This document shows positions 1-64,000 of a stretch of DNA of 64,000 nt, piece after piece. A program made the position numbers and the translations under genes. Source of the DNA: Leptolyngbya sp. CCY15150 (GTDB lineage: Bacteria; Cyanobacteriota; Cyanobacteriia; RECH01); contig NZ_JACSWB010000173.1 of the NCBI RefSeq assembly GCF_016888135.1, positions 1 through 64,000 on the forward strand, read 5' to 3'. The notes under the pieces were generated by a model. The model was not told the DNA's origin and did not search any database. It saw nothing but the letters and a program-made list of their open reading frames with translations. The stretch's first letter is position 1. Each line of letters starts with the position of its first letter.

Positions 1-25
1 AGCGCTCTTGGTCTTCAGGTGTCAT
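1..25 (-). CDS. 5' end of an unidentified gene (partial)
   Basis: An ATG on the minus strand at 25..23 opens a frame that reads MTPEDQER and runs off the left edge of the window. Only eight codons are visible, so the product cannot be named. It lies downstream of the psbK terminator on the same strand. It could equally be chance; the support is only the ATG and the open frame. Confidence 0.3.
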
Positions 26-153
26 AGCGAGTGATCCCTAGGGCTACCCTTCTATTCTCCCCCTTGGCACTGTTTTTGCAAAAGTGGGATGCTCCCACGC
101 CCCCCGCCTCACCACCCGTTCAGGTTCACCGCTGATCATGCGATCATGCCATG

Positions 154-177
154 AAAAAAGGCACTCCTGAGAGTGCC
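154..177 (-). terminator. Rho-independent terminator of psbK
   Basis: On the minus strand GGCACTC, loop TCAG and GAGTGCC form a 7-bp stem (160-177) followed by six T residues (plus-strand A tract 154-159). It lies 35 bases beyond the psbK stop, on the same strand, as expected for a terminator of that short transcript. Confidence 0.8.
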
Positions 178-211
178 TAAAGGATTCTAATCATGTTGGT
201 GTATCAAAGGT

Positions 212-349
212 TTATTTGAAACCAACTGCTGCTTGCCAAACAAAGGCGAGGAGCAGGAAGAAAACCGGAATAATAGGCAACACATCAACAAGGGGATCAA
301 AAACAGAGTAAGCTTCGGGCAGCTTGGCTAAAATTAGTGCCGCGTCCAT
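212..349 (-). CDS. psbK: Photosystem II reaction centre protein K
   Basis: Encodes 45 residues: a short N-terminal leader ([14 protein letters not shown]) and then the mature PsbK sequence with the family-typical run [20 protein letters not shown], one transmembrane helix rich in Phe and Leu, and the ending WQAAVGFK. PsbK is a single-span subunit at the periphery of the photosystem II core, near CP43 and PsbZ. It is needed for stable dimers and plastoquinone binding in characterised cyanobacteria. The start at 349 is preceded by a purine-rich AGGAAAGG. A terminator follows, so it is probably a monocistronic transcript. The gene is a strong indicator that this is an oxygenic phototroph. Confidence 0.95.
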
Positions 350-443
350 GGATGGCCTTTCCTCTTTAACTCAGACATCTCAGATTTTTTGAATCTTATC
401 ATAATTCAGGGATCACCTCACCCCGTCCTGTTAATTCTGCGCA

Positions 444-463
444 GGGATGGGGCAGGCCATCCC
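444..463 (-). terminator. Hairpin downstream of the cysteine lyase-like gene
   Basis: GGGATGG (444-450) and CCATCCC (457-463) form a perfect 7-bp stem with a 6-base loop, 22 bases beyond the stop of the minus-strand gene that ends at 486. There is no clear T tract, which is common for cyanobacterial termination hairpins. It may mark the transcript 3' end. Confidence 0.4.
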
Positions 464-485
464 GCACGTTAATCGCGATCGCCCT

Positions 486-1676
486 CTAGGTGAGTAGCGA
501 TCGCAGGTGGGCCATCAGGCGATCGCAGTCCTCTTCTGTGGTGAAGTAATGCACGCAGGCCCTGATGCAGTTGGGATGCAAAATGGTGCGCACCATGATC
601 TGCTGGGCTTCAAGCTCAGCCACCAGGTGTCCATGGGCTCGGTCGGGCTGTCCATCTAGGCGAAAGGAGACGAGACCGGCTTCGGGAGGCGTGGTGCGCA
701 GGGGTTGAACCGTTGGCAGAGTTTGCAACTGCTCCCAGAGGTAGGCGCTGAGCTGTTGAATCTGCTGGTAGCGCTGCAGGGCTGTTCCCTGCTGCTGATG
801 GAGAGCGATCGCCGTCCGAAGGGCGCTGTAGAGGGGATAGTCGGAGGTGGCAATTTCGTAGCGTTGACCGTTTTCCTTCAAGCCCGTGGGTTGCCCGGTG
901 CCATCCATGGTGATGCTACGCCAGCCCACAAAGGTGGGAGCCGCCGTGGAGTAGCAGGCAGGCTTGACATAGAGCCCGCCCGCGCCCGCCGCACCACACC
1001 ACCATTTATGCCCGGTGAAGGCGTAGAAATCTGCTCCTAGGTCATCAAGCTGCAAAGGCAGAACGCCCACAGACTGGGCCGCATCCACCAAAACCCGCAC
1101 CGGCTGGTAGCTAGGATGCTGACGGCAGGCGGCCACAATCTCCTTCATCGGTAAAACCTGGCCGGTGTTCCACAAAATATGGCTGATCGCCACCATGCGG
1201 GTAGTGGGCATCAGATGCTGAGCGATCGCCCCCACGGGATCACCTTGGTTTAGGGTTTCCAGGATGGGACAGGTGGACACCTTGATGCCAAAGCGTCGCT
1301 GTAGCTCATGGGCGGTGGCAATCACGCCCGGATGTTCACAATCCGTCAGCAGCAGATGATCGCCCTCGCGCCAGTCGATGCTCCACAGGGCAATATTGCA
1401 GCCCACGGTCACGTTCTCAGTCAGGGTGATGGCCTCGGGCTGTGTGCCCAGTTCAGCGGCGATCGCTTGCCGGGCCAGTTGGCTTTCTTGCTGCAGCCAA
1501 GCATTGGTGCTGCTGGAGAACGGCCCCCGCTCTTGAATCTGCATCTGGGTGTCATGGAGGGCAGCGATCGCCTCCTGAGCCATCGGACCTTGGCCGCCAT
1601 AGTTGAAATAGGTCTTATTAGCGAGGGCGGGATAGCGTTGGCGATAGTCGTGCAGCGAGGGTTGAGACATGGTCAT
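486..1676 (-). CDS. Class V aminotransferase fold PLP enzyme, cysteine/cystine lyase type
   Basis: A 396-residue fold-type I PLP enzyme of the class V aminotransferase family. The likely Schiff-base lysine is in FTGHKWWCGAAG (about residue 223), preceded by the cofactor-binding Asp in VLVDAAQSVG. The overall sequence resembles the cyanobacterial L-cysteine/cystine C-S lyase (C-DES of Synechocystis), which cleaves cyst(e)ine to pyruvate, ammonia and a persulfide or sulfide and can supply sulfur for Fe-S clusters, rather than the NifS/SufS desulfurases. It could instead be an isopenicillin-N-epimerase-like homologue with another substrate. It starts with ATG ACC ATG, so the second ATG (1670) is an alternative; neither has a clear Shine-Dalgarno sequence. 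The gene stands alone between psbK and panB, all on the minus strand. Confidence 0.75.
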   Translation of the reverse strand: MTMSQPSLHDYRQRYPALANKTYFNYGGQGPMAQEAIAALHDTQMQIQERGPFSSSTNAWLQQESQLARQAIAAELGTQPEAITLTENVTVGCNIALWSIDWREGDHLLLTDCEHPGVIATAHELQRRFGIKVSTCPILETLNQGDPVGAIAQHLMPTTRMVAISHILWNTGQVLPMKEIVAACRQHPSYQPVRVLVDAAQSVGVLPLQLDDLGADFYAFTGHKWWCGAAGAGGLYVKPACYSTAAPTFVGWRSITMDGTGQPTGLKENGQRYEIATSDYPLYSALRTAIALHQQQGTALQRYQQIQQLSAYLWEQLQTLPTVQPLRTTPPEAGLVSFRLDGQPDRAHGHLVAELEAQQIMVRTILHPNCIRACVHYFTTEEDCDRLMAHLRSLLT

Positions 1677-1773
1677 CTGTATGAATTACCGTGCTTCCTG
1701 CTTGTACCAAATTGCAGGGAAGGCGGCAAGAAGCTGGCTGGGGAGACGGGCGATCGCTCTCAGATCCCAACGC

Positions 1774-2565
1774 TTAACCCTTAGGAGATGAAGGTGGAAA
1801 CTGACCCTCGCGAATATCGCGGCAGAAGTCCTCTACAGCTCCTTGCACCGTTTCCCGCAGATTTGCGTAGGCTTTCGCAAAGGGTGGCCGCCAGTCTGAC
1901 AGCCCCAGCAGGTCGGCCGTCACCAACACTTGCCCATCACAGTCTGGGCCAGCACCAATGCCAATGGTGGGAATCGATAGCTTCTGGCTAATCGTAGCGG
2001 CAACATGATCGGGAATATGTTCGAGCACAATGGCAAATGCCCCAGCCTGCTCCAGGGCGATCGCTTCTGCAAGGAGCTGCTCTCCCGCCTCAGGAGTCGT
2101 TCCCTGTTGCCGATAACCTAGGCGACGTACCGCTTGGGGCGTCAGGCCGATATGTCCCAGCACCGGCATTCCCGTTTGCACCAAAGCCGCGACTGTATCG
2201 ATAATCGCTGGATAGCCGCCCTCTAGCTTGACGCCCCCTGCGCCAGTTTCCTTCAGAATGCGTCCCGCTGATTCAATCGCCTGGGACAGACTCACCTGAT
2301 AACTTAAAAACGGTAGATCCACAACCAGCAACGCCTGCTTCACGCCCCGACGCACGGCCTTGGCGTGGTGCAGCATTTCCTCCAGAGTGACCGGCAGCGT
2401 CGTGTCATAGCCCAAGGTCACCATGGCCAGGGAGTCGCCCACCAATACAACATCCACCCCTGCCTGATCCATAATTTGGGCAAACAGATAATCTGCCGCC
2501 GTCAGCACCGTAATCCGCCGACCTTGCTGTTTATATTGAATGAGTTTCTGAGGTGTTACAGCCAT
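1774..2565 (-). CDS. panB: 3-methyl-2-oxobutanoate hydroxymethyltransferase
   Basis: PanB (263 residues, normal length) transfers a hydroxymethyl group from 5,10-methylene-THF to ketoisovalerate, giving ketopantoate, the first step of pantothenate and CoA synthesis. It is a cytosolic TIM barrel. Visible family motifs include LTAADYLFA near the N terminus, the metal-binding [24 protein letters not shown] and [15 protein letters not shown]. The frame is open further upstream, but the ATG at 2565 is preceded by AGGAA six bases away and gives the expected N terminus [10 protein letters not shown]. The next pathway genes (panC, panD) are not in the window. Confidence 0.95.
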
Positions 2566-3116
2566 GGATTTCCTATTCAGCGATCGCGTTCCGCACATCT
2601 CGGAAAGACTCATCGGCCCTGCGGCATCCCTCGGTGTCAACCGTCATCTGCCAGCAGACTAGAAAAGACTCTATGCGGTGTGATTCAAGGGATTAGCGAA
2701 CTACCTCCCCTGAATTCAGGGTAGCGGATACTGGGTTCAAACGGTTTTTGTTTTGCAAATTCTCAGGGTGCCTGGGAGGGCAGTTATGACTGTGGTTAAG
2801 CGGGAAGACATCATGATTGGCAAGCAGTTCAACGTTGCTCTATTCCCAGATCCTCATACGACGAGGGTTGAGCGACGTCGAAACCCGGCTTATCTAGTAG
2901 GATGCGTGAGCGATGGCGTAACGCATCCAAGCTTCATGGGAGGTGCGTTACGGCTGCGCCTAACAGCGACTAGGTTCCGTATCCTCGTTATTCCCTAGTG
3001 GAAAATTAAGATGATCCCGAGCGATCGCTTGGCGCACCCGATGTCCTCTATACCAAACCCCTCGTTCCCAGACGGGAAGAGGGGCTGTGAATGACTGAAG
3101 AGAGCTAGCGCCGTCG
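2566..3116. other. Non-coding stretch with a dispersed hairpin repeat
   Basis: No convincing gene. It contains a 14-bp palindrome CCCTGAATTCAGGG near 2707-2720. It also has a hairpin GGATGCGT ... ACGCATCC (2900-2928) followed by a second GTGCGTTACGGCTGCGCC segment (2942-2959). These belong to the GGATGCGTTAG/AACGCATCC type of dispersed repeat seen again near 28030 and 31380. A short open frame at 2753-2998 is built on this repeat and has no recognisable protein features. Confidence 0.5.
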
Positions 3117-3141
3117 GCTGCTACCGGGGGAGGGTAGCAGC
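3117..3141 (-). terminator. Hairpin downstream of the small unknown gene
   Basis: GCTGCTACC (3117-3125) and GGTAGCAGC (3133-3141) form a perfect 9-bp stem with a 7-base loop, 10 bases beyond the stop codon of the minus-strand gene ending at 3152. No T tract follows. Position and stability suggest a transcript end. Confidence 0.5.
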
Positions 3142-3151
3142 AAGTCATGGG

Positions 3152-3436
3152 CTAGTGATAATAACGTTTCTCTAACCAGACCCGGACATCTTGCTCAGAG
3201 GCAAAGGTAGTATGATAGTCTGTCACCGGATCGTAGACCCGCCAGGAGACTTGTCCGCTGCGATCGCGGATTGCCTCAACATGAGGTTCTTGACTACCAG
3301 CTAAAACTCCCCACACCCGATAGGCAAATGATTGCAGGGCAGCACGCCAATTTCCATCTTGGGCGGCGCGATCGGGGTTGTGAGTTGTCCGATGATGCTC
3401 AATAAAGCTGAGGAATGGAGCACTAGCTTTCAACAT
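3152..3436 (-). CDS. Small conserved-looking protein of unknown function
   Basis: I do not recognise this 94-residue protein. It has no membrane segment and no signal peptide. It is rich in aromatic and charged residues in its second half (VSWRVYDPVTDYHTTF, VWLEKRYYH), a style common among small cytosolic cyanobacterial proteins. The open frame runs further upstream, but the ATG at 3436 has a strong AAAGGGGGG Shine-Dalgarno sequence at the right distance, so I use it. It is divergent from the LysR gene at 3803 across a 366-base region, and a hairpin follows its stop. Coding status is supported by the ribosome site and hairpin; function is unknown. Confidence 0.65.
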   Translation of the reverse strand: MLKASAPFLSFIEHHRTTHNPDRAAQDGNWRAALQSFAYRVWGVLAGSQEPHVEAIRDRSGQVSWRVYDPVTDYHTTFASEQDVRVWLEKRYYH

Positions 3437-3665
3437 AGACCCCCCTTTAAGCCAAACATGGCTTGATACGTAAAACTGTTTTCCATACCTCCACCTTAAG
3501 AATTTAAAGTTGGACATTCAAGCGATCTTTTGCATACTTGTGATGAATCCTATTCATAACCTGAAAACCCTTGATATATATGGATTACAGGTTTATGTAA
3601 TGATACGGATCGGATTAGGTCTGTTATATAACCACACAGAGCGATATGGTTTGTAATAGGGGCCT

Positions 3666-3685
3666 CAGAATGCGATCGCATTCTG
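3666..3685. repeat. 20-bp perfect palindrome centred on HIP1
   Basis: CAGAATGCGATCGCATTCTG is a perfect 10+10 palindrome built around GCGATCGC. It lies in the divergent promoter region of the LysR regulator, between the small unknown gene and the tandem repeats. It may be an operator, or simply an extended HIP1 site. Confidence 0.5.
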
Positions 3686-3713
3686 CCTCGAACCATCAAA
3701 CATGTTCGTCTAG

Positions 3714-3766
3714 CTGTCTAAACTAAACCGTCTAACTAAACTGTCCAACTAAACTGTCTAACTAAG
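3714..3766. repeat. Four tandem 13/14-bp repeats upstream of the LysR gene
   Basis: Units are CTGTCTAAACTAAA (3714-3727), CCGTCTAACTAAA (3728-3740), CTGTCCAACTAAA (3741-3753) and CTGTCTAACTAAG (3754-3766). Each differs from the consensus CTGTCTAACTAAA by no more than one change. They end 36 bases before the regulator start, where an autoregulatory site or leader would be expected. They also fit the short tandemly repeated sequences common in cyanobacterial intergenic DNA. Confidence 0.8.
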
Positions 3767-3802
3767 TATTATTTCCTTTAGCCCCATCGGTGTTAAGTGC
3801 CC

Positions 3803-4726
3803 ATGAGAGACAACCATCGGGATAGCATCAAGCTTTCGCAATTGCGGGCGCTGCTAGAAATTGCAAATTGCGGTAACTTCAGCGAAGCTGCCCTCTGTCT
3901 GAATGTGTCGCAGTCGGCGGTAAGCCACGCGATCGCCACCCTGGAAAATGAACTGGGCGTGGTGCTGCTCTCCCGTGGACGTCATGGAGCCACCCTAACC
4001 CCCGTGGGTGAACAGATCATTGGCGATGTCCGCCATGTCATGGATGCCCTAGAGGAAATTGTGCGCAAGTCTAATCTGGCTAAAGGGTTAGACGGCGGTC
4101 AGGTGCGGGTTGCCTCCTTCCGAAGCGTTGCCACCCATGTGCTGCCAGCGGTAATTGCCCTGTTTCGCAAAGCCTTTCCCGCCATTTCCGTCACCATTAT
4201 TGAACATCAGCACCTGCCCTCGGTGCATCAATCCCTGCGTCAGGGCTTAGCGGATATCGGCTTTCTCTATTTGCCAGCGCCGGATGACTTTGAAACCTGG
4301 GAAATCCTGCGTGATGACTATGTGGCGCTGCTGCCCCCGGATGCCAAGATAGCGGGCCCTGCCATCACCTGGGATGAGCTGCATAGTTTTCCCTTAATCA
4401 TGCCCGCTGCTGATGATAGCTGTCGCCTAATTGTGCGGAAGTACTTCACGCAGTTTGATCAACCCCTGAATGCGGCCTATGAAGTGCGCGAAGACTCCAC
4501 GATTGTCAGCATGGTGGAACAAGGGCTAGGGGCAACGGTGATTGCCCGACTGGCCGCCGAACCGCTGCCGTCCAGCCTCCGGGTCTATAAATTGCCCCAC
4601 CCCCTAGAGCGCGTGATCGGGGTCGGGGTTTTGTCAGAGGCCCTGCATCCCCCGGCAGTATTTGCCTTTTTAGACGTGCTGCGCGGTACGGGAAAATTTA
4701 GCCCTTTGCCTCTGAAAGAGGCCTAG
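3803..4726 (+). CDS. LysR-family transcriptional regulator
   Basis: A 307-residue LysR-type regulator. The N-terminal winged helix-turn-helix spans about residues 10-68 (KLSQLRALLEIANCGNFSEA, then SQSAVSHAIATLENELG), followed by a linker helix and a periplasmic-binding-protein-like effector domain from about residue 90. Such proteins bind DNA as tetramers and respond to a small molecule; the effector cannot be told from sequence. It does not obviously match the well-known cyanobacterial RbcR, CmpR or NtcB. An in-frame GTG two codons upstream (3797) is the alternative start. No target operon is adjacent. The upstream tandem repeats and palindrome could be its own control region. Its TAG stop lies inside the end of the repeat element at 4723. 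Confidence 0.9.
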   Translation: MRDNHRDSIKLSQLRALLEIANCGNFSEAALCLNVSQSAVSHAIATLENELGVVLLSRGRHGATLTPVGEQIIGDVRHVMDALEEIVRKSNLAKGLDGGQVRVASFRSVATHVLPAVIALFRKAFPAISVTIIEHQHLPSVHQSLRQGLADIGFLYLPAPDDFETWEILRDDYVALLPPDAKIAGPAITWDELHSFPLIMPAADDSCRLIVRKYFTQFDQPLNAAYEVREDSTIVSMVEQGLGATVIARLAAEPLPSSLRVYKLPHPLERVIGVGVLSEALHPPAVFAFLDVLRGTGKFSPLPLKEA

Positions 4727-4889
4727 TACCGCAAGACAGAAGAACGAAGACAGAAAAACGAAGACAGAAGACAGAAGAACGACAAGGAAGTCCAAGACAT
4801 ACGAGACAGAAAAACGAAAAGGAAGTCCAGGAGACACAAGGTTTCCCGCCTCAGTACATAGGCGGGTTACTTACGCCTCAGAGGTCTAG
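4723..4889 (+). repeat. CTAG-ended dispersed repeat, copy 1 (long form)
   Basis: A 167-bp element with no coding capacity that begins CTAGTACCGCAAGAC and ends CCTCAGAGGTCTAG. It consists of a purine-rich section (GACAGAAGAACGAA units), then CCCGCCT ... AGGCGGG, which can form a hairpin near its right end. The same sequence in shorter form (111 bp) occurs inverted at 54368-54478. The 56-base difference corresponds to an internal duplication of the block around AAGGAAGTCCA. Both copies begin in the stop codon of the adjacent gene. It looks like a MITE or similar non-autonomous element; no related transposase is in the window. Confidence 0.8.
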
Positions 4890-4971
4890 TGCGGTTGTCG
4901 GCGATCGCCCCTGCAGCTTAGGATTTCTATGGGCGATCGCTCATGTAACCCTAGGAGGAGTCAGAACCTGG

Positions 4972-5139
4972 ATGGCCAACTCGATGGAATGGACGGCAGA
5001 GGCAGAAGCGCGGCTCAAGGAAATTCCCTTCTTTGTCCGTCCGGCAGCGCGCAAGAAGATTGAAGCCTTTGCCCGCGAGGCCGGCGTGGCGGAGATTACC
5101 GAAGAGGTCTACGACCAAGCCAAGAAAAAGTTTGGCTAG
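4972..5139 (+). CDS. Small PCP_red-like protein
   Basis: A 55-residue protein that resembles the small C-terminal domain of the light-independent protochlorophyllide reductase ChlB subunit (Pfam PCP_red). It has WTAEAEARLKEIPFFVR, then a helix RKKIEAFAREAGV and the ending ITEEVYDQAKKKF. Stand-alone copies of this domain are found in cyanobacteria; their role is not established. In ChlB the domain lies next to the substrate pocket, so a link to chlorophyll synthesis is possible but is inference. The ATG at 4972 follows GGAGGAG by 11 bases; an in-frame ATG at 4984 is the alternative. It is convergent with the gene ending at 5152. Confidence 0.75.
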   Translation: MANSMEWTAEAEARLKEIPFFVRPAARKKIEAFAREAGVAEITEEVYDQAKKKFG

Positions 5140-5151
5140 GCGATCGCTAGG

Positions 5152-5655
5152 TCACGATGCGGCTGGTAGGTGGCTAAAGGCGGCATCAACAAGCTGCTTG
5201 GCCTTATCGTCCAGCCGCTGCCAATCCACCTCCTGGTCTTCAAAATTAATCAGGCTAGTATCAATAACCACGGCGGGCCGGTCTGGATGGTTGACCTCGT
5301 AGTCCATAAAACACACCTGGTAGCAAAGGTTCCAGATATCTAACCGGGCCTCGCGATCGCCCTGGGTGAGCTTGAGTTCATAGCCAGGGTAGGGGCGCGG
5401 CAAGTGGTCTAGGGTTTGCTGGATGAGGATGGAGCGCTCAGGCTCAGCCGTTTCTAGTTCGTGCTGGAGGGCAATCACCTGAGCCTGCACCTCGGGGGGC
5501 GTATGGCTGGGCCAGCGCTGCACGTCTTCGTAGTCTCCTCGCCAAGGCGATCGCTCTAGGTTTTTACGAATATTGTCGATGACGCGGATCAGGGCAGGCT
5601 GCATCAAGAGTTCAGCCTGCTGCCAGTCGAGTCGAGTTGCAAACTTAGGGGTCAT
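5152..5655 (-). CDS. Conserved-looking cyanobacterial protein of unknown function
   Basis: A 167-residue soluble protein without signal peptide or membrane spans. The middle reads PRPYPGYELKLTQGDREARL followed by a mixed alpha/beta stretch ending VDAAFSHLP. I do not recognise a named family. It follows ftsY on the same strand: ftsY stops at 5700, and the ATG chosen here (5655) lies 44 bases downstream. A TTG at 5703 would overlap the ftsY stop and is a less likely start. It is probably co-transcribed with ftsY. Confidence 0.7.
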   Translation of the reverse strand: MTPKFATRLDWQQAELLMQPALIRVIDNIRKNLERSPWRGDYEDVQRWPSHTPPEVQAQVIALQHELETAEPERSILIQQTLDHLPRPYPGYELKLTQGDREARLDIWNLCYQVCFMDYEVNHPDRPAVVIDTSLINFEDQEVDWQRLDDKAKQLVDAAFSHLPAAS

Positions 5656-5699
5656 AGACTTAGGAGGTGCTAGGGGGCGATCGCCAAGGGATAGACGCC

Positions 5700-7610
5700 T
5701 CAACCGCTGAGGAGTGCTTCCACAAATTCATAGCTGGAGAACGGACGCAGATCTTCGATGCCCTCGCCAGCACCGATAAAGCGAATGGGTAAGCCCAACT
5801 GTTGTACAACCGCCAGGGCGACGCCGCCTCGGGCCGTGCCGTCCAGCTTGGTCAAAATCACGCCGCTCAACTGAGCCGATTCAGCAAACACCTGGGCTTG
5901 GCGTAGACCATTTTGGCCCAGGGTAGAATCGAGCACCAGCAGCGATTCAATCTTGGCATGGCTGGCTTTTTTGTCGATAATCCGACGGATTTTGCTCAGC
6001 TCGTCCATTAGATTTTTCTTATTTTGCAAGCGACCAGCGGTGTCTACCAGCAATAGCTCTGTATTGCGGGACATGGCAGCAGCGATCGCATCAAACACCA
6101 CAGCAGCGGGATCGGTATTTTTCCCAGGGTTGGCAATCACCTCGACATTGCTGCGCTGTCCCCAAACCTTCACCTGCTCCACGGCCGCTGCCCGGAACGT
6201 ATCTGCCGCCGCAATCAAACAGCGGTAGTCTCCCTGGGTAGCTAGGTGGGCCATTTTGCCGATGGTGGTGGTTTTCCCGGCTCCGTTCACCCCAGTGATC
6301 AGCCAAATATTTAGAGTATCTTTTTCGGGGGCAAAGGTAGGGCTGTACTTGCCTTGGAAGGGTTGATCGAGCATCTGCCGCAGAATCTCCTTCAGGTAGG
6401 CGATCGCTGCTTCGGGGGGCAGAGCCTCTTCCCGCAGTTTACTTTGCAGAGCCTCAATAATGTAGTCCGTTGCCTCCACGCCCACATCGGCTTGAAGCAA
6501 CAGCGACTCGATTTCCAACACCGCTTCTTGGTTGAGCGGCCCCTGGCCGACGATTGCCCGCAGTTGGTTCACCAAACTACGGCGGGTTTTGCCCAAACCT
6601 TGGCGCAGACGATTCAGCCAGGTAATTTCTTCTAGGGATACGTCTTCAGGACGCCGCCCTTGGGCCGCCAACACCCCTGCCGACCAGAGGAAATCATCAT
6701 CTAGGACAATGCTGGGTGTCGAGGGGGGAGCGATCGCTGCCTCAGCTTCATCGAGGGCTTCTGCCTTGAGACGTTCGAGACGTTCTTGACGCTCGGTTTC
6801 GGCTTGGGCCCAGAAGGGTAGGGCTGCCGGTGCTTCAACATCACTGGCGGGAACCTCGGGCGAACTGGGGGATTCCGATTCGGTAAAAGTGGCAGGATCG
6901 GGATCGGGCGCAGCGCTGACCGTCGGCTCTGCCGCCGTGGGTGGGATAGCCACACCTACAGGAGGAGTTGGTTCTTCAACAACTTCCTCGGCAACTGGTT
7001 CTTCGACAACCGATTCCTCAATCTCCTCAGCAACCGGTTCTTCTACAATTTCTTCGGCAGCCGTTTCCTCGACAACCGGTTCTTCGACAACCGGTTCTTC
7101 GACAACCGATTCCTCGGCAACTGGTTCCTCAGGGACTTCCTCGACAGATTCTTCTACAACCGGCTCTTCTACAACCGGCTCTTCTACAACGGATTCCTCG
7201 GCAACCGGTTCCTCGGCAACCGGTTCCTCAGCGACTTCCTCGACAACTGATTCTTCGACAACCGGCTCTTCTGCAACGGGTTCCTCGGCAACCGGTTCTT
7301 CCGCGATATCTTCCGCAACCGGTTCTTCAGCAACTGCTGCTTCCGCAACCGGTTCGGCAACCTCAACCGGTGCCTCTGCTGGTGGCTCTGGCTCTGGAGC
7401 AATCTTAGTGCCCTGCTGTTCCTGAATGGTTTGGTAGGCTGCCTTTGCCCAGGCTAGATAGTCCTCGGCATTAGTTGGGGCCGTGCTCGCCGGAGCCTCT
7501 GCTGGTGGTGCCTCCGCAGCTTGTTCGGGCGGCGACGTGTCTTGAGGTTTGTTTTCGTCTTTTTCGTCGCGATTGCGACTGAACTGTCGCTTAAACCAAT
7601 CAAAAGCCAT
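5700..7610 (-). CDS. ftsY: Signal recognition particle receptor FtsY with a long acidic repeat domain
   Basis: FtsY is the SRP receptor GTPase that docks ribosome-nascent chain complexes to the membrane. The C-terminal NG domain (about residues 325-636) is complete: G1 GVNGAGKTTTIGK, DTFRAAAVEQ, DTAGR, TKLDG, and the closing GAGEGIEDLRPF. The N-terminal A domain is unusually long (about 320 residues). After the start MAFDWFKRQFSRNRD it has a low-complexity tract, roughly residues 70-230, made of short units such as EEPVAEEPVVEESVVEE. It is strongly acidic and possibly expanded by slippage. The ATG at 7610 follows GGGAGAGC. Gene order pheA-nusB-ftsY on one strand suggests partial co-transcription. 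Confidence 0.95.
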   Translation of the reverse strand: MAFDWFKRQFSRNRDEKDENKPQDTSPPEQAAEAPPAEAPASTAPTNAEDYLAWAKAAYQTIQEQQGTKIAPEPEPPAEAPVEVAEPVAEAAVAEEPVAEDIAEEPVAEEPVAEEPVVEESVVEEVAEEPVAEEPVAEESVVEEPVVEEPVVEESVEEVPEEPVAEESVVEEPVVEEPVVEETAAEEIVEEPVAEEIEESVVEEPVAEEVVEEPTPPVGVAIPPTAAEPTVSAAPDPDPATFTESESPSSPEVPASDVEAPAALPFWAQAETERQERLERLKAEALDEAEAAIAPPSTPSIVLDDDFLWSAGVLAAQGRRPEDVSLEEITWLNRLRQGLGKTRRSLVNQLRAIVGQGPLNQEAVLEIESLLLQADVGVEATDYIIEALQSKLREEALPPEAAIAYLKEILRQMLDQPFQGKYSPTFAPEKDTLNIWLITGVNGAGKTTTIGKMAHLATQGDYRCLIAAADTFRAAAVEQVKVWGQRSNVEVIANPGKNTDPAAVVFDAIAAAMSRNTELLLVDTAGRLQNKKNLMDELSKIRRIIDKKASHAKIESLLVLDSTLGQNGLRQAQVFAESAQLSGVILTKLDGTARGGVALAVVQQLGLPIRFIGAGEGIEDLRPFSSYEFVEALLSG

Positions 7611-7784
7611 AGCTGCTCTCCCAACGTGCGCCTTCCATCAACAAACTCGGCCAGAACCGTAAGCTATTAGGGTATGGTACTAGAGCCTTGCCCTAGACAT
7701 CGACCGGAAACCCGAACCCTCAGCGCTCTTGGCGTTTCCCAACCATGCCCCAACATCACGGCTGCCTCCTGTCCCCATCCGTAT

Positions 7785-8429
7785 CTAGATCTCGGGGGGA
7801 GCCTGAGCCAAAGACTGGGACTTGATCGCGTCCGTCACCCGCCGCAGAACACCATTGATGAACTTATGGCTTTCTTCATCGCCATAGCGCTTGGCCAATT
7901 CGATCGCTTCGTTAATGGCAACGCGATCGGGAACGCCCAGGTAGAGCACTTCCGTGACGGCAATCCGTAAGATATCTTGATCCAGCCGAATCAAACGCTT
8001 AAGCTGCCAGTCCACCATGGAGCTGGTAATCAGCTCATCAATGGATTCCCGATTCTGCTTCACTTGCTTGATGATCTCGATCGCGTAGTCTCGCACATCT
8101 TGCTGATTGGCAAGCTGGATGAATTCCGGCAGTTCTAGAGCATAGCCCAAGCGATTGATCGCCACCTGGGTGAGGTCGATCGCCTCCCGAGTCATGGTGC
8201 GCGCCCCCTGGATGTCGGCGGATCGCGTCTCGCTAGACAGCAAGCGTTCGCTACCGCGCTCCAGTTCTGAAATCGCCACCTCTAAAGTCTCACGACTTTC
8301 CGTTGTCAAGGTTCGCACGGCGGCCAACACCAAATTTTGAACCTGCTGCATGTCCAGAGCTTCTGGGGTGGCAGGCAGTTGACTTGCGCCCAATAGCGCC
8401 AATTCACGAGCAATTCGACGAGCTTGCAT
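7785..8429 (-). CDS. nusB: Transcription antitermination factor NusB
   Basis: A 214-residue NusB, longer than the roughly 140 residues of E. coli but usual for cyanobacteria, which carry an internal extension. NusB binds boxA RNA with NusE/S10 and promotes full-length rRNA transcription. The family signature is in the C-terminal half: LIRLDQDILRIAVTEVLYL, then VAINEAIELAKRYGDEESHKFINGVLRRV. The start MQARRIARELALL is typical of cyanobacterial NusB. It lies upstream of ftsY on the same strand with 174 bases between them. Confidence 0.95.
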   Translation of the reverse strand: MQARRIARELALLGASQLPATPEALDMQQVQNLVLAAVRTLTTESRETLEVAISELERGSERLLSSETRSADIQGARTMTREAIDLTQVAINRLGYALELPEFIQLANQQDVRDYAIEIIKQVKQNRESIDELITSSMVDWQLKRLIRLDQDILRIAVTEVLYLGVPDRVAINEAIELAKRYGDEESHKFINGVLRRVTDAIKSQSLAQAPPEI

Positions 8430-8480
8430 AATTTACCGATTCGGTGCGCCGGAGCGAAACACGTATGGATGAACCCCATG

Positions 8481-8532
8481 ATCCTAGCAGGGTTCGCTCC
8501 CCTCGCGGGGGCTTCGCTGGGTTACCTAGGAT
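8481..8532. repeat. Nested inverted repeat between pheA and nusB
   Basis: ATCCTAG (8481-8487) pairs with CTAGGAT (8526-8532), and CCCCTCGCGGGG sits in the loop as a second hairpin. The flanks of the loop carry GGGTTCGCT/GCTTCGCTGGG. It lies just after the pheA stop and ahead of nusB, and may attenuate or end pheA transcription or be a dispersed repeat. Confidence 0.55.
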
Positions 8533-8546
8533 GAACAGAGAGTTGT

Positions 8547-9413
8547 CTAGAGCGGCAGGGACGTCGGTTCATCGACGGCGGCAACGGAATAGCTACCAAA
8601 GATTTTCAGGGTTTCGGTGCAGGATTTAAGTTCTTCCAGAGCCCTTTGCACCGACTCTGGATCGGCCCCTGTTTCTAGATCAATGAAAAATAAATATTCC
8701 CCGAGCGATCGCTTCGTGGGCCGCGATTCAATCCGGCTCATATTAAGCTGACGTTTTGCAAAAATCTGCAAGGCGGTGACCAAGGCTCCCGGTGTGTTCT
8801 TCGGCAGGCTAAAGGCCAGGGAGGTATGGGTGCCGGTCAACGACGACTCCAGCCCCATCACCCAAAAGCGGGTGCAGTTGTCGGGGCGGTCATTAATAGG
8901 ATGGGCCAAAATCGGTAGGTTGTATAGCTCTGCTGCCCGGCGGGAGGCGATCGCCGCTGTAGGCGCTTGGGGATCAAGGTGCTCTAGAGCTTCTACGGTG
9001 GAGTTGGTGGCAATGGTTTTCACATCCGGCAGCTTCGATCCCAGCCAGCCCTGACACTGGGCTAGGGCCTGGGGATGGGAATAGACATACTCAATGGTCG
9101 CCAGATCGGGCGCTTGGGAAATTAGGGCATGGGCAATGGGCAAGACCAAGGCCTGCTGCACCTGAAGCGTATCCAACTGCCAAAGCGTATCGAGGGTCAT
9201 GGTGACGCTGCCCTCAATGGAATTTTCCACCGGCACCACAGCAATCTGGGTTTGCTGGCTGACCACCGCGTTCAGGGTTTGGGCAATGCTGGGATAGGGG
9301 CGCAACTGCCAGGTTTCTCCCGTGCGATCGCTCAGATGCTGGGCCCAAGCGATCGCCACCGTTTCTGCATAGGTACCGGCTGGCCCAAGATGTGCTATCA
9401 ATCCCCCCATCAT
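8547..9413 (-). CDS. pheA: Prephenate dehydratase
   Basis: A 288-residue monofunctional prephenate dehydratase that converts prephenate to phenylpyruvate in phenylalanine synthesis. It starts MMGGLIAHLGPAGTYAE, the conserved glycine-rich opening, and contains VPVENSIEGSV and the catalytic Thr-Arg-Phe in NCTRFWVMG. From about residue 190 an ACT regulatory domain follows (LPKNTPGALVTALQIFA, NMSRIESRPTK), which in this family binds phenylalanine for feedback control. There is no chorismate mutase domain. AGGA lies about 8 bases before the ATG at 9413; the next codon is also ATG. Confidence 0.95.
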   Translation of the reverse strand: MMGGLIAHLGPAGTYAETVAIAWAQHLSDRTGETWQLRPYPSIAQTLNAVVSQQTQIAVVPVENSIEGSVTMTLDTLWQLDTLQVQQALVLPIAHALISQAPDLATIEYVYSHPQALAQCQGWLGSKLPDVKTIATNSTVEALEHLDPQAPTAAIASRRAAELYNLPILAHPINDRPDNCTRFWVMGLESSLTGTHTSLAFSLPKNTPGALVTALQIFAKRQLNMSRIESRPTKRSLGEYLFFIDLETGADPESVQRALEELKSCTETLKIFGSYSVAAVDEPTSLPL

Positions 9414-9716
9414 GTTTTGTCCTAAATAACGGTATGTGGCAACCTGCTTCTCAAACTACCTTCGTCAGAATACTACAGGCCAGCCCCCAATCTCTTCTCC
9501 TAATTCAGAGGCTAGTTCTTCAATGGCACCCCTTCGGTAGGTGGCTCTGCTGCGATCGCTCCCCTAGAGATTGATTGAATTGATTGAACTTAATGAGCGA
9601 GGATGCATCAAAACAGTTGCACAAACCTGGAAATAGTGATGGAATAGATAACGGTCTGAAAAACAAGTCAGACATCTCACAGGTTAGCAAAGGCGATCGC
9701 CCTTGTTGAACCGTTG

Positions 9717-10031
9717 GGGGGTGTGGCGGAATGGTAGACGCTGCGGACTTAGAAAACTGAGCCTTGTCGGAGAAACCTGACAAGTGGAAGCTCTCAAACT
9801 CAGGGAAACCTAAGGCGATTGATCCAACAGATCGCTATGGCAATCCTGAGCCAAGCCGAAGCCTAGCTTCGGAAGGTGCAGAGGCCCGACGGGAGCTACC
9901 CTAACGTAAAGTCGAGGGTAAAGGGAGGGTCCAATCTTCAAGACTAGGGTTCCTAGTTGCAGCGAAAGCTGTGGGAAGGTGAAAATCCGTTGACTGATGA
10001 AGTCGTGTGGGTTCAAGTCCCTCCACCCCCA
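9717..10031 (+). tRNA. trnL-UAA: tRNA-Leu(UAA), split by a group I intron
   Basis: Exon 1 is 9717-9750 (acceptor GGGGGTG, D arm, anticodon stem GCGGA, C, T and the first anticodon base T). Exon 2 is 9982-10031 (AAAA, TCCGT, a type II variable arm with GACT/AGTC, the T arm, and CACCCCC plus discriminator A). Joined, the anticodon loop reads CTTAAAA with anticodon UAA. CCA is not encoded. The T stem has one unusual T-T mismatch (10008 against 10022) where cyanobacterial trnL normally has A-T. The intron falls between the first and second anticodon bases, as in other cyanobacteria and plastids. Confidence 0.95.
9751..9981 (+). ncRNA. Group I intron of tRNA-Leu(UAA)
   Basis: A 231-base intron beginning AGAAAACTGAGCC and ending in G (9981), the expected terminal guanosine. 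Conserved core segments are visible: AATCCTGAGCCAAG (P strand, near 9842), GACGGGAGCTACCC (R region, near 9887), and a later AAGACTAGGG stretch (S region, near 9939). It is the small subgroup IC3-type intron that is ancestral to cyanobacteria and plastids and splices by two guanosine-dependent transesterifications. It has no homing endonuclease frame. Core positions are by eye; a covariance model would place them exactly. Confidence 0.93.
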
Positions 10032-10056
10032 TATCATCATGAATGTTCAAAGCTAG

Positions 10057-10090
10057 AAGGCCCGGTGTGCGATCGCATGTCGGGCTTTTT
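10057..10090 (+). terminator. Rho-independent terminator of the trnL gene
   Basis: GCCCG (10060-10064) pairs with CGGGC (10081-10085), with a HIP1-containing loop that can itself pair (TGCGATCGCA), followed by five T. It lies 29 bases beyond the tRNA 3' end on the plus strand. Confidence 0.75.
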
Positions 10091-10661
10091 GCATAGATTG
10101 GGTCAGCAGGCATACATGGGTTGGCATCGGCTGCCGGAACCGCTGATCCAACCGATGGGTGACCGCAGTCGCACTAGTCTACGTATTTTTACATAATGTT
10201 TATCGTAAATCGTCTGGATGGAGTCCAGGTGGGGCGTAAAAGGAATTAGGTGATTCGCATTTTGATATATGGGGGAAGCGATCGCCCATAACCCATATAG
10301 TTAGAGGACTTGAAGGCAGGGATGATCTCCATCACTCCATGGAGTGATGGAGATTCGACATGACCCAGCCCTTGATCACGCGCTGTTCTCCTGAAACCTG
10401 ATAAACGTAGTATAGTTAGAATTACGGATACGCCCTTGTGGCGATCGCTGGATGAGACTCAAGCTGCGGCGATACGTTCGGTTGAGGGTGCAGTGACGGG
10501 TGACAGGTCACACAACAATGCGTAATATTGCGGAATTTACAGGATTATCCTTGATGCAGTAAGTGGTGTTCACACCTTGAGAGTTAGACGCTTAAGCGCA
10601 ACTCTGCACTGTGACATTAACCATTCAGGGGAACGTCCTAGAAATAGGAGAGGTTGAAACC
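10091..10661. other. Intergenic region upstream of the 472-residue unknown gene
   Basis: No gene recognised. Contains the perfect 30-bp palindrome listed separately, several HIP1 sites, and weakly promoter-like A+T-rich stretches around 10180-10215 and 10400-10430. Confidence 0.4.
10325..10354. promoter_or_regulatory. Perfect 30-bp palindrome
   Basis: ATCTCCATCACTCCA followed directly by its exact reverse complement (TGGAGTGATGGAGAT) with no spacer. It has no T tract and lies some 300 bases upstream of the next gene and about 230 bases beyond the trnL terminator. A two-fold symmetric protein-binding site is the simplest reading; a cruciform-forming relic is the alternative. Confidence 0.5.
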
Positions 10662-12080
10662 GTGACTGCACTACCCATGAAAGATTCATCAAATCTTAGT
10701 CGAGTCTCCATTGGTCGTTTTCAGAGAGATATCTCGAACGCCCAAACGGTGATCTATCAATTCTTACTGGATGCAGTCAAAACCTGGCCGCCGGAAGAGG
10801 TGCTTGCCGAGTTCCGTCGGTTGTTCATTCATCAGGTGAATACGACCAGCTCTGATACGGTTCCCGCTCTCTATGAAATTGTATTTGCCAATCAAGAGCA
10901 GGAGTTTCATAACACCCTCAAGCGAGCATGCTACATATTAATTAATAACTGGGAAATTAAGCGCCAATATACCTACATTAGCGATTTAATTGACTTGTTT
11001 TCGGATGGGCTCATTCAGAAAACAACGATGTCTCCCACATCACGACGCCTGCGCCAGTGGCTGCAAAATTTTGTGGATGGCGAAGACTTTCGCGAGATTA
11101 AGCTCTTTGCTAATCGCCATGATGAGACGAATATTCAGCCCTGGAGTCAGCGCTATACGTCCTATTTACTGGTGCCCCAGTATGCAAACCTCAGTAATCC
11201 TGTAGAGCAGCGGGACGCAGCGCGGATGCTGTCCTTTCGCCTCCGGGAAAAATTTAAGTTTGACCTAGCATTTTACACCGCCCATTCTCAACGCCCAGCC
11301 TCCCCATCATCCAACACAGTGACCACCCAAAACCCCACGGCTCTGGGTGATGAGGTAGTGCGGCTGATTAAATTTATCGTGGCGCGGCGCGGGCAGTTTA
11401 ACCATCTCAACCTTGCCCATATTTTTTTAGGGCAAACCAAAGATATTCGCTATAAAGCATTTAAGAAAAGCTTGTGTAAATATCTCCTCTTCTCTGTGGA
11501 AAAGCAGAATGGAGCATCGATCTTTCGGCACAATTTAAGTCATAAACTAGACGAGCTTTATACAACCCATAACAATCGTAAGCTAGATGATGCCTTACTG
11601 CTGCGCACCTGTAACCGGATTATTGAGTATCTAACCAGCGAAGATGGTCAGCAGCCCTCCACCATGTTTGCGCTGCTGCTCTCCCAAGGCAATCCACTCA
11701 CCTTGGTGATTGTGCTGCTGAAGATCATTCTGATTTGCAACTATTCACGGGTACATCTTGAGTCGCGAATTGCTGTTTTGATTCGATATTATGAAAATCT
11801 TTCGGAAGAGGATTGTCGATGGGTTCTGAACTTCTTAGAAGTGTTTCGCATCACCATGACCATCCATGCGGAGAATATCGAATATAACCTAGTGCATCCC
11901 CAGGTGAACCACGTTGAAGAAGCTGGGGCAACCATCACCGTGAAAGAATCCGACCAATATCGCATTTTTTCCCAGGCAAAACGCTGTCAAGAGTTTGATG
12001 ATGATGCTATATTGCAGCACATCGCCAACCTAGAGGCGATCGCTGAAGATCAACCCGAAGCTGCGGATGATGCAGAGTAG
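10662..12080 (+). CDS. Cyanobacterial protein of unknown function, 472 residues
   Basis: I do not recognise a domain. The protein is soluble and predominantly helical by composition, with aromatic- and Arg/Lys-rich helices (RFQRDISNAQTVIYQFLLD, FNHLNLAHIFLG), a hydrophobic segment TLVIVLLKIILICNY around residue 360 that may be a buried helix, and an acidic C terminus. The look is of a helical-repeat scaffold. The frame opens at a GTG at 10611, but a GTG at 10662 has AGGAGAGG eight bases upstream and is preferred; the first ATG is at 10677. It is followed by a repeat hairpin and then the SWIM-finger gene on the same strand. Confidence 0.75.
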   Translation: MTALPMKDSSNLSRVSIGRFQRDISNAQTVIYQFLLDAVKTWPPEEVLAEFRRLFIHQVNTTSSDTVPALYEIVFANQEQEFHNTLKRACYILINNWEIKRQYTYISDLIDLFSDGLIQKTTMSPTSRRLRQWLQNFVDGEDFREIKLFANRHDETNIQPWSQRYTSYLLVPQYANLSNPVEQRDAARMLSFRLREKFKFDLAFYTAHSQRPASPSSNTVTTQNPTALGDEVVRLIKFIVARRGQFNHLNLAHIFLGQTKDIRYKAFKKSLCKYLLFSVEKQNGASIFRHNLSHKLDELYTTHNNRKLDDALLLRTCNRIIEYLTSEDGQQPSTMFALLLSQGNPLTLVIVLLKIILICNYSRVHLESRIAVLIRYYENLSEEDCRWVLNFLEVFRITMTIHAENIEYNLVHPQVNHVEEAGATITVKESDQYRIFSQAKRCQEFDDDAILQHIANLEAIAEDQPEAADDAE

Positions 12081-12160
12081 CTAGGAGTAGCTAGGGATGC
12101 GATGAGAGTCATCATGCTGATTGACGGACAAAACTCCTGCGCTCTTGATTCTCTCGTAGG

Positions 12161-12185
12161 TTGGGTTAGCGTCAGCGTAACCCAA
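12161..12185. repeat. Dispersed hairpin repeat TTGGGTTA/TAACCCAA
   Basis: TTGGGTTA (12161-12168), GCGTCAGCG as loop, TAACCCAA (12178-12185). This is the GTAGGTTGGGTTAGCG...AACCCAACG type of repeat found scattered in many bacterial genomes. Here it lies between two same-strand genes and may also act as a terminator of the first. Confidence 0.6.
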
Positions 12186-12263
12186 CGAAATCTAAGCTGG
12201 CACTGGGTTTTACGTTGCTCAATCTAGCCTAGCCAAAAAGATTTGTCAGTCAAGCAGGTCATC

Positions 12264-13103
12264 ATGTCGAATTTATCCTACGATACGCTAGCGAACCGAG
12301 AATGGTGGGCGCAACGCTGGATCGACCATCTCGAATCATTTGGGCGGATGCCCCGCCTGGCCCGCGCTCGCAACTATGCCCGCGAAGGTAATGTGGTGAA
12401 ATTGGCCTTCTCGGGCTCGAAGGTGCTGGCTCGGGTGCAGGGAACCGCACCGGAACCCTATCGCGTGTCTCTGTCCCTCGATCAATTTGAGGATGAACAG
12501 TGGCAATATGTGATCGAGTCTATGTCTGAACAGGCGGTGTTCTCAGCCAAGCTGCTAGCTGGAGAAATGCCCCAAACCATTGAGGAAGTGTTTACTGCCA
12601 ATGGTCTTAGCCTGTTTCCCTTAACCAAGTTTGATATTCATAGCAAATGCTCCTGTCCTGATAAGGCTAACCCCTGCAAGCATATCGGGGCGGTGTACTA
12701 CCTCCTAGGCGATCGCTTCAGTGATGATCCCTTTGTCTTGTTTCAGCTACGAGGGCGGACGAAGGATCAGGTGATTGCCGACCTACGACAGATGCGCAAT
12801 GCCGGCAATACGGAGATCCCAGAATCAGAGCCCGTTTCTCTACCGACAGAAGCGATCGCCCTCGACCGAGTATGGACCTATGAAGAACAGTTAGAATCAT
12901 CCCTCGTGGTGATTGCACCGACCCTAGGCACCGAAACCGTGTTGGATACCCTAGGGCCGCTGCCCTTGAAACTGGATGTGACGGGCGGGGCCGCGAATGT
13001 GTCTCAGACGCTGACAGAAGAACTTCGGGGTATCTACAGTCAGGTGAGCCAGCAAGCGGTGCTCGATGCCATGCGGGCCGGGCAATCTGAGTCGATGAAC
13101 TAA
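12264..13103 (+). CDS. SWIM zinc-finger protein
   Basis: A 279-residue protein with a SWIM finger at about residues 131-147: CSCPDKANPCKHIGAVYY, i.e. Cys-X-Cys then Cys-X-His, the zinc ligands. The N-terminal part (NREWWAQRWIDHLESFG) is typical of bacterial SWIM proteins. Such proteins are usually encoded beside SNF2-family helicases and are thought to bind DNA or protein; no SNF2 gene is adjacent here. The ATG at 12264 has AGG five bases upstream and is preferred to the TTG at 12243. It is convergent with the purine permease gene, 50 bases apart. Confidence 0.85.
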   Translation: MSNLSYDTLANREWWAQRWIDHLESFGRMPRLARARNYAREGNVVKLAFSGSKVLARVQGTAPEPYRVSLSLDQFEDEQWQYVIESMSEQAVFSAKLLAGEMPQTIEEVFTANGLSLFPLTKFDIHSKCSCPDKANPCKHIGAVYYLLGDRFSDDPFVLFQLRGRTKDQVIADLRQMRNAGNTEIPESEPVSLPTEAIALDRVWTYEEQLESSLVVIAPTLGTETVLDTLGPLPLKLDVTGGAANVSQTLTEELRGIYSQVSQQAVLDAMRAGQSESMN

Positions 13104-13122
13104 CATTCAGGCTAGGTGTCCA

Positions 13123-13143
13123 AGGGTGTGGACTCCGCACCCT
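13123..13143. terminator. Hairpin between convergent genes
   Basis: AGGGTGTGG (13123-13131), loop ACT, CCGCACCCT (13135-13143): nine pairs with one G-T wobble. It lies between the stops of the SWIM gene and the permease gene, so it could serve both transcripts. It lacks a T tract. Confidence 0.5.
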
Positions 13144-13153
13144 GGGCGGATAT

Positions 13154-14566
13154 CTAGACAAGGACAAACTTCAGAACAAAAATGACGGCTAGAACCCAGA
13201 GAGCTGGGGTAACTTCATGGGCCTTCCCTTGGAAAGATTTAATCAATGGGTAGGTAATCAACCCGGCGGCTAAACCATCGGCGATGGAGTAGCTGAGCGG
13301 CATAATCAGCAGCGTCAGAAACGACGGGATGGCCTCTGCCGGATCGCCCCAGCGCACCTGGGAAATACTGCCTGCCATCAACACCCCAACAATCAGCAGG
13401 GCTGGCGCAGTAGCAAAGCCTGGAATGGCTGAGAGCAGCGGAATGAAGAAGATCGACAGGGCAAAGAGAATAGCCGCTACGATCGCCGTGAAGCCGCTAC
13501 GTCCCCCTTCTGAGATCCCCGATGCTGATTCGATATAGGTGGTGACGGTTGAGGTGCCCAAAACTGCACCGGCAGTCGTGCCGATCGCGTCGGCCATAAA
13601 GGCTTCATTGGCTTTGGGTAGTTCCCCATCTTCTTGGATGTAGCCGGCTTTCATACCCAGCCCCGTGAGGGTACCGACGGTGTCAAACAAGTCCACAAAC
13701 AGGAAGGCTAGGATAATAGCAAACAGCTCAAGGGGGTTAATTTGGAAAAGCGTACCTAGACCAACAAAGGCTTGACCAAACAAATCGGTGGGCCACTGAG
13801 GTAAGCCGACAATGCCGCTGGGCCAGGGCGCGATGCCGACAATCCAACCCAAGACAGCGGTGGCTAAAATCCCCCACAGCAAGGCTCCCAACACCCGACG
13901 GGCCACGAAGGCGGAGGTGATCAAAATGCCAATCAGCGCCATGACGGTTGGCCCTTGGGATAGATTGCCCAGAGAAGTTTTGGTGGCTTCATTGGCGACA
14001 ATAATGCCAGCTCCGCCAAAGTCTGGGTTACCCGAGAGGGCAATGTAGGCGATAAAGAGCCCAATCCCAGCGGCGGTGGAATGCTTAATACATTCGGGAA
14101 TGGCTTTGATAATTAGGGAGCGGACATTGCCCAGGGTGAGGGCAATGAAGATCAGTCCTTCCACAAAGACGGCGGCTAGGGCTACACGCCATTCAATGCC
14201 TAAGCCAATCACCACCGAAAAGGTGAAATAGGCATTCAAGCCCATACCAGGCGCTAGGGCGAAGGGGTATTTGGCATAGAGACCCATGAACGCCGTGGCG
14301 ATCGCTGCTGACAGGGCGGTGGCGATCGCTAATTCACCAAATAGGTCACCGGACTCGGTGAGAAAAATAGCATCGGAGAGGATCCCCGGATTCACCACCA
14401 AAATGTAGGCCATGGTGATAAACGTGGTCACCCCGGCAAGAATTTCGGTGCGCAGGTCGGTTTTTAGCTCTGCAAAGCCGAAAAACTTAGCAATCCCGGT
14501 TTCAGGACTTGGATCCGGGGGTGGGGGTGTTTCGAGAGAGCTGGGCCCTATGGGCTCTTGGGTCAT
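13154..14566 (-). CDS. NCS2-family purine permease (AzgA/PbuG type)
   Basis: A 470-residue inner-membrane permease with about 12-14 hydrophobic spans. The N-terminal motif EILAGVTTFITMAYILVVNP is typical of the AzgA/PbuG branch that imports adenine, guanine or hypoxanthine with protons. Further conserved patches are APGMGLNAYFTF, FVDLFDTVGTLTGLG and GTSTVTTYIESASGISEGGR, which form the substrate and proton site in this fold. The precise purine cannot be told. It is transcribed away from the aminotransferase gene region on the same strand, with 175 bases between, so probably has its own promoter. Confidence 0.9.
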   Translation of the reverse strand: MTQEPIGPSSLETPPPPDPSPETGIAKFFGFAELKTDLRTEILAGVTTFITMAYILVVNPGILSDAIFLTESGDLFGELAIATALSAAIATAFMGLYAKYPFALAPGMGLNAYFTFSVVIGLGIEWRVALAAVFVEGLIFIALTLGNVRSLIIKAIPECIKHSTAAGIGLFIAYIALSGNPDFGGAGIIVANEATKTSLGNLSQGPTVMALIGILITSAFVARRVLGALLWGILATAVLGWIVGIAPWPSGIVGLPQWPTDLFGQAFVGLGTLFQINPLELFAIILAFLFVDLFDTVGTLTGLGMKAGYIQEDGELPKANEAFMADAIGTTAGAVLGTSTVTTYIESASGISEGGRSGFTAIVAAILFALSIFFIPLLSAIPGFATAPALLIVGVLMAGSISQVRWGDPAEAIPSFLTLLIMPLSYSIADGLAAGLITYPLIKSFQGKAHEVTPALWVLAVIFVLKFVLV

Positions 14567-14741
14567 TGCACTACCTCACATCATCCAGACGAGAATTTTA
14601 GGATAGTACCACCCATCACCATTCCTGAGCGATGCCACCATCACGGAATGACGACACATGGTCTGCTCAGTAGCCTAGATCAAGGTAAGGAAAGGTGCTG
14701 CGTTGATTGCTACAGACATAGACTCCGTGGATGGACTGACC

Positions 14742-15911
14742 CTAGGAGCCTAAAAACTGGCCAATCCGCTGCACAGCTTCCGTAAGGCGATCGGGATCAT
14801 GGACGAGGGCAAAGCGTACATAGCCTTCTCCCGATTTGCCAAATCCGGCCCCGGCGGAGGCGACTACACCGGTTTGCTCCACCAATTGGGTGCAAAAGCC
14901 TAGGGAATCTTGCTGCCATGGGGCCGGTAGCTTGGCCCAGATATACATAGTGGCGTCGGGGACGGGAACCGTCCAGCCAATCTGCTGTAGGGCTTGGACA
15001 AAGGCATCCCGGCGCTGGCGGAAGGTTGCTACGGAGTGCTGAAGGTGCTCTTGTGGCCCCAGCAGGGCAGCGATCGCCCCGTTCATGATGCCGAGATATT
15101 GGTTAAAGTCCACCACGGCTTTCACCTTCCGCAGGGCCTGAATCACCTCTGGGTTACCGATGGCATAGCCGATGCGAAAACCGCCCATGTTGTAGGACTT
15201 GGACAGGGTGAAGAATTCGATGGAAACGGTCTTATCGGGATCGGCCTGCAGGATCGAGGGGGCGATCGCCTCCCCGAAGACTAGATCGCCGTAGGGAAAA
15301 TCATGTACCAAAATCAGCTCATGGCGTTGGCAAAACGCCACGGCCTGCTGGAAAAAGGAGAGGGGAGCGATCGCAGTGGTGGGATTGTGGGGATAGCTGA
15401 GCACCATCATCCGCGCTTGGGCTAGCACCGGAGCCGGAATGTCTTCAAATACGGGCAAAAACTGGTGTTCTTCCTTCAGGGGCATGGGATAGACCTGCCC
15501 ATTGGCTAAATGCACCCCCCCAGCATGGGAGGGATAGCCAGGATCTTGCAGCAGGGCAAACTCCCCCGGATTGAGCACCGCTAAGGGCAGGTGGGCCGTG
15601 CCCTCTTGGGAGCCAATTAAGGTGAGGACTTCCGTTTCTGGATCGACGGCAACGCCATACCGCTGGGTATACCACTGGGCGACGGCCTCCCGGAATGGGC
15701 GGGTGCGGTTGAACAGTAGGTAGCCGTGGGTGCTGGGATCGGTGAGGGACTGGGCGATCGCCTCTAGAACATGATCCGCCACCGGCAGGTCGGAGGAGCC
15801 CAGGGACAGATCAATGAGGGAACGCCCTGCTGCGATCGCCCGCCCCTTGGCTCGATCCATGTCGGCAAATACGTTGGTCTGTAACGGTTGAATTCGATCC
15901 GCAAAGCGCAT
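14742..15911 (-). CDS. PLP-dependent aminotransferase, class I/II
   Basis: A 389-residue fold-type I aminotransferase. The PLP lysine lies in TLSKSYNMGGFRIGY at about residue 238. Other landmarks are PGYPSHAGG, SYPHNPT (cofactor Asn) and VHDFPYGDLVF. It resembles LL-diaminopimelate/N-succinyldiaminopimelate or broad aspartate-type aminotransferases; the N terminus RIQPLQTNVFADMDRAK and the SLGSSDLP patch are like the cyanobacterial DapL-related group, but the amino acid substrate is not certain. ATG at 15911 is chosen because GGAGA lies four bases upstream. It follows the thioredoxin gene by 52 bases on the same strand and may share its transcript. Confidence 0.85.
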   Translation of the reverse strand: MRFADRIQPLQTNVFADMDRAKGRAIAAGRSLIDLSLGSSDLPVADHVLEAIAQSLTDPSTHGYLLFNRTRPFREAVAQWYTQRYGVAVDPETEVLTLIGSQEGTAHLPLAVLNPGEFALLQDPGYPSHAGGVHLANGQVYPMPLKEEHQFLPVFEDIPAPVLAQARMMVLSYPHNPTTAIAPLSFFQQAVAFCQRHELILVHDFPYGDLVFGEAIAPSILQADPDKTVSIEFFTLSKSYNMGGFRIGYAIGNPEVIQALRKVKAVVDFNQYLGIMNGAIAALLGPQEHLQHSVATFRQRRDAFVQALQQIGWTVPVPDATMYIWAKLPAPWQQDSLGFCTQLVEQTGVVASAGAGFGKSGEGYVRFALVHDPDRLTEAVQRIGQFLGS

Positions 15912-15963
15912 AGAGTCTCCAATCAAGCCATCTAAATCGACCGCCGTCCCTGAGGTGAACCTG

Positions 15964-16299
15964 TTAAGCTGCCGAGGAGAGGTGGTTGGCTAAAAACTCC
16001 TCCAGCTTTTGGCGAGGCAAGGCCCCCTCGGTGGCATCGAGCTGCTGCCCGTCCCGGAACAGCACCAGCGCTGGCACACCCTCCACGCCACAGGTGGCGA
16101 CGGCTTCGGGGTTGGGATCCACTTCCATTTTGACAATGGAGAGGCGATCACCATAGGTCTCGGCAATGCCATTCATGATCGGTGACATTAAACGACAAGG
16201 GCCACACCAACTAGCCCAGAAATAAACGAGGACGAGTTTGGAGGCACTCAAAACCTGGGACTCAAACTCTGCATCGGTAATAACAGTTACGCCAGCCAT
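15964..16299 (-). CDS. trxA: Thioredoxin
   Basis: A 111-residue thioredoxin with the classical redox site WCGPC at residues 31-35 in YFWASWCGPCRLMSP, and the cis-proline in VEGVPALVLF. It reduces disulfides in target proteins; in cyanobacteria the electrons come from ferredoxin- or NADPH-dependent thioredoxin reductase. The sequence is somewhat divergent (GVEGVPALVLFRDGQQLD), and cyanobacteria have several types, so the subclass is not assigned. It precedes the aminotransferase gene on the same strand. Confidence 0.9.
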   Translation of the reverse strand: MAGVTVITDAEFESQVLSASKLVLVYFWASWCGPCRLMSPIMNGIAETYGDRLSIVKMEVDPNPEAVATCGVEGVPALVLFRDGQQLDATEGALPRQKLEEFLANHLSSAA

Positions 16300-16493
16300 G
16301 ACTCTCTAATAGTTGTGGTACTGAATCTGCAATGAATCGTCGTGCTCTCTGTACTAGCTTACCGAGTTGTGGGCATGGTCGGGGTAGCATTCCCCAAAAA
16401 ACCATGGGTTATCTGGGGTATCGGGGATGTTGGATACCAGATGCTTGACGCGACGCGGAACGCCATGTCGAGATAGCGGCGTACAGGAATGGG

Positions 16494-17549
16494 CTATACG
16501 GGAATGGGCAACGCCTCGGTCACTAGGGCGATCGCTTCATCCAACAGCCCTATCCCCTGTTCCACGGTTTCAATCTGACAGAGGCGTTGCCGTAGATCCG
16601 CCGCGCCGCTAAATCCCTTGACGTACCAAGTCATATGTTTCCGCGATTGGTAAATACCGCGATCGCCCTTGTAGGCAGCCAGCAGGCGGAGATGCTCTTG
16701 GGCACAGCGCAATTGTTCCACGATAGACGGCGGTGGGCGGTGGTGGCCGGTTTTAAGGAAATGGTCGATTTCGCCAACCAGAAAGGGATAGCCGAGGGTG
16801 CCCCGCGAACACATCACCCCATCTGCCCCAGTTTCTTCTAAACAACGCACCGCCGATTCTACAGACACCACATCGCCGTTGGCAATCACTGGAATGGCGA
16901 TCGCTTGCTTAACTTGGGCAATCCAATCCCAGCGGGCAGGGCCGTGATAGCCCTGGGCACGGGTGCGGCCGTGGAGCGTCAGCATCTGTGCGCCGGCCTG
17001 CTCCATCCGCTGAGCAAACTCTACGGCATTGATATGGTCTTCATCCCAGCCGATGCGAGTTTTCACCGTGACGGGAATGTCAACTGCCTCTACCACTGCC
17101 TGCACAATGGCCTCGGCTACCTCCGGCTGGCGCAGCAGGGATGATCCACCACCATTTTTGGTGATTTTGTTCACCGGGCAGCCCATATTTAAGTCGATGG
17201 TATCGGCTCCTTCAGCGGCGGCCATGCGGGCAGCTTCTGCCAAAAAATCTGGACGGCAGTCAAATAGCTGAATGCTGACAGGCCGCTCCTGGGGATCCAC
17301 ATCCATCACCTTAGGCAACTGGCGGGCATGGGCAAGCCCGGAGGCATGAACCATCTCCGTGTACATCATGGAGTCGGGAGCATAGCGCCGCACCAACTGC
17401 CGAAACACCAAGTCGGTGACGCCGGATAGGGGCGATTGCAACACCCGGCTGTGGACGACGACTTGGCCGATGTGTAGGGGAGATGCCAAGCGGGTCCGCA
17501 GGGCTGGTGATAGCACCACCCGATTGTCTTCGATTGTCCTGCTCTCCAT
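16494..17549 (-). CDS. dus: tRNA-dihydrouridine synthase
   Basis: A flavin-dependent TIM-barrel enzyme that reduces uridine to dihydrouridine in the tRNA D loop, using NADPH. Family motifs include LQSPLSGVTDLVFRQLVRRY, MYTEMVHASGL, the active-site cysteine in DLNMGCPVNKITKNGGG, VKTRIGWD and the phosphate-binding IANGDV and SRGTLGYPF. It is nearest to the DusB-like group by its opening. The frame is open to 17597, where an ATG overlaps the end of the histidine kinase gene by 8 bases; the ATG at 17549 is used here, and GTG codons near 17516 would give a start like that of homologues. It is closely coupled to the upstream kinase gene. Confidence 0.9.
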   Translation of the reverse strand: MESRTIEDNRVVLSPALRTRLASPLHIGQVVVHSRVLQSPLSGVTDLVFRQLVRRYAPDSMMYTEMVHASGLAHARQLPKVMDVDPQERPVSIQLFDCRPDFLAEAARMAAAEGADTIDLNMGCPVNKITKNGGGSSLLRQPEVAEAIVQAVVEAVDIPVTVKTRIGWDEDHINAVEFAQRMEQAGAQMLTLHGRTRAQGYHGPARWDWIAQVKQAIAIPVIANGDVVSVESAVRCLEETGADGVMCSRGTLGYPFLVGEIDHFLKTGHHRPPPSIVEQLRCAQEHLRLLAAYKGDRGIYQSRKHMTWYVKGFSGAADLRQRLCQIETVEQGIGLLDEAIALVTEALPIPV

Positions 17550-17589
17550 ACCGCGCTGCCTGTGAACTGTATTACACCTCAACGCTGGG

Positions 17590-19359
17590 CTACGCATCTC
17601 CCGACTGCGTTGAGACCATAATCGGGTCTTGATAAAGCGCTACGGTGAAGGTCACGGTAGACCCTAGCCCTTCCCCTAGGCTGAAAAAGCTTACCACTCC
17701 GCCCATGGCCTCCACCAGCTTTTGGGAAATCACCAGTCCCAGACCGGTGCCGCCATACTGGCGGGTGCGGGAGCCATCAATTTGGCTAAAGTTTTGGAAC
17801 AGTCGGTCTTGTTTTTCCAGGGATACCCCAATGCCGGTATCCGCCACGCTAATTTTCACAATGCCAGGCTTTTCCTGGCCCTGCACAACCGTTTTCTCGG
17901 GAATAATATCGGCTGTGATGGTAATACCGCCATCATGGGTGAATTTGATGGAGTTGCCCACGAGGTTCAGCATCACCTGAAGCAACCGCTGGTAGTTGCC
18001 GTAGAGCACCACCGGTTCTAGGCTAGCTGGGGTGAGAATCTCAAAGCTGAGGCTTTTCTGGGCAACCTGCCCTCGGGTGAGCTTGGTGACGTTTTCCATC
18101 AAGTCGTCTAGGTTCACCGGATTGAGGTCAAGCTGCATTTTGCCAGCCTCAATTTTGGCGATGTCTAAAATATCGTTGATGATATTCAGCAGATGCACCG
18201 CCGAGTTGTAGGACTCTTGAATGAACTCAGCCTGCTCTTCGGGATCATCGGCCATGCCGTCTAGCACCAGCTTCAGGAAGCCAATCATGCCATTCAGCGG
18301 TGTGCGCAGCTCGTGGGAGGTATTGGCTAAAAATTCGCTCTTCAGCCGGGAGGCTTCCTCCGCTTGGGTGCGGGCTTCTTCTAGCTCTTGGTGTTTTTCC
18401 CGCAGGCGATCGTTGGTTTCCCGCAGCTCGGTAGCGAGATTCTGACTTTCGGCATAGAGCTTGGCATGGGCAATGTCGGTGCCAATTTGGCTGGCCAGCT
18501 CTTGGATTTTGTCAATCTCAAAGGCACCCCACTCTCGCTCCATGGCGGCATGTTGCAGCAAGATCAATCCATTAGGCTGATCTTTATGGCAGGTGGCGAT
18601 CGCTAAAACAGGGGGCTGTTGACCGATTAACCCCAACGACTCAGCGGGCAAGACCTGGGGATGGAGGGTCGTCAAAACCCGGTGGGCCATACTCTCGGGA
18701 GTCACCGGTAGACGAATATCCAATGCAGAGTCCCATTGAGGCTGGCAATATTCTGCGGTGACTGCAATGTCAGGATACCCAGCTTCATAGGAGCAAATTA
18801 GGCAGCGGGCTACACCCAGCACTTCCCCTAGCCCGTTCACGGTTTTTTGCCAAATGGCGTCTAGGTTGAGGGTGCGACGCACGTTCCAGGCCACCTGGGA
18901 AAGGCCGCGTTGATAGCCGTGGGGCTGAAGAGCCTCAGCAGGGGGGAGCGCTTCCACATGGGCGATCGCTTCTGCTTCCGACAGTTCGCACCAGACCCAA
19001 CCCATCACCATCACGTGGGTGGGCGATCGCCCTGGCAGCAACACCGGACTCATGACCCCATCGATTAACAGGTAGCGATCGCCATGGAGAAAGGGATATC
19101 GCAGCGTTTGGGCAACAGACTGGAGCAGGGTTTGCTGCACCTTGGCGTGATAAATCTCGGGGCGAATGGGCAGTATAACAGCCGTATCGACTGACGTGAG
19201 ATCAGACAATTGGCTGCGATCGCGCCAGTAGCAGGAACAGATGACGCCCAGCTCATCTTGAGTCAGCACTAAATCTGGCTCAAGGCTTGAGCGCTCCGTC
19301 TGAGGCGCTGGGGCCAATGCGTCATCGACTGAAACTGAAGACTGACTGGGTAACGTCAT
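17590..19359 (-). CDS. GAF-domain sensor histidine kinase
   Basis: A 589-residue soluble kinase. An N-terminal region of uncertain fold (to about residue 140) is followed by a GAF-like domain (about 160-310), a coiled coil rich in Glu and Gln (about 310-345), a HisKA dimerisation domain with the phospho-acceptor in HELRTPLNGMIGFL (about residue 350) and an HATPase domain (NLVGNSIKFT, DTGIGVS, GTGLGLVISQKLVE). There is no receiver domain or transmembrane segment, so it should sense a cytosolic signal. No cognate response regulator is adjacent. Its stop overlaps the open frame of the dus gene, suggesting co-transcription. The ATG at 19359 is preferred to an ATG nine codons upstream. Confidence 0.9.
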   Translation of the reverse strand: MTLPSQSSVSVDDALAPAPQTERSSLEPDLVLTQDELGVICSCYWRDRSQLSDLTSVDTAVILPIRPEIYHAKVQQTLLQSVAQTLRYPFLHGDRYLLIDGVMSPVLLPGRSPTHVMVMGWVWCELSEAEAIAHVEALPPAEALQPHGYQRGLSQVAWNVRRTLNLDAIWQKTVNGLGEVLGVARCLICSYEAGYPDIAVTAEYCQPQWDSALDIRLPVTPESMAHRVLTTLHPQVLPAESLGLIGQQPPVLAIATCHKDQPNGLILLQHAAMEREWGAFEIDKIQELASQIGTDIAHAKLYAESQNLATELRETNDRLREKHQELEEARTQAEEASRLKSEFLANTSHELRTPLNGMIGFLKLVLDGMADDPEEQAEFIQESYNSAVHLLNIINDILDIAKIEAGKMQLDLNPVNLDDLMENVTKLTRGQVAQKSLSFEILTPASLEPVVLYGNYQRLLQVMLNLVGNSIKFTHDGGITITADIIPEKTVVQGQEKPGIVKISVADTGIGVSLEKQDRLFQNFSQIDGSRTRQYGGTGLGLVISQKLVEAMGGVVSFFSLGEGLGSTVTFTVALYQDPIMVSTQSGDA

Positions 19360-19590
19360 GAAGTATCTAACCCACAAGCAATTCACAATGGGGGTCTAAC
19401 CATAGCTCAGAGCCGGTTTCTCCCTGCCAAGCTAAGCGTACCCCAATCAATTAAGCAACTATCGCGATGCAAGGCCCTATCTCCTCCAGTGAGGTGATAG
19501 CTTGAACTTTAGAACCAGACCGGGATGCAAGAGCCATGGTTCCCATCTCTCCATCCAATGCTTGGTGTTTGCAGGGTGCGAGACGCTCGC

Positions 19591-19842
19591 TCAATCATTC
19601 CATTCGCCCTTGGGCGGCACGGGAGGATTGCGGCGCAGGGTGCGGGTGAGGTCGTCATCCCGGCGGTTCGCGCCAGATAGCCATTGGCGAACGGCAACTT
19701 CAATGACCTTGCTAGGATCTTTGGTGAGATGGTTAATTTGATCTAGCAAATCGGCATCTAGGCGCACCGATAACTCAACCTTATCGGACGACGAGGGCAT
19801 GGTGGATGGCGTAGACAGAGGGGATGTGGTGGAATCGTTCAT
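19591..19842 (-). CDS. Ribbon-helix-helix protein
   Basis: An 83-residue protein. A Ser/Thr-rich N terminus leads into a ribbon-helix-helix motif, KVELSVRLDADLLDQINHL then KVIEVAVRQWL, of the MetJ/Arc/CopG type. Such proteins bind DNA as dimers, often as antitoxins or autoregulators. No toxin-like gene is adjacent, so it is better called a putative regulator. A short hydrophilic tail with PPVPPKGEW closes the protein. ATG at 19842 is chosen over an ATG three codons upstream; the choice is uncertain. Confidence 0.8.
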   Translation of the reverse strand: MNDSTTSPLSTPSTMPSSSDKVELSVRLDADLLDQINHLTKDPSKVIEVAVRQWLSGANRRDDDLTRTLRRNPPVPPKGEWND

Positions 19843-20340
19843 CGGAAACATTCTCTCAAGAGGTGAATCATCGGGATAGATGCTGCTGCAACTCTCAACG
19901 GGCGATCGCAGATCATTGGGTTAGCTCAATCCTATTCTAGGACGTTGCCCCAGCCCTCATTGGCCTCTTCCCAGGATATCCTGACCTAAGACTCGTGACG
20001 ATGTTGGGGAGAGAAAGCTCGATTGACAGGTAGGGGGCAGCAATTCTCATGTTGACCCGTAGCTTTTCCCAGCCATCTATTCATGCTTTTTTCAACCCGA
20101 TCGGGGCAGACCTATCGTTCCTACGCTGGGCGTGGGAATGCTCCCAACGGCGCTCCTACGTCCAGGCCAATCGCAGGAGAAAAGTCGCAGGAGCAACCAA
20201 GACCGATGTCAACGTTGGAGCGCTGGCACCCTACGATGCGGTTCTCGGCTCGGGCAAGATGTTCATCCTGAGAATGGCTTGTAGAGTGTCAATCAATTGA
20301 CATCGTTCACAATTAACCGTTCACAATTAACTGACACAAT
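19843..20340. other. Non-coding stretch with a small hairpin repeat
   Basis: No convincing gene; an open frame at 20049-20300 lacks protein-like features. TGGGA-ATGC-TCCCA (20133-20146) sits within a G+C-rich block, and a related GTGGGA-TGC-TCCCAC hairpin occurs at 84-98. TTCACAATTAAC occurs twice in a row near 20306-20335. Confidence 0.45.
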
Positions 20341-20370
20341 GCCCGCCGATGATCAACTATCATCGACGGG
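20341..20370 (-). terminator. Hairpin downstream of psaK
   Basis: GCCCG-c-CGATGAT, loop CAACT, ATCATCG-a-CGGGC form a 12-pair stem with one internal mismatch. It begins 27 bases beyond the psaK stop, on its 3' side. There is no long T tract; by position it is the likely psaK terminator. Confidence 0.6.
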
Positions 20371-20396
20371 CATAGAAAGACTAGAGCAATCGAGAG

Positions 20397-20654
20397 CTAC
20401 AGTGCGCCGAAGCTCGCCAAGCCAAGAATGACGCCAGCACCCAACACATGGCCAAAGCTGGTGGTAGCTAACACAGCCGGTAGACCAAATCCACCAAAAA
20501 GGTTGGGAGATGGCATGGCTGGGCCTTCGCTAGGATACTTCATCGTGTATTTACCGAATGCGATCGCCAAGATGTTGCAAATGACCATAACAATCGCAAC
20601 TTTTGGACTCCACTCTAAGGTTGGCGGAACAGCGGCTAATAGGGTTGTCAACAA
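20397..20654 (-). CDS. psaK: Photosystem I reaction centre subunit X (PsaK)
   Basis: An 85-residue PsaK, the expected length. Two transmembrane helices are visible: one around VAIVMVICNILAIAFG and one around LATTSFGHVLGAGVILGL, joined by a loop with YPSEGPAMPSPNLFGGFG. PsaK sits at the periphery of photosystem I, binds chlorophyll and contacts the antenna; in cyanobacteria it takes part in state transitions and light acclimation. The only start giving a family-like N terminus with a ribosome site is TTG at 20654, with AGAAGGAGA six bases upstream (20661-20669). The ATG further upstream would add 33 residues of unrelated sequence. Confidence 0.93.
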   Translation of the reverse strand: MLTTLLAAVPPTLEWSPKVAIVMVICNILAIAFGKYTMKYPSEGPAMPSPNLFGGFGLPAVLATTSFGHVLGAGVILGLASFGAL

Positions 20655-20826
20655 GAGATGTCTCCTTCTGGTTTTATAAACAATTGCAATCTCAGGTGAA
20701 GTTTTACCAGGAAAAGGATAGTCAAAACATCTGCTTGCATTAATAGTTAACACTTGGAGGGCGATCGCCGGGATCTATCATCCCAGGATCGCCCTCTTAA
20801 TTCCCTATTTGGCCCCTATTTGGCCC

Positions 20827-21825
20827 CTAGCTGGCTAGGTAGCCCCGCATGTTGTTGGTGCGTCGCCGTAGATGGTTGAGCGCTTGCCGTTCAAGCTGCC
20901 GCACCCGCTCCCGGCTGATGTTCATCCGCTGACCAACTTTGGCTAGGGATAGCTCATAGCCATCGCTCAAGCCAAATCGTAGACTGAGCACTTCCCGCTG
21001 TTGGGGGGTAAGCTCGTCGAGCAGATTGGCAATGTCCTGCCGCAGCAGTTCATGGGTGGTGTAGTTTTCTGGCGAAGCGGTTTCATCTTCTAGCAGATCT
21101 TGCAGTTCGGTGTCTTGGTTATCGCCAATCCGTAGATCGAGGGAAACCGGCTGACGGGCAATGGTCAAATATTCCCGAATTTGATCGGGCTCTAGCTCCA
21201 GAGCCTTGGCAATTTCTGCAGGCGTCGGGCTATGACCAAACTGCTGGGTGAGCTCTCGCTGCACCTTTTTGATCTTGTTCAGCTTTTCGGTAATGTGGAT
21301 AGGGAGGCGAATGGTGCGAGCCTGTTGAGCGATCGCTCGGGTGATCGCCTGACGAATCCACCAGTAGGCGTAGGTGGAAAACTTATAGCCCTTAGTGGGA
21401 TCAAACTTTTCAACCCCGCGCTCTAGACCTAGGGTGCCCTCTTGAATCAAATCAAGGAATTCTAGGTTACGCTTTTGGTACTTCTTGGCGATCGCCACCA
21501 CCAAACGCAGGTTGGCTTCGATCATTTTTTGCTTAGCGCGGTGACCTTTCTGCAACTGATCCCGCAGCTCCGCTTCAGATACTTGGGCCTGGTCTGCCCA
21601 TTCTGCATCCGTGGGTTCCTGTTCTAGAGATTCAGTAAGCTGTTCCTTGACCTCTAGCAAATGCATCATCCGCTGCACCTGTTTACCCAAGACAATTTCT
21701 TGCTCGTGGGTTAGTAGGGGAACACGACCAATTTCATGAAGATAGGTACGCACCATATCAGCCGTGTAGGCGGGTGGTGCGGACTTGGTAGTAGAGCGAC
21801 TGGCATTAAGATTTGCAGTTGGCAT
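20827..21825 (-). CDS. Group 2 RNA polymerase sigma-70 factor
   Basis: A 332-residue sigma factor. It lacks region 1.1 and begins with region 1.2 ([19 protein letters not shown]). Region 2 is complete ([53 protein letters not shown]), with region 3 in the middle ([20 protein letters not shown]) and region 4 at the end ([35 protein letters not shown]). It belongs to the SigB/C/D/E-like non-essential group that redirects transcription under stress, dark or nutrient change. The exact member is not assigned. The gene is monocistronic in appearance. Confidence 0.93.
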
Positions 21826-22626
21826 GGGACTGATCGGTGCTCCGTCGAGACGAATACATGACTATAGGGAAACGCTAGGCAACCGCAGAGGAAAAACGCC
21901 TGCGTTGCAATGGGTGGCTAGGAAACGAATAACAGGGTGAATCTTAACTACAGACCTCTCAGCGACATCTCAGGTTCATCAGAACGCTGGGGTCATGGAA
22001 AAGCAGGTGAACAGGATAATGTGTTGGCGAGGGGATCGCTCAACTGGCGAACATCATGGCTTATGCAAGCTAAACGAGATGACGGTAATACAGCCTTTGA
22101 GCTGCCTAATCCAGACTCTTGACATCAGGTGTAGTGGCGAATCTCGAAGTCATAACCTGGGGCAACAACGTGCAAGGTTCTGGATAAACTCGGTGTTGCT
22201 ATCACATCAACTAAACGAATTCATTATGACTTCGACTTGACTCCATCGTAATACAAGTTTAGGGTTGCGTAAAGGCGTCTGGACTCATCCTAAAGGGTGA
22301 ACTTGATGGAGTCTTGCAAGATAGTTTGCCCAATTGGCGCATTTTTGTTGAACACAAGATGGCATCCATAGGGTCTCAACTCATCGAAACAGCGTGCTCA
22401 GCTATTGGGAAACAGGTGGTGAAGACGGATGAACTAGGTAGGCAACGAACCATCTTGATATCAATAGTGCCAAGTTAGCCGTAGGTACTAGGTACGGAGA
22501 TTGCACAGTAATAACCGTACCTGTCATCAGGTTGAGGCGGCGGGCAGGGTGTGACGCTTCCTAGGCTGGTCTAAAAGACAGTGACGGTGTTGGCCGGTCA
22601 ACATCCATAGGTCACATTCATGAGAA
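21826..22626. other. Long intergenic stretch without a recognisable gene
   Basis: About 800 bases between the sigma factor start and the MITE-like element. Only short open frames are present, with no ribosome site or protein-like composition. GTACGG/CCGTAC appears near 22493-22522 as a loose inverted repeat. HIP1 is almost absent here, unlike in the flanking genes, so part of it may be decayed mobile DNA. Confidence 0.4.
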
Positions 22627-22752
22627 GGCGTTGCTGAATCGACCCTTTTCGCCAAGGAACCGTGAGCGAGACGTTCATACGACCTTGAGGGTAAATGAGT
22701 TGAAAGTGTGGGCATTTCCCGTTCCGATGTCCTAGCCTCATTCAGCAACACC
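22627..22752 (+). mobile_element. MITE-like element, copy 1
   Basis: 126 bp with terminal inverted repeats GGCGTTGCTGAAT (22627-22639) and ATTCAGCAACACC (22740-22752, one mismatch). It is homologous along its length, in the same orientation, to the 127-bp copy at 29138-29264; shared blocks include CGTGAGCGAGACG and AATGAGTTG. It encodes no transposase. The ends resemble those of IS-derived non-autonomous elements in cyanobacteria. It lies two bases beyond the stop codon of the HerA-like gene. I see no clear target duplication. Confidence 0.75.
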
Positions 22753-22754
22753 TA

Positions 22755-24428
22755 TTAGAAACCCAGGTCAGCTTTAGCCGTTTTGGCAGCCTTGAGAACC
22801 TTGTCGGTGGAGGCTTGTTCCCAGTCTGCCTCCCCAATCTCTGCGTAGAAGGTCTCATCGTAGGGACGCGTTTGGATGACCACGGGCATGGGTACGGCAT
22901 GGCCGAGAATTAAGGCCTGCTGTTTGGAGTCTAGTTTAGCCAAGACCGATCGCAAATTCTGCCCACCCGATACACCGGTGAAAATAGCGTCAATATCTTT
23001 GTCATCGTTGAGCAGAGCCGTAATCCGGGTACCCACCTGGGACATCACCTCGTTGTCGATGCCCGATGGCCGCTGATCGACCACCAGCAGGGTGACAAAA
23101 TATTTGCGCATCTCCCGGGCAATGGTGCCAAAGATGGTTTGCCGCACGGTGGCTGTATCGAGAAAGCGATGGGCTTCTTCGATGGTAATCACCAGTTGTC
23201 GGGGGCGATCGCTGGGGTTTTTGGTTTGCAAAAAGGTTTCTGACTTGCGGACATAGCTGGCATGGATGCGGCGGGCAATCACATTAGTCGCCAGCATGTA
23301 GGACAGCAGATTAGACTGGGAGCCAAACTCCACGACCACATGTTTTCCGGCTTCTAGGGATGCCAGAATTTGATCCACATAATTGTGGGGGCAGGTATGG
23401 CGCAGGTATTTCAAATCATCCAGACGGGTGAGCTTACGCTGCAGGGCCATAATGGACGACTTACTGCCCATTTTCACCTCACAAAATTCCTGGATCTCCT
23501 CATTGTTCATCGACAGCAGGCGCGTAATCCAGGTTTTGCCAAACTCGTTGCGCAGGATGATGGCATTTTCCAGGCTAGCTTCCGATAGGTTCAGCTCTTG
23601 CCGCACCAGCATCAGATCCTCAACATCAATTTGGTCATAGCTGATGTAGAGGTCTTGGGCGTCGCGCACCCCTCGTCGCTTGGTGGAAGCCGAATCCAGG
23701 GTGTAGATCTGCACCTGGCCGGGAAACAATTGCCGCAGACCTTTGACGGTGCTGAACTGCTTGCCCTCCTTGGCGGCTTCCCAGCCATATTCCGAATGCA
23801 TGTCAAAGATCAGGTTGACGGCGGCCCGTTTGCGGATGATGCCCGATAGCAGCAATCGGGTGAGGAAGGATTTGCCAGTACCCGACTTGCCAAATATGCC
23901 ATTGCTACGCTCCACGAAGCGATCCAGGTCTATGCAAATGGGCACGTCCATATCAATGGGGCGGCCAATGGAAAAGTTGTGGCGGTGGGGATCGTCTTCC
24001 CAGCCAAAAACGGTGCGGAAGTCGCGCTCTAGGGCATCGTAGACTTGGCTGAAATGTCCAGGAATAGTTTTGACGGGCAGCAGGCTCATGGCAACAGATT
24101 CATCTGCGGCAAACCCTTCAGCACCCTCGCCTGAGGGCGTAAACATCAGCATAGGAGTCAGGCTAATGGTGCCGTAGGTGCCGGTGCCGGCTAACACCTC
24201 TTGCAAATAGATGTTGCTGGGATCGGGGGGGTTGGCCAAAATGCGAGGACTAGCGGCGCAGAGGGTGACGTCGGTCAACATGCAGAAAAAGCGCGATCGC
24301 ACCCCTTGGATCACTAGAAACTTGCCGACTCGCATATCCTCAACCGAAATGCCTGGATGCAGTCGTACATCCAGCCCGTGGCTGAGGGAGCCTTGTATGA
24401 CAGAACCGAGTGGTATATCTGGAAGCAT
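22755..24428 (-). CDS. HerA-like ATPase (DUF87 family)
   Basis: A 557-residue hexameric translocase-type ATPase. An N-terminal HAS-barrel-like region (to about residue 120) precedes the ATPase core with Walker A GKSGTGKSFLTRLLL (about residue 187), a sensor stretch FDMHSEYGWE, and Walker B VITIEEAHRFLD (about residue 427), followed by the arginine-finger region ATVRQTIFGTIAREMRK. HerA in archaea works with the nuclease NurA in DNA end resection; bacterial homologues also occur in defence systems. No NurA or Sir2-like partner gene is next to it here, so this is probably a chromosomal housekeeping copy. The gene is followed immediately by a MITE-like element. Confidence 0.88.
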   Translation of the reverse strand: MLPDIPLGSVIQGSLSHGLDVRLHPGISVEDMRVGKFLVIQGVRSRFFCMLTDVTLCAASPRILANPPDPSNIYLQEVLAGTGTYGTISLTPMLMFTPSGEGAEGFAADESVAMSLLPVKTIPGHFSQVYDALERDFRTVFGWEDDPHRHNFSIGRPIDMDVPICIDLDRFVERSNGIFGKSGTGKSFLTRLLLSGIIRKRAAVNLIFDMHSEYGWEAAKEGKQFSTVKGLRQLFPGQVQIYTLDSASTKRRGVRDAQDLYISYDQIDVEDLMLVRQELNLSEASLENAIILRNEFGKTWITRLLSMNNEEIQEFCEVKMGSKSSIMALQRKLTRLDDLKYLRHTCPHNYVDQILASLEAGKHVVVEFGSQSNLLSYMLATNVIARRIHASYVRKSETFLQTKNPSDRPRQLVITIEEAHRFLDTATVRQTIFGTIAREMRKYFVTLLVVDQRPSGIDNEVMSQVGTRITALLNDDKDIDAIFTGVSGGQNLRSVLAKLDSKQQALILGHAVPMPVVIQTRPYDETFYAEIGEADWEQASTDKVLKAAKTAKADLGF

Positions 24429-24526
24429 TCCAGCCTATGGCGCTGTACCCCCTAGGGTCAGCGATTAATACATGGGTTCTGTCTATTAGAACATACGTTC
24501 TTTTAGTTGTGCAACCCTGGTGGGCG

Positions 24527-25642
24527 TTACCCCCAGTGGGCGGCTTGTAGAAGTAGGCAAGCGATCGCCAACACTGCACCCGCTAGGTAAAACCGGCCCA
24601 CCACCTGGGTTTCTGCCCAGCCCGATAGTTCGAAGTGGTGGTGGAGGGGAGACATTTTGAAGAGGCGTTTGCCGATACCCTGCTCATTTTTAGTGGCTTT
24701 GTAGTAGCCGACTTGGGCAATCACCGAGAGGGTTTCCACCAAGAAAATACCGCCGAGAATCAGCAGGCTGAAGAGGTTTTGGCTGAGCAGGGCCACCGCC
24801 GCCAAGGCACCGCCCAGGGCCAGGGAGCCGGTATCGCCCATGAAGACCCGAGCTGGGTTGCGGTTATGCATCAAAAAGCCCAAGCAGCCGCCCGCCATGC
24901 AGGCGCAGAAAACTAACAGCCCTATGGATGTGGGGGCAGCTAGGACACCTAAGCCCAAAAAGGCGATCGCACTGGTGCCAGCCGCCAGACCATCGACGCC
25001 ATCGGTCAAATTGGTGGCATTACTTTCGGCGACGAGGGCAAACCAGGCAATGGGCCAGAATAGTAGACCTAGGGGAATTCCCCAGCCGAGGGGCAGAGCC
25101 AGATAGGTGACATCAACAGGTTGATGGGTGTAGAGCCATAGGCAGAAGAGACCGCCCGCTACCACCTGAAGCGCTAGTTTGGTGCGGGGGGAGATGCCCT
25201 TGTTCGACTTACGGCGCAGAATTTGCCAATCGTCGATCCAGCCAATGGCAGCGTAGGCCAAGGTCAGAGCAGAGACGGCCATAACCTCAGGCGAAAAACC
25301 TGACCAAACCACCGCTAGGGCGATCGCTGCCGGAATGAAGAAGATGCCGCCCATGGTCGGCGTGCCGGTTTTACGCAGGTGAGCCTGGGGCCCGTCTTCC
25401 CGAATAATCTGCCCTGCCTTCAGCGATCGCAACATCGGTACGACCCAGTGACCTAGGACAGCAGCGATCGCGCCCACACCCCAAAGAGGTAGCAAGAGAG
25501 ACACCGGGCTCAACAGCCGCTCAGCCTGCCAGTCGAGCATGGCTGCGGCTAGGCTCAAAAACGAGAACAGCATCCACAGGAGAGCGGTACCAGACAGCTT
25601 ACCTAGCCTTTGCTGCTCCAGTCTGCTAATTTTTGCATCCAC
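24527..25642 (-). CDS. mraY: Phospho-N-acetylmuramoyl-pentapeptide transferase
   Basis: MraY (371 residues, about 10 transmembrane helices) transfers phospho-MurNAc-pentapeptide to undecaprenyl phosphate, making lipid I. Conserved motifs: REDGPQAHLRKTGTPTMGG (first cytosolic loop), AYAAIGWIDDWQ with the Asp pair, NATNLTDGVDGLAAG, VFMGDTGSLALGG and FKMSPLHHHFELSGW, the last with the histidine triad. The start at 25642 gives a somewhat longer N terminus (MDAKISRLEQQRLGKL) than E. coli, as usual in cyanobacteria. It stands alone, not in a mur cluster, which is common in this phylum. Confidence 0.95.
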   Translation of the reverse strand: MDAKISRLEQQRLGKLSGTALLWMLFSFLSLAAAMLDWQAERLLSPVSLLLPLWGVGAIAAVLGHWVVPMLRSLKAGQIIREDGPQAHLRKTGTPTMGGIFFIPAAIALAVVWSGFSPEVMAVSALTLAYAAIGWIDDWQILRRKSNKGISPRTKLALQVVAGGLFCLWLYTHQPVDVTYLALPLGWGIPLGLLFWPIAWFALVAESNATNLTDGVDGLAAGTSAIAFLGLGVLAAPTSIGLLVFCACMAGGCLGFLMHNRNPARVFMGDTGSLALGGALAAVALLSQNLFSLLILGGIFLVETLSVIAQVGYYKATKNEQGIGKRLFKMSPLHHHFELSGWAETQVVGRFYLAGAVLAIACLLLQAAHWG

Positions 25643-25861
25643 GATTGGGTTTCCTCACACCAACACAACTCACACCACCGGAACGATCTTCCGCCTATCT
25701 CAGGTCTATCAAAGGTGATATCTGAGATAGCGTCCTCTATTCCTCACTCCGCCTAGGCAAGATGCCCAAGGTATTGACTTGCATTCTACAGGCTTATGGA
25801 ACTCGCATCGCCGCCTGGGATCAGCAGGGAGCGATCGGAACAAGCCCGCTGACGTTGCTGA

Positions 25862-26098
25862 CTAGTCGTCTAGATCGAGATCATCATCGTCGTCATCGTC
25901 GAAGCTATCATCGTTACTATCCATGAGTTCCGTGATTTCTTCTTCTTCCTCAGGGCCAGATGGAATCCCTACCGTTTCGCGTTCCAAAAGACGGTTGGTG
26001 CCTTCCAGCCAGTCCAAGATAGAAGCATCACGCTGGGCCGGAATCACACCGGCGGGTTGACTGCGAGGCGACTCGCGTAGGGCTGGATTGTTTTTCAT
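25862..26098 (-). CDS. Small acidic protein, DUF3134-like
   Basis: A 78-residue cyanobacterial protein that resembles the DUF3134 family: an opening MKNNPALRE and the core SILDWLEGTNRLL, followed here by an acidic tail with a run of about ten Asp residues. No function is established for the family. No signal peptide or membrane segment. A GTG eight codons upstream (26122) is a weaker alternative start. The Asp-rich tail could bind divalent metal or basic proteins, but that is speculation. Confidence 0.75.
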   Translation of the reverse strand: MKNNPALRESPRSQPAGVIPAQRDASILDWLEGTNRLLERETVGIPSGPEEEEEITELMDSNDDSFDDDDDDDLDLDD

Positions 26099-26465
26099 GG
26101 GAGTGACCTTAGCGATTAACACTAGATGATATTGAGACGAGACTCAGGCAGCTACCCTGGGGCGATCGCAGCGGAGATGTTATCCCTACTGACACTAGGT
26201 TTCTTCCTTGATCAGGGGAATTTAGCCTAGGATTTACAAAAGGCTGTCGTTGAGCCCATGGGTTACGCCCGTAGGTTACGACAGATCTCAGCGATCGTTA
26301 CGGGAAGCCATGCAAAATATTAACATCAGGGTTTGCATAGTCGGCCGCTTTGATAGATAGGAATTTCGAAAGTGAGGGGTGTTTTCAGGTCAATGCTGCA
26401 TGTTACCGGTCTTGGGCTACGCGATGCTGGGTCTGATCGATCAACGAGATCAACGAGGGCTAACC
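26099..26465. other. Divergent intergenic region
   Basis: No gene seen between the DUF3134-like gene and the fibrillin gene, which diverge. It should hold both promoters. A short inverted pair GGGTTACG/CGTAGGTTACG is near 26260-26280, of the dispersed-repeat type. Confidence 0.4.
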
Positions 26466-27050
26466 ATGTTAGGTAAAACGGAACTACTGGATGCGATCGC
26501 AGGTAAAAATCGCGGCGTGCTGGCAACAGCGGCAGATCAGCAGGCCATTCAGGCAGCGATCGCCCGTTTAGAGGAACGCAACCCCACCCCCGAGCCCCTA
26601 GCGGCCCCAGAATTATTGCAGGGCAACTGGCGACTGCTCTACACGACCAGTCAAGATCTGCTGCGGTTTGAGCAAATTCCGCTCTGTCGCCTTGGGCAAA
26701 TTTATCAATACATTTTGCCAGACCAGCAGCGCATCTATAATATTGCCGAACTGTATGGCTTGCCCTTGCTTAGCGCTGTGGTGAGTGTGGCGGCGGTGTT
26801 TCAACCGGTCTCCAAGCAGCGGGTGCAGGTGCAGTTTGATCGCTCCGTGGTGGGATTTGCAGGATTTTTGGGGTACCGATCCCCCGAGGGGTTTATCCAA
26901 ACCCTGCAGTCGGGGAAACGGTTGGCTGCCTTGGATGTGGCCATTGATACCTCTAATCGAGATGCTTGGTTAGATGTCACCTACTTGGATGGCGATCTGC
27001 GCATCGGACGGGGCAATGGCGGCAGCCTGTTTGTCTTAAGCCGAACCTAG
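26466..27050 (+). CDS. PAP/fibrillin family protein (plastoglobulin-like)
   Basis: A 194-residue PAP/fibrillin protein. The start MLGKTELLDAIAGKNRG and the central GNWRLLYTTSQDLLRFEQIPL are characteristic, followed by the lipocalin-like beta barrel and the C-terminal LDVTYLDGDLRIGRGNGGSL. In plants and cyanobacteria these proteins associate with thylakoid membranes or plastoglobules, bind lipids or carotenoids and protect photosystems under light stress. ATG at 26466 gives the family N terminus; the open frame begins further upstream. It ends one base before the stop codon of the convergent rpiA gene. Confidence 0.9.
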   Translation: MLGKTELLDAIAGKNRGVLATAADQQAIQAAIARLEERNPTPEPLAAPELLQGNWRLLYTTSQDLLRFEQIPLCRLGQIYQYILPDQQRIYNIAELYGLPLLSAVVSVAAVFQPVSKQRVQVQFDRSVVGFAGFLGYRSPEGFIQTLQSGKRLAALDVAIDTSNRDAWLDVTYLDGDLRIGRGNGGSLFVLSRT

Positions 27051-27051
27051 G

Positions 27052-27762
27052 CTACATTTCCCGGACGATGGCCTCGCCGTCTTTGATTTCGCCAATCAAC
27101 ACCACATCGGTGACATTGACGAAGAGCCCGTTTTCCAGCACGCCGGGGATGTTATTAATCGTCACTTCCATCTCCGCTGGATTGGCGATCGCTGCAAAGG
27201 TGACATCGAGCACCATGTTGCCCTGGTCGGTAATCACCGGGCCATCCTTCTTCACACCCATACGCAGCTCCACGGTGCCACCCAAGGCTTCTAGCGCACG
27301 GGTGACCGGAGCGATCGCCATGGGTAACACTTCCACCGGCAGGGCAAAGGTGGTGCCCAAGGCGGTCACCAGCTTGGAGCTATCCACCACCACAATGAAC
27401 AGCTCGGCTAAGGAATCCACCACCTTCTCGCGGGTGTGGGCCGCACCACCGCCCTTAATCAAATTCTTTTGGGGATCGACTTCATCGGCCCCGTCGATGG
27501 CCACATCAATGCGATCGACTTCATCCAGGGTGGTGAGAGGAATGCCATACTGTTTTGCCAACACCGACGCCTGAAAGGAGGTGGGAATCCCTTTGATGTC
27601 TTTCAGGTCACCAGACTTAAGGCGATCGCCCAAGCGCTGAATGGCGTAGGCGGTGGTTGAACCGGTTCCTAAACCCACAATGGCACCCGACTGCACGCGA
27701 TCGGCGGCCGTGAAGCCAACCTGCTGTTTCATCAGCTTGACGGGATCTGTTCCTGACAACAT
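27052..27762 (-). CDS. rpiA: Ribose-5-phosphate isomerase A
   Basis: RpiA (236 residues) interconverts ribulose 5-phosphate and ribose 5-phosphate in the Calvin and pentose phosphate cycles. Motifs: [17 protein letters not shown] (phosphate and substrate binding), [12 protein letters not shown] with the catalytic Asp pair, [14 protein letters not shown] with the catalytic Glu and Lys, and GVLENGLF. The ATG at 27762 is preceded by GGAGAGG at good spacing, so the longer open frame is not used. Its stop is one base from that of the fibrillin gene. Confidence 0.95.
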
Positions 27763-28267
27763 AACACCTCTCCTATACCTTACGTCTACCTTATCGTTGC
27801 TAGCGATCGCCCCCTGGGCACATCTGCCTAGCACTACATAGCATGACGCAAAGTGTTCTCTTGGCCTAGTAGGGGGGCGATCGGATAGCTGGGACTAGGT
27901 TCTGTAGGTTGATAGAACCTGAGTTCGATAGCGTTATGAGTCGAGAATTCTATGGATGGGAAGATGGCGTATAGCCTGCCGCACGGCTTCGCTAAAGTGG
28001 CAGCGTCATACATCTAAGCCTGATTACACGGTGCGTTAAGGCTTCGCCTAGCCCCCCACGACGTATAGGGTAAGAGTACATCCGTCGAACTCACGTTTGC
28101 TAGAGAAGATGTGCATCAAGAGCCGGTGACAAGAGGTCAAAGAAGCACCTAGATTGGCCAAGTAAGTCAAAGACTTGATCAACATCTAGTTCAATACCTG
28201 AAGGCTTGAGGCTTCATAACAACAGTTGTTCCGCAGCTATCAAGAGACGGGAACACCATGCTAGTTC
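27763..28267. other. Intergenic stretch with hairpin-type repeat
   Basis: No gene recognised. The segment around 28028-28062 (GGTGCGTTAAGGCTTCGCC...) belongs to the same dispersed repeat type as that near 2900. The right end carries the promoter listed next. Confidence 0.4.
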
Positions 28268-28276
28268 TGCTATAAT
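28268..28276 (+). promoter_or_regulatory. Extended -10 promoter of the cytochrome gene
   Basis: TG-C-TATAAT, a consensus extended -10 hexamer, ends 31 bases before the ATG at 28308. No good -35 hexamer lies 17 bases upstream, which is tolerated with an extended -10. The predicted leader is about 25 bases. Confidence 0.5.
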
Positions 28277-28307
28277 TCACGGCATACACATTTAAGCTCT
28301 TTCCCGC

Positions 28308-28976
28308 ATGCCACCGTCCAGTCCATATCAGCCTGCTTTACTGCGAATCCTGCATGGTTCAGTTGCAGTTTTAACTATCCTGGCTTTGATTTCAGGATTT
28401 TGGGTCTACAACACTTACGATGGGCGTTGGGGAAGTATTGGCTTACCTAAGCTAGAGAGTATTCAAGGTATTCATGGCACGTTTGGACTGACGTTCTTGT
28501 TGATTCTTCCCATCTTTGCTCTCTATAGCTTTCATTTAGGATTTCATCGATTAGGTCAAGAGCAATCGTTCAAGCAAGTACTCCAGTTCAATACACCTTT
28601 GGGCTGGATCTCCACTCATCGCCTCGCCAATACATTGATGTTATTAGCCTCTACAGGTGCTGTAGTGACGGGACGTATGATGAAAGAAGAGTGGCTTCCA
28701 GCAGGTGAGACCTATCATGTTTGGTACCTAGCCCACTTAATATCCTGGGGAGTGATGTTTTTATCCCTTGCTCTACATGTGCTACTGGGAGCCAAGGTGG
28801 GAGGAGTACCGTTATTGTTATCTATAGTTAAGATTAAGACTCGGGAGCAAGATAGTCCGCGTTCTTGGCTGCGAGGAATTAAGGCAAAACACTCTAGCCT
28901 AGCCTTAACGGTGACTGAAGTTATCGTCATAGGCGGCATCATTGCAGCATTTATTTTGCCGGTCTTTAATCTCTAA
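28308..28976 (+). CDS. Cytochrome b561-like membrane protein
   Basis: A 222-residue integral membrane protein with about five hydrophobic spans. Histidines positioned in helices suggest two b-type hemes: LLRILHGSVAVLTI, IQGIHGTFGLTFLL, STHRLANTLMLLAS and LAHLISWGVMFLSLALHVLLG. This is the cytochrome b561/di-heme cytochrome b fold that moves electrons across or within membranes. The electron donor and acceptor are unknown; related cyanobacterial proteins are annotated only as cytochrome b/b6-domain proteins. It has no signal peptide beyond its first helix. Codon use appears more A+T rich than neighbouring genes, and only weak ribosome-site sequence precedes the ATG. It stands alone with its own promoter. 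Confidence 0.8.
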   Translation: MPPSSPYQPALLRILHGSVAVLTILALISGFWVYNTYDGRWGSIGLPKLESIQGIHGTFGLTFLLILPIFALYSFHLGFHRLGQEQSFKQVLQFNTPLGWISTHRLANTLMLLASTGAVVTGRMMKEEWLPAGETYHVWYLAHLISWGVMFLSLALHVLLGAKVGGVPLLLSIVKIKTREQDSPRSWLRGIKAKHSSLALTVTEVIVIGGIIAAFILPVFNL

Positions 28977-29137
28977 TTTAAATAAGGATAACCAAAATAC
29001 CTGTTGTGGCAGTTGGCTATCTTAATGAGAATGCTGTTTTATTTAATTTAGCTTGACTGAATCTAGGCTGAAGTCTAGGCTGATTCAATACATAGCTGTC
29101 TTCAGCTTGGTTAAAATACGCCCTAGCTAATTGCTCC

Positions 29138-29264
29138 GGCATTGCTGAATCGATATATGATTTGCACTAGAGAACGTGAGCGAGACGCTTACCTTGATAG
29201 TGAATGAGTTGTGAGTATGAGCATCCTGATCACGTTCTAATTTCATAGCCTCATTCAGCAACGC
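29138..29264 (+). mobile_element. MITE-like element, copy 2
   Basis: 127 bp bounded by GGCATTGCTGAAT (29138-29150) and ATTCAGCAACGCC (29252-29264), inverted repeats with one mismatch. It shares CGTGAGCGAGACG and AATGAGTTG with copy 1 at 22627-22752 and has nearly the same length. No coding capacity. It lies in the space between the cytochrome gene and the acyltransferase gene, at the 3' side of both. Confidence 0.75.
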
Positions 29265-29341
29265 CAACTTTCCAACATCTCTAGACTGTCTTGGCATTCT
29301 AACCCATGGAATGATGGCTATAGATGTCTATTCCGCAACGA

Positions 29342-30634
29342 TCAGGAGTCTGGTTGACATACCTTGGACATCACCTCTAGATCCTGAACTACGGCGGCGT
29401 GAACCTTGGCTACGACATGATCCACCGTTGCCGATCGCTCCTGTTGATACTCGTCCAACCTATCTTTTAAGTTGTAGGGTTCTCCAATAGACACTTGGGC
29501 GATCCGGTGCCCCTTGGGCGGGGGTTGATCGATATTAAACACTTCGCGCTCTAGGCGGATCAAGGTGTCGAGAAAGCGCTCAGGGGTTGGATGGGTACCA
29601 ACATAGCCATCATAGATAGCATCAAAATTGAGCAGGCGAATCATGGTCTTTTCTACTAAACTGTAGCTCCAGTCCAATTGCTGATCGACGGCATTGGCTT
29701 GGGTGCGCAACCGGTGCTGAATTTTGTAGACCCGTTCGCGGATGAAGTCTCCGGGCGCTGAGGTCATCGATAGCTGCTGCTCACAGGCTTCAATTACCCG
29801 GTGTTTCAAGACATGAATGCGATCGTTCCAGTCTTGATGCAGGGAGTCTGGTGGAGTTAGTCCATAGTCAGCTTCAATGGTGCTTAAGACCCGTTCAGCG
29901 ATCGCTCTCAGACGCCCATAGTCATCAGGTTGGGTATCTGGTTCATAAATGATGCCAAAGTGAGTTTCTAGTCCCTGGAGCGATCGCTCAATAATCGGTT
30001 GGGTCTCGTCGGTGTAGTGATATTTGATGCTCACAGGCACCACATAGAGATTAGGAATGGTTTCCTGGGTCTTGGCGTACTTATTCAACGCTTGGAACGC
30101 CATATGAATGCCCCCGGATCGAAAGGGCATCACCGTATCGTTTTGGAAGGAACAGCCGCCTTCAGGAAAGATCACCAAGTGGCAGGCTGGCTCGGTCAAC
30201 AGCGCTAAGGTTTGGGCAATACTGGGGCGATCGGCTAAGCCACGGCGAATGGAGTACATCCCCAACTGCTGAAGCAGCCACCGTAGTCCCTTAGTCACGT
30301 AGCCTGACTGTGCCAATCGGTGCAAGGGCTTGAAGCCTGCCGATATCAGAAACATGGTGCTGGGATTATCGAAGGTCTCATAGGCGGCCATGTAGTAGAA
30401 CGGCTGCTTTACCTTAGCCGACAGTATAAACATCACCACAGGATCATGAAAGGTGGGATGATTGGGTAATAAGAGGATGCGATCGCCCTTGAGGTTGATC
30501 AAATGCTGCAGATGTTCCGGCGCAACCTCCAGATCAATCCAGTAAAGCCAGCGGGCTATCCACCCAGCATTCCACTGAATCAGGCGTACCAGCCATGGAC
30601 GTAGCGTTGGCGGATAGAAGTCGAGGGAGGTCAT
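29342..30634 (-). CDS. 1-acylglycerol-3-phosphate acyltransferase-like protein
   Basis: A 430-residue protein with a PlsC-type acyltransferase domain in its N-terminal half: the catalytic motif NHPTFHDP (HX4D, about residue 58) and FPEGG (about residue 156), plus an intervening arginine-containing block SIRRGLADRP. PlsC enzymes transfer acyl groups to lysophosphatidate in phospholipid and glycolipid synthesis at the inner membrane. The C-terminal 200 residues are helical and not part of the usual PlsC protein, so the acceptor may differ. No hydrophobic anchor is obvious apart from a short N-terminal segment. It is upstream of nothing obviously related; the gluconokinase gene precedes it on the same strand by 33 bases. 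Confidence 0.85.
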   Translation of the reverse strand: MTSLDFYPPTLRPWLVRLIQWNAGWIARWLYWIDLEVAPEHLQHLINLKGDRILLLPNHPTFHDPVVMFILSAKVKQPFYYMAAYETFDNPSTMFLISAGFKPLHRLAQSGYVTKGLRWLLQQLGMYSIRRGLADRPSIAQTLALLTEPACHLVIFPEGGCSFQNDTVMPFRSGGIHMAFQALNKYAKTQETIPNLYVVPVSIKYHYTDETQPIIERSLQGLETHFGIIYEPDTQPDDYGRLRAIAERVLSTIEADYGLTPPDSLHQDWNDRIHVLKHRVIEACEQQLSMTSAPGDFIRERVYKIQHRLRTQANAVDQQLDWSYSLVEKTMIRLLNFDAIYDGYVGTHPTPERFLDTLIRLEREVFNIDQPPPKGHRIAQVSIGEPYNLKDRLDEYQQERSATVDHVVAKVHAAVVQDLEVMSKVCQPDS

Positions 30635-30667
30635 AGCATGGTCGGTGGGATAGGAGCGATCGCCATC

Positions 30668-31192
30668 CTAGTCCGTCTGTCCGTCCATGGACACAAGGGC
30701 GAGATTGACGATATGGGTGTGAATAGCTTGAACTATAGCATCGAGGGGTTGATCCAAGGCAACCACCAACGCGTCTTCGGGTTCTTCTAGAATGGCAAAC
30801 TGGCTAGCAAGCAAATCTACCTCCATAAAATGCTGGCTACGCTGTTGCATCCGATGGTAAATCACATCGTAGCTGCCTTTGAGATAAATAATAGATACGT
30901 GATGACAACCTTGCTGGATGCGATCGCGATAGGATTGCTTGAGGGCAGAACAGGCTAAAATAGTCGGGCGCTGTTGGGTGACCCGTTCAGATAGGATATC
31001 GGCAAGGGTTGCAAGCCATGGGGCGCGATCGCTGTCGTCTAAGGGTTGCCCTCGCCGCATTTTGTCAATATTGGCGGCTGGATGAACATCATCGGCGTCG
31101 AGAAACTCCCAGTTCAAAGCATCGGCTACGCGCTGGCCAATGGTCGTCTTGCCTGAGCCTGATACGCCCATAATCATTACTATGATGGTCAT
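30668..31192 (-). CDS. gntK: Gluconokinase
   Basis: A 174-residue gluconokinase of the shikimate-kinase-like P-loop family, phosphorylating gluconate to 6-phosphogluconate, which enters the pentose phosphate pathway. It has the P-loop MGVSGSGKTTIGQ, the substrate-binding DADDVHPAANIDKM and GQPLDDSDRAPWL, and ACSALKQSYRDR. ATG at 31192 gives the normal N terminus; an upstream open frame adds 25 unrelated residues. It shares its strand with, and lies 33 bases from, the PlsC-like gene, so the two may be co-transcribed. 6-phosphogluconate is also the product of Pgl, encoded at 53513-54247. Confidence 0.92.
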   Translation of the reverse strand: MTIIVMIMGVSGSGKTTIGQRVADALNWEFLDADDVHPAANIDKMRRGQPLDDSDRAPWLATLADILSERVTQQRPTILACSALKQSYRDRIQQGCHHVSIIYLKGSYDVIYHRMQQRSQHFMEVDLLASQFAILEEPEDALVVALDQPLDAIVQAIHTHIVNLALVSMDGQTD

Positions 31193-31506
31193 TGAAGAAC
31201 ATGATCGAGCTTTTCTAGAGGAGATTAACATAAAAGCTAACGCTGTGACGTTATGCTCTACCTCCATGGGTGTTTCGGTAACTCCAGATGATTGATTCTA
31301 GCTTTTAGGATGCAATATCTTATGTATCAATATCTGATCCTTTTATGCCACACTTCTTTAAAGAAGCACGTTATTTTAGGATGCCTTAGCGACAGCTAAC
31401 GCATCATTGACAGGGCTTGTGGTGCGTCACGCTTCGCGAACACACCCTACATCCAAGGCTGCTGCATATTAAATTGGCATGGCTAAGATGCTGCATAGGG
31501 TGTCAG
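31193..31506. other. Intergenic region with a dispersed hairpin repeat
   Basis: No gene seen. GGATGCCTTAGCG...CTAACGCATC (about 31379-31406) followed by GTGGTGCGTCACGCTTCGCG (31420-31439) is another member of the dispersed repeat family noted near 2900 and 28030. Confidence 0.5.
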
Positions 31507-32184
31507 CTAAAGTTGAGATAACGGATGGCTCCAGTCGGTAAAATCTTCAGGCGATCGCGTCACAGGTTGGGGTACCACGTCGAGATTAATGGTGGAGCTG
31601 GTTTGAGCCTCTAGGGATTCTAGCGGTTGGCTGGCTGCACTATCGGGCAAGCGATCGGCAAAGGGATGTCGCCAGGGACGATGGTTCGCTACGCTAGGCG
31701 GGCGGCGAGGCGGTTGATCCAGGTCGTTCCAAGCCTGCTGACGGTGAGATGTTGTGTATAGTTCTGCTTTGGCAGAGGCAGGCTGATGGTTATCTTGGCG
31801 CAGGGCCCGCTCAACTAAGCTGGGTACGGTATCCCAGTTCAAGGAGTCATCCTGAAACAGGGTGCGCATCTGTTGCAGCACCTTTTGGGGCGTCTGTTCG
31901 ACATCCGAAAGGGGAGTCTGGCTACGAATCGGGTCGCGCTGCACGGCAGCGATCGCCCGTTGTACGGCCTGATTAATCTGCTGGCCATAGTGGCTACGCC
32001 CTCTGCGCAATTGATACTTCAGCCCCTTCTCGGTCGTTGCGTAGAGGGAGGGCAGTTGGTTGAGAGCGTAGGCGACCAGTTCATCAACTTTCATATAGGC
32101 TGACACCCGAGATGGCAGTTGTTTTAACTGGCATTCAACAGCTTCCTCGGTGAGCAGTTCCATAACATTTTTGTAAGTTCCCAT
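31507..32184 (-). CDS. ComFB-family protein, candidate c-di-GMP receptor
   Basis: A 225-residue protein whose N-terminal half (about residues 1-95) matches the ComFB family: YKNVMELLTEEAVECQLKQL, then MKVDELVAYALNQLPSLYAT, then INQAVQRAIAAVQRDP. In cyanobacteria, ComFB/CdgR proteins have been shown to bind cyclic di-GMP and influence cell size or motility and competence. The C-terminal half is low in order, rich in Gln, Pro and Ser, and has no recognised domain. A c-di-GMP phosphodiesterase is encoded about 10 kb away. The ATG at 32184 has no clear Shine-Dalgarno sequence; Met8 is an alternative. Confidence 0.85.
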   Translation of the reverse strand: MGTYKNVMELLTEEAVECQLKQLPSRVSAYMKVDELVAYALNQLPSLYATTEKGLKYQLRRGRSHYGQQINQAVQRAIAAVQRDPIRSQTPLSDVEQTPQKVLQQMRTLFQDDSLNWDTVPSLVERALRQDNHQPASAKAELYTTSHRQQAWNDLDQPPRRPPSVANHRPWRHPFADRLPDSAASQPLESLEAQTSSTINLDVVPQPVTRSPEDFTDWSHPLSQL

Positions 32185-32590
32185 GGCATCAAGTCCGTGA
32201 AGAGAGAAGGATCCAACCGTTGGCTATCGGCCCAGCAAGCCTAGGTCTGAGCAACTGGCTGACCCTTGATGGGTAAGTAAGATTTACCTGAATGCTGTCT
32301 TAATCATGCACCTTCATGCCATGCATCCTAGCGATAACTACGGAGGTTTGAATATAGCGATCGCCCTCCCTTCAGCAAATCTTTACCGGATGATGGTGGC
32401 TGATAAAGACTCGAAAAATTTAGGGTAGAAAAATCCTGATCTTGAAATCGGTTTTAATCGCTGAATCCATACAGCAGCTTCACAAATAGACCCTCTTGTT
32501 GAGGGATTGATGAGGCTCCCTGCTCCATCGCGACAAAAATACGGTATAACCAGGACAGAAGGCGGATGTTCTGTTCCCTGAGGGGGCTTG
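32185..32590. other. Divergent intergenic region
   Basis: No gene seen between the ComFB-like and SbcD-like genes, which diverge. It should contain both promoters. No strong repeat noted. Confidence 0.4.
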
Positions 32591-33895
32591 ATGATCAAAG
32601 TACTGCACCTATCGGATATCCATCTAGGCAGCGGCTTCTCCCATGGACGCATTAACCCAGCAACGGGTCTGAATACCCGCCTAGAAGATTTTGTGAGTAC
32701 GTTATCTCGCTGCATCGACCGGGCGATCGCTGAACCGGTCGATCTGGTGCTGTTTGGTGGCGATGCGTTTCCCGATGCCACGCCGCCGCCCTTTGTGCAA
32801 GAAGCCTTTGCTCGGCAGTTTCGTCGCTTGGTAGATGCGGATATTCCTACGGTGCTGCTGGTGGGCAACCATGACCAACATGCCCAAGGGCAGGGCGGAG
32901 CCAGCCTTTGCATTTACCGTACCTTGGGCGTACCGGGCTTTGTAGTGGGCGATCGCCTCGAAACCCACCCGATCACGACCCGCCACGGCGATGTGCAGGT
33001 GATTACCCTGCCGTGGTTGACGCCCTCGACCTTGTTGACCCGTCCACAAACCGAGGGACTGTCGTTGGCCGAGGTGAATCATCTGCTGATCGATCGCCTG
33101 CGGGTGGCCCTAGAAGGCGAAATCCGGCAGCTTGATCCCAGCATTCCCACCATTCTCCTCGCCCATCTGATGACCGATACGGCCTGCTATGGAGCGGAAC
33201 GCTTTCTAGCGGCTGGCAAAGGGTTTACGGTACCCATGCCCCTACTGACCCGCCCTTGTTTTGACTACGTGGCCCTAGGGCATGTGCATCGCCATCAAGT
33301 ACTGTGCAAGGATCCGCCGGTGGTCTATCCCGGCAGCATTGAGCGGGTAGACTTTAGCGAAGAAGCGGAGGATAAGGGCTATGTATTGGTTGACCTAGAG
33401 CGCGGCCACGCAGAGGTGCAGTTTTGTCCGCTGCCGGTGCGTCCGTTCCACACCCTGCGGGTTAATCTTTGTGATGCGGCCATGCCCCAAGCTAAGCTGC
33501 TGGAAGCGATCGCCCGTGCTCCCATTCAGGATGCCGTCGTGCGGCTCATGTATCAGCTTCATGCCGACCAAATCGATGCGCTTGATGCTGCGGCGCTGCA
33601 TACGGCGCTGGAGGCCGCCCATACCTACACCATTCATCCCGAGTTAATCAGCCAGCTTGCCCGCCCACGCCTACCAGAACTGCGCAGCGATCGCAGCCTG
33701 GATCCCCTAGATGTATTGGAAACCTATATTGCTAGCCGAGATGATTTGCGCGATCTGGGTAGCGATATGATGGCGGCGGCGCTGGCGTTGCTCAACGATG
33801 ATGACCCCGCTTGGACGGAGGTGGAGCCGAGTCTCGATCAACCCTCCCCAAACCATCAAGACGAACCCAGCACCGCACAATTACGGTTACTGTAA
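32591..33895 (+). CDS. SbcD-like DNA repair exonuclease (metallophosphoesterase)
   Basis: A 434-residue member of the SbcD/Mre11 calcineurin-like phosphoesterase family. Metal-binding motifs are in order: LHLSDIHLG (residues about 6-14), LFGGDAFPD, VGNHDQH, LLAHLM and GHVHRHQ. SbcD acts with the SMC-like ATPase SbcC to cut hairpins and protein-blocked DNA ends. No sbcC lies next to it. The C terminus from about residue 330 is a distinct helical and acidic tail. ATG at 32591 has GAGGGGG seven bases upstream. It stands in its own transcript. Confidence 0.88.
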   Translation: MIKVLHLSDIHLGSGFSHGRINPATGLNTRLEDFVSTLSRCIDRAIAEPVDLVLFGGDAFPDATPPPFVQEAFARQFRRLVDADIPTVLLVGNHDQHAQGQGGASLCIYRTLGVPGFVVGDRLETHPITTRHGDVQVITLPWLTPSTLLTRPQTEGLSLAEVNHLLIDRLRVALEGEIRQLDPSIPTILLAHLMTDTACYGAERFLAAGKGFTVPMPLLTRPCFDYVALGHVHRHQVLCKDPPVVYPGSIERVDFSEEAEDKGYVLVDLERGHAEVQFCPLPVRPFHTLRVNLCDAAMPQAKLLEAIARAPIQDAVVRLMYQLHADQIDALDAAALHTALEAAHTYTIHPELISQLARPRLPELRSDRSLDPLDVLETYIASRDDLRDLGSDMMAAALALLNDDDPAWTEVEPSLDQPSPNHQDEPSTAQLRLL

Positions 33896-34463
33896 TAAAT
33901 GACACATTGGCGAGTTATGCCTTAGCTAGGTGTAGCTAGGCTGTCAGTACAATCTCAGATAACAGAGGGGCGATCGCCTTAGATTTCCCAGTTCTTACGG
34001 ATAGTGTTCTGGAAAATAACAAGCTTTGATAGACCTAGGATCTTAGCGGGGTGAATGCGTTAGGCTTAAAGTCAGAACTTACCAATCATCATCGATTCGT
34101 CTGTCCCACTGTCCCACAATCTACTCTACAATCTGGCTCCCCATGCCTAGCTCCTCATGTCTGACCAAGAGGGTTAGATTCTATGGCTTGGATTATCATG
34201 ATTCGGATCCTATGACTTGGATTCTATGGCTTGGATCCAACCCTTGGGAGCGCCTGCTTGAGAGCCTACGGGTGGGAGCACGCCGTTAAGATCCTCTAGC
34301 CTAGCTAGATGAAGTGGACTGAGATACCCATAGAGAGCAGCCGGCCGGGCTTTGTCCTGTAGGGCGCTGCTGTAGTCCTAGTTTTGGTTGTGTCAGCCAT
34401 GGCTCATCTAGCGTTGATGATTTTGATGACTATCCGCGATCGCGCCGTCTCACTGCAGCGTCC
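33896..34463. other. Intergenic region with short direct repeats
   Basis: No gene recognised. It holds three copies of GATTCTATGGCTTGGAT (listed separately) and several short CCCACTGTCCCAC-type repeats near 34104-34118. It is the leader and promoter region of the multi-PAS kinase gene. Confidence 0.45.
34177..34236. repeat. Three direct repeats of a 17-bp unit
   Basis: GATTCTATGGCTTGGAT at 34177-34193 and 34220-34236, with a variant GATCCTATGACTTGGAT at 34206-34222 overlapping the third copy by three bases. They lie about 230 bases upstream of the multi-PAS kinase gene. They could be a regulator-binding array or a slippage product. Confidence 0.7.
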
Positions 34464-37400
34464 ATGACCTACCCCCTATCCTCTTCTGTTTCGGCTGGAG
34501 ATACCGTATCTTCCGCATCTTGTTCATCCTTGGCAGCCCAACTGCAAGCCAGCGATCGCACCTACCGCACCCTCATTGACCGCATGAAAGAAGGGGTGGT
34601 GATTGTCGATGGAGACGGCATCATTCAGTTTGTCAACCAACGCTATTGCCAGATGCTGGGGTATGCCTCTGCAGATCTGATTGGCCGCCATGAGTCAACG
34701 CTGGTAATTCCCGAGCATCGTGACAACCTGGCACAACGATCGGCCCTGCGCCAACAAGGGATCAGCGATCAATATGAACTGCAGTTCAAGACGCGATCGG
34801 GAGATACCCTTTGGTGTCTTGTCAGCGGGAGTCCCTTCGTGGATGATGACATGGGCATTCACGGGTCGATGGGTATGTTGATCGACATCACAGAACGGAA
34901 GCAAGCTGAACTGGCCTTGCAGAAGAGTGAAGCGAAGCAGCGGGCTTTATTAGAAGCTATCCCCGATCTCATCCTTGAGCTGGATGGCAACGGCACCTAT
35001 CTAAATATCTTTGTTGCGCCAGACTTTCCCTTTATTGGCAATCTAGACAATCCTGTAGGTAAAAATCTGGCCGATCAACTGCCACACGACATGGCGGTCG
35101 AACGTTTGCACTATATTCGCCAAGCTATTGATACAGAGCAGCTACAGGTCTATGAATACGACACAGTCGGCCCCCAAGGCGTCATCCATGAAGAAGCGCG
35201 GGTGGTGAAAAGTGGGGCGGATGAAGTGCTGGTGATTGTCCGCGATATGACAGAGCGCAAGCGCATGGAATCCAGTCTGCGAGACCTCACGCGGCTCCAG
35301 CAGGCAATTCTCGACCATGCCGATTTCACCATTTTATCGACGGATACCCAGGGACGGATTCAAACCATGAATGCGACGGCCCAGCGCCTTTTGGGCTATG
35401 ACGCTCAGGCGTTGATGGGTCAGGCAACGCCGTTGCTGTTCTACTGCCCGGCTGAGGTACGGAGACGGGCGATCGCGTTATCCGTCGCTTTAGAACAGCC
35501 CGTAGTAACGAACTTTGAGGTGTTGGTAACCCCTCTGGCTGCCAATGATCCCAAAGAACAGGATTGGACCTACATTAGCCGCACGGGCGATCGCATTCCC
35601 ATGGCGGTGTCTGCAACAGCGTTACACAATCCCCAGGGAGACTGCACCGGCTATTTGCTGATTGGGCGCAACATGTCTGTCCAGCGCTGTCTAGATGGCG
35701 AACGGCGAAAATTGGCGTCAGTTGTGGAAAATAGCTCGGAATTGGTGGGCATCCTGTCGCTGCATGGCCCGCTGGAGTTTCTCAACCGGGCTGGTCAGCA
35801 GTTGTTGGGTTTAGAATCTGGGGCGATCGCCCATGTGCAGCTTGCGGATTTGATCCATCCCCAAGATCAGGTGGTGCTATCAAGCTGTATGGTGCCGATG
35901 CTGCAAGCAGAGGGGGCTTGGCACGGGGAGATCAACCTGCGCCATGCCATCACCCAGGCAACCATTCCAGTATTGCTGAACGCATTTTGGCTCGATCACA
36001 CAGACTCCAACGTCTCCCCCCAAGTGGCGATCGTGGCCCAAGATATTACGGAACTGAAGCAAGTGGCGTCGGCGCTCTCCTCTGCCCAGACGCAGTTTCG
36101 ACGGCTGTTTGCCAACGTTCCTGGCATGATCTTCCAATACATTCGCCATGGGGACGGTCAGCAGTCGTTTCCGTTTATTGGCTATCAATGTATTCGCATT
36201 TTTGGTCTCGATCGCTACGTCTTCCAAAGCAATCCGTCTCTGTTTTGGAGCATGGTGCATCCCGATGATCATGAGCGAGTGGCCCAAGCTCTAGACTATT
36301 CCCAAACCAGTCAACTGCCGATACAGCAAGAGTGGCGGATGGTGTTGCCTACGGGGCAGATCTGCTGGGTACAGGGGATTGCCCGCCCTGAGCGGCAGGA
36401 CAATGGGGATATGTTGTGGGACGGCATCCTGCTTGATATTAGCGATCGCAAACGCTTAGAGGAGGAGCGTAACCAGTTTTTTAACCTCTCGCCAGACATC
36501 ATGGCGATCGTAGATTTTAAGGGGCGCTTTCTCTCGGTTAACCCTGCCATTGTCAATGTGCTGGGCTATAGTCCAGACACCATTCAGGGACAGTTAGGCT
36601 GCACCTTCGTTCATCCTGATGACGAGGCTGCCCTGCAGGCGCTCCTCAGCCGCATCACCAGCGGCAGCGCTACCTACAGCCAGGTTGACAATCGCTATCG
36701 CCACCAAGATGGTTCCTATCGTTGGCTGTCGTGGCGCACGGTGGCGGTGCCCGAAAAGCAACTGATCTATGCGATCGCCCATGATGTGACAGAGAAGAAG
36801 CAGGTTGAACAAGCCCTGCTGCGATCGCGCAATGAGCTGGAGCAACGGGTGGCAGAGCGCACGGTTGAGCTGCATGAGGCCTACCAGCGACTGAGTTCGC
36901 TGATCGAAAACTCTCCCATTGGCGTAATTGAATGGAACAGCCATTTTCAGGTTCAGGGATGGTCTCCGAGGACGAGTGAAATTTTTGGCTGGAAATTTGG
37001 AGAAGTGGTGGATAAGCATCCTAATGATTGGCCCTTCATCTATGAGGACGACATCGATCAAGTCAATCACGTGATGCAAGACCTGCTCTCGGGGTATCAG
37101 CCTCACAATGTTTGCCACAATCGCAATCTCACCAAAACCGGAGAGGTGATCTACTGTGAGTGGTATAACTCCACCTTGTTTGATGATTCTGGACAGCTCA
37201 TTTCTATGCTGTCCTTGGTGCTGGATGTCACAGAACGACGGCAGGCTGAGCAAGAGCTGCGGGCGTCCCAAGAGCGATTTGCCATGGCCTTTAATGCCAG
37301 CCCCATTCCCTTAAGCATTACCTCCTATCCCGACAGCCGCCATATTGCCGTCAACGAGGCCTGGATTGCCAACACCGGCTTTAGCCGCGAAGAGGCGATT

Positions 37401-38837
37401 GGCCGCACCTCAGAAGACATGCAGTTTTGGAACTCCTCCCAAGAGCGCCAGGCCTTTTTGGAGACCATGCAAGCCAAGGGGCATGTGCAAAATATGCTGA
37501 TCCACTCCCAAGTTCAGGGGGGAGACGTTCAAACTATGCTGCTGTCCTCGGGACGCATTGAGCTGGGGGGGCAACCCTGTTTGTTAAGTGCCTGCTTGGA
37601 TATTAGCGATCGCATTCGGGCAGAAAAGGCGCTGCGTACCAGCAAGGAGTTTTCCGAAAATCTCATTGCTAATCTACAGGATGGCTTTTCCCTGCTGGAT
37701 CACCGAGGTGTGCATCTGGACGTCAACCCAGCCCTGTGTGATATGACCGGCTTCAGTCGCGATGAGCTGATCGGTACGGCGATGCCCCATCCCTACTGGC
37801 CGCCGGAGGAGCAGGCCACGATTATGACGGCGGCCCAAACGCTGGCCAACGGCCAGGAACTGGATGATGTTGAACTCATCTTTATGCGCAAGAATGGTCA
37901 GCGTTTTCCCGTGATCGTCACGCCCACCATTCTTTACGATGAGCAAGGCACGATCACCAACTACATGGCGCTGATCAAAGACATTAGCCATATCAAGCTG
38001 GTGCAAGAAGAACTGCGGCGATCGCGGGATGAGCTAGAACTGCGCGTTCAGCAGCGCACAATGGAATTGGCTGATGTGAATGCCTATCTGCAAACCCAAA
38101 TTATGGAGCGGGAAAACCTCACCCAGCAGCTTTTGCATTCCAACCAAGAGCTAGAGCAGTTTGCCTATATTGCATCCCACGATCTACAAGAACCGCTGCG
38201 GGCAATTACCAGCTACACCCAACTCCTGGCCCAGCGCTACGAGGAACAGCTTGATGAACGGGCAGACAAATACATTCACTACATTGTGGATGGGGCCAGC
38301 TATATGCAGCAGCTCATTCAAGACTTGCTCAGCTATTCCCGAGTTGGGCGGGGTGAGCTGACCCTTGAACAGCTTGATCTCAATCAGGTGTTGCAGCAAG
38401 TCGAGAAAAATCTAGATGCCGCGATCGCTGAAGCCGAAGCTCGTCTTCACTACGATCCCTTGCCCACCATCACGGCGGATCTCAACCAGCTCACCCGTTT
38501 ACTGCAAAACTTGGTGAGCAATGCCATCAAATATCGCAGCGATCGCTCCCCAGAGATTACGATTACGGTGGAAGACTTGGGCGACTATTGGCTGTTTACC
38601 CTGCAAGATAATGGCATTGGCATTGATCCCCAATATGCCGATCGCATTTTTATCATCTTTCAGCGGCTACATACCCGCCGTCAATATTCCGGTACGGGCA
38701 TTGGGTTGGCCATTTGCAAAAAGATTGTGGAACGCCACCATGGCACGATCGGCGTACAGTCTCAACCTGGACAGGGTTCAACCTTCCGGTTTACGATTGC
38801 CAAAGCCTTGACCCAACAAGCTTTCTTGGAGGAATGA
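34464..38837 (+). CDS. Multi-PAS sensor histidine kinase, 1457 residues
   Basis: A very large soluble kinase. After a short Ser-rich N terminus, nine PAS/PAC units follow one another, ending in PAC motifs such as DITERK (about residue 138), DMTERK (260), DISDRK (657), DVTEKK (772), DVTERR (919), DISDR (1044) and DISHIK (1171), with coiled-coil linkers (ELEQRVAERTVELHEA; ELELRVQQRTMELADV). The phosphorylation site is in FAYIASHDLQEPLRAI (about 1237), the phytochrome-kinase-like HisKA type, and the HATPase domain has NLVSNAIKYRSD, DNGIGID and GTGIGLAICKKIVE. No membrane span is seen. The next gene encodes an Rcp1-type receiver, which is the usual partner of SHDLQEPLR kinases. Confidence 0.93.
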   Translation: MTYPLSSSVSAGDTVSSASCSSLAAQLQASDRTYRTLIDRMKEGVVIVDGDGIIQFVNQRYCQMLGYASADLIGRHESTLVIPEHRDNLAQRSALRQQGISDQYELQFKTRSGDTLWCLVSGSPFVDDDMGIHGSMGMLIDITERKQAELALQKSEAKQRALLEAIPDLILELDGNGTYLNIFVAPDFPFIGNLDNPVGKNLADQLPHDMAVERLHYIRQAIDTEQLQVYEYDTVGPQGVIHEEARVVKSGADEVLVIVRDMTERKRMESSLRDLTRLQQAILDHADFTILSTDTQGRIQTMNATAQRLLGYDAQALMGQATPLLFYCPAEVRRRAIALSVALEQPVVTNFEVLVTPLAANDPKEQDWTYISRTGDRIPMAVSATALHNPQGDCTGYLLIGRNMSVQRCLDGERRKLASVVENSSELVGILSLHGPLEFLNRAGQQLLGLESGAIAHVQLADLIHPQDQVVLSSCMVPMLQAEGAWHGEINLRHAITQATIPVLLNAFWLDHTDSNVSPQVAIVAQDITELKQVASALSSAQTQFRRLFANVPGMIFQYIRHGDGQQSFPFIGYQCIRIFGLDRYVFQSNPSLFWSMVHPDDHERVAQALDYSQTSQLPIQQEWRMVLPTGQICWVQGIARPERQDNGDMLWDGILLDISDRKRLEEERNQFFNLSPDIMAIVDFKGRFLSVNPAIVNVLGYSPDTIQGQLGCTFVHPDDEAALQALLSRITSGSATYSQVDNRYRHQDGSYRWLSWRTVAVPEKQLIYAIAHDVTEKKQVEQALLRSRNELEQRVAERTVELHEAYQRLSSLIENSPIGVIEWNSHFQVQGWSPRTSEIFGWKFGEVVDKHPNDWPFIYEDDIDQVNHVMQDLLSGYQPHNVCHNRNLTKTGEVIYCEWYNSTLFDDSGQLISMLSLVLDVTERRQAEQELRASQERFAMAFNASPIPLSITSYPDSRHIAVNEAWIANTGFSREEAIGRTSEDMQFWNSSQERQAFLETMQAKGHVQNMLIHSQVQGGDVQTMLLSSGRIELGGQPCLLSACLDISDRIRAEKALRTSKEFSENLIANLQDGFSLLDHRGVHLDVNPALCDMTGFSRDELIGTAMPHPYWPPEEQATIMTAAQTLANGQELDDVELIFMRKNGQRFPVIVTPTILYDEQGTITNYMALIKDISHIKLVQEELRRSRDELELRVQQRTMELADVNAYLQTQIMERENLTQQLLHSNQELEQFAYIASHDLQEPLRAITSYTQLLAQRYEEQLDERADKYIHYIVDGASYMQQLIQDLLSYSRVGRGELTLEQLDLNQVLQQVEKNLDAAIAEAEARLHYDPLPTITADLNQLTRLLQNLVSNAIKYRSDRSPEITITVEDLGDYWLFTLQDNGIGIDPQYADRIFIIFQRLHTRRQYSGTGIGLAICKKIVERHHGTIGVQSQPGQGSTFRFTIAKALTQQAFLEE

Positions 38838-38979
38838 TTCGAGGTTCGCTGGTCGTCTGAAGCTGGTCGCCTCAAAACGTACAAGCGTTTAGGGGAATAC
38901 GACCCCTCACAACAGGAGTTACTATTGGAGAAATTGTGACGCCTCCATCTGTCCATCGTCCACGCTCTGCCCTGTATTC

Positions 38980-39411
38980 ATGTCTATTGAGATTTTGCTG
39001 GTTGAAGATTCTCCAAGTGATGCAGACCTTGCGATCGAAGCCCTCCGTAAATCTAAGGTACTCAATCACGTCCATGTCGTAGAAGATGGAGTGGAGGCGA
39101 TCGCATTTGTTCGACACCAGGGAGACTATGCCAATCATCCGCACCCTGACCTCATTCTGCTAGATCTCAACTTACCTCGAAAAAATGGTCGTGAGGTGTT
39201 GGCTGAGCTGAAGTCTGATCCAGACTTGGCCACCATTCCTATCATTGTCCTCACCACATCCTCCGCCGAGGAGGACATTCGGAGTGCTTATAGCCTCCAC
39301 GCCAATTGCTACCTGATTAAACCGGTCGATTTAGAGCAATTCATGACCCTCATCAAAGCGATCGAAGATTTTTGGCTTGCTGCCGTCAAACTGCCGCCGC
39401 GAAGGACGTAG
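38980..39411 (+). CDS. Rcp1-like single-domain response regulator
   Basis: A 143-residue receiver domain without output. Asp10 and Asp14 are in [11 protein letters not shown], the phospho-acceptor is Asp62 in LILLDLNLP, and Lys114 is in YLIKPVD; the KNGREVL and long loop [15 protein letters not shown] are typical of the Rcp1/phytochrome-response-regulator subfamily. It is placed 142 bases downstream of the multi-PAS kinase and overlaps or nearly abuts the following receiver-kinase (start 39417), so it is likely phosphorylated by one or both. Confidence 0.92.
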
Positions 39412-39416
39412 AGCGC

Positions 39417-42164
39417 ATGGTCAACTCCCCCCTCAAAATTTTGTTGATTGAAGATAATCCGGCCGATGCGGATCTATTCCAAGATGTGCTGGATGATGCC
39501 AATTCGCTGTCCTGGACGTTGATGCATGTGGAGTCTTTGCAAGCAGCGATCGCCCACCTCGATACCCAGGCTTGTGATGTGGTGCTATCCGACCTCTCCC
39601 TGCCCGATGCCCAAGGTTTGGAAGCCGTCACCCAACTTCATGCAGAGTTTCCTGACCTAGCTATTGTGGTGCTCACGGGGCTGCGCAGCGAAGAGGTGGG
39701 GCTCTCTGCCCTGCGAGCTGGAGCCCAAGACTACTTGGTGAAAGGGCAAATTGACTATGCGTTGCTGATGCGCACGATCCGCTATGCGGTGGAGCGATCG
39801 AAAACCCAGCGCGTCATGCGCCAGCAAGCGGCGGCCATGGCCGCCTCGCGGGATGGCATTGCCATTGTCGATCAGCATCACTGCTTTACTTATCTTAACC
39901 AAGCCTTTGTAGACATCTATGGGTACCATCAGCCCACAGAACTTTTAGGGCGGGGATGCTGGAGTGTTTATGCAGATCAGGAGCAGGCTAAAATTCAAGC
40001 AGAAATTTTGCCCGCGATCGCCCGGCAGCACCACTGGAGCGGTGAAATCATGGGACAGCGGCAGGATGGCACGTTGTTTTACCAAGAGCTATCTCTCTCC
40101 CGCTTTGGGCAACAGGAGTTTGTTTGCATCATTCGCGATATTAGCGATCGCAAGCTAGCGGAAGCCGACCTACGCATTGCCCGCTACTCCCTCGACCGGG
40201 TGGGGGATGCGGTCTTTTTGGTGCAGGACGATGGACAAATTCTCTATGTCAACGAAGCCGCCTGTGAGGCTCTTGGCTATAGCCAGGATGAACTGCTAGC
40301 TCTGTCCATTGATAAGATTGATCCCCACTACCCGCAGTCCCTTTGGCAGTCCCATTGGCAGAATTTCAAGCAGCGGGGTAGCTATACGGAAGAGTCGATC
40401 AACCTGACTAAATTGGGTCAGGAGATCCCCGTCGAGCTCAACTCTAGCTATCTAGAATTTGATGACAAGGAGCTTAAGTGTACGATCGTCCGCAACATTA
40501 GCGATCGCAAGCGATCGGAAGAAGCCCTGCGCCAAAGTGAAGAAAAGTTTCGCCAACTGGCCGAAAACATCCACGACTGCTTTTTTCTGCTGTCTGCCGA
40601 CGGACAGCAACTCCTCTACATCAGCCCTGGCTATCAAGACATTTGGGGCTATCCCTGCCCGTCCCTGATGGAAGATCCCAAAGCCTGTTTCTTTGATGGA
40701 GCCCATCTAGAGGATCAAAATCGCATCCGTCAGGCCTTCAAAGCTCATCTCAGTGCCAAGACCGACCTCAACGAAGAATACCGGATTGTGCAATCTGACG
40801 GTACGGTGCGCTGGGTCTGGATCCGGGCCTCCTATGTGCTGAACTCCGTTGGCCGTCCCTATCGAATTGCTGGTATTGCTGAAGACATTAGCGATCGCAA
40901 GCAGGCGGAGACAGCTCTACAATCCCAGTTTCGGCTACTGCAAATCCTCATCGATACCATTCCCAACCCAATTTTCTATAAAGACACCCACGGGATTTAT
41001 CTAGGCTGTAACCGAGCATTTGAAGACTATCTGGGGACGACCCGAGAGGTCATCATTGGTCAAACCATTGATGCGATCGCTCCCCCTGAGCTAGCCAACA
41101 GCTATCGTGATGACGCCAAAACCCTGCGCCACCTCCATGGAGGCAACCAGGTGTATGAAAGTTCCGTGGTGCGGGCCGACGGCACGCGTCAAGATGTCAT
41201 TTTTTACAAGGCGCTCTTTCATGATGCCAATGGTCGCCCCCAAGGCGTTGTCGGCACCTTGTTGGATATTACGGAGCGCAAGCAAACCGAAGCCGATATT
41301 TTGCAAACCCTGGAGCATGAAAAAGAACTCAATGAGCTAAAATCTCGGTTCATTTCCACCGCATCCCACGAGTTTCGCACGCCCCTCACCACTATTTTGA
41401 GTGCGACGGAGCTGCTGGAATATCCAGACTATAAGCTCAAGCCAGAGAAACGGCTGCGCTACTACCAGCAAATTAAATCAGCGGTGCAGCATATGATTCA
41501 GCTCTTGGATGATGTATTGCTGATCAGCCGCTATGACTCGGGCCGGCTCTCCTTTACGCCCATTCCCCTCGACCTCGCTGAGTTTTGTCGAACCTTGGTG
41601 GAGGGCATTCAGCTCAATGCCAATCAACTCAATGCCCAGCAGCACGCGATTCAATTCACCTACCTACCGCCCAGTCCGGCGGAATTAGCAGCGATCGCCA
41701 ATCAGCCGCCGATCACCTTGCCCCTGCGTCCTTATCTCGACGAAAAACTGTTGCGGCATGTGATTAGCAACCTGCTGTCCAATGCGCTGAAATACTCGCC
41801 AGCCCATGCTGAGATTGAATTCCAGGTGACGATTCGACCTTCCCCGCAGGCCAGCGCGCCGCTCACCGCCACCTTCCTGATTCGCGATCGCGGCATTGGT
41901 ATTCCCTCGGAAGATCTATCCCGATTGTTCGAACCCTTCCACCGCGCTAAGAATGTGGGCACCATTCCCGGAACGGGTCTAGGGTTATCCATTGTTAAGA
42001 ATGCCATCGATCTTCACGGCGGCCATATTCAGATTGACAGTATCCTAGGGGAGGGCACCAGTTTTATAGTTGAGTTACCCCTACACTTTTCTGCAACTGG
42101 ATTCACGACCATTCCCCATCCAGAGGCACTGAATTCTTTGGGCGTTCACCATGAATCGTCATGA
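39417..42164 (+). CDS. Receiver-PAS histidine kinase, 915 residues
   Basis: Order: receiver domain (residues about 1-125; KILLIEDNPADADLF, VLSDLSLPDA, YLVKGQ), then four PAS/PAC units ending near residues 240 (DISDRK), 360 (NISDRK), 489 (DISDRK) and 616 (DITERK), then HisKA with HEFRTPLTTILSATELL (about 650) and HATPase (ISNLLSNALKYS, RDRGIGIP, GTGLGLSIVKNAI). It has no membrane span. The N-terminal receiver suggests that it accepts phosphate from another kinase and in turn signals on. The ATG at 39417 lies 5 bases beyond the Rcp1-like stop, so the two are translationally coupled; a TTG at 39372 would be inside the upstream gene. Confidence 0.92.
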   Translation: MVNSPLKILLIEDNPADADLFQDVLDDANSLSWTLMHVESLQAAIAHLDTQACDVVLSDLSLPDAQGLEAVTQLHAEFPDLAIVVLTGLRSEEVGLSALRAGAQDYLVKGQIDYALLMRTIRYAVERSKTQRVMRQQAAAMAASRDGIAIVDQHHCFTYLNQAFVDIYGYHQPTELLGRGCWSVYADQEQAKIQAEILPAIARQHHWSGEIMGQRQDGTLFYQELSLSRFGQQEFVCIIRDISDRKLAEADLRIARYSLDRVGDAVFLVQDDGQILYVNEAACEALGYSQDELLALSIDKIDPHYPQSLWQSHWQNFKQRGSYTEESINLTKLGQEIPVELNSSYLEFDDKELKCTIVRNISDRKRSEEALRQSEEKFRQLAENIHDCFFLLSADGQQLLYISPGYQDIWGYPCPSLMEDPKACFFDGAHLEDQNRIRQAFKAHLSAKTDLNEEYRIVQSDGTVRWVWIRASYVLNSVGRPYRIAGIAEDISDRKQAETALQSQFRLLQILIDTIPNPIFYKDTHGIYLGCNRAFEDYLGTTREVIIGQTIDAIAPPELANSYRDDAKTLRHLHGGNQVYESSVVRADGTRQDVIFYKALFHDANGRPQGVVGTLLDITERKQTEADILQTLEHEKELNELKSRFISTASHEFRTPLTTILSATELLEYPDYKLKPEKRLRYYQQIKSAVQHMIQLLDDVLLISRYDSGRLSFTPIPLDLAEFCRTLVEGIQLNANQLNAQQHAIQFTYLPPSPAELAAIANQPPITLPLRPYLDEKLLRHVISNLLSNALKYSPAHAEIEFQVTIRPSPQASAPLTATFLIRDRGIGIPSEDLSRLFEPFHRAKNVGTIPGTGLGLSIVKNAIDLHGGHIQIDSILGEGTSFIVELPLHFSATGFTTIPHPEALNSLGVHHESS

Positions 42165-42227
42165 ACCATCATGATCATGGTTGACGGCAGTTGCTGAGTA
42201 GTCCCTATCCCTAAAGGTCCGCACCCT

Positions 42228-43439
42228 ATGTCTCCCAAAAAGATCTTGGTTATTGAAGATGAACCCATGCTCCGCGATCTCATTTCAGATTTGCTGGAAG
42301 CTGAGTGTTATGAACCAATCTGTGCTGAAGATGGGATATCTGGGTTACAAATGGCTCGCGACATCACCCCAGACTTAATTTTGTGTGATGTGATGCTGCC
42401 AGGAATAGATGGCTACGGCATTTTAGCGGCCTTGCAGCAAGAGGTCATCACCGCCGCCGTTCCGTTTATTTTTCTAACCGCCAAATCAGAGCGCTTGGAT
42501 ATCCGCCACGGCATGGCCTTGGGTGCTGACGACTATATTACCAAGCCGTTTGATCGTCTAGATCTTCTTGATACCATTCGTACGAGGCTCAAGAAGCAAG
42601 CCGCTCTGCATCAAGCCTACGGCAATGCATCTGAAGGATCTCATACCCAGATCGAAGATCGCGATCGCCTCCTGAAAGCTTTAGAGCAGGATGAATTCTC
42701 CCTCTACTACCAGCCTCAGATCAGTCTACAAACGGGTGAGTTGGTGGGAGCAGAAGCTCTGATTCGCTGGCATGATCCGCAGCGCGGCCTGGTTCCTCCC
42801 AATGACTTTATTCCCCTAGCCGAGTCTACGGGGGTGATCATCCCCATCGGGCGCTGGGTATTACAAACAGTATGTCAACAAGCGGTGACATGGCAAGAAC
42901 AGCGGATGCCGCCGCTTAAGTTAGCCGTTAATATATCTGGGGCACAATTTAATCGTCCTGATCTCATTCCCGAGATAACTCAGGTGCTCGATCAAACTGG
43001 GTTGCCTCCGCGTTACCTCAGTCTTGAATTGACCGAGAGCCTGCTCGTACAAAATGTGGAAAGCACCATCAATACCCTGAACGAACTCCATGCTCGGGGA
43101 TTACAGGTGTCGGTGGATGATTTTGGCACCGGCTATGCATCGCTGGGATACCTGCAGCATTTCTCGTTTAATACCCTGAAGTTAGATCGCTGTTTTGTAA
43201 AGCAGGTAAATCAAAATACTAAGAATGCAGCGATTGTCATGGCTCTCATTCAAATGGCCCACAGTTTAGATCTCGATGTGATTGCTGAAGGAGTGGAAAC
43301 GGAAGATGAACGAGATTTCTTAGCCATGCATCGTTGTGATGCCATGCAGGGTTACTTATTTAGCCGACCCTTACCTGCTTTAGAGTTTGCTCAACTCGTC
43401 ACGCGCTGCCAAGTCGCCGTAGATGTATCCTTCCGTTGA
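42228..43439 (+). CDS. Receiver-EAL cyclic di-GMP phosphodiesterase
   Basis: A 403-residue response regulator. The receiver (about 1-125) has KILVIEDEPMLRD, Asp54 in LILCDVMLPG, and ITKPFDRLDLLDT. The EAL domain (about 150-395) retains the catalytic set: GAEALIRW, LAVNISGAQF, LELTESLL, DDFGTGYASL, LKLDRCF, AEGVET and GYLFSRPLP. It should therefore hydrolyse c-di-GMP to pGpG, controlled by phosphorylation of the receiver. No GGDEF domain is present. Neighbouring sensor kinases are the likely donors. It follows the previous gene by 63 bases on the same strand. Confidence 0.93.
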   Translation: MSPKKILVIEDEPMLRDLISDLLEAECYEPICAEDGISGLQMARDITPDLILCDVMLPGIDGYGILAALQQEVITAAVPFIFLTAKSERLDIRHGMALGADDYITKPFDRLDLLDTIRTRLKKQAALHQAYGNASEGSHTQIEDRDRLLKALEQDEFSLYYQPQISLQTGELVGAEALIRWHDPQRGLVPPNDFIPLAESTGVIIPIGRWVLQTVCQQAVTWQEQRMPPLKLAVNISGAQFNRPDLIPEITQVLDQTGLPPRYLSLELTESLLVQNVESTINTLNELHARGLQVSVDDFGTGYASLGYLQHFSFNTLKLDRCFVKQVNQNTKNAAIVMALIQMAHSLDLDVIAEGVETEDERDFLAMHRCDAMQGYLFSRPLPALEFAQLVTRCQVAVDVSFR

Positions 43440-43539
43440 CCTACCAGAGCCTGCTGTTTATTGCTGTTCTATCGACGGGGCGATCGCTGCCTGAGCTCCA
43501 AAAACTGCTTACATATGACTCCCTATACCTTTTTTCATG

Positions 43540-44664
43540 ATGAACAGAATTTTAGTGATTGAAGACGAAGATGCTATTCGTGAACTCATCTCAGATATCT
43601 TGGAAAATGAGGGATACGAGGTCTTTTCCGCCCCTAATGGTCAAGAAGGTCTTCAGCTCGTTACCCAAACTGATCCAGATTTGATTCTGTGTGACATCAT
43701 GATGCCAACCCTGAGTGGCTACGACGTGCTGGCTCATGTGCGATCTGTTTCTCAAGCAGAGACGACGCCGTTTATTTTTCTGACGGCGAAGGCCAGCCGC
43801 TCCGATCAACGCCATGGCATGGAAATGGGTGCTGATGATTATTTGAGCAAGCCCTTTACGCGACTAGAACTCCTCAATGCGGTGGATGCACGGCTCCAGA
43901 AAAAGGCTGTGGTGGGGAGCCATTATCAGCGCAAGATTGAGGAACTACGCAAAAACATTGCTCAGGCTATGCCCCATGAGTTACTTACCCCATTAAATGG
44001 GCTGATGGGTTTAGCAGACATCCTGAAATATGAGCATGATGGTATTGATGCAGAGAGCCTCTCAGAAATTGCTGATGGCATTAGCCTATCTGCCCGCCGA
44101 CTCCATCGTGTAATTAACAATACCTTACTCTATTCCAAGCTGCGAGTCTTGGCTAGTGATGAGGTTCAGGCGGCCGAGTTTCGATCCCATATCTTACAGC
44201 AGCCAGAGTTTGTGGCTCAATGTGCCGCGATGGATGTGGCAGAACAAAAGGGACGCCAGACCGATCTGACGATGGCCATGGAGAATGCCACAATTGGGGT
44301 GAGTGAGGCTAATTTACAGAAAATCATTGAAGAGTTGATTGACAATGCCTGTAAGTTTTCCTTGCCAGGTACATCGATTGTGGTGTCGGGTGGGCCAGAG
44401 GGGGATGGGTATCATCTCTGTGTGAGCGATCGCGGCCGAGGGATGCAGCCAGAACAAATTCAAGCCATTGGAGCATTTCAGCAATTTGAGCGCCAGCTCT
44501 ATGAGCAGCAGGGCAGTGGTTTAGGATTGGTGATTGTGGAGCAGTTGGTGAATCTATATGACGGCAGTTGGCGCATTGATAGTGATCTTGATGGCGGTAC
44601 CCAGGTGCATCTTTGGGTGCCCTTGGCGGATGACCAGGCCCTTGAGGAGTTGCTGAACTTTTAG
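43540..44664 (+). CDS. Receiver-histidine kinase hybrid, 374 residues
   Basis: The N-terminal receiver (about 1-122) has RILVIEDEDAIRE, Asp52 in LILCDIMMPT and YLSKPF. It is followed by a short linker and a HisKA-like region with MPHELLTPLNGLMGLAD (about residue 146), then an HATPase domain (IEELIDNACKFSLPGT, SDRGRGMQPEQ, GSGLGLVIVEQLV). The H box PHELLTPLN departs from the usual HELRTP, and the region is short, so kinase activity should be tested. This architecture (receiver first, kinase second, no sensor) fits a phosphorelay partner that receives its signal from another kinase. The ATG at 43540 follows a second ATG. Confidence 0.9.
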   Translation: MNRILVIEDEDAIRELISDILENEGYEVFSAPNGQEGLQLVTQTDPDLILCDIMMPTLSGYDVLAHVRSVSQAETTPFIFLTAKASRSDQRHGMEMGADDYLSKPFTRLELLNAVDARLQKKAVVGSHYQRKIEELRKNIAQAMPHELLTPLNGLMGLADILKYEHDGIDAESLSEIADGISLSARRLHRVINNTLLYSKLRVLASDEVQAAEFRSHILQQPEFVAQCAAMDVAEQKGRQTDLTMAMENATIGVSEANLQKIIEELIDNACKFSLPGTSIVVSGGPEGDGYHLCVSDRGRGMQPEQIQAIGAFQQFERQLYEQQGSGLGLVIVEQLVNLYDGSWRIDSDLDGGTQVHLWVPLADDQALEELLNF

Positions 44665-44694
44665 ATGCGGCCAGCTATTAGATGCGGCCAGCTA
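44661..44694. repeat. 17-bp tandem duplication at the kinase stop codon
   Basis: TTAGATGCGGCCAGCTA twice in exact tandem (44661-44677, 44678-44694). The first copy includes the TAG stop of the receiver-kinase gene. A slippage product with no obvious function. Confidence 0.85.
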
Positions 44695-44951
44695 TGGGTG
44701 ATCTGCCGCGATCGCTCTCCCCGTCGAGCTTCAAGCGAGTCGGCTACCTCTATATGCAGAGATGAAAAGGCGATCGCTTGGGTCGATGGGTAGACGCACT
44801 TTCTCTAATCATCCTCCATGCTAGAAGTAACGCGACTGAGGCAGGGCGATCGCTGATCTCCTGGCTCCAGATCCCGTAAGACAGAATAGGGCAATCCTAC
44901 AATAGGATAATCCTGAATCTGTCTTGATCATTAGCCTACAGGAGGACACCT

Positions 44952-45293
44952 ATGAGTGGTGACCGCATTCAACGAGATAACTACGATCGCGGTATTATGC
45001 CCGCTGAAACGGCTGCCCGCATAGAGCGGGAGCAAGAAAACTATAAGCAGCCCCCCACCGATGAGGAAGACATCAACACCACGGATGGTTACACCGTGGA
45101 TAATGAAGGGCTGGTGAATAACTTCGCCGTTGAGCCAGAAATGTACTATGAAGAGCCAGGCGATCGCAAGGCTCAGAAACAGCAAGAAAAGGCTCAGCGT
45201 GTTCAAGAGTTGACTGAAGTTAACGAAACTCAAGAGGAAGGACGCTTAACAGATGCCTACGACAACCGAGGTAAGGGGATCGGCGCGATCTAG
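44952..45293 (+). CDS. Small hydrophilic cyanobacterial protein
   Basis: I do not recognise a named family. This 113-residue protein is highly charged and low in hydrophobic residues throughout (EEDINTTDGYTVDNEG, EEPGDRKAQKQQEKAQRVQ), with no membrane or signal segment. It is probably disordered or forms coiled coils. A strong GGAGG seven bases before the ATG at 44952 and a stable terminator 198 bases beyond the stop support expression as its own transcript. Similar acidic small proteins in cyanobacteria are often stress-responsive, but that is inference only. Confidence 0.7.
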   Translation: MSGDRIQRDNYDRGIMPAETAARIEREQENYKQPPTDEEDINTTDGYTVDNEGLVNNFAVEPEMYYEEPGDRKAQKQQEKAQRVQELTEVNETQEEGRLTDAYDNRGKGIGAI

Positions 45294-45490
45294 AATCTAG
45301 ATGTTGACTAGATGTTGACCAGCGGGACGCCTGCCGACGTGAGGCTCTAGTAGACGGGAGGGATCATGCGCGCAGGCTGATGTTCCGTCCTAGAATCTAT
45401 GGGCATCAGGAGGCGATCGCTATACCTCAGCGATCAACAGCTCCTCCCAAATTGGGCGTTCTGCAAGATCTAGATCGCTCCAACGTAATA

Positions 45491-45534
45491 GCACTATCCC
45501 CTACGGACAGAAGTCCGTAGGGGATAGTGCTTTT
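45491..45534 (+). terminator. Long rho-independent terminator
   Basis: GCACTATCCCCTACGGAC (45491-45508) and its exact complement (45513-45530) form an 18-bp perfect stem with loop AGAA, followed by TTTT. It ends the transcript of the 113-residue protein gene. Because the stem is symmetric it could also act on the opposite strand ahead of thf1, although thf1 is transcribed toward it. Confidence 0.85.
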
Positions 45535-45573
45535 GGTAGGTCTTGAGATGAGTTTGGTAGGTCTTGAGATGAG
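45532..45573. repeat. 21-bp exact tandem duplication
   Basis: TTTGGTAGGTCTTGAGATGAG twice in direct tandem (45532-45552 and 45553-45573), beginning in the T tract of the preceding terminator. Confidence 0.85.
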
Positions 45574-45655
45574 ATGGACTGCGATCAGGATGGTCGATCA
45601 ATCAGGTTGCCCAGAGCGATCGCCTGGGTTTAGTCCTAGGGAAGCGATCGAAGCA

Positions 45656-46375
45656 TTAAGGTGTTTCGGGCGTTTCTGCTACCGGATCGCTGGAAGCGGC
45701 CATCTGTCGCTGTTTTTCCCGCTCTTCTTTCTTCTTGCGGTCGGCTTTGAGAATATCTTCCATCACCGACTTGGCTTGGACAATTTTGTCAAGATTGCTG
45801 CGATAAAGCTCTAGGTCTTTTTGCATCTTGCTGGTGGGCAAATGCATGAGTTGACCGAGTTCTTCCAGAACCTGATTGCAACGATCGCTTTGGGTCAACA
45901 ATTCTGGATCGATGCACTCCAAAAGGCGATAGAGACCAATGGCAAACAGGCGGCTGTACTTAAATGACCCTGAAGCTGCTACACCTCGTAGGGTAGACAC
46001 CGTTAAGCGATCGTCACTGCTGTCTTCTGCCTTGAGGCTGTCGATCAACCCTTCAATGGAAAACTGCCCGGCTTCTGCCTGGAGCTGCTCGGCGCTTTGG
46101 CGATAGGTTTGCGGATCCGACTCAATCGCCTGGCATAAAGCTGCAAACATAGATGTTTGGTCATGCTCTGGTTGGTAGCCCTGCATGAAGCGATCAAAGG
46201 TGGTTACCGTTCCTAAGGCGTAAATGGCATCGTAGCGGAAATCGGCATTTACAGACAGTAAATGCATTTCAACCATCAACTCCTCGACAACACGGCGATA
46301 GATCGAGTTGATCGGGCGAGTGTGGAGCGTGTAAAAAGCACGCTTCGTATCAGAGACAGTGCGGACGTTATTCAC
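45656..46375 (-). CDS. thf1: Thylakoid formation protein Thf1 (Psb29)
   Basis: A 239-residue Psb29/THF1 protein, near family length. The opening VRTVSDTKRAFYTLHTRPINS, then VVEELMVEMHLLSVNADFRYD and ALGTVTTFDRFMQGYQPE are diagnostic. Thf1 supports photosystem II biogenesis and repair, binds FtsH protease complexes in Synechocystis, and is involved in high-light tolerance. It is helical, with a charged C-terminal coiled coil (DRKKKEEREKQR). The STAS-domain gene lies upstream on the same strand, 209 bases away. It is convergent with the small hydrophilic gene. Confidence 0.95.
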   Translation of the reverse strand: MNNVRTVSDTKRAFYTLHTRPINSIYRRVVEELMVEMHLLSVNADFRYDAIYALGTVTTFDRFMQGYQPEHDQTSMFAALCQAIESDPQTYRQSAEQLQAEAGQFSIEGLIDSLKAEDSSDDRLTVSTLRGVAASGSFKYSRLFAIGLYRLLECIDPELLTQSDRCNQVLEELGQLMHLPTSKMQKDLELYRSNLDKIVQAKSVMEDILKADRKKKEEREKQRQMAASSDPVAETPETP

Positions 46376-46584
46376 AGTTCGACTCTACATCTAACGTAAT
46401 CCCAACGTAACTCTATTGTCCCGTTTTGCGGGACGTTTGCCAAGCAACGCGCTGGAGGGTTTGATTTGTATGACTCTGGTTATTGAAGCAAGGGTAGGAT
46501 TCAGGCCATGAGGGCTTAAAAGTATCTACCTTCTAGCTCTTACTCCCTAAGCATTTCATGATCCTGCGTTGCAGCATCCATAGC

Positions 46585-46941
46585 CTACTTCAAGTTACTT
46601 GATGCACGGCTCAAGGCGTCTTCTTCGGTTTCATAAATGTCAAACACAGAGTCCATCATCGTCACTTCAAAGACGAGCTTAGCTTCTGGATGAACGTTGC
46701 ATAGGCGAAAGCTGCCTTTGTTTTTGTCTGCGTCGCGCATTCCGGCCACGAGGGAGGTGAGGCCAGAGCTATCAATAAAGTTAACCTGCCCCAAATTGAT
46801 CACAACGTGGGGGCTAACGCTGGAAATACATTCTTGGAGTTTGAGGCGAAACTGCCAGGCGGTGGTGATGTCTAATCGTCCTGTTGGAGCCATCACAATT
46901 ACCGTTCGGCCATCTTGGGTTTTGTGTTCTGTCTGCTCCAT
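46585..46941 (-). CDS. STAS-domain anti-sigma factor antagonist-like protein
   Basis: A 118-residue single STAS domain. It has the anti-anti-sigma landmark VNFIDSSGLTSLVAGMRDA, with Ser at the site phosphorylated in SpoIIAA/RsbV. In Bacillus these proteins, when dephosphorylated, bind the anti-sigma kinase; in cyanobacteria the partners are PP2C phosphatases and RsbW-like kinases, and some regulate photosynthesis or slr-type circuits. No kinase or phosphatase gene is adjacent. The start ATG at 46941 gives a normal length. Confidence 0.9.
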   Translation of the reverse strand: MEQTEHKTQDGRTVIVMAPTGRLDITTAWQFRLKLQECISSVSPHVVINLGQVNFIDSSGLTSLVAGMRDADKNKGSFRLCNVHPEAKLVFEVTMMDSVFDIYETEEDALSRASSNLK

Positions 46942-47309
46942 GGGAATGCTCAGCTTGCGTTGAGAGTAGGGTGCTAGGAAAGATGCGCTTGACCCGTAAC
47001 GATCGCCCCTAGGAATGAGGTCTAGACAACGGGCGATCGCCCACGTGACGAGATCCCTATGGATCGTCGAGTCTAAGGCGATTGATGACGGCCGATGCCT
47101 TATGAGACATCGTGTTCACCAGAAAACTAGCGACTAGAGCTGGTTCACATTACCCAGTAGCTTAACTCATTTTTGCACGATCCGAAGGATTCCGCCCAGG
47201 CCATGGGCAGGGTGCCAGAGCCCTACCGGATCGCCCCGGTTGAACGCTTGGGTCTATCAAAGCATTCTATCAGCCGTGCCGGGAGCGATCGCCCTCAGCA
47301 CGGCAGGTC
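46942..47309. other. Intergenic region, no gene seen
   Basis: Separates the STAS gene start from the hemF stop, both on the minus strand. Contains two HIP1-type sites and no stable hairpin that I can pick out by eye. Confidence 0.4.
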
Positions 47310-48347
47310 TTAGGACTGCCAGTTCACCCAGTCTTGGGGCTTTAGGAAAACGTCGTAGAGTTCGGATTCTGGCGTGTTGGCTTCGGGCTTGTAGTCATAT
47401 TCCCAGCGCACGAGGGGCGGCAGGGACATCAAAATAGACTCGGTGCGACCATTGGTCTGCAGACCGAAGATCGTGCCGCGATCGTAGACGAGGTTGAATT
47501 CTACGTAGCGCCCGCGACGGTAGAGTTGAAACTGCCGCTGGCGATCGCTGTATTCAGTATCCTGACGGCGTTCCACAATCGGTACATAGGCGGGTAAAAA
47601 TGCCTGACCACAGTCTTGCACAAAGGCGAAGATCTGTTCCCAACTGCGCGGTTCAACGTCGCCCAGGTTACGGCTATAGGCAGCGGCGGGGCCATCGGGG
47701 TCAGGGCCTTGATAGAGCTCTTGACGGCGACCATCTTGGTAGTCAAAGAAGATGCCGCCGACGCCCCGAGTTTCATCCCGATGCTTCAGGTAGAAATATT
47801 CATCGCACCACTGCTTAAAGGTTGGATAGTAGTCGGGATGGTGGCGATCGCAGGCTTGCTTAAGAGTTTGGTGCAGGTGGGTAGCATCTTCTGCGAAGGG
47901 ATAATAGGGGGTGAGATCCAGACCACCGCCAAACCACCACACGGGCCCAGCTTCAAAGTAGCGATAGTTTAAATGCACCGTCGGCACGTAGGGATTGCGA
48001 GGATGCAGCACCATAGAGGTACCCGTGGCGTAGAATTTGTGACCCTTAGCTTCAGGACGCTGGTTCAAAATGGAGGGTGGTAGGGTGTTGCCCCAGACTT
48101 CAGAGAAGTTAACGCCGCCCTGTTCAAAAACTCGGCCATCGCGAATCACCCGCGACCGACCGCCACCGCCCTCTTCACGCTCCCAGGAATCTTCTTTGAA
48201 CGTGCTTTGCCCATCTAAAGCTTCAAGGCGCTGACAAATTTGATCCTGGAGCCCTTGGAGAAACTGGCGGATGCGCTCGTGGGAGTCTGCCGGAGGTGCG
48301 GTTGCGAGGGGATCGGCCGTAGACGGGTTAATTGGAGAATGTACCAT
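47310..48347 (-). CDS. hemF: Oxygen-dependent coproporphyrinogen III oxidase
   Basis: HemF (345 residues, usual length) decarboxylates coproporphyrinogen III to protoporphyrinogen IX with O2, for heme and chlorophyll synthesis. Motifs present: [29 protein letters not shown] with the conserved substrate-binding segment, [27 protein letters not shown] and GGIFFDY. The ATG at 48347 is preferred over an upstream open frame because the sequence from there on matches the family and the upstream part does not. The gene is alone on its transcript as far as can be seen. Confidence 0.96.
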
Positions 48348-48598
48348 CGTTATCAATAATGTCGAGTAAGGTCGAGATCGGTGCAGTATGGATATTGATT
48401 GGGTGTGGTCAATCCTTGTCATGCCAGCCAGCCCTCGTCTCCTGGCATTCAAACCTAAACCAGAGCGATCGCCATGCTCAGTGCGCAGGGCGATGAGAGT
48501 GGGTGAAGGGCTTACCACATGCCGCGATCTAGACTATCTTGATCTGGGACAGCTTGAGCAATCTGCTCACGAATGTTAATGGCGATCGCTACCTTGGC

Positions 48599-49876
48599 TT
48601 AAAATTGCCCTTGGAGAATATCAGACTCATTGAGGTTATATTCCCGTTGAGCTGCCTGGATAGCAGTGCGGGTTGCTGGGCCTAAGATGCCATCCAGAGC
48701 CCCCGTATACAGGCCGCGATCGGCGAGTCGTCGCTGTAATTCCAAGACGCTAAATCGCCCTGTTGTGTCTGCGACTGGAGCTGGAGTTGTGGGGGCTGGA
48801 GTTGTGGGAGCTGGTGTTACAGGCGGCGGCACCGTGACAACCGGTGGGGTTGGCGGCGTTGGCGGCGGGGTAGCGGCAACTTGGTCGAGCCGAGCGCGGG
48901 TTTGGGCCCCAGCTACCCCATCTGGCGTCAGGGCCTGAGACCGTTGAAAGGCCGTGACGGCATCCCGAGTACCGGGGCCGTAGATTCCGTCTAGTCCTCC
49001 CTGGTAAAACCCGAGAGACTGAAGCAGGGTTTGGAGGGTCAGCACTTCTGGGCCAGATTCACCAAATTCTAAAATCCCATCATCGGGATCGGGCACCCTT
49101 ACCGGTGGAGTGGTTGGGGCAGGAGTCGTGGGTGGCGTAGGCGCTGCGGCTGCCACAGCAGAGGAACTACGCAAGGCTGCCTCTGTACCTGGGCCAACAA
49201 TGCCATCCACCGTCAGGTTATTGCGGGATTGGAAGGCTCGTAGCGCCGTATCAGTGCCAGCACCAAAGTCTCCATCAATGCCGCCTGTGTAGTAGCCCAG
49301 CGCTGCTAGGCGTTCTTGCAGAGCAACGACCTGTGCGCCAGTGCTGCCACGCCGGATAAAGCCAGAGGTGCTGGCTGGTGCTGTGGCGGCTGGTGCCACG
49401 GGGGTGCCAAATAGGGCTGTCTCCGTCGATGCACCGACAATGCCATCCGTGGGCAACCCAGAATCTGCCTGAAACTGCCGTACCGCTGTTTCCGTAAGAG
49501 CACCAAAAAAGCCTGTGATCGGGCCATCGTAGTAACCCAGATCCTGGAGGGCGCGCTGGAGGCGTTCTACCGGAGCTCCAGACGCCCCTCGACGCAAGAC
49601 AAGGGCTTGGCTGATCAGGTTGGGTGAGCGTTGAGCTACCTCATTCTGCAGCCTTGCACTGGGAGCTTGGGCGAATCCTGGTGCGGCATAGAGCCCAGAC
49701 AACCCCAGCAACCCAACCCAGAGCCCTAGGCGGGATCCCAGCCCTAAGCCTTGACGTGAATCGGGTTGTGAACGGTTGGAAAAGCGCTGGCAGGGTTGCC
49801 CTCGTTTTGCTGAGGACATCAGCACCGGGGGGGCGCTGACTCTCGTTCCCAGTTGACGCACGTTGAAAATATCCAT
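48599..49876 (-). CDS. Secreted protein with four peptidoglycan-binding domains
   Basis: A 425-residue exported protein. The N terminus has a long charged leader and then a hydrophobic core LGLWVGLLGLSGLYAA with a likely signal cleavage after APGFAQA (about residue 70). If Met20 (49819) is the real start, the leader is more typical. Four PG_binding_1 repeats follow, at about residues 85-160, 170-245, 260-335 and 370-425, each with LQ..L..LGYY..G.DG.FG..T..A...FQ; linkers are Pro/Thr-rich (APTTPAP). These domains bind peptidoglycan non-covalently. No catalytic domain is present, so a structural or anchoring role in the wall is likely. Confidence 0.9.
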   Translation of the reverse strand: MDIFNVRQLGTRVSAPPVLMSSAKRGQPCQRFSNRSQPDSRQGLGLGSRLGLWVGLLGLSGLYAAPGFAQAPSARLQNEVAQRSPNLISQALVLRRGASGAPVERLQRALQDLGYYDGPITGFFGALTETAVRQFQADSGLPTDGIVGASTETALFGTPVAPAATAPASTSGFIRRGSTGAQVVALQERLAALGYYTGGIDGDFGAGTDTALRAFQSRNNLTVDGIVGPGTEAALRSSSAVAAAAPTPPTTPAPTTPPVRVPDPDDGILEFGESGPEVLTLQTLLQSLGFYQGGLDGIYGPGTRDAVTAFQRSQALTPDGVAGAQTRARLDQVAATPPPTPPTPPVVTVPPPVTPAPTTPAPTTPAPVADTTGRFSVLELQRRLADRGLYTGALDGILGPATRTAIQAAQREYNLNESDILQGQF

Positions 49877-50193
49877 AGTAGCTACTGCAATACTTAAATC
49901 ACGGGACTGGAATCACTACAACAGCCTATCAGACGCCCAGAATCCTTTGGTTTGAAGGGGGACTGGGTTGAGTTGGTAAGAATGGGCGACGTGAACGATG
50001 CCGACGCTACCCTCTAAAGATGTCCCCTTGAGCCCATGCTCCATGGCGTCCTTCTAAAAATAATCGAATTTTGAACCAATTGTTTACATTTGGAACATCC
50101 GTAGCCTACTCTTGAACCCGGATGTTGACCCACCCGACTTTAAAATTCTTATTCCACTGATATTCCACGGGTATTCCACTGAGGGGCGATCGC
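49877..50193. other. Intergenic region, no gene seen
   Basis: Between the LRAT-like gene stop and the PG-binding gene start, both minus strand. Contains an A+T-rich stretch near 50055-50095. Direct copies of TATTCCACTGA/TATTCCACGGG occur near 50150-50180. Confidence 0.45.
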
Positions 50194-50889
50194 TTAGAAC
50201 GACCGCGTCTGCACCTGCTGAAGTTTTTTCTGAAGGTCGCGCTGCAGGTCATCTAAGGTGCGCAGTTGGGCTTGGAGGTCAGGCAGTTGTTTCTTGCTGG
50301 CTACCTTGCGTTCTAGGGCAGCACGGGCCACGGTCTCTTTGCCTTGGCGGAGGGCTAGTTGGGCTACTCGATGCCAGGTCTGCATGTCAGCGATCGCTCG
50401 ATCGTAGCGAGCTTGTAGGGGAGCCCGAGCGATGGCCACATTATTCAAGGCTTGCTGAACCAAGGGGATCGCCTGTTCAGGAGTGCTAACGGTGGCTTCT
50501 TCCACCAACTGATGGGACTCCTTGGGACTGAAGCCAGCAAAGCCCAAGCCAAACTGGCGCAGTTGGGCGCTGTCTTGCTGCCCGGTTTTGCACCAGGTAG
50601 CAAAGTGTTCGCAATTATTGGTCAACAAATCGTACTGCTGTTCCCCCAAGCGACTTTCAGCCCGTCTAATCACATCGTCGGCGATAAATGAGGTTTGATA
50701 GCGTTTGATGTAGATGCGGTGGCCTTGGGAGAACGAGGACATGGAGGTGTGGCTAATGATCGCGGGCTCCTGCTCCGGCTTGCGATAGTGAATGACGCTG
50801 CCATCGCCGTAATCAATACCGTGGTGTTCATAGACCCCCTGCATTTTGCCCAAGGGACGCATGACATAAATCTGGTCGCCTCTAGCCAT
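50194..50889 (-). CDS. LRAT-like (NlpC/P60 superfamily) protein
   Basis: A 231-residue protein with an LRAT domain in its first 125 residues. The likely catalytic residues are the histidines in VYEHHGIDYGDGSVIHY and the cysteine in TNNCEHFATWCKTG, the hallmark NCEHF. Eukaryotic members transfer acyl chains (lecithin:retinol acyltransferase, HRASLS phospholipases); bacterial members are uncharacterised and could be acyltransferases or thiol peptidases. The C-terminal hundred residues are a charged coiled coil (RALDDLQ..LQKKLQ). It lies 57 bases downstream of the FHA-kinase gene on the same strand, so it is probably co-transcribed. It has no signal peptide. Confidence 0.85.
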   Translation of the reverse strand: MARGDQIYVMRPLGKMQGVYEHHGIDYGDGSVIHYRKPEQEPAIISHTSMSSFSQGHRIYIKRYQTSFIADDVIRRAESRLGEQQYDLLTNNCEHFATWCKTGQQDSAQLRQFGLGFAGFSPKESHQLVEEATVSTPEQAIPLVQQALNNVAIARAPLQARYDRAIADMQTWHRVAQLALRQGKETVARAALERKVASKKQLPDLQAQLRTLDDLQRDLQKKLQQVQTRSF

Positions 50890-50946
50890 GTCTAGTCCTA
50901 CTCGTTGACGAACCTGGTTGTTGCCTCATCTGTCGCGCCATCCATC

Positions 50947-52368
50947 TCAACTGACCGATAGGGCTCGCAGGTCGCTGGCTAAATCATGGGCCGATTGATA
51001 GCGCGCATCGGGATTGGGATCGGTTAATTTATCTAGCACAGAGGCTAGTTCAGGATGGAGACCTGGCACGGCATCGGCATAAAACCGATAGCCCTGAGCG
51101 CGATCGCCATAAAACGAGACCGGGTTGTGGCCGGTCACCAAGTAGGCCAGGCTGGGCCCCAGGGCATAGAGGTCAACCGCTGGCGTGGCGGCCATATCAA
51201 GCTGTTCGGGCGCTGTGTAGGCGGTACGTCCTGCGGGAATACTTTGCCCTAGAGCTAGGGTTTTCACCATGCCAAAGTCTACAAGGGCTAGCTTGCCCTC
51301 GGGTGGGCAGATCAAGCTGTTGGGGCGAATGCCTCGATGCAAAATGGGAGGCGTAAACTGGTGCAGGTAGGACAGCACCTCACAGATGTCTAAAATCCAA
51401 GCGATCGCTTGGGCCAGGGAAACCGGCCCGTGGGAGTTGATGCATTGGGACAGCTTATCACCGGGCATCAGTTGCATCACGAGGTAGGGCTGGATGCCGA
51501 CGGAAAAATAGTTGATCCAGCGCGGTAGTTGGGGATGGTCAAGCTGGTGGAGAATCTCACCTTCATACTCCAAGGCAGCATTGGCCTTGACGTTGCCAAT
51601 CCAGTCAGCATTTAGGGTTTTGACGGCAAAATACTGCCCTTTCTGCCAGGCAAGGTAGGTGATGCCAATATCACCCTGCCCTAGCACCTGGGTCATTTGA
51701 TAGGTATCGACGGTGTGGATGACCTGGGTGGGCTCTTCGGCTGATGTTGGGTTCGTGATGCCAGGAGACGGGACATCTGTGAGGGGATGACGCAGGCGGG
51801 TAGCGGCCACGGTGGACGCAGCCACAGGATCTTTTTCAAAACTTTGGATAACGGTGGGGGCATCCGGAGTGAGCTGGAGGTGAGGCGGAACCGGGATGGT
51901 GCCTCGGCGCGATCGCCCTCGTATTCCCATGTCCTCGTCGTCGTCTACGGAGGATAGGTTCACCATGCCGCCGGTGGTCTCCCTGGCTTCGGCGTCTGTT
52001 AGCTGATCGTCTAAGGGCTCTCCTAGGGGGCGATCGCTGGATACATCGGGGATAGTGTTGAGGGCCTCTGTCCCCATGCGAATTTGAATATTTGGCCCCG
52101 ATCGCGCTAGCCGAATAATGGCCCCGTCTACAGCGGGCACCTGAGTGATGCGTTTGCCATCGAGGTACGTACCATTCGTGCCTAGATTGACAATCTCCCA
52201 GTTATCGCCCGTGCGACGAAGTTCGACATGATGACGAGACACCACGGCGCTGTACAGCACAACGTGGTTATCCGTAGAGCGGCCAATGCGAATCACCGAC
52301 TCATTTTCGAAAGTCCAGATTTGAGCCGGGATTTGTTTAAGAGGTTGCAGGAGAAAAAGAGTAATCAC
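50947..52368 (-). CDS. FHA-domain protein with a degenerate protein kinase domain
   Basis: A 473-residue cytosolic protein. The N-terminal FHA domain (about 20-95; IRIGRSTDNHVVL, VSRHHVELR, LGTNGTYLDG) binds phosphothreonine. After an acidic low-complexity linker the kinase domain begins at about residue 225: the Gly loop LGQGDIGITY and VAIK-type YFAVKTL are intact, and DFGMVK is present, but the catalytic loop, normally HRD-x-K-x-x-N, reads HRGIRPNSL. The catalytic Asp is Gly, the Lys is Arg and the Asn is shifted to Ser. It therefore looks like a pseudokinase that may still bind ATP. It lies between the FHA/zinc-ribbon gene and the LRAT-like gene. Confidence 0.88.
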   Translation of the reverse strand: MITLFLLQPLKQIPAQIWTFENESVIRIGRSTDNHVVLYSAVVSRHHVELRRTGDNWEIVNLGTNGTYLDGKRITQVPAVDGAIIRLARSGPNIQIRMGTEALNTIPDVSSDRPLGEPLDDQLTDAEARETTGGMVNLSSVDDDEDMGIRGRSRRGTIPVPPHLQLTPDAPTVIQSFEKDPVAASTVAATRLRHPLTDVPSPGITNPTSAEEPTQVIHTVDTYQMTQVLGQGDIGITYLAWQKGQYFAVKTLNADWIGNVKANAALEYEGEILHQLDHPQLPRWINYFSVGIQPYLVMQLMPGDKLSQCINSHGPVSLAQAIAWILDICEVLSYLHQFTPPILHRGIRPNSLICPPEGKLALVDFGMVKTLALGQSIPAGRTAYTAPEQLDMAATPAVDLYALGPSLAYLVTGHNPVSFYGDRAQGYRFYADAVPGLHPELASVLDKLTDPNPDARYQSAHDLASDLRALSVS

Positions 52369-52424
52369 ACTGTCACGATGAACGCTAAACAGGGAAGAAT
52401 GAATAGTGGATGCCAGACTGAATG

Positions 52425-53213
52425 CTAGGCCATTTGAAAGAGGAAGGTCACCTGATCTCCTTTTCCAAGGGCAATGCGATCGCCCGGACGAAGCCGATGA
52501 CGATTTCCGGCTGGAAGAGGCGTGTTGTTGATGTAAGTTCCATTAGAGCTCCCCACATCTTCAATGTAATGGACATCTCCCTCAATACGAATATCTGCAT
52601 GAATCCGTGACACAATCTCCGAGTTGGGAAATCCTGCCACGTCAATATCCGGTGGCACCCGATCGTTGGGCTTACCAATGTGAACTACGGTGAGTCCTGG
52701 GGGTAGCTCTAGGGTGGTGTTGGTTTGCACATGGAAGAGCCGAGCGGTTTGGAGTTGGAGCTGGGTTGAGCCGATGGCGGGGCTGGCCGCCGCTGGACTG
52801 GGGGACGGCGCGGTAGCCTCCATCGGGGCCGGTGCTGGCGTTGGGGCTGGCATCTCTTCGCTGTCTGGCGTCATCGCTGGACTAGACTCAGCTATACCTA
52901 GGCCTTCCACTAAGGGTTCTGGTTCCACGAGGGGTTCCAGATTCACCGGCGAGAAAGACATCTCATCGGGGGTACTAGGGGAATCGGGGAGCCCAAGCCC
53001 TGGCGTGATAGTTGGAGGGATGGCGGCGGACTCGTTGACCGGTGCTGTACCGCCCCGCAAGTCAAATCCACACTGTCCGCAAAAACTCGCATCGGCTTGA
53101 ACAGATGCACCACAACTCGGACAGCTTGCCATCTCAGGGAGAGGCGTATAGCAGGCCTCACACTGGACTGCGCCGTCAGGGTTTTGATGGTTGCAGTTAG
53201 GACAAACAATCAT
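52425..53213 (-). CDS. Zinc-ribbon and FHA-domain protein
   Basis: A 262-residue protein with two zinc ribbons at the N terminus (CPNCNHQNPDGAVQCEAC, then CPSCGASV...FCGQCG), a Pro/Ala-rich low-complexity middle (about 65-165) and a C-terminal FHA domain (about 180-260; VHIGKPNDRVPPDIDV, SRIHADIR, SNGTYINN). It binds phosphothreonine through the FHA domain. The ATG at 53213 has GGAA six bases upstream; an in-frame ATG further upstream is less likely. The FHA-kinase gene follows by 56 bases, so the two form an operon with the LRAT-like gene. Confidence 0.88.
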   Translation of the reverse strand: MIVCPNCNHQNPDGAVQCEACYTPLPEMASCPSCGASVQADASFCGQCGFDLRGGTAPVNESAAIPPTITPGLGLPDSPSTPDEMSFSPVNLEPLVEPEPLVEGLGIAESSPAMTPDSEEMPAPTPAPAPMEATAPSPSPAAASPAIGSTQLQLQTARLFHVQTNTTLELPPGLTVVHIGKPNDRVPPDIDVAGFPNSEIVSRIHADIRIEGDVHYIEDVGSSNGTYINNTPLPAGNRHRLRPGDRIALGKGDQVTFLFQMA

Positions 53214-53512
53214 GCAAGGTTCCTTTCCGTTACGATCTTGAAACGTCACACTGTTTGGGAGTATTGCGCATGGGTGCTTCGAGTCTATGGCCCTACGCTA
53301 ACTTGGACGTGCTGCCCCAGGGTACCCCCCGCACTAGGAACAAGGGGCGATCGCCACATTTCCTGAGCTAAGGACGCTTAACTATCCCGAATCTAGCAAA
53401 TCTTAGTCTGAAACCGGAACAACTGGGCCAGTAAATTGCAAAAAACGTTCAGAACAGCCGGGACATAGCGGTACCTAAGGGGCTGTTTTGCGTTTTCTAA
53501 CAACGATAGATA

Positions 53513-54247
53513 CTACAGCAATGAAGGGACGCCTTGGGCCGCTGCTGTGTCTAAGAGCCACCAAAGTTCGCCCTGGGGACGAATCAAACGAGCGGGATAG
53601 ACGGCATCGTCACCCGTATCAGAAAAAATTTCGGTCAGCGCGGCCTGTTTGCTTGCGCCTGCCACCAAAAAGAGGACGGTCGCAGCTTGATTGATGAAGG
53701 GGGCGGTGAAGGTAATCCGCGGCTGACCATCTTTGTTGCCCACGGTCACCAGGCGATCGCTCACGGTGAGCGCAGCGGAATGGGGAAATAGGGAGGCGGT
53801 ATGACCATCGTCGCCTATGCCGAGCAAAATCAAATCTAGGGATGGCATGGTGCCGGCCGGGGGTTGAAAGAGATCTAGAAGTTGCTGATTGTGGCGCTGG
53901 GCAGCGATCGCTGGATCGTCAGCATCCGTTGGCATGGGCACAATCTGCTCGGCGGGGATGGGCACATGGTTGAGCCAGGCCTGGCGGGCCATCCCTTCGT
54001 TGCTATCGGGATGGGTGGGCGGCACGTAGCGTTCGTCTCCCCAAAAGATCCAAACCTTGTCCCAGGGCAGCGACTGCTGGGCTAGGGCTTCATAGAGCGG
54101 TTTAGGCGTTCCGCCACCGGCTAGAGCAATGGTGAACCGTCCTCGCTGGGCGATCGCTGCCTGGGCCCGCTCTAGAATGAGTTGCAGTGCCGTTTGTATA
54201 ATCGCGCCTTTATCAGGCAAAACCTGAATGTGCCTATCCATGACCAT
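53513..54247 (-). CDS. pgl: 6-phosphogluconolactonase
   Basis: Pgl (244 residues) hydrolyses 6-phosphogluconolactone to 6-phosphogluconate, the second step of the oxidative pentose phosphate pathway. Motifs: ALAGGGTPKPLYEAL, WGDERYVPPTHPDSNEGMA, and DLILLGIGDDGHTASLFPHSAAL, with the catalytic His and Asp. The ATG at 54247 follows GAAGAGAC; the longer open frame upstream is not family-like. No zwf or gnd gene is adjacent in this window. Confidence 0.94.
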   Translation of the reverse strand: MVMDRHIQVLPDKGAIIQTALQLILERAQAAIAQRGRFTIALAGGGTPKPLYEALAQQSLPWDKVWIFWGDERYVPPTHPDSNEGMARQAWLNHVPIPAEQIVPMPTDADDPAIAAQRHNQQLLDLFQPPAGTMPSLDLILLGIGDDGHTASLFPHSAALTVSDRLVTVGNKDGQPRITFTAPFINQAATVLFLVAGASKQAALTEIFSDTGDDAVYPARLIRPQGELWWLLDTAAAQGVPSLL

Positions 54248-54367
54248 GTCTCTTCGAGTCAACCCTTGCAGACTAGCCCACATTCGTCCTAATGATGGAA
54301 TCTCACCATTTTTTTTAGGTTCCGCATCAGCGATCGAGTCTGGGTAGATCATGGCAGAGACGTGAGA

Positions 54368-54478
54368 CTAGTACTCCGAGGCGTAATTAACCCGCCTATT
54401 GGCTGAGGCGGAAAACCGTGTGTGTCCTGGAATTCCTTTTCGTTTTTCTGTTTTCGTTCTTCCGTCTTGCGGTACTAG
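54368..54478 (-). repeat. CTAG-ended dispersed repeat, copy 2 (short form)
   Basis: 111 bp, inverted relative to copy 1 at 4723-4889. Read on the minus strand it begins CTAGTACCGCAAGACGGAAG, has the purine-rich GAACGAAAACAGAAAAACG block, the CCGCCT ... AGGCGG hairpin, and ends GCCTCGGAGTACTAG. Ends CTAGTAC/GTACTAG are perfect 7-bp inverted repeats. The TAG of its first CTAG is the stop codon of the acetyltransferase gene. CTAG at both ends could be a 4-bp target duplication. Confidence 0.8.
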
Positions 54479-55035
54479 CCAGCGTCCTGGGATTGCATAA
54501 TGCGGGGATGATGGGGACGGCAGGGAGTGCCCCAGCATATCCATTGGTTGGGTAACGAGCTGAGGACGGTACTGCGAACGCCGACCACGGCATTTGCGCC
54601 AATGGTGACCCCGGCAGCGATGAAGCAATCGGCGGCGATCCATGCGCCGTTGCCGACGGTGATCGGCGCTGTTTGTAGATCAAACTGGGACGATGCAATA
54701 TCGTGACTACCGGTGCATAGATAGCTGCGTTGGGAAATCACGCAGTGGCAGCCGATGTGGATAGGAGCCAGGCTGTAGAGCACCACGTGGTCGCCAATCC
54801 AGCTATGGTCACCGATCGCCACTCGCCAGGGAAAGGTAATTCGAGCGGTGGGGCGAATCACAACCCCTTGCCCGAGGCGGGCTCCGAACAATCGCAGCAG
54901 GGCCACGCGTAGGCCATTGCAGGGATGGGGCGTTAGGGGAAAGGCGATCGCTTGCACAAGCCACCACAGCATCACCACCCAGCCGGATCGCCCTCGCTGA
55001 AAGGAGCCAGTGCGGTAGGTGGACAAATTGACCAT
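54475..55035 (-). CDS. WcaF-like hexapeptide-repeat acetyltransferase
   Basis: A 186-residue left-handed beta-helix acetyltransferase resembling WcaF/colanic-acid O-acetyltransferases. The start motif VNLSTYRTGSFQRGRSG is typical, followed by a hydrophobic helix and hexapeptide repeats (IGDHSWIGDHVVLYSL, ITVGNGAWIAADCFIAAGV, IGANAVVGVRSTVLSS) with the catalytic His in CTGSHDIAS. These enzymes acetylate exopolysaccharide or lipopolysaccharide sugars from acetyl-CoA. The ATG at 55035 gives the homologous N terminus; upstream ATGs at 55122 or 55149 would add a Pro-rich leader. Its stop codon sits in a CTAG-ended repeat. Confidence 0.85.
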   Translation of the reverse strand: MVNLSTYRTGSFQRGRSGWVVMLWWLVQAIAFPLTPHPCNGLRVALLRLFGARLGQGVVIRPTARITFPWRVAIGDHSWIGDHVVLYSLAPIHIGCHCVISQRSYLCTGSHDIASSQFDLQTAPITVGNGAWIAADCFIAAGVTIGANAVVGVRSTVLSSLPNQWICWGTPCRPHHPRIMQSQDAG

Positions 55036-55217
55036 GGGGGTGGCGTCGGGAGCCAGGACGGAAGGATCTGAATGAGGTGGACAGGGCCAGGGCTTGGATA
55101 CAGGGTGAAACTCACGGGTCATACAACAAGGTAGGCGATCGCCTACCATCGAACCTCAAGCCACCTTTCTCAGGTTGAGCACCCAAACCCGGAGATCTAT
55201 TCTGCCTAGAATTCTGC

Positions 55218-55439
55218 CTAGAACCCTGACGAAGCCAGACCCAGCCCCTCAATCACGACTTGCTGTAGGGTAGATTTGCCGCCAAACTGCTTGGTTGCTG
55301 CCAAAACCTCAATCCCAGCCAGTTGCCCATCCTCTGCATAGTCCACCGCGATCCCCTTTTCGAGATACTTGGTGATCACCGTCGTATCGATAAAGATGAT
55401 ACTCAACACATCCACCTCAGCATCGTAATGAATCTTCAT
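55218..55439 (-). CDS. DUF2283 protein
   Basis: A 73-residue DUF2283 protein: MKIHYDAEVDVLSIIF, then the central EKGIAVDYAEDGQLAGIEVL. The family is small, found across bacteria and often near toxin-antitoxin or mobile DNA; function unknown. No partner is adjacent. It is on the same strand as the acetyltransferase gene, 182 bases upstream of that gene's start. Confidence 0.85.
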   Translation of the reverse strand: MKIHYDAEVDVLSIIFIDTTVITKYLEKGIAVDYAEDGQLAGIEVLAATKQFGGKSTLQQVVIEGLGLASSGF

Positions 55440-55532
55440 ACCATTTAGGGAGTCGGTGGGGCATGGTGCCCCGGTTGTTTCTAAGTACCATATCTTGATC
55501 TCGGTGCAATTTTTGACGGAGGTCAGACCTGT

Positions 55533-56645
55533 CTAAGTTTTAATCCTGCCGGCTTGTACGGTCAAGACATGGGACGATCGCAGCCACTGGGCATCGAAGG
55601 CGCTGAGGTGGGTGGTGGTGATCAGGGTTTGAAAGCGATCTTGAATGGTCTCCAGCAGTTTGTTCTGGCGGGTGAGATCCAGCTCTGCCAGCACATCATC
55701 GAGGAGCAACAGCGGTGGTTCGCCGATCACCATTTCAATGAGTTTCAGTTCCGCCAGTTTAATCGACAGGACTAAGGTGCGCTGTTGTCCTTGGGAGCCA
55801 TACTGACGGGCTGGGGTGCGGTTGATGCGAAAGTCCACATCATCTCGGTGGGGGCCAACGAGGGTGGTGCCTTGGTGCTGTTCAGCGATCGCCCGCTGCT
55901 GGATTTGGTCTAAAAAGGCTTGCTGAATGGCGATGGGATCATCCTGGGCTAGGAAGACATTGGGGGCATAGCGCATGTCTAGGGTTTCGGTGCGATCGCT
56001 GATGGCGTGGTGCCAATGGGCGGCAATGGGCGCAATGCGGTGAATGGCTCGGGCCCGACGGCGGATGACGTGGGTGCCGATGGTGGCCAACTGACTGTCC
56101 CAAATGGCCAGTTGGGTTGGATCGGCGGCGAGACCGCCATGGACTTGGCGCAGCAGGGCATTGCGCTGCCGCAGGGTGGCGTTATATTGCTGGAGCAGAT
56201 GGGCGTAGATGGGTTCGAGCTGGGTGAGGAGCACATCTAGCCAATCGCGCCGTAGACCTGGCCCACCACGCACCAGTTCTAGGTCTAAGCTGGAAAACTG
56301 GACGGCATTCATCACGCCCAGAAAATCAACCTGGCGGCGCAGGGGCTGGCCGTTATGGCGCAGGGTGCGGCGACCGCTGCTGCGCACCAGGATGGATAGA
56401 TCGACCGGCCCGGTGTCCCGATCGAGGGTAGCGGTGATGGAGCCCGTGGCTTGGTCATCTTGCACCAAGTCGCGATCGCGGCTAGCTCGGTGCGATCGCA
56501 AGGTTGCCAGCAGTTCCACCGCCTCTAGTAGATTGGATTTTCCCTGGGCATTGTCGCCCACCAAGATGGTTTTGGGCGCTTGAAACATCACCGCTTGGTC
56601 GTGGTAATTACGAAAGTGGCGGAGGTGCAAAGATTTCAAATACAT
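55533..56645 (-). CDS. recF: DNA replication and repair protein RecF
   Basis: RecF (370 residues) is an SMC-like ATPase that with RecO and RecR loads RecA at gaps. It shows [14 protein letters not shown], Walker [19 protein letters not shown], the ABC-type signature [18 protein letters not shown], and Walker [13 protein letters not shown]. The ATG at 56645 gives the family N terminus; the upstream open frame overlaps the pacL stop. The distance to the pacL stop is 13 bases, so recF is probably translated from the same transcript as the P-type ATPase. Confidence 0.94.
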
Positions 56646-56658
56646 GAGCGATCGCCGA

Positions 56659-59496
56659 TTAGCCCTTACCCGAGCGATACCATCGAATGAATAGTTTTTC
56701 GAGTTCAACCCAGACAAATAAGAGGGTGCTAAATCCGAAGCATATCGCTAGTTCCGTTGCATTCAACACTTGGGTGCCAAAAAATAGGCGCAGGGGTTCA
56801 ACATAGATCAGCATCAGTTGCAGCACTGTCGTCACCAAGACAGCACCCCACACATACACGTTGGAAAAGGGATTCATCTCAATGGTCAGACGAGAGCTAG
56901 AGCGAACAGCGATCGCATGCCCCATCTGTGAAAGGCAGAGCATAGTAAACACCATGGTTTTCCATCGTTCAGGATGCCCTTCGCGCATGGTGAAGTGAAA
57001 GGAAAAGACCATCAGCGTAATGGTAATGATGGCGAACACCACTCCAATGCGCAGCATGTAGCTGCCGAGACCCCGAGCAAAAATGTTCTCTTGGGGGTCG
57101 TGGGGTGGACGCTGCATCACATTCGGTTCGGCAGGCTCTACAGCCAGGGCCAGGGCCGGCAAGCCATCGGTCACCAAGTTCATCCAAAGAATTTGTAGAG
57201 GAATCAGCGGCACACCGCCCCCAGGCACCAGGATGGGTGAGGCAGCGATCGTCAATACCTCGCCAATGTTGGAGCCCAAGACGTACTTTACAAAGCGACG
57301 GATATTGGAATAGACCACTCGCCCCTCCTCCGTTGCCGCTACGATGCTGGCAAAGTTGTCATCCAGCAACACCATATCGCTAGCTTCTTTGCTGACATCG
57401 GTGCCAGTGATGCCCATGGCGATGCCGATATTGGCCTGCTTCAGCGCCGGGGCATCGTTAACGCCATCGCCGGTCATCGCCACAATTTTGCCTTGACGCT
57501 GCAGGGCGCGGACAATCCGCAGCTTATGTTCAGGAGACACCCTGGCATAGACACTGACGCGCTTGACATGGGCTTCTAGCTCTTGGGTATCTAGGTGTTC
57601 GAGTTCGCGACCGGTGAGCACCAAGGTGCCGGGTTCAGCAATGCCCAAATCTTCAGCGATCGCCCTGGCGGTGAGTTGATGATCGCCGGTAATCATAATC
57701 GGCCGAATACCCGCTTGCCGACAGCGCTTCACCGCCTCCCGCACTTCCGGACGCGGCGCATCCAGCATCCCCACCAGACCAAGCCAGATTAAGGATTGTT
57801 CGGCCGTTTGCTCCGATCGCTCTGGCGGTATGTCGTCTAGAGGGCGATAGGCAAATCCCAACACCCGCAGCCCTCGGCCGGCTAGTTGATTATTTTGATC
57901 GAGGATATGCTGCCGTAGCTCGGCTGTGAGCGGTTCAGGGCGATCGCCTAGCTGAACCTGGGTGCATTGCTCCAGAATGAGTTCTGGTGATCCCTTACAG
58001 AATAAAACCGAGGAGCAATCGGTATTCAGCACCGTAGATAGATGGGGAACATCCCGATTGCCGTAGCGACCCTGGGTGGGCACCACAACGCTCATGCGTT
58101 TCCGCTCAGAAGTGAACGGAAATTCTACTTGGCGGGGAAACTGTTCCGTCCATGTGGATTGTTCAAACTGGATCTTGCCCGCTAGGGTGAGCAGGGCTCC
58201 TTCTGTCGGATCGCCCAAAATACTCCAGCCCTCGCTCTGTTCCTGCAGGATCGCATCGTTGCACAGCACACAGGCAGCCATCAAGGCTTGGAGGGCTGGG
58301 AAGTCTTGGGGAGCGATCGCCCTATCCCCCTGTCGGCATTCCCCAGCAGGCTCATAGCCATCGCCGGTGACGGTGAGTTCGATGGAGCCCGACTCCCCCA
58401 TCAACTCCACTTGCTGCACCACCATTTTGTTTTGAGTGAGGGTGCCGGTTTTATCCGAACAGATGGTGGTTACAGAACCCAAGGTTTCCACGGCGGGCAG
58501 TTTACGAATGAGGGCATGGCGTTTCACCATCCGCTGGGTGCCAAGGGCGAGGGTGACGGTAATCACGGCGGGCAGCCCCTCTGGGACGACAGCTACTGCC
58601 ATACTCAGAGATACTTCTAGCAGATCTTCAAACGCATCCCGCCCGGCATAGAGCACCCCACCCACAACAACCAGCGCAACTAGAACCAAGGAGCTACCCA
58701 CTAGGACATTGCCGAGCTGGGTCATGCGCAGTTGCAGCGGTGTGGGATCCGCCTCCACATCCTGCAGCATAGTGGCAATGCGTCCTAGCTCTGTTTTCAT
58801 GCCGGTGCTGGTGATCAACACGGTGCCACGACCGTTGATCACCTCTGTGCCCTGAAACACCATATTGGTGCGATCGCCCAGGGAGGCTTCTGCATCCAGC
58901 GGCTGGGTGGTTTGCTTCATCACCGCTTCCGCCTCTCCCGTGAGCGACGACTCCCGCACTTGGAGATTGCTCGCTTCCAGTAACAGCCCATCGGCGGAAA
59001 TCTGCCGTCCGGCATCAAGCAGCATGATGTCTCCCGGCACCAGATACTTCGCCTCTACCTCACTCACCTTGCCATCTCGCAAAACTCGCACGGTAGGCGC
59101 TGATAATTGCTTGAGAGCGGCAAGAGCCTTTTCGGCACGACTTTCTTGCAGGTAGCCCAGAATGCCATTGAGGACGACGATCAGAAAAATGGCGATCGCA
59201 TCCTTAGGAAAGTTGTCATTGCGAATATCTAAAATGGCAGAGACGACGGCCACCGCCATCAACATCAACAGCATGATGTTGGTGAACTGATCCAGCAAAA
59301 TTCTGAAGGTGCTGCGCCCGCCCCGTTCTTCTAACTCATTGAGCCCATAAACCTTCTGCCGCGCTTTTACTTCAGCATGAGTTAGTCCTTGATAGCGATC
59401 GCTTTCTAAGCGTGCAAGTGCGTGCTCCAGATCCAGCGTGTGCCAGGCGGTAGCTGCATGAGAGCCTGGGTTCGTAGATGCAAAATCTGGTGTCAT
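56659..59496 (-). CDS. pacL: P-type Ca2+-transporting ATPase (PacL type)
   Basis: A 945-residue P2A-type calcium ATPase. The N-terminal cation-ATPase domain is followed by ten predicted helices and a phosphorylation loop with the catalytic Asp in [15 protein letters not shown] (about residue 351). Calcium-site residues typical of SERCA are present: PEGLPAV in helix 4, [10 protein letters not shown] in helix 5 and NLVTDGLPA in helix 6. The hinge [21 protein letters not shown] is complete. It pumps Ca2+ out of the cytosol; PacL in Synechococcus is the best-studied relative. recF follows by 13 bases. Confidence 0.93.
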
Positions 59497-59720
59497 AACG
59501 TCAACCTACAGTGCGATCGCCTACAGCCATAGATCATAGTGCCTTAAAAACCTCTGCGGTACTACCCTGGGGTAGGCTTTACTGCAAAATTGGCATTTCG
59601 GCTACCAGCGGCGCAAGGTTTTTGGTGGTGATGCTGGAGCAAAAACCAGCGATCGCCCCCAATTCTCGCTAGGATAGTTCGACCTGTCTCGCGATGACAG
59701 CTTTGAGGAGGATGATCGGT

Positions 59721-60377
59721 ATGAAATTCAAGTCAGCTACGCTTTGGTTGGTGGCGATCGCCGTGATCTTAGGCGCGGGGGTGGTCATACTAGAAACCCA
59801 GCGATCGCCCGAGGCAGCATCCCAAGCGGAGGGTGTGGAACCTCTATTTACCTTTGAAGAACAAGACATTCAAGCCTTCACCCTCACCACCCAACTGCGC
59901 ACCCTGCGGTTTGAGCGCGATGATCAGGGGCGCTGGCAGATGTTGGAACCGGAGCAAATGCCGGCCAATGATGCCTCGATTGCCTTTTTACTCAACCTGC
60001 TGGTGTCAGGGGAAAGCGATCGCACCCTATCGGTGCCGGCGGCGGATTGGGAGGTGTTTAGTTTTCATCAACCGCTGGCGGTGATCAACCTGACGGTTGA
60101 GGGTGAGGAAGAGGAGCGATCGCTGACGGTGGGAGGCTATGATTTCAACCGCAGCGCCCTCTATGCCCATCGCGATCTGCCAGACAATGCCCCCGATGGC
60201 TTGGAGACGCTAGATGTTTTGCTGGTGACGCCGAGTTTTGAAGATGCGGTCAGCCGTCCGTTGGATGATTGGAAGCAGCTTGAGGAGCAGGGGAGCGATC
60301 CGGAGTCGGGTGAACCAGCAGATGATCTAGTACCGGATGACGCTAACGATCCAGAGACTCCTGAAGGCGAGAATTAA
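59721..60377 (+). CDS. DUF4340-like protein with an N-terminal membrane segment
   Basis: A 218-residue protein. After MKFKSATLWLVAIAVILGAGVVIL, a single hydrophobic segment or uncleaved signal, comes a domain resembling DUF4340 (EEQDIQAFTLTTQLRTLRFE, DGRWQMLEPEQMPANDASI, LLNLLV, DWEVFSFHQPLAVINL, LTVGGYDFNRSALYA). It ends in an acidic low-complexity tail. In other cyanobacteria DUF4340 proteins lie with gliding or ABC-transporter (GldG-like) genes; none is adjacent here, so the context gives no role. The ATG at 59721 follows GAGGAGG by eight bases. Confidence 0.8.
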   Translation: MKFKSATLWLVAIAVILGAGVVILETQRSPEAASQAEGVEPLFTFEEQDIQAFTLTTQLRTLRFERDDQGRWQMLEPEQMPANDASIAFLLNLLVSGESDRTLSVPAADWEVFSFHQPLAVINLTVEGEEEERSLTVGGYDFNRSALYAHRDLPDNAPDGLETLDVLLVTPSFEDAVSRPLDDWKQLEEQGSDPESGEPADDLVPDDANDPETPEGEN

Positions 60378-60482
60378 TTCTAAGCTGGAGATAACCATGG
60401 GAGAGCGATCGCCCTCTCACTGCACCAACCACCAGATCAGAAGAGCGATCGCTCTTGAGTAACCCCAAGACTTACAGATTTA

Positions 60483-63400
60483 TTAGGTTATTAGTGTTTG
60501 TATGTGAGCAATTAGTTTCTCGGTCTCAACTTTGGAATCTGTAAACCAATCTGTAGACCAAATCCGGTAGATCTTCCACCCCAACTGCTCTAGAACTTGC
60601 TGACGAAGGCGATCGCGATCGCGTGCTGCTTTTGATGAATGGTAGGTAGCTCCGTCGCATTCAACTCCAAGTAGATAGGTGCCTGGTTGTCTAGGATCGA
60701 CCACTGCTAAGTCAATGAAGTAACCGGAAACTCCTATTTGGGGTACTACCTCATATCCATGCTGACGCAGCCGTTCAGCAACAAAAACCTCAAAGTCACT
60801 ATCTGGCTCTCTGTTTGTAACAATTGGTTGTTTTCTTATTAAACGTTGTGTTTGAGCATAATCTAAATATGCTTTGAGTATATGCACGCCATCCTTGGAT
60901 GTTGCACTTGGACGAATGTCACTAGCTTGCATTGAGGAGAAGACGACTACTCGTTCTTTAGCACGGGTAAATAGAACATTTAAGCGACGATGACCATTTT
61001 GGAGATTGATGGGGCCGAACCGCTGCATAACAGGCATACCTGGACGTTCAGGGCCATACACTGTTGAAATGAAAATGACATCACGCTCATCTCCCTGGAC
61101 ATTTTCTAGGTTTTTAACGAAAAATGGCTCTAGTGTGCTCTCTCTCGCTGTCCGATATTGCTCAAGTTCTGGATAAAGAGCAAAAAGCCGATCCATCTCA
61201 TCTAGCAACAATTCCTGCTGTTTTTGGTTAAGGGTAACAACTCCTAGCGAAAGGTTAGGATATTGCCTCATAAAGTCTGCTGTTGCCTCTGCAACACGCA
61301 TTGCCTCAGGAACATTAGCCCCAGAACGGTATGCTCCTGTTTTGATATATTGATACTCAACGGCAAATTTTTTATTGGGCGAGGGAAAAATTGTGAGCTT
61401 TCCATCATAAAAATGACAATTGGAGAAATCAATTAAGCTTTGGTGTCGTGAGCGGTAATGCCACTTCAATTGACGAATAGGATAAAAAACCTTGAGTGAC
61501 ATATCCAGAATCGACTCATTATCTAGAACGTCTACTTCCTGTTCAATATCTTCATCAACGGTCTGTTCAAAGTTAGACCTAAAGAAGTCAGTAGGTGGCA
61601 ACTGTTTTGGATCACCAACGACTACCAACTGTTTGGCTCTTGCAATGGAGCCAATAGCCTCTTCTGGGCGCATCTGGGACGCTTCATCAATAATAACTAG
61701 ATCAAATGTAACAGCACCAGGAGGAATGAACTGAGCAACGCTAGCTGGCGACATCATCCAGCATGGCTTCAACTGCTGAAGTGCAACACTAGCCCGCTGA
61801 AATAGTTCACGCTGGGGTATATGACGTTTCTGCTTGTTAATTTCATTCTGAATTAATGCTAGATTTGTCAGCTCAGATTTTCGCCCACGACTATTTCCAG
61901 GTTCAATAGTAACTTGTGCTAGCTGCGCCACCAACTGTTTTTGGTATAACCTCAACAATTTCTTGTCTGATTGTTGAAATTGCTTGCGAGCCTGAGCCTG
62001 ATCAATCCCAGACAATCGACTAAGCTCAGGATGCTTTTGATAGGCAAATCTTAGGAGCGATCGATAGAAGACAGCCTGATAGACATCTTCTAGATTGTCT
62101 AGGGCTAAATTTTCACGTTCAAATGCTTCAACGAGAGACTGTATGCCATCATCAGCAACCTGCTGATAGACTCGATGGTAGTTAATCCATGTAGGCAAGT
62201 CACTACTGGCTGCCACTGCCCGATCAACACGCTCAGCAATTTTCTCGATCCTAATATCAGTTATATTCTGGCTTCCAAACATCACTTGAACATCGGGTTG
62301 ACCTAGCTGAAAAAATGCTTGTCGATAACGTGCTTCGTTTTCGAGAAACTCAGATAAGCTATGTGAAGCATCATGAATTTCTTTCACTACAAGAGCGGCA
62401 TCTGCAGTAAATATTTTGTCTTGAATGGATTTAGGTAGCTGGGATTGAATAACTGATTTAGCAAAGTTAGTCGTTGCTTCTAATCGATCAATGTCTGTTA
62501 GATCCTCCTGATAAAAACGCCCTAACGTATAAATTGCTTCAGATAAATTAATCTTTTGTTGTGTAGCCTCAAGTTCTTCAATCCGTTGAATTAGCTCGGA
62601 GGCAAAGGAGTTTATTGTGAGCAATCCCTGGAAGTCAGTTTCTAATCCCTTGAAGAACTTGCCGCAAACTCGCTTCAGTTTGGCATCGCACTTAAAGCGA
62701 TCTAATTGCTCTTGAAACCGTGCGATTTTTTCGAAGATGCCAGCAATTTCAGAATCTGAGCAATGAGATGATTGCTTCTGAATTTTCTTCCACAGATCTT
62801 TAGCTTCTCGATATTTAGAGTTAAATAAAGAGGATAATAAGTTGGACTGACGAAGCTGCTTAGCATAGTGAGACATTTGACCTGAGCCTTTACAAGCATA
62901 TAGATTGTAGCTTCGGCTCAACTCAGTTCGGGATGCTTTTAGACTATCGCTAGTTTCTTTTGCCTTTATGAGTAGAGAAGCATGGGAAGAATTACAGAGT
63001 TCAGGAACTTGTGTACGTAAAGCTTGAACTGCATTATGTATATGCTCAATATCTTCCTCACTGTTTTGCGGCTCTCCAAGTAAAAATTTGAATCGACTTA
63101 GTTCAGACGAATCTAGTCCTTCCTGGAAAAACTGCATTAGGACTTGCTTATTTCTTATAAGATCTTTTACTTGATGTGTCAGTAATATAACAGAACTGTT
63201 CTTTTTGTTTGTTTTTAGAACGGGTAGTAATGCTCCTTCAATCAAAGGATGTATCCTGGGACAGTTTCCTAGCCGTTGCTGAACTTTTTGAATTTCTGTT
63301 AGCGTTGCCTTCTGTTCAAGTCCTAATATCCTGACAACTTGATGCCATGTGCTGTGAAGCTGTTTCAAGGCATTTGACCACATTTCTGCATTCGCACGCA

Positions 63401-64000
63401 AGTCACCCTGATCAATAGGAGACAAATTATGGGCGGTTAATCCAAACCAAGGATGTTTTCTAATCTGGCTGTGCTTTTGAAGCAGTTCTTGCTGTTGTTG
63501 CTGAAATTCTCTGAGATGTTGACATTTGCGCTGAAGATCCGCAGTGGTCATTACTGCTGCTTTATCATCCCGAAAACTTTCTAGTCCAGATGGCACTGAT
63601 GGAACGTTAGCGATTAGCTCCATCGCACGTTGGTGAGACCAAAGTAACTCCTGAATAGTTTTTCCCGTTTTCCCACAAGGCTGGTTAAGAAGCTCTACAT
63701 AGCGAGATAGCAGTTGTCTCAACTGGCTGCACTCCCTGACTTGATCTTCCAGTTCTTGCGAGATATCCGGAGGTGACTCTTGCTCAACTCGCTGCTTCAA
63801 TCGTTCATAAAAAGACTGCCGAGAGGTAGCGGTTGAGTGTACTTCCAGGCAGTAATTTTCTAGCCCAGCACCTGCCAAACGGTTATATACAACCTCAAGA
63901 GCAGCCTTCTTCTCAGCAAGAAACAGCACTTTCTTGCCCTTTGCTAGGGCAGCAGCAATCAAATTTGTGATAGTTTGACTTTTACCTGTGCCTGGAGGAC
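60483..64000 (-). CDS. SF1 helicase with C-terminal DUF559/MTES_1575-like nuclease domain (partial)
   Basis: The 3' part (about 1171 codons) of a large protein whose 5' end is beyond the right edge. The first visible residues PPGTGKSQTITNLI are the Walker A motif of a superfamily 1 (Upf1-like) helicase. After some 700 residues of mostly helical, coiled-coil-rich sequence come Walker B LVIIDEASQMRPEEAIGSI, then GDPKQLPPTDFF, WHYRSRHQSLIDF, GVVTLNQKQQ, and the DERDVIFIS ... RLNVLFTRAKERVVVFSS helicase block. The last 120 residues are a PD-(D/E)XK nuclease-like DUF559/MTES_1575 domain (FEVFVAERLRQHGYEVVPQ, FIDLAVVD, LLGVECDGATYH). Composition is more A+T rich than the neighbourhood, with HIP1 only near the 3' end (60609-60622). 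Confidence 0.9.
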   Translation of the reverse strand, partial: PPGTGKSQTITNLIAAALAKGKKVLFLAEKKAALEVVYNRLAGAGLENYCLEVHSTATSRQSFYERLKQRVEQESPPDISQELEDQVRECSQLRQLLSRYVELLNQPCGKTGKTIQELLWSHQRAMELIANVPSVPSGLESFRDDKAAVMTTADLQRKCQHLREFQQQQQELLQKHSQIRKHPWFGLTAHNLSPIDQGDLRANAEMWSNALKQLHSTWHQVVRILGLEQKATLTEIQKVQQRLGNCPRIHPLIEGALLPVLKTNKKNSSVILLTHQVKDLIRNKQVLMQFFQEGLDSSELSRFKFLLGEPQNSEEDIEHIHNAVQALRTQVPELCNSSHASLLIKAKETSDSLKASRTELSRSYNLYACKGSGQMSHYAKQLRQSNLLSSLFNSKYREAKDLWKKIQKQSSHCSDSEIAGIFEKIARFQEQLDRFKCDAKLKRVCGKFFKGLETDFQGLLTINSFASELIQRIEELEATQQKINLSEAIYTLGRFYQEDLTDIDRLEATTNFAKSVIQSQLPKSIQDKIFTADAALVVKEIHDASHSLSEFLENEARYRQAFFQLGQPDVQVMFGSQNITDIRIEKIAERVDRAVAASSDLPTWINYHRVYQQVADDGIQSLVEAFERENLALDNLEDVYQAVFYRSLLRFAYQKHPELSRLSGIDQAQARKQFQQSDKKLLRLYQKQLVAQLAQVTIEPGNSRGRKSELTNLALIQNEINKQKRHIPQRELFQRASVALQQLKPCWMMSPASVAQFIPPGAVTFDLVIIDEASQMRPEEAIGSIARAKQLVVVGDPKQLPPTDFFRSNFEQTVDEDIEQEVDVLDNESILDMSLKVFYPIRQLKWHYRSRHQSLIDFSNCHFYDGKLTIFPSPNKKFAVEYQYIKTGAYRSGANVPEAMRVAEATADFMRQYPNLSLGVVTLNQKQQELLLDEMDRLFALYPELEQYRTARESTLEPFFVKNLENVQGDERDVIFISTVYGPERPGMPVMQRFGPINLQNGHRRLNVLFTRAKERVVVFSSMQASDIRPSATSKDGVHILKAYLDYAQTQRLIRKQPIVTNREPDSDFEVFVAERLRQHGYEVVPQIGVSGYFIDLAVVDPRQPGTYLLGVECDGATYHSSKAARDRDRLRQQVLEQLGWKIYRIWSTDWFTDSKVETEKLIAHIQTLIT

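Follow-up and report, generated by a model that had tools for sequence, protein, structure and literature searches.

An intact Hhe-like helicase–nuclease gene standing alone among vitamin B12 genes in the cyanobacterium Leptolyngbya sp. CCY15150

The A+T-rich gene at the right edge of the window (the whole 64,000-nucleotide stretch of Leptolyngbya sp. CCY15150 DNA analysed here) encodes a complete helicase–nuclease that, judged by sequence, is of the already known Hhe / PDC-S37 kind. It stands alone among vitamin B12 genes, between a DUF4340 protein gene and cobD, and is not part of an island. The reading we prefer, at a probability of about 0.65, is that of a single-gene, Hhe-like anti-phage enzyme in which a motor feeds a gated nuclease: the protein is a homologue of Hhe with, probably, a similar mode of action, and it is this homology that suggests a role in defence.

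Extension of the 90,478-base contig to the right, as the preliminary description had proposed, completed the gene to an intact ORF of 1,569 aa on the minus strand (contig 60483..65192) and brought its right-hand neighbours into view. The window holds 1,171 codons of this hhe-like gene (60483..64000), the remaining 5′ 1,192 nt lying outside; as the ATG start codon is at contig 65192, beyond the window edge, the window is without the N-terminal DUF4011 domain (aa 15–262, Pfam E=9e-40). Pfam matches give the domain order, from N- to C-terminus, as DUF4011, a split UPF1/Dna2-like SF1 helicase (AAA_11/AAA_12) and an MTES_1575 (Vsr-type) nuclease, in agreement with the earlier claim of an SF1 helicase core joined to a DUF559/MTES_1575-like endonuclease; the MTES_1575 match has E about 5e-39, and DUF559 matches the same protein more weakly. 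Walker A (GPPGTGKS, aa 398–405, at 63978..63998, the window edge cutting its first G) and Walker B (DEAS, aa 1169–1172, at 61677..61688) are spaced 764 residues apart, followed by the second RecA-like domain of the helicase (AAA_12, Pfam, aa 1237–1420, at 60933..61484) and the PD-(D/E)XK nuclease domain (aa 1467–1564, at 60501..60794), all on the minus strand. Helicase motifs I, II and III–VI are intact (GPPGTGKS, DEAS, GDPKQLPPT, WHYRSRH, NVQGDERDV and RRLNVLFTRAKE), and the conserved nuclease residues DFE (E1468), D1494 and ECD (E1511, D1513) are present; among 27 relatives the helicase motifs and the four nuclease residues are mostly invariant, and all are kept in nearly every member. The gene is under purifying selection in its clade (dN/dS about 0.07–0.15, with the intact copies at about 0.13–0.15).

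The AlphaFold model of the part encoded in the window (1,171 aa, pLDDT 82) has a split RecA fold. Between the Walker motifs lies a 692-residue stretch (about aa 452–1143, at 61764..63839, minus strand) made up of 75% helix and 1% strand, with pLDDT values mostly about 80–90, and the approximately 700 mostly helical residues first described there thus reappear as a helical insertion of roughly 690 residues within the first RecA-like domain. Next come the second RecA domain and a C-terminal alpha/beta nuclease. Foldseek matches for the helicase (E about 1e-9 to 1e-7) were headed by the Dna2 nuclease-helicase (E=4e-9) and included senataxin, UPF1, Sen1 and IGHMBP2; intact motifs and fold match together place it in the UPF1/Dna2-like SF1 class, to which sequence profiles also point. 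The likeness to Dna2 is one of SF1 helicases, the match spanning about 380 of the 1,171 residues; Dna2's nuclease is N-terminal and RecB-like, unlike the C-terminal Vsr-type nuclease here. DUF4011 was also considered as a possible HEPN domain, and this was set aside as unproven: its model (pLDDT 82) is alpha/beta, mixing helices with long strands, and had no significant fold match in the PDB.

Searches against defence models found the link to a known anti-phage family that had been proposed, in this case Hhe / PDC-S37. PDC-S37 was the best PADLOC model (1258 bits, with Hhe at 982). The NCBIfam models scored 1412 bits for Hhe (NF042953, an equivalog with a curated cutoff of 2000) and 1122 for ProA (NF058533, cutoff 1500), and because the Hhe score lies below its cutoff the protein is termed an Hhe-like / PDC-S37 member rather than a certified Hhe. 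PDC-S37, a PADLOC-DB single-gene phage defence candidate of similar total length, is matched over nearly its full length (model positions 1 to 1341 of 1550, the last ~200 being unmatched); no published test of this family was found in the literature, and its defence role is a prediction only. Alignment by tblastn to the Klebsiella plasmid Hhe, annotated as anti-phage, takes in 98% of the query at 34% identity, and the two proteins agree in their Pfam domains and in the order of these: DUF4011, an SF1 helicase carrying a long insertion, and MTES_1575. The CCY15150 protein is the more compact, with 764 residues from Walker A to Walker B against 933 in Hhe (its insertion is one of the shortest among the relatives compared) and a tail of 21 residues after the conserved W1549, where Klebsiella Hhe continues for 147; the C-terminal extension of Hhe is thus missing from it. 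The H in the name Hhe stands for HEPN; no Pfam HEPN match was obtained in the query or in Klebsiella Hhe, and the RNxLLN motif position reads RNKLLH in one distant relative. Hhe was reportedly described by Gao et al. in 2020.

Other relatives share the same core in different settings. ProA has the helicase and nuclease modules in common with the CCY15150 protein and ~350 extra N-terminal positions. The MTES_1575 HEPN giants (Anantharaman 2013, PMC3710099), after which the nuclease family is named, likewise have the helicase–nuclease core, but their HEPN, transglutaminase and wHTH (DUF3320) domains were not found here by Pfam. Many relatives of the proteobacterial branch end in a GreA/GreB-like domain with no counterpart in the cyanobacterial clade (L067:13092-13430 and about 30 other loci, e.g. 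L074, L076, L081 and L129; Pfam E=5e-8 in L067, over 30 relatives matched by phmmer, and a weak match to PDB 2pn0), which suggests that proteins of that branch may contact RNA polymerase.

Relatives at E<=1e-100 were present in 24/390 cyanobacterial genomes of the class, and 442 plasmid records carried relatives, 223 of them typed conjugative. The distribution is therefore patchy, as had been claimed, while the word ‘rare’ was too strong. Thirty-three pattern matches in IMG/VR included no relative, and phage records yielded one unannotated contig of faecal origin, with 58% coverage and 38% identity. A gene tree of 80 relatives gave a supported clade with Leptolyngbya ULC077bin1 (G203), Gloeomargaritales VI4D9 (G062), Limnothrix CACIAM 69d (G037) and Synechococcaceae SM2_3_1, followed by genome G010. 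The closest relatives are thus in other cyanobacterial families and are 70–82% identical, where core proteins are about 56–67% identical with silent sites saturated, and this discrepancy, taken with the patchy presence, supports horizontal transfer between cyanobacteria. The Leptolyngbya and Gloeomargaritales copies share 90% amino acid identity (pS 0.30), against 61% for their P-type ATPases, which are saturated (pS 0.75); the CCY15150 and Gloeomargaritales genes share 82% over the C-terminal 670 residues, against 62% for the ATPase, 58% for CobD and 56% for RecF. The comparison with Limnothrix is weaker (70% for the gene, 59–72% for CobD, RecF, ATPase and CobQ). Several copies are broken: that of Gloeomargaritales has lost its N-terminal half at an IS-like transposase gene, that of genome G007 has its frames interrupted, with an IS630-like transposase present, and that of SM2_3_1 is in three frames. 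In G010 and the Gloeomargaritales genome G062, which belong to different families, the gene lies near psaB (L048:1408-12634 and L049:9994-18087; psaA/psaB recognised by eye), possibly a shared insertion spot.

These data bear on whether the protein might instead be a housekeeping or stress repair enzyme with no dedicated anti-phage role, acting Dna2-like at stalled forks or UPF1/Sen1-like on R-loops or transcripts. Its closest solved folds are those of Dna2, senataxin, UPF1 and Sen1, the Gre-like domain of many proteobacterial relatives hints at a link to RNA polymerase, and no defence genes neighbour it in CCY15150; moreover, a DUF4011 gene is found in every P. aeruginosa isolate as a core gene flanking a defence hotspot (PMC10250203), so accessory defence need not be the role of each DUF4011 protein. 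Against this stand the presence in only 24/390 genomes, the transfer across families, the broken copies in relatives and the best matches, which are to defence models; a repair role is considered rather unlikely.

In base composition, measured against the ORFs of the 90-kb contig in place of a genome-wide mean, the gene is A+T richer than its surroundings, as had been judged by eye: its GC is 0.428 (contig ORF mean 0.54), and its GC3 of 0.354 (GC1 0.575, GC2 0.357; contig ORF mean GC3 0.58) is the lowest of 52 contig ORFs (z −2.9). The window contains 154 HIP1 sites, and in its part of the gene HIP1 occurs only as the overlapping pair at 60609..60622 (GCGATCGC), as first noted; with one further site beyond the window, at contig 64126, the whole gene has 3 where 11.6 are expected (Poisson P=0.003). 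Another composition outlier, at window positions 28308-28973, is an ORF of 222 aa that is free of HIP1 and has a GC3 of 0.43. Were the gene native, its low GC might merely reflect a helical, charged protein make-up, and indeed across 70 relatives GC3 follows that of host or neighbours (r=0.81), being slightly lower on average (mean difference −0.05). However, the drop in CCY15150 falls at silent positions and is far beyond the family average, and deficits of −0.13 to −0.30 in the closest relatives (Limnothrix −0.24, SM2_3_1 −0.30) indicate more than an effect of the protein's make-up. Nativity also conflicts with the contrast between protein and core-gene identities, and is very unlikely.

Acquisition was apparently horizontal, then, but the recent date inferred in the preliminary description is not supported, because a congener has the gene's 3′ end at the corresponding site. 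The left neighbour, a DUF4340 protein gene of ordinary GC and HIP1 content (59694..60377, plus strand), marks the insertion site. In congener G002 the contig bearing the DUF4340 gene breaks off within the 3′ portion of this gene, at the same position (last 72 residues, 94% amino acid and 90% DNA identity), and no further part of the gene was found in that assembly. Over these 72 codons dN between G002 and CCY15150 is 0.025 and dS 0.44, compared with 0.034 and 0.23 for DUF4340; dN is thus like that of the flanking gene, and dS somewhat higher, on few codons. The simplest reading, and the most likely, is of one insertion before the split of CCY15150 and G002.

At this locus the assemblies of the two congeners are interrupted, the contigs with DUF4340 and with cobD both breaking there, and no clean empty site was obtained. 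With G001, the other congener, homology is lost shortly past the DUF4340 gene, and the break falls at a HIP1 site (L002:4402-4455 against L043:1020-1065), beyond which G001 has a PIN toxin gene; the family member G003 has DUF4340 and then a different gene. G002 has a PIN/DUF2281 pair and putative IS1-like remnants beside cobD. Across the congeners' DUF4340–cobD interval there are PIN-domain toxin genes, probable antitoxins and IS1-like remnants (L042:1-1500 in G002, L043:115-798 in G001), and these make the interval look variable and suggest a small variable site, although every congener contig breaks there. A mobile element was considered as the carrier and rejected, as no integrase, tRNA, terminal repeats or IS lie beside the gene.

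The possible defence island that had been suggested to continue rightward is rejected in view of what follows the gene: cobD, cobQ, cobO and an alpha/beta hydrolase gene, cobalamin and other housekeeping functions with normal GC and HIP1. To the left are DUF4340, a P-type ATPase and recF, and no defence gene adjoins at this locus, so that the island reading is corrected to that of a gene alone. Some 21 kb to the right, beyond the window and at the contig end (contig 86398-90167, L003:10398-14167), a tandem of three TIR/SEFIR proteins is encoded; two are fused to GUN4, one has a ThsB-type TIR, and the cluster is HIP1-free and mostly of low GC, with PADLOC bSEFIR and ThsB matches. Placing the gene in a defence island, or in a system of several genes such as CoCoNuT type III-B, would draw on that cluster, on the BrxL, type I R-M and Gabija-like PADLOC matches near distant relatives, and on the resemblance to CnuH of type III-B, which likewise has a UPF1-like SF1 helicase, a large helical insertion after Walker A and a C-terminal Vsr nuclease (PMC11090510). 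The CCY15150 protein, however, begins with DUF4011 and has DUF4340, cobD, cobQ and cobO for neighbours rather than adjacent McrB/McrC (CnuB/CnuC) genes, and the tally of relatives' neighbours is given little weight because the contig control also yields PADLOC matches and the sets were unmatched. The multi-gene reading is largely refuted by the neighbourhood and is scarcely credible.

For the single-gene anti-phage enzyme we favour, a mechanism may be sketched by analogy with Hachiman, whose nuclease, it has been proposed, is licensed when the helicase engages single strands (PMC12278908). The UPF1/Dna2-class SF1 motor would load on exposed single-stranded nucleic acid of the invader, whether replicating or damaged phage DNA or an R-loop or transcript, and translocation would feed the strand to, or unlock, the C-terminal Vsr-type nuclease, which would cut it. 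DUF4011 and the helical arch of ~690 residues may serve as a sensor or gate keeping the nuclease quiet on host DNA, and DNA is more likely than RNA to be the nuclease substrate. Consistent with an anti-phage role are the intact ORF and motifs, purifying selection, homology to Hhe over 98% of the protein and horizontal spread; the score below the Hhe cutoff, the ~34% identity to Hhe and the lack of adjoining defence genes count against it. No phage assay for the cyanobacterial clade was found in the literature.

Defence could alternatively be directed at plasmids or transformed DNA and not phages, as a restriction-like barrier without a methylase; direct recognition of invading DNA has been proposed for a Vsr-type nuclease that is fused to a translocase and has no modification partner (Anantharaman 2013, PMC3710099). 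Yet Hhe is carried on many conjugative plasmids (the 223 typed records above), which implies that the family tolerates plasmids, and this alternative is improbable. Improbable, too, is a reading in which the compact cyanobacterial members form a subtype with a function of its own, one that would sense invaders through transcription–replication intermediates (R-loops, stalled polymerase) and not free DNA ends; they are among the smallest complete helicase–nucleases of the family and lack both Hhe's C-terminal extension and the Gre-like, possibly RNA-polymerase-binding tail of proteobacterial relatives.

Gao_Hhe has been reported by DefenseFinder's authors in Proteobacteria only (PMC9090908); the present Hhe-like clade is intact, spans several families of cyanobacteria and appears to have been exchanged laterally. 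Its compact architecture may offer a tractable minimal form for biochemistry and, should the enzyme prove anti-phage, it would add a further nuclease barrier made by a single gene to those that bear on resistance to cyanophages.
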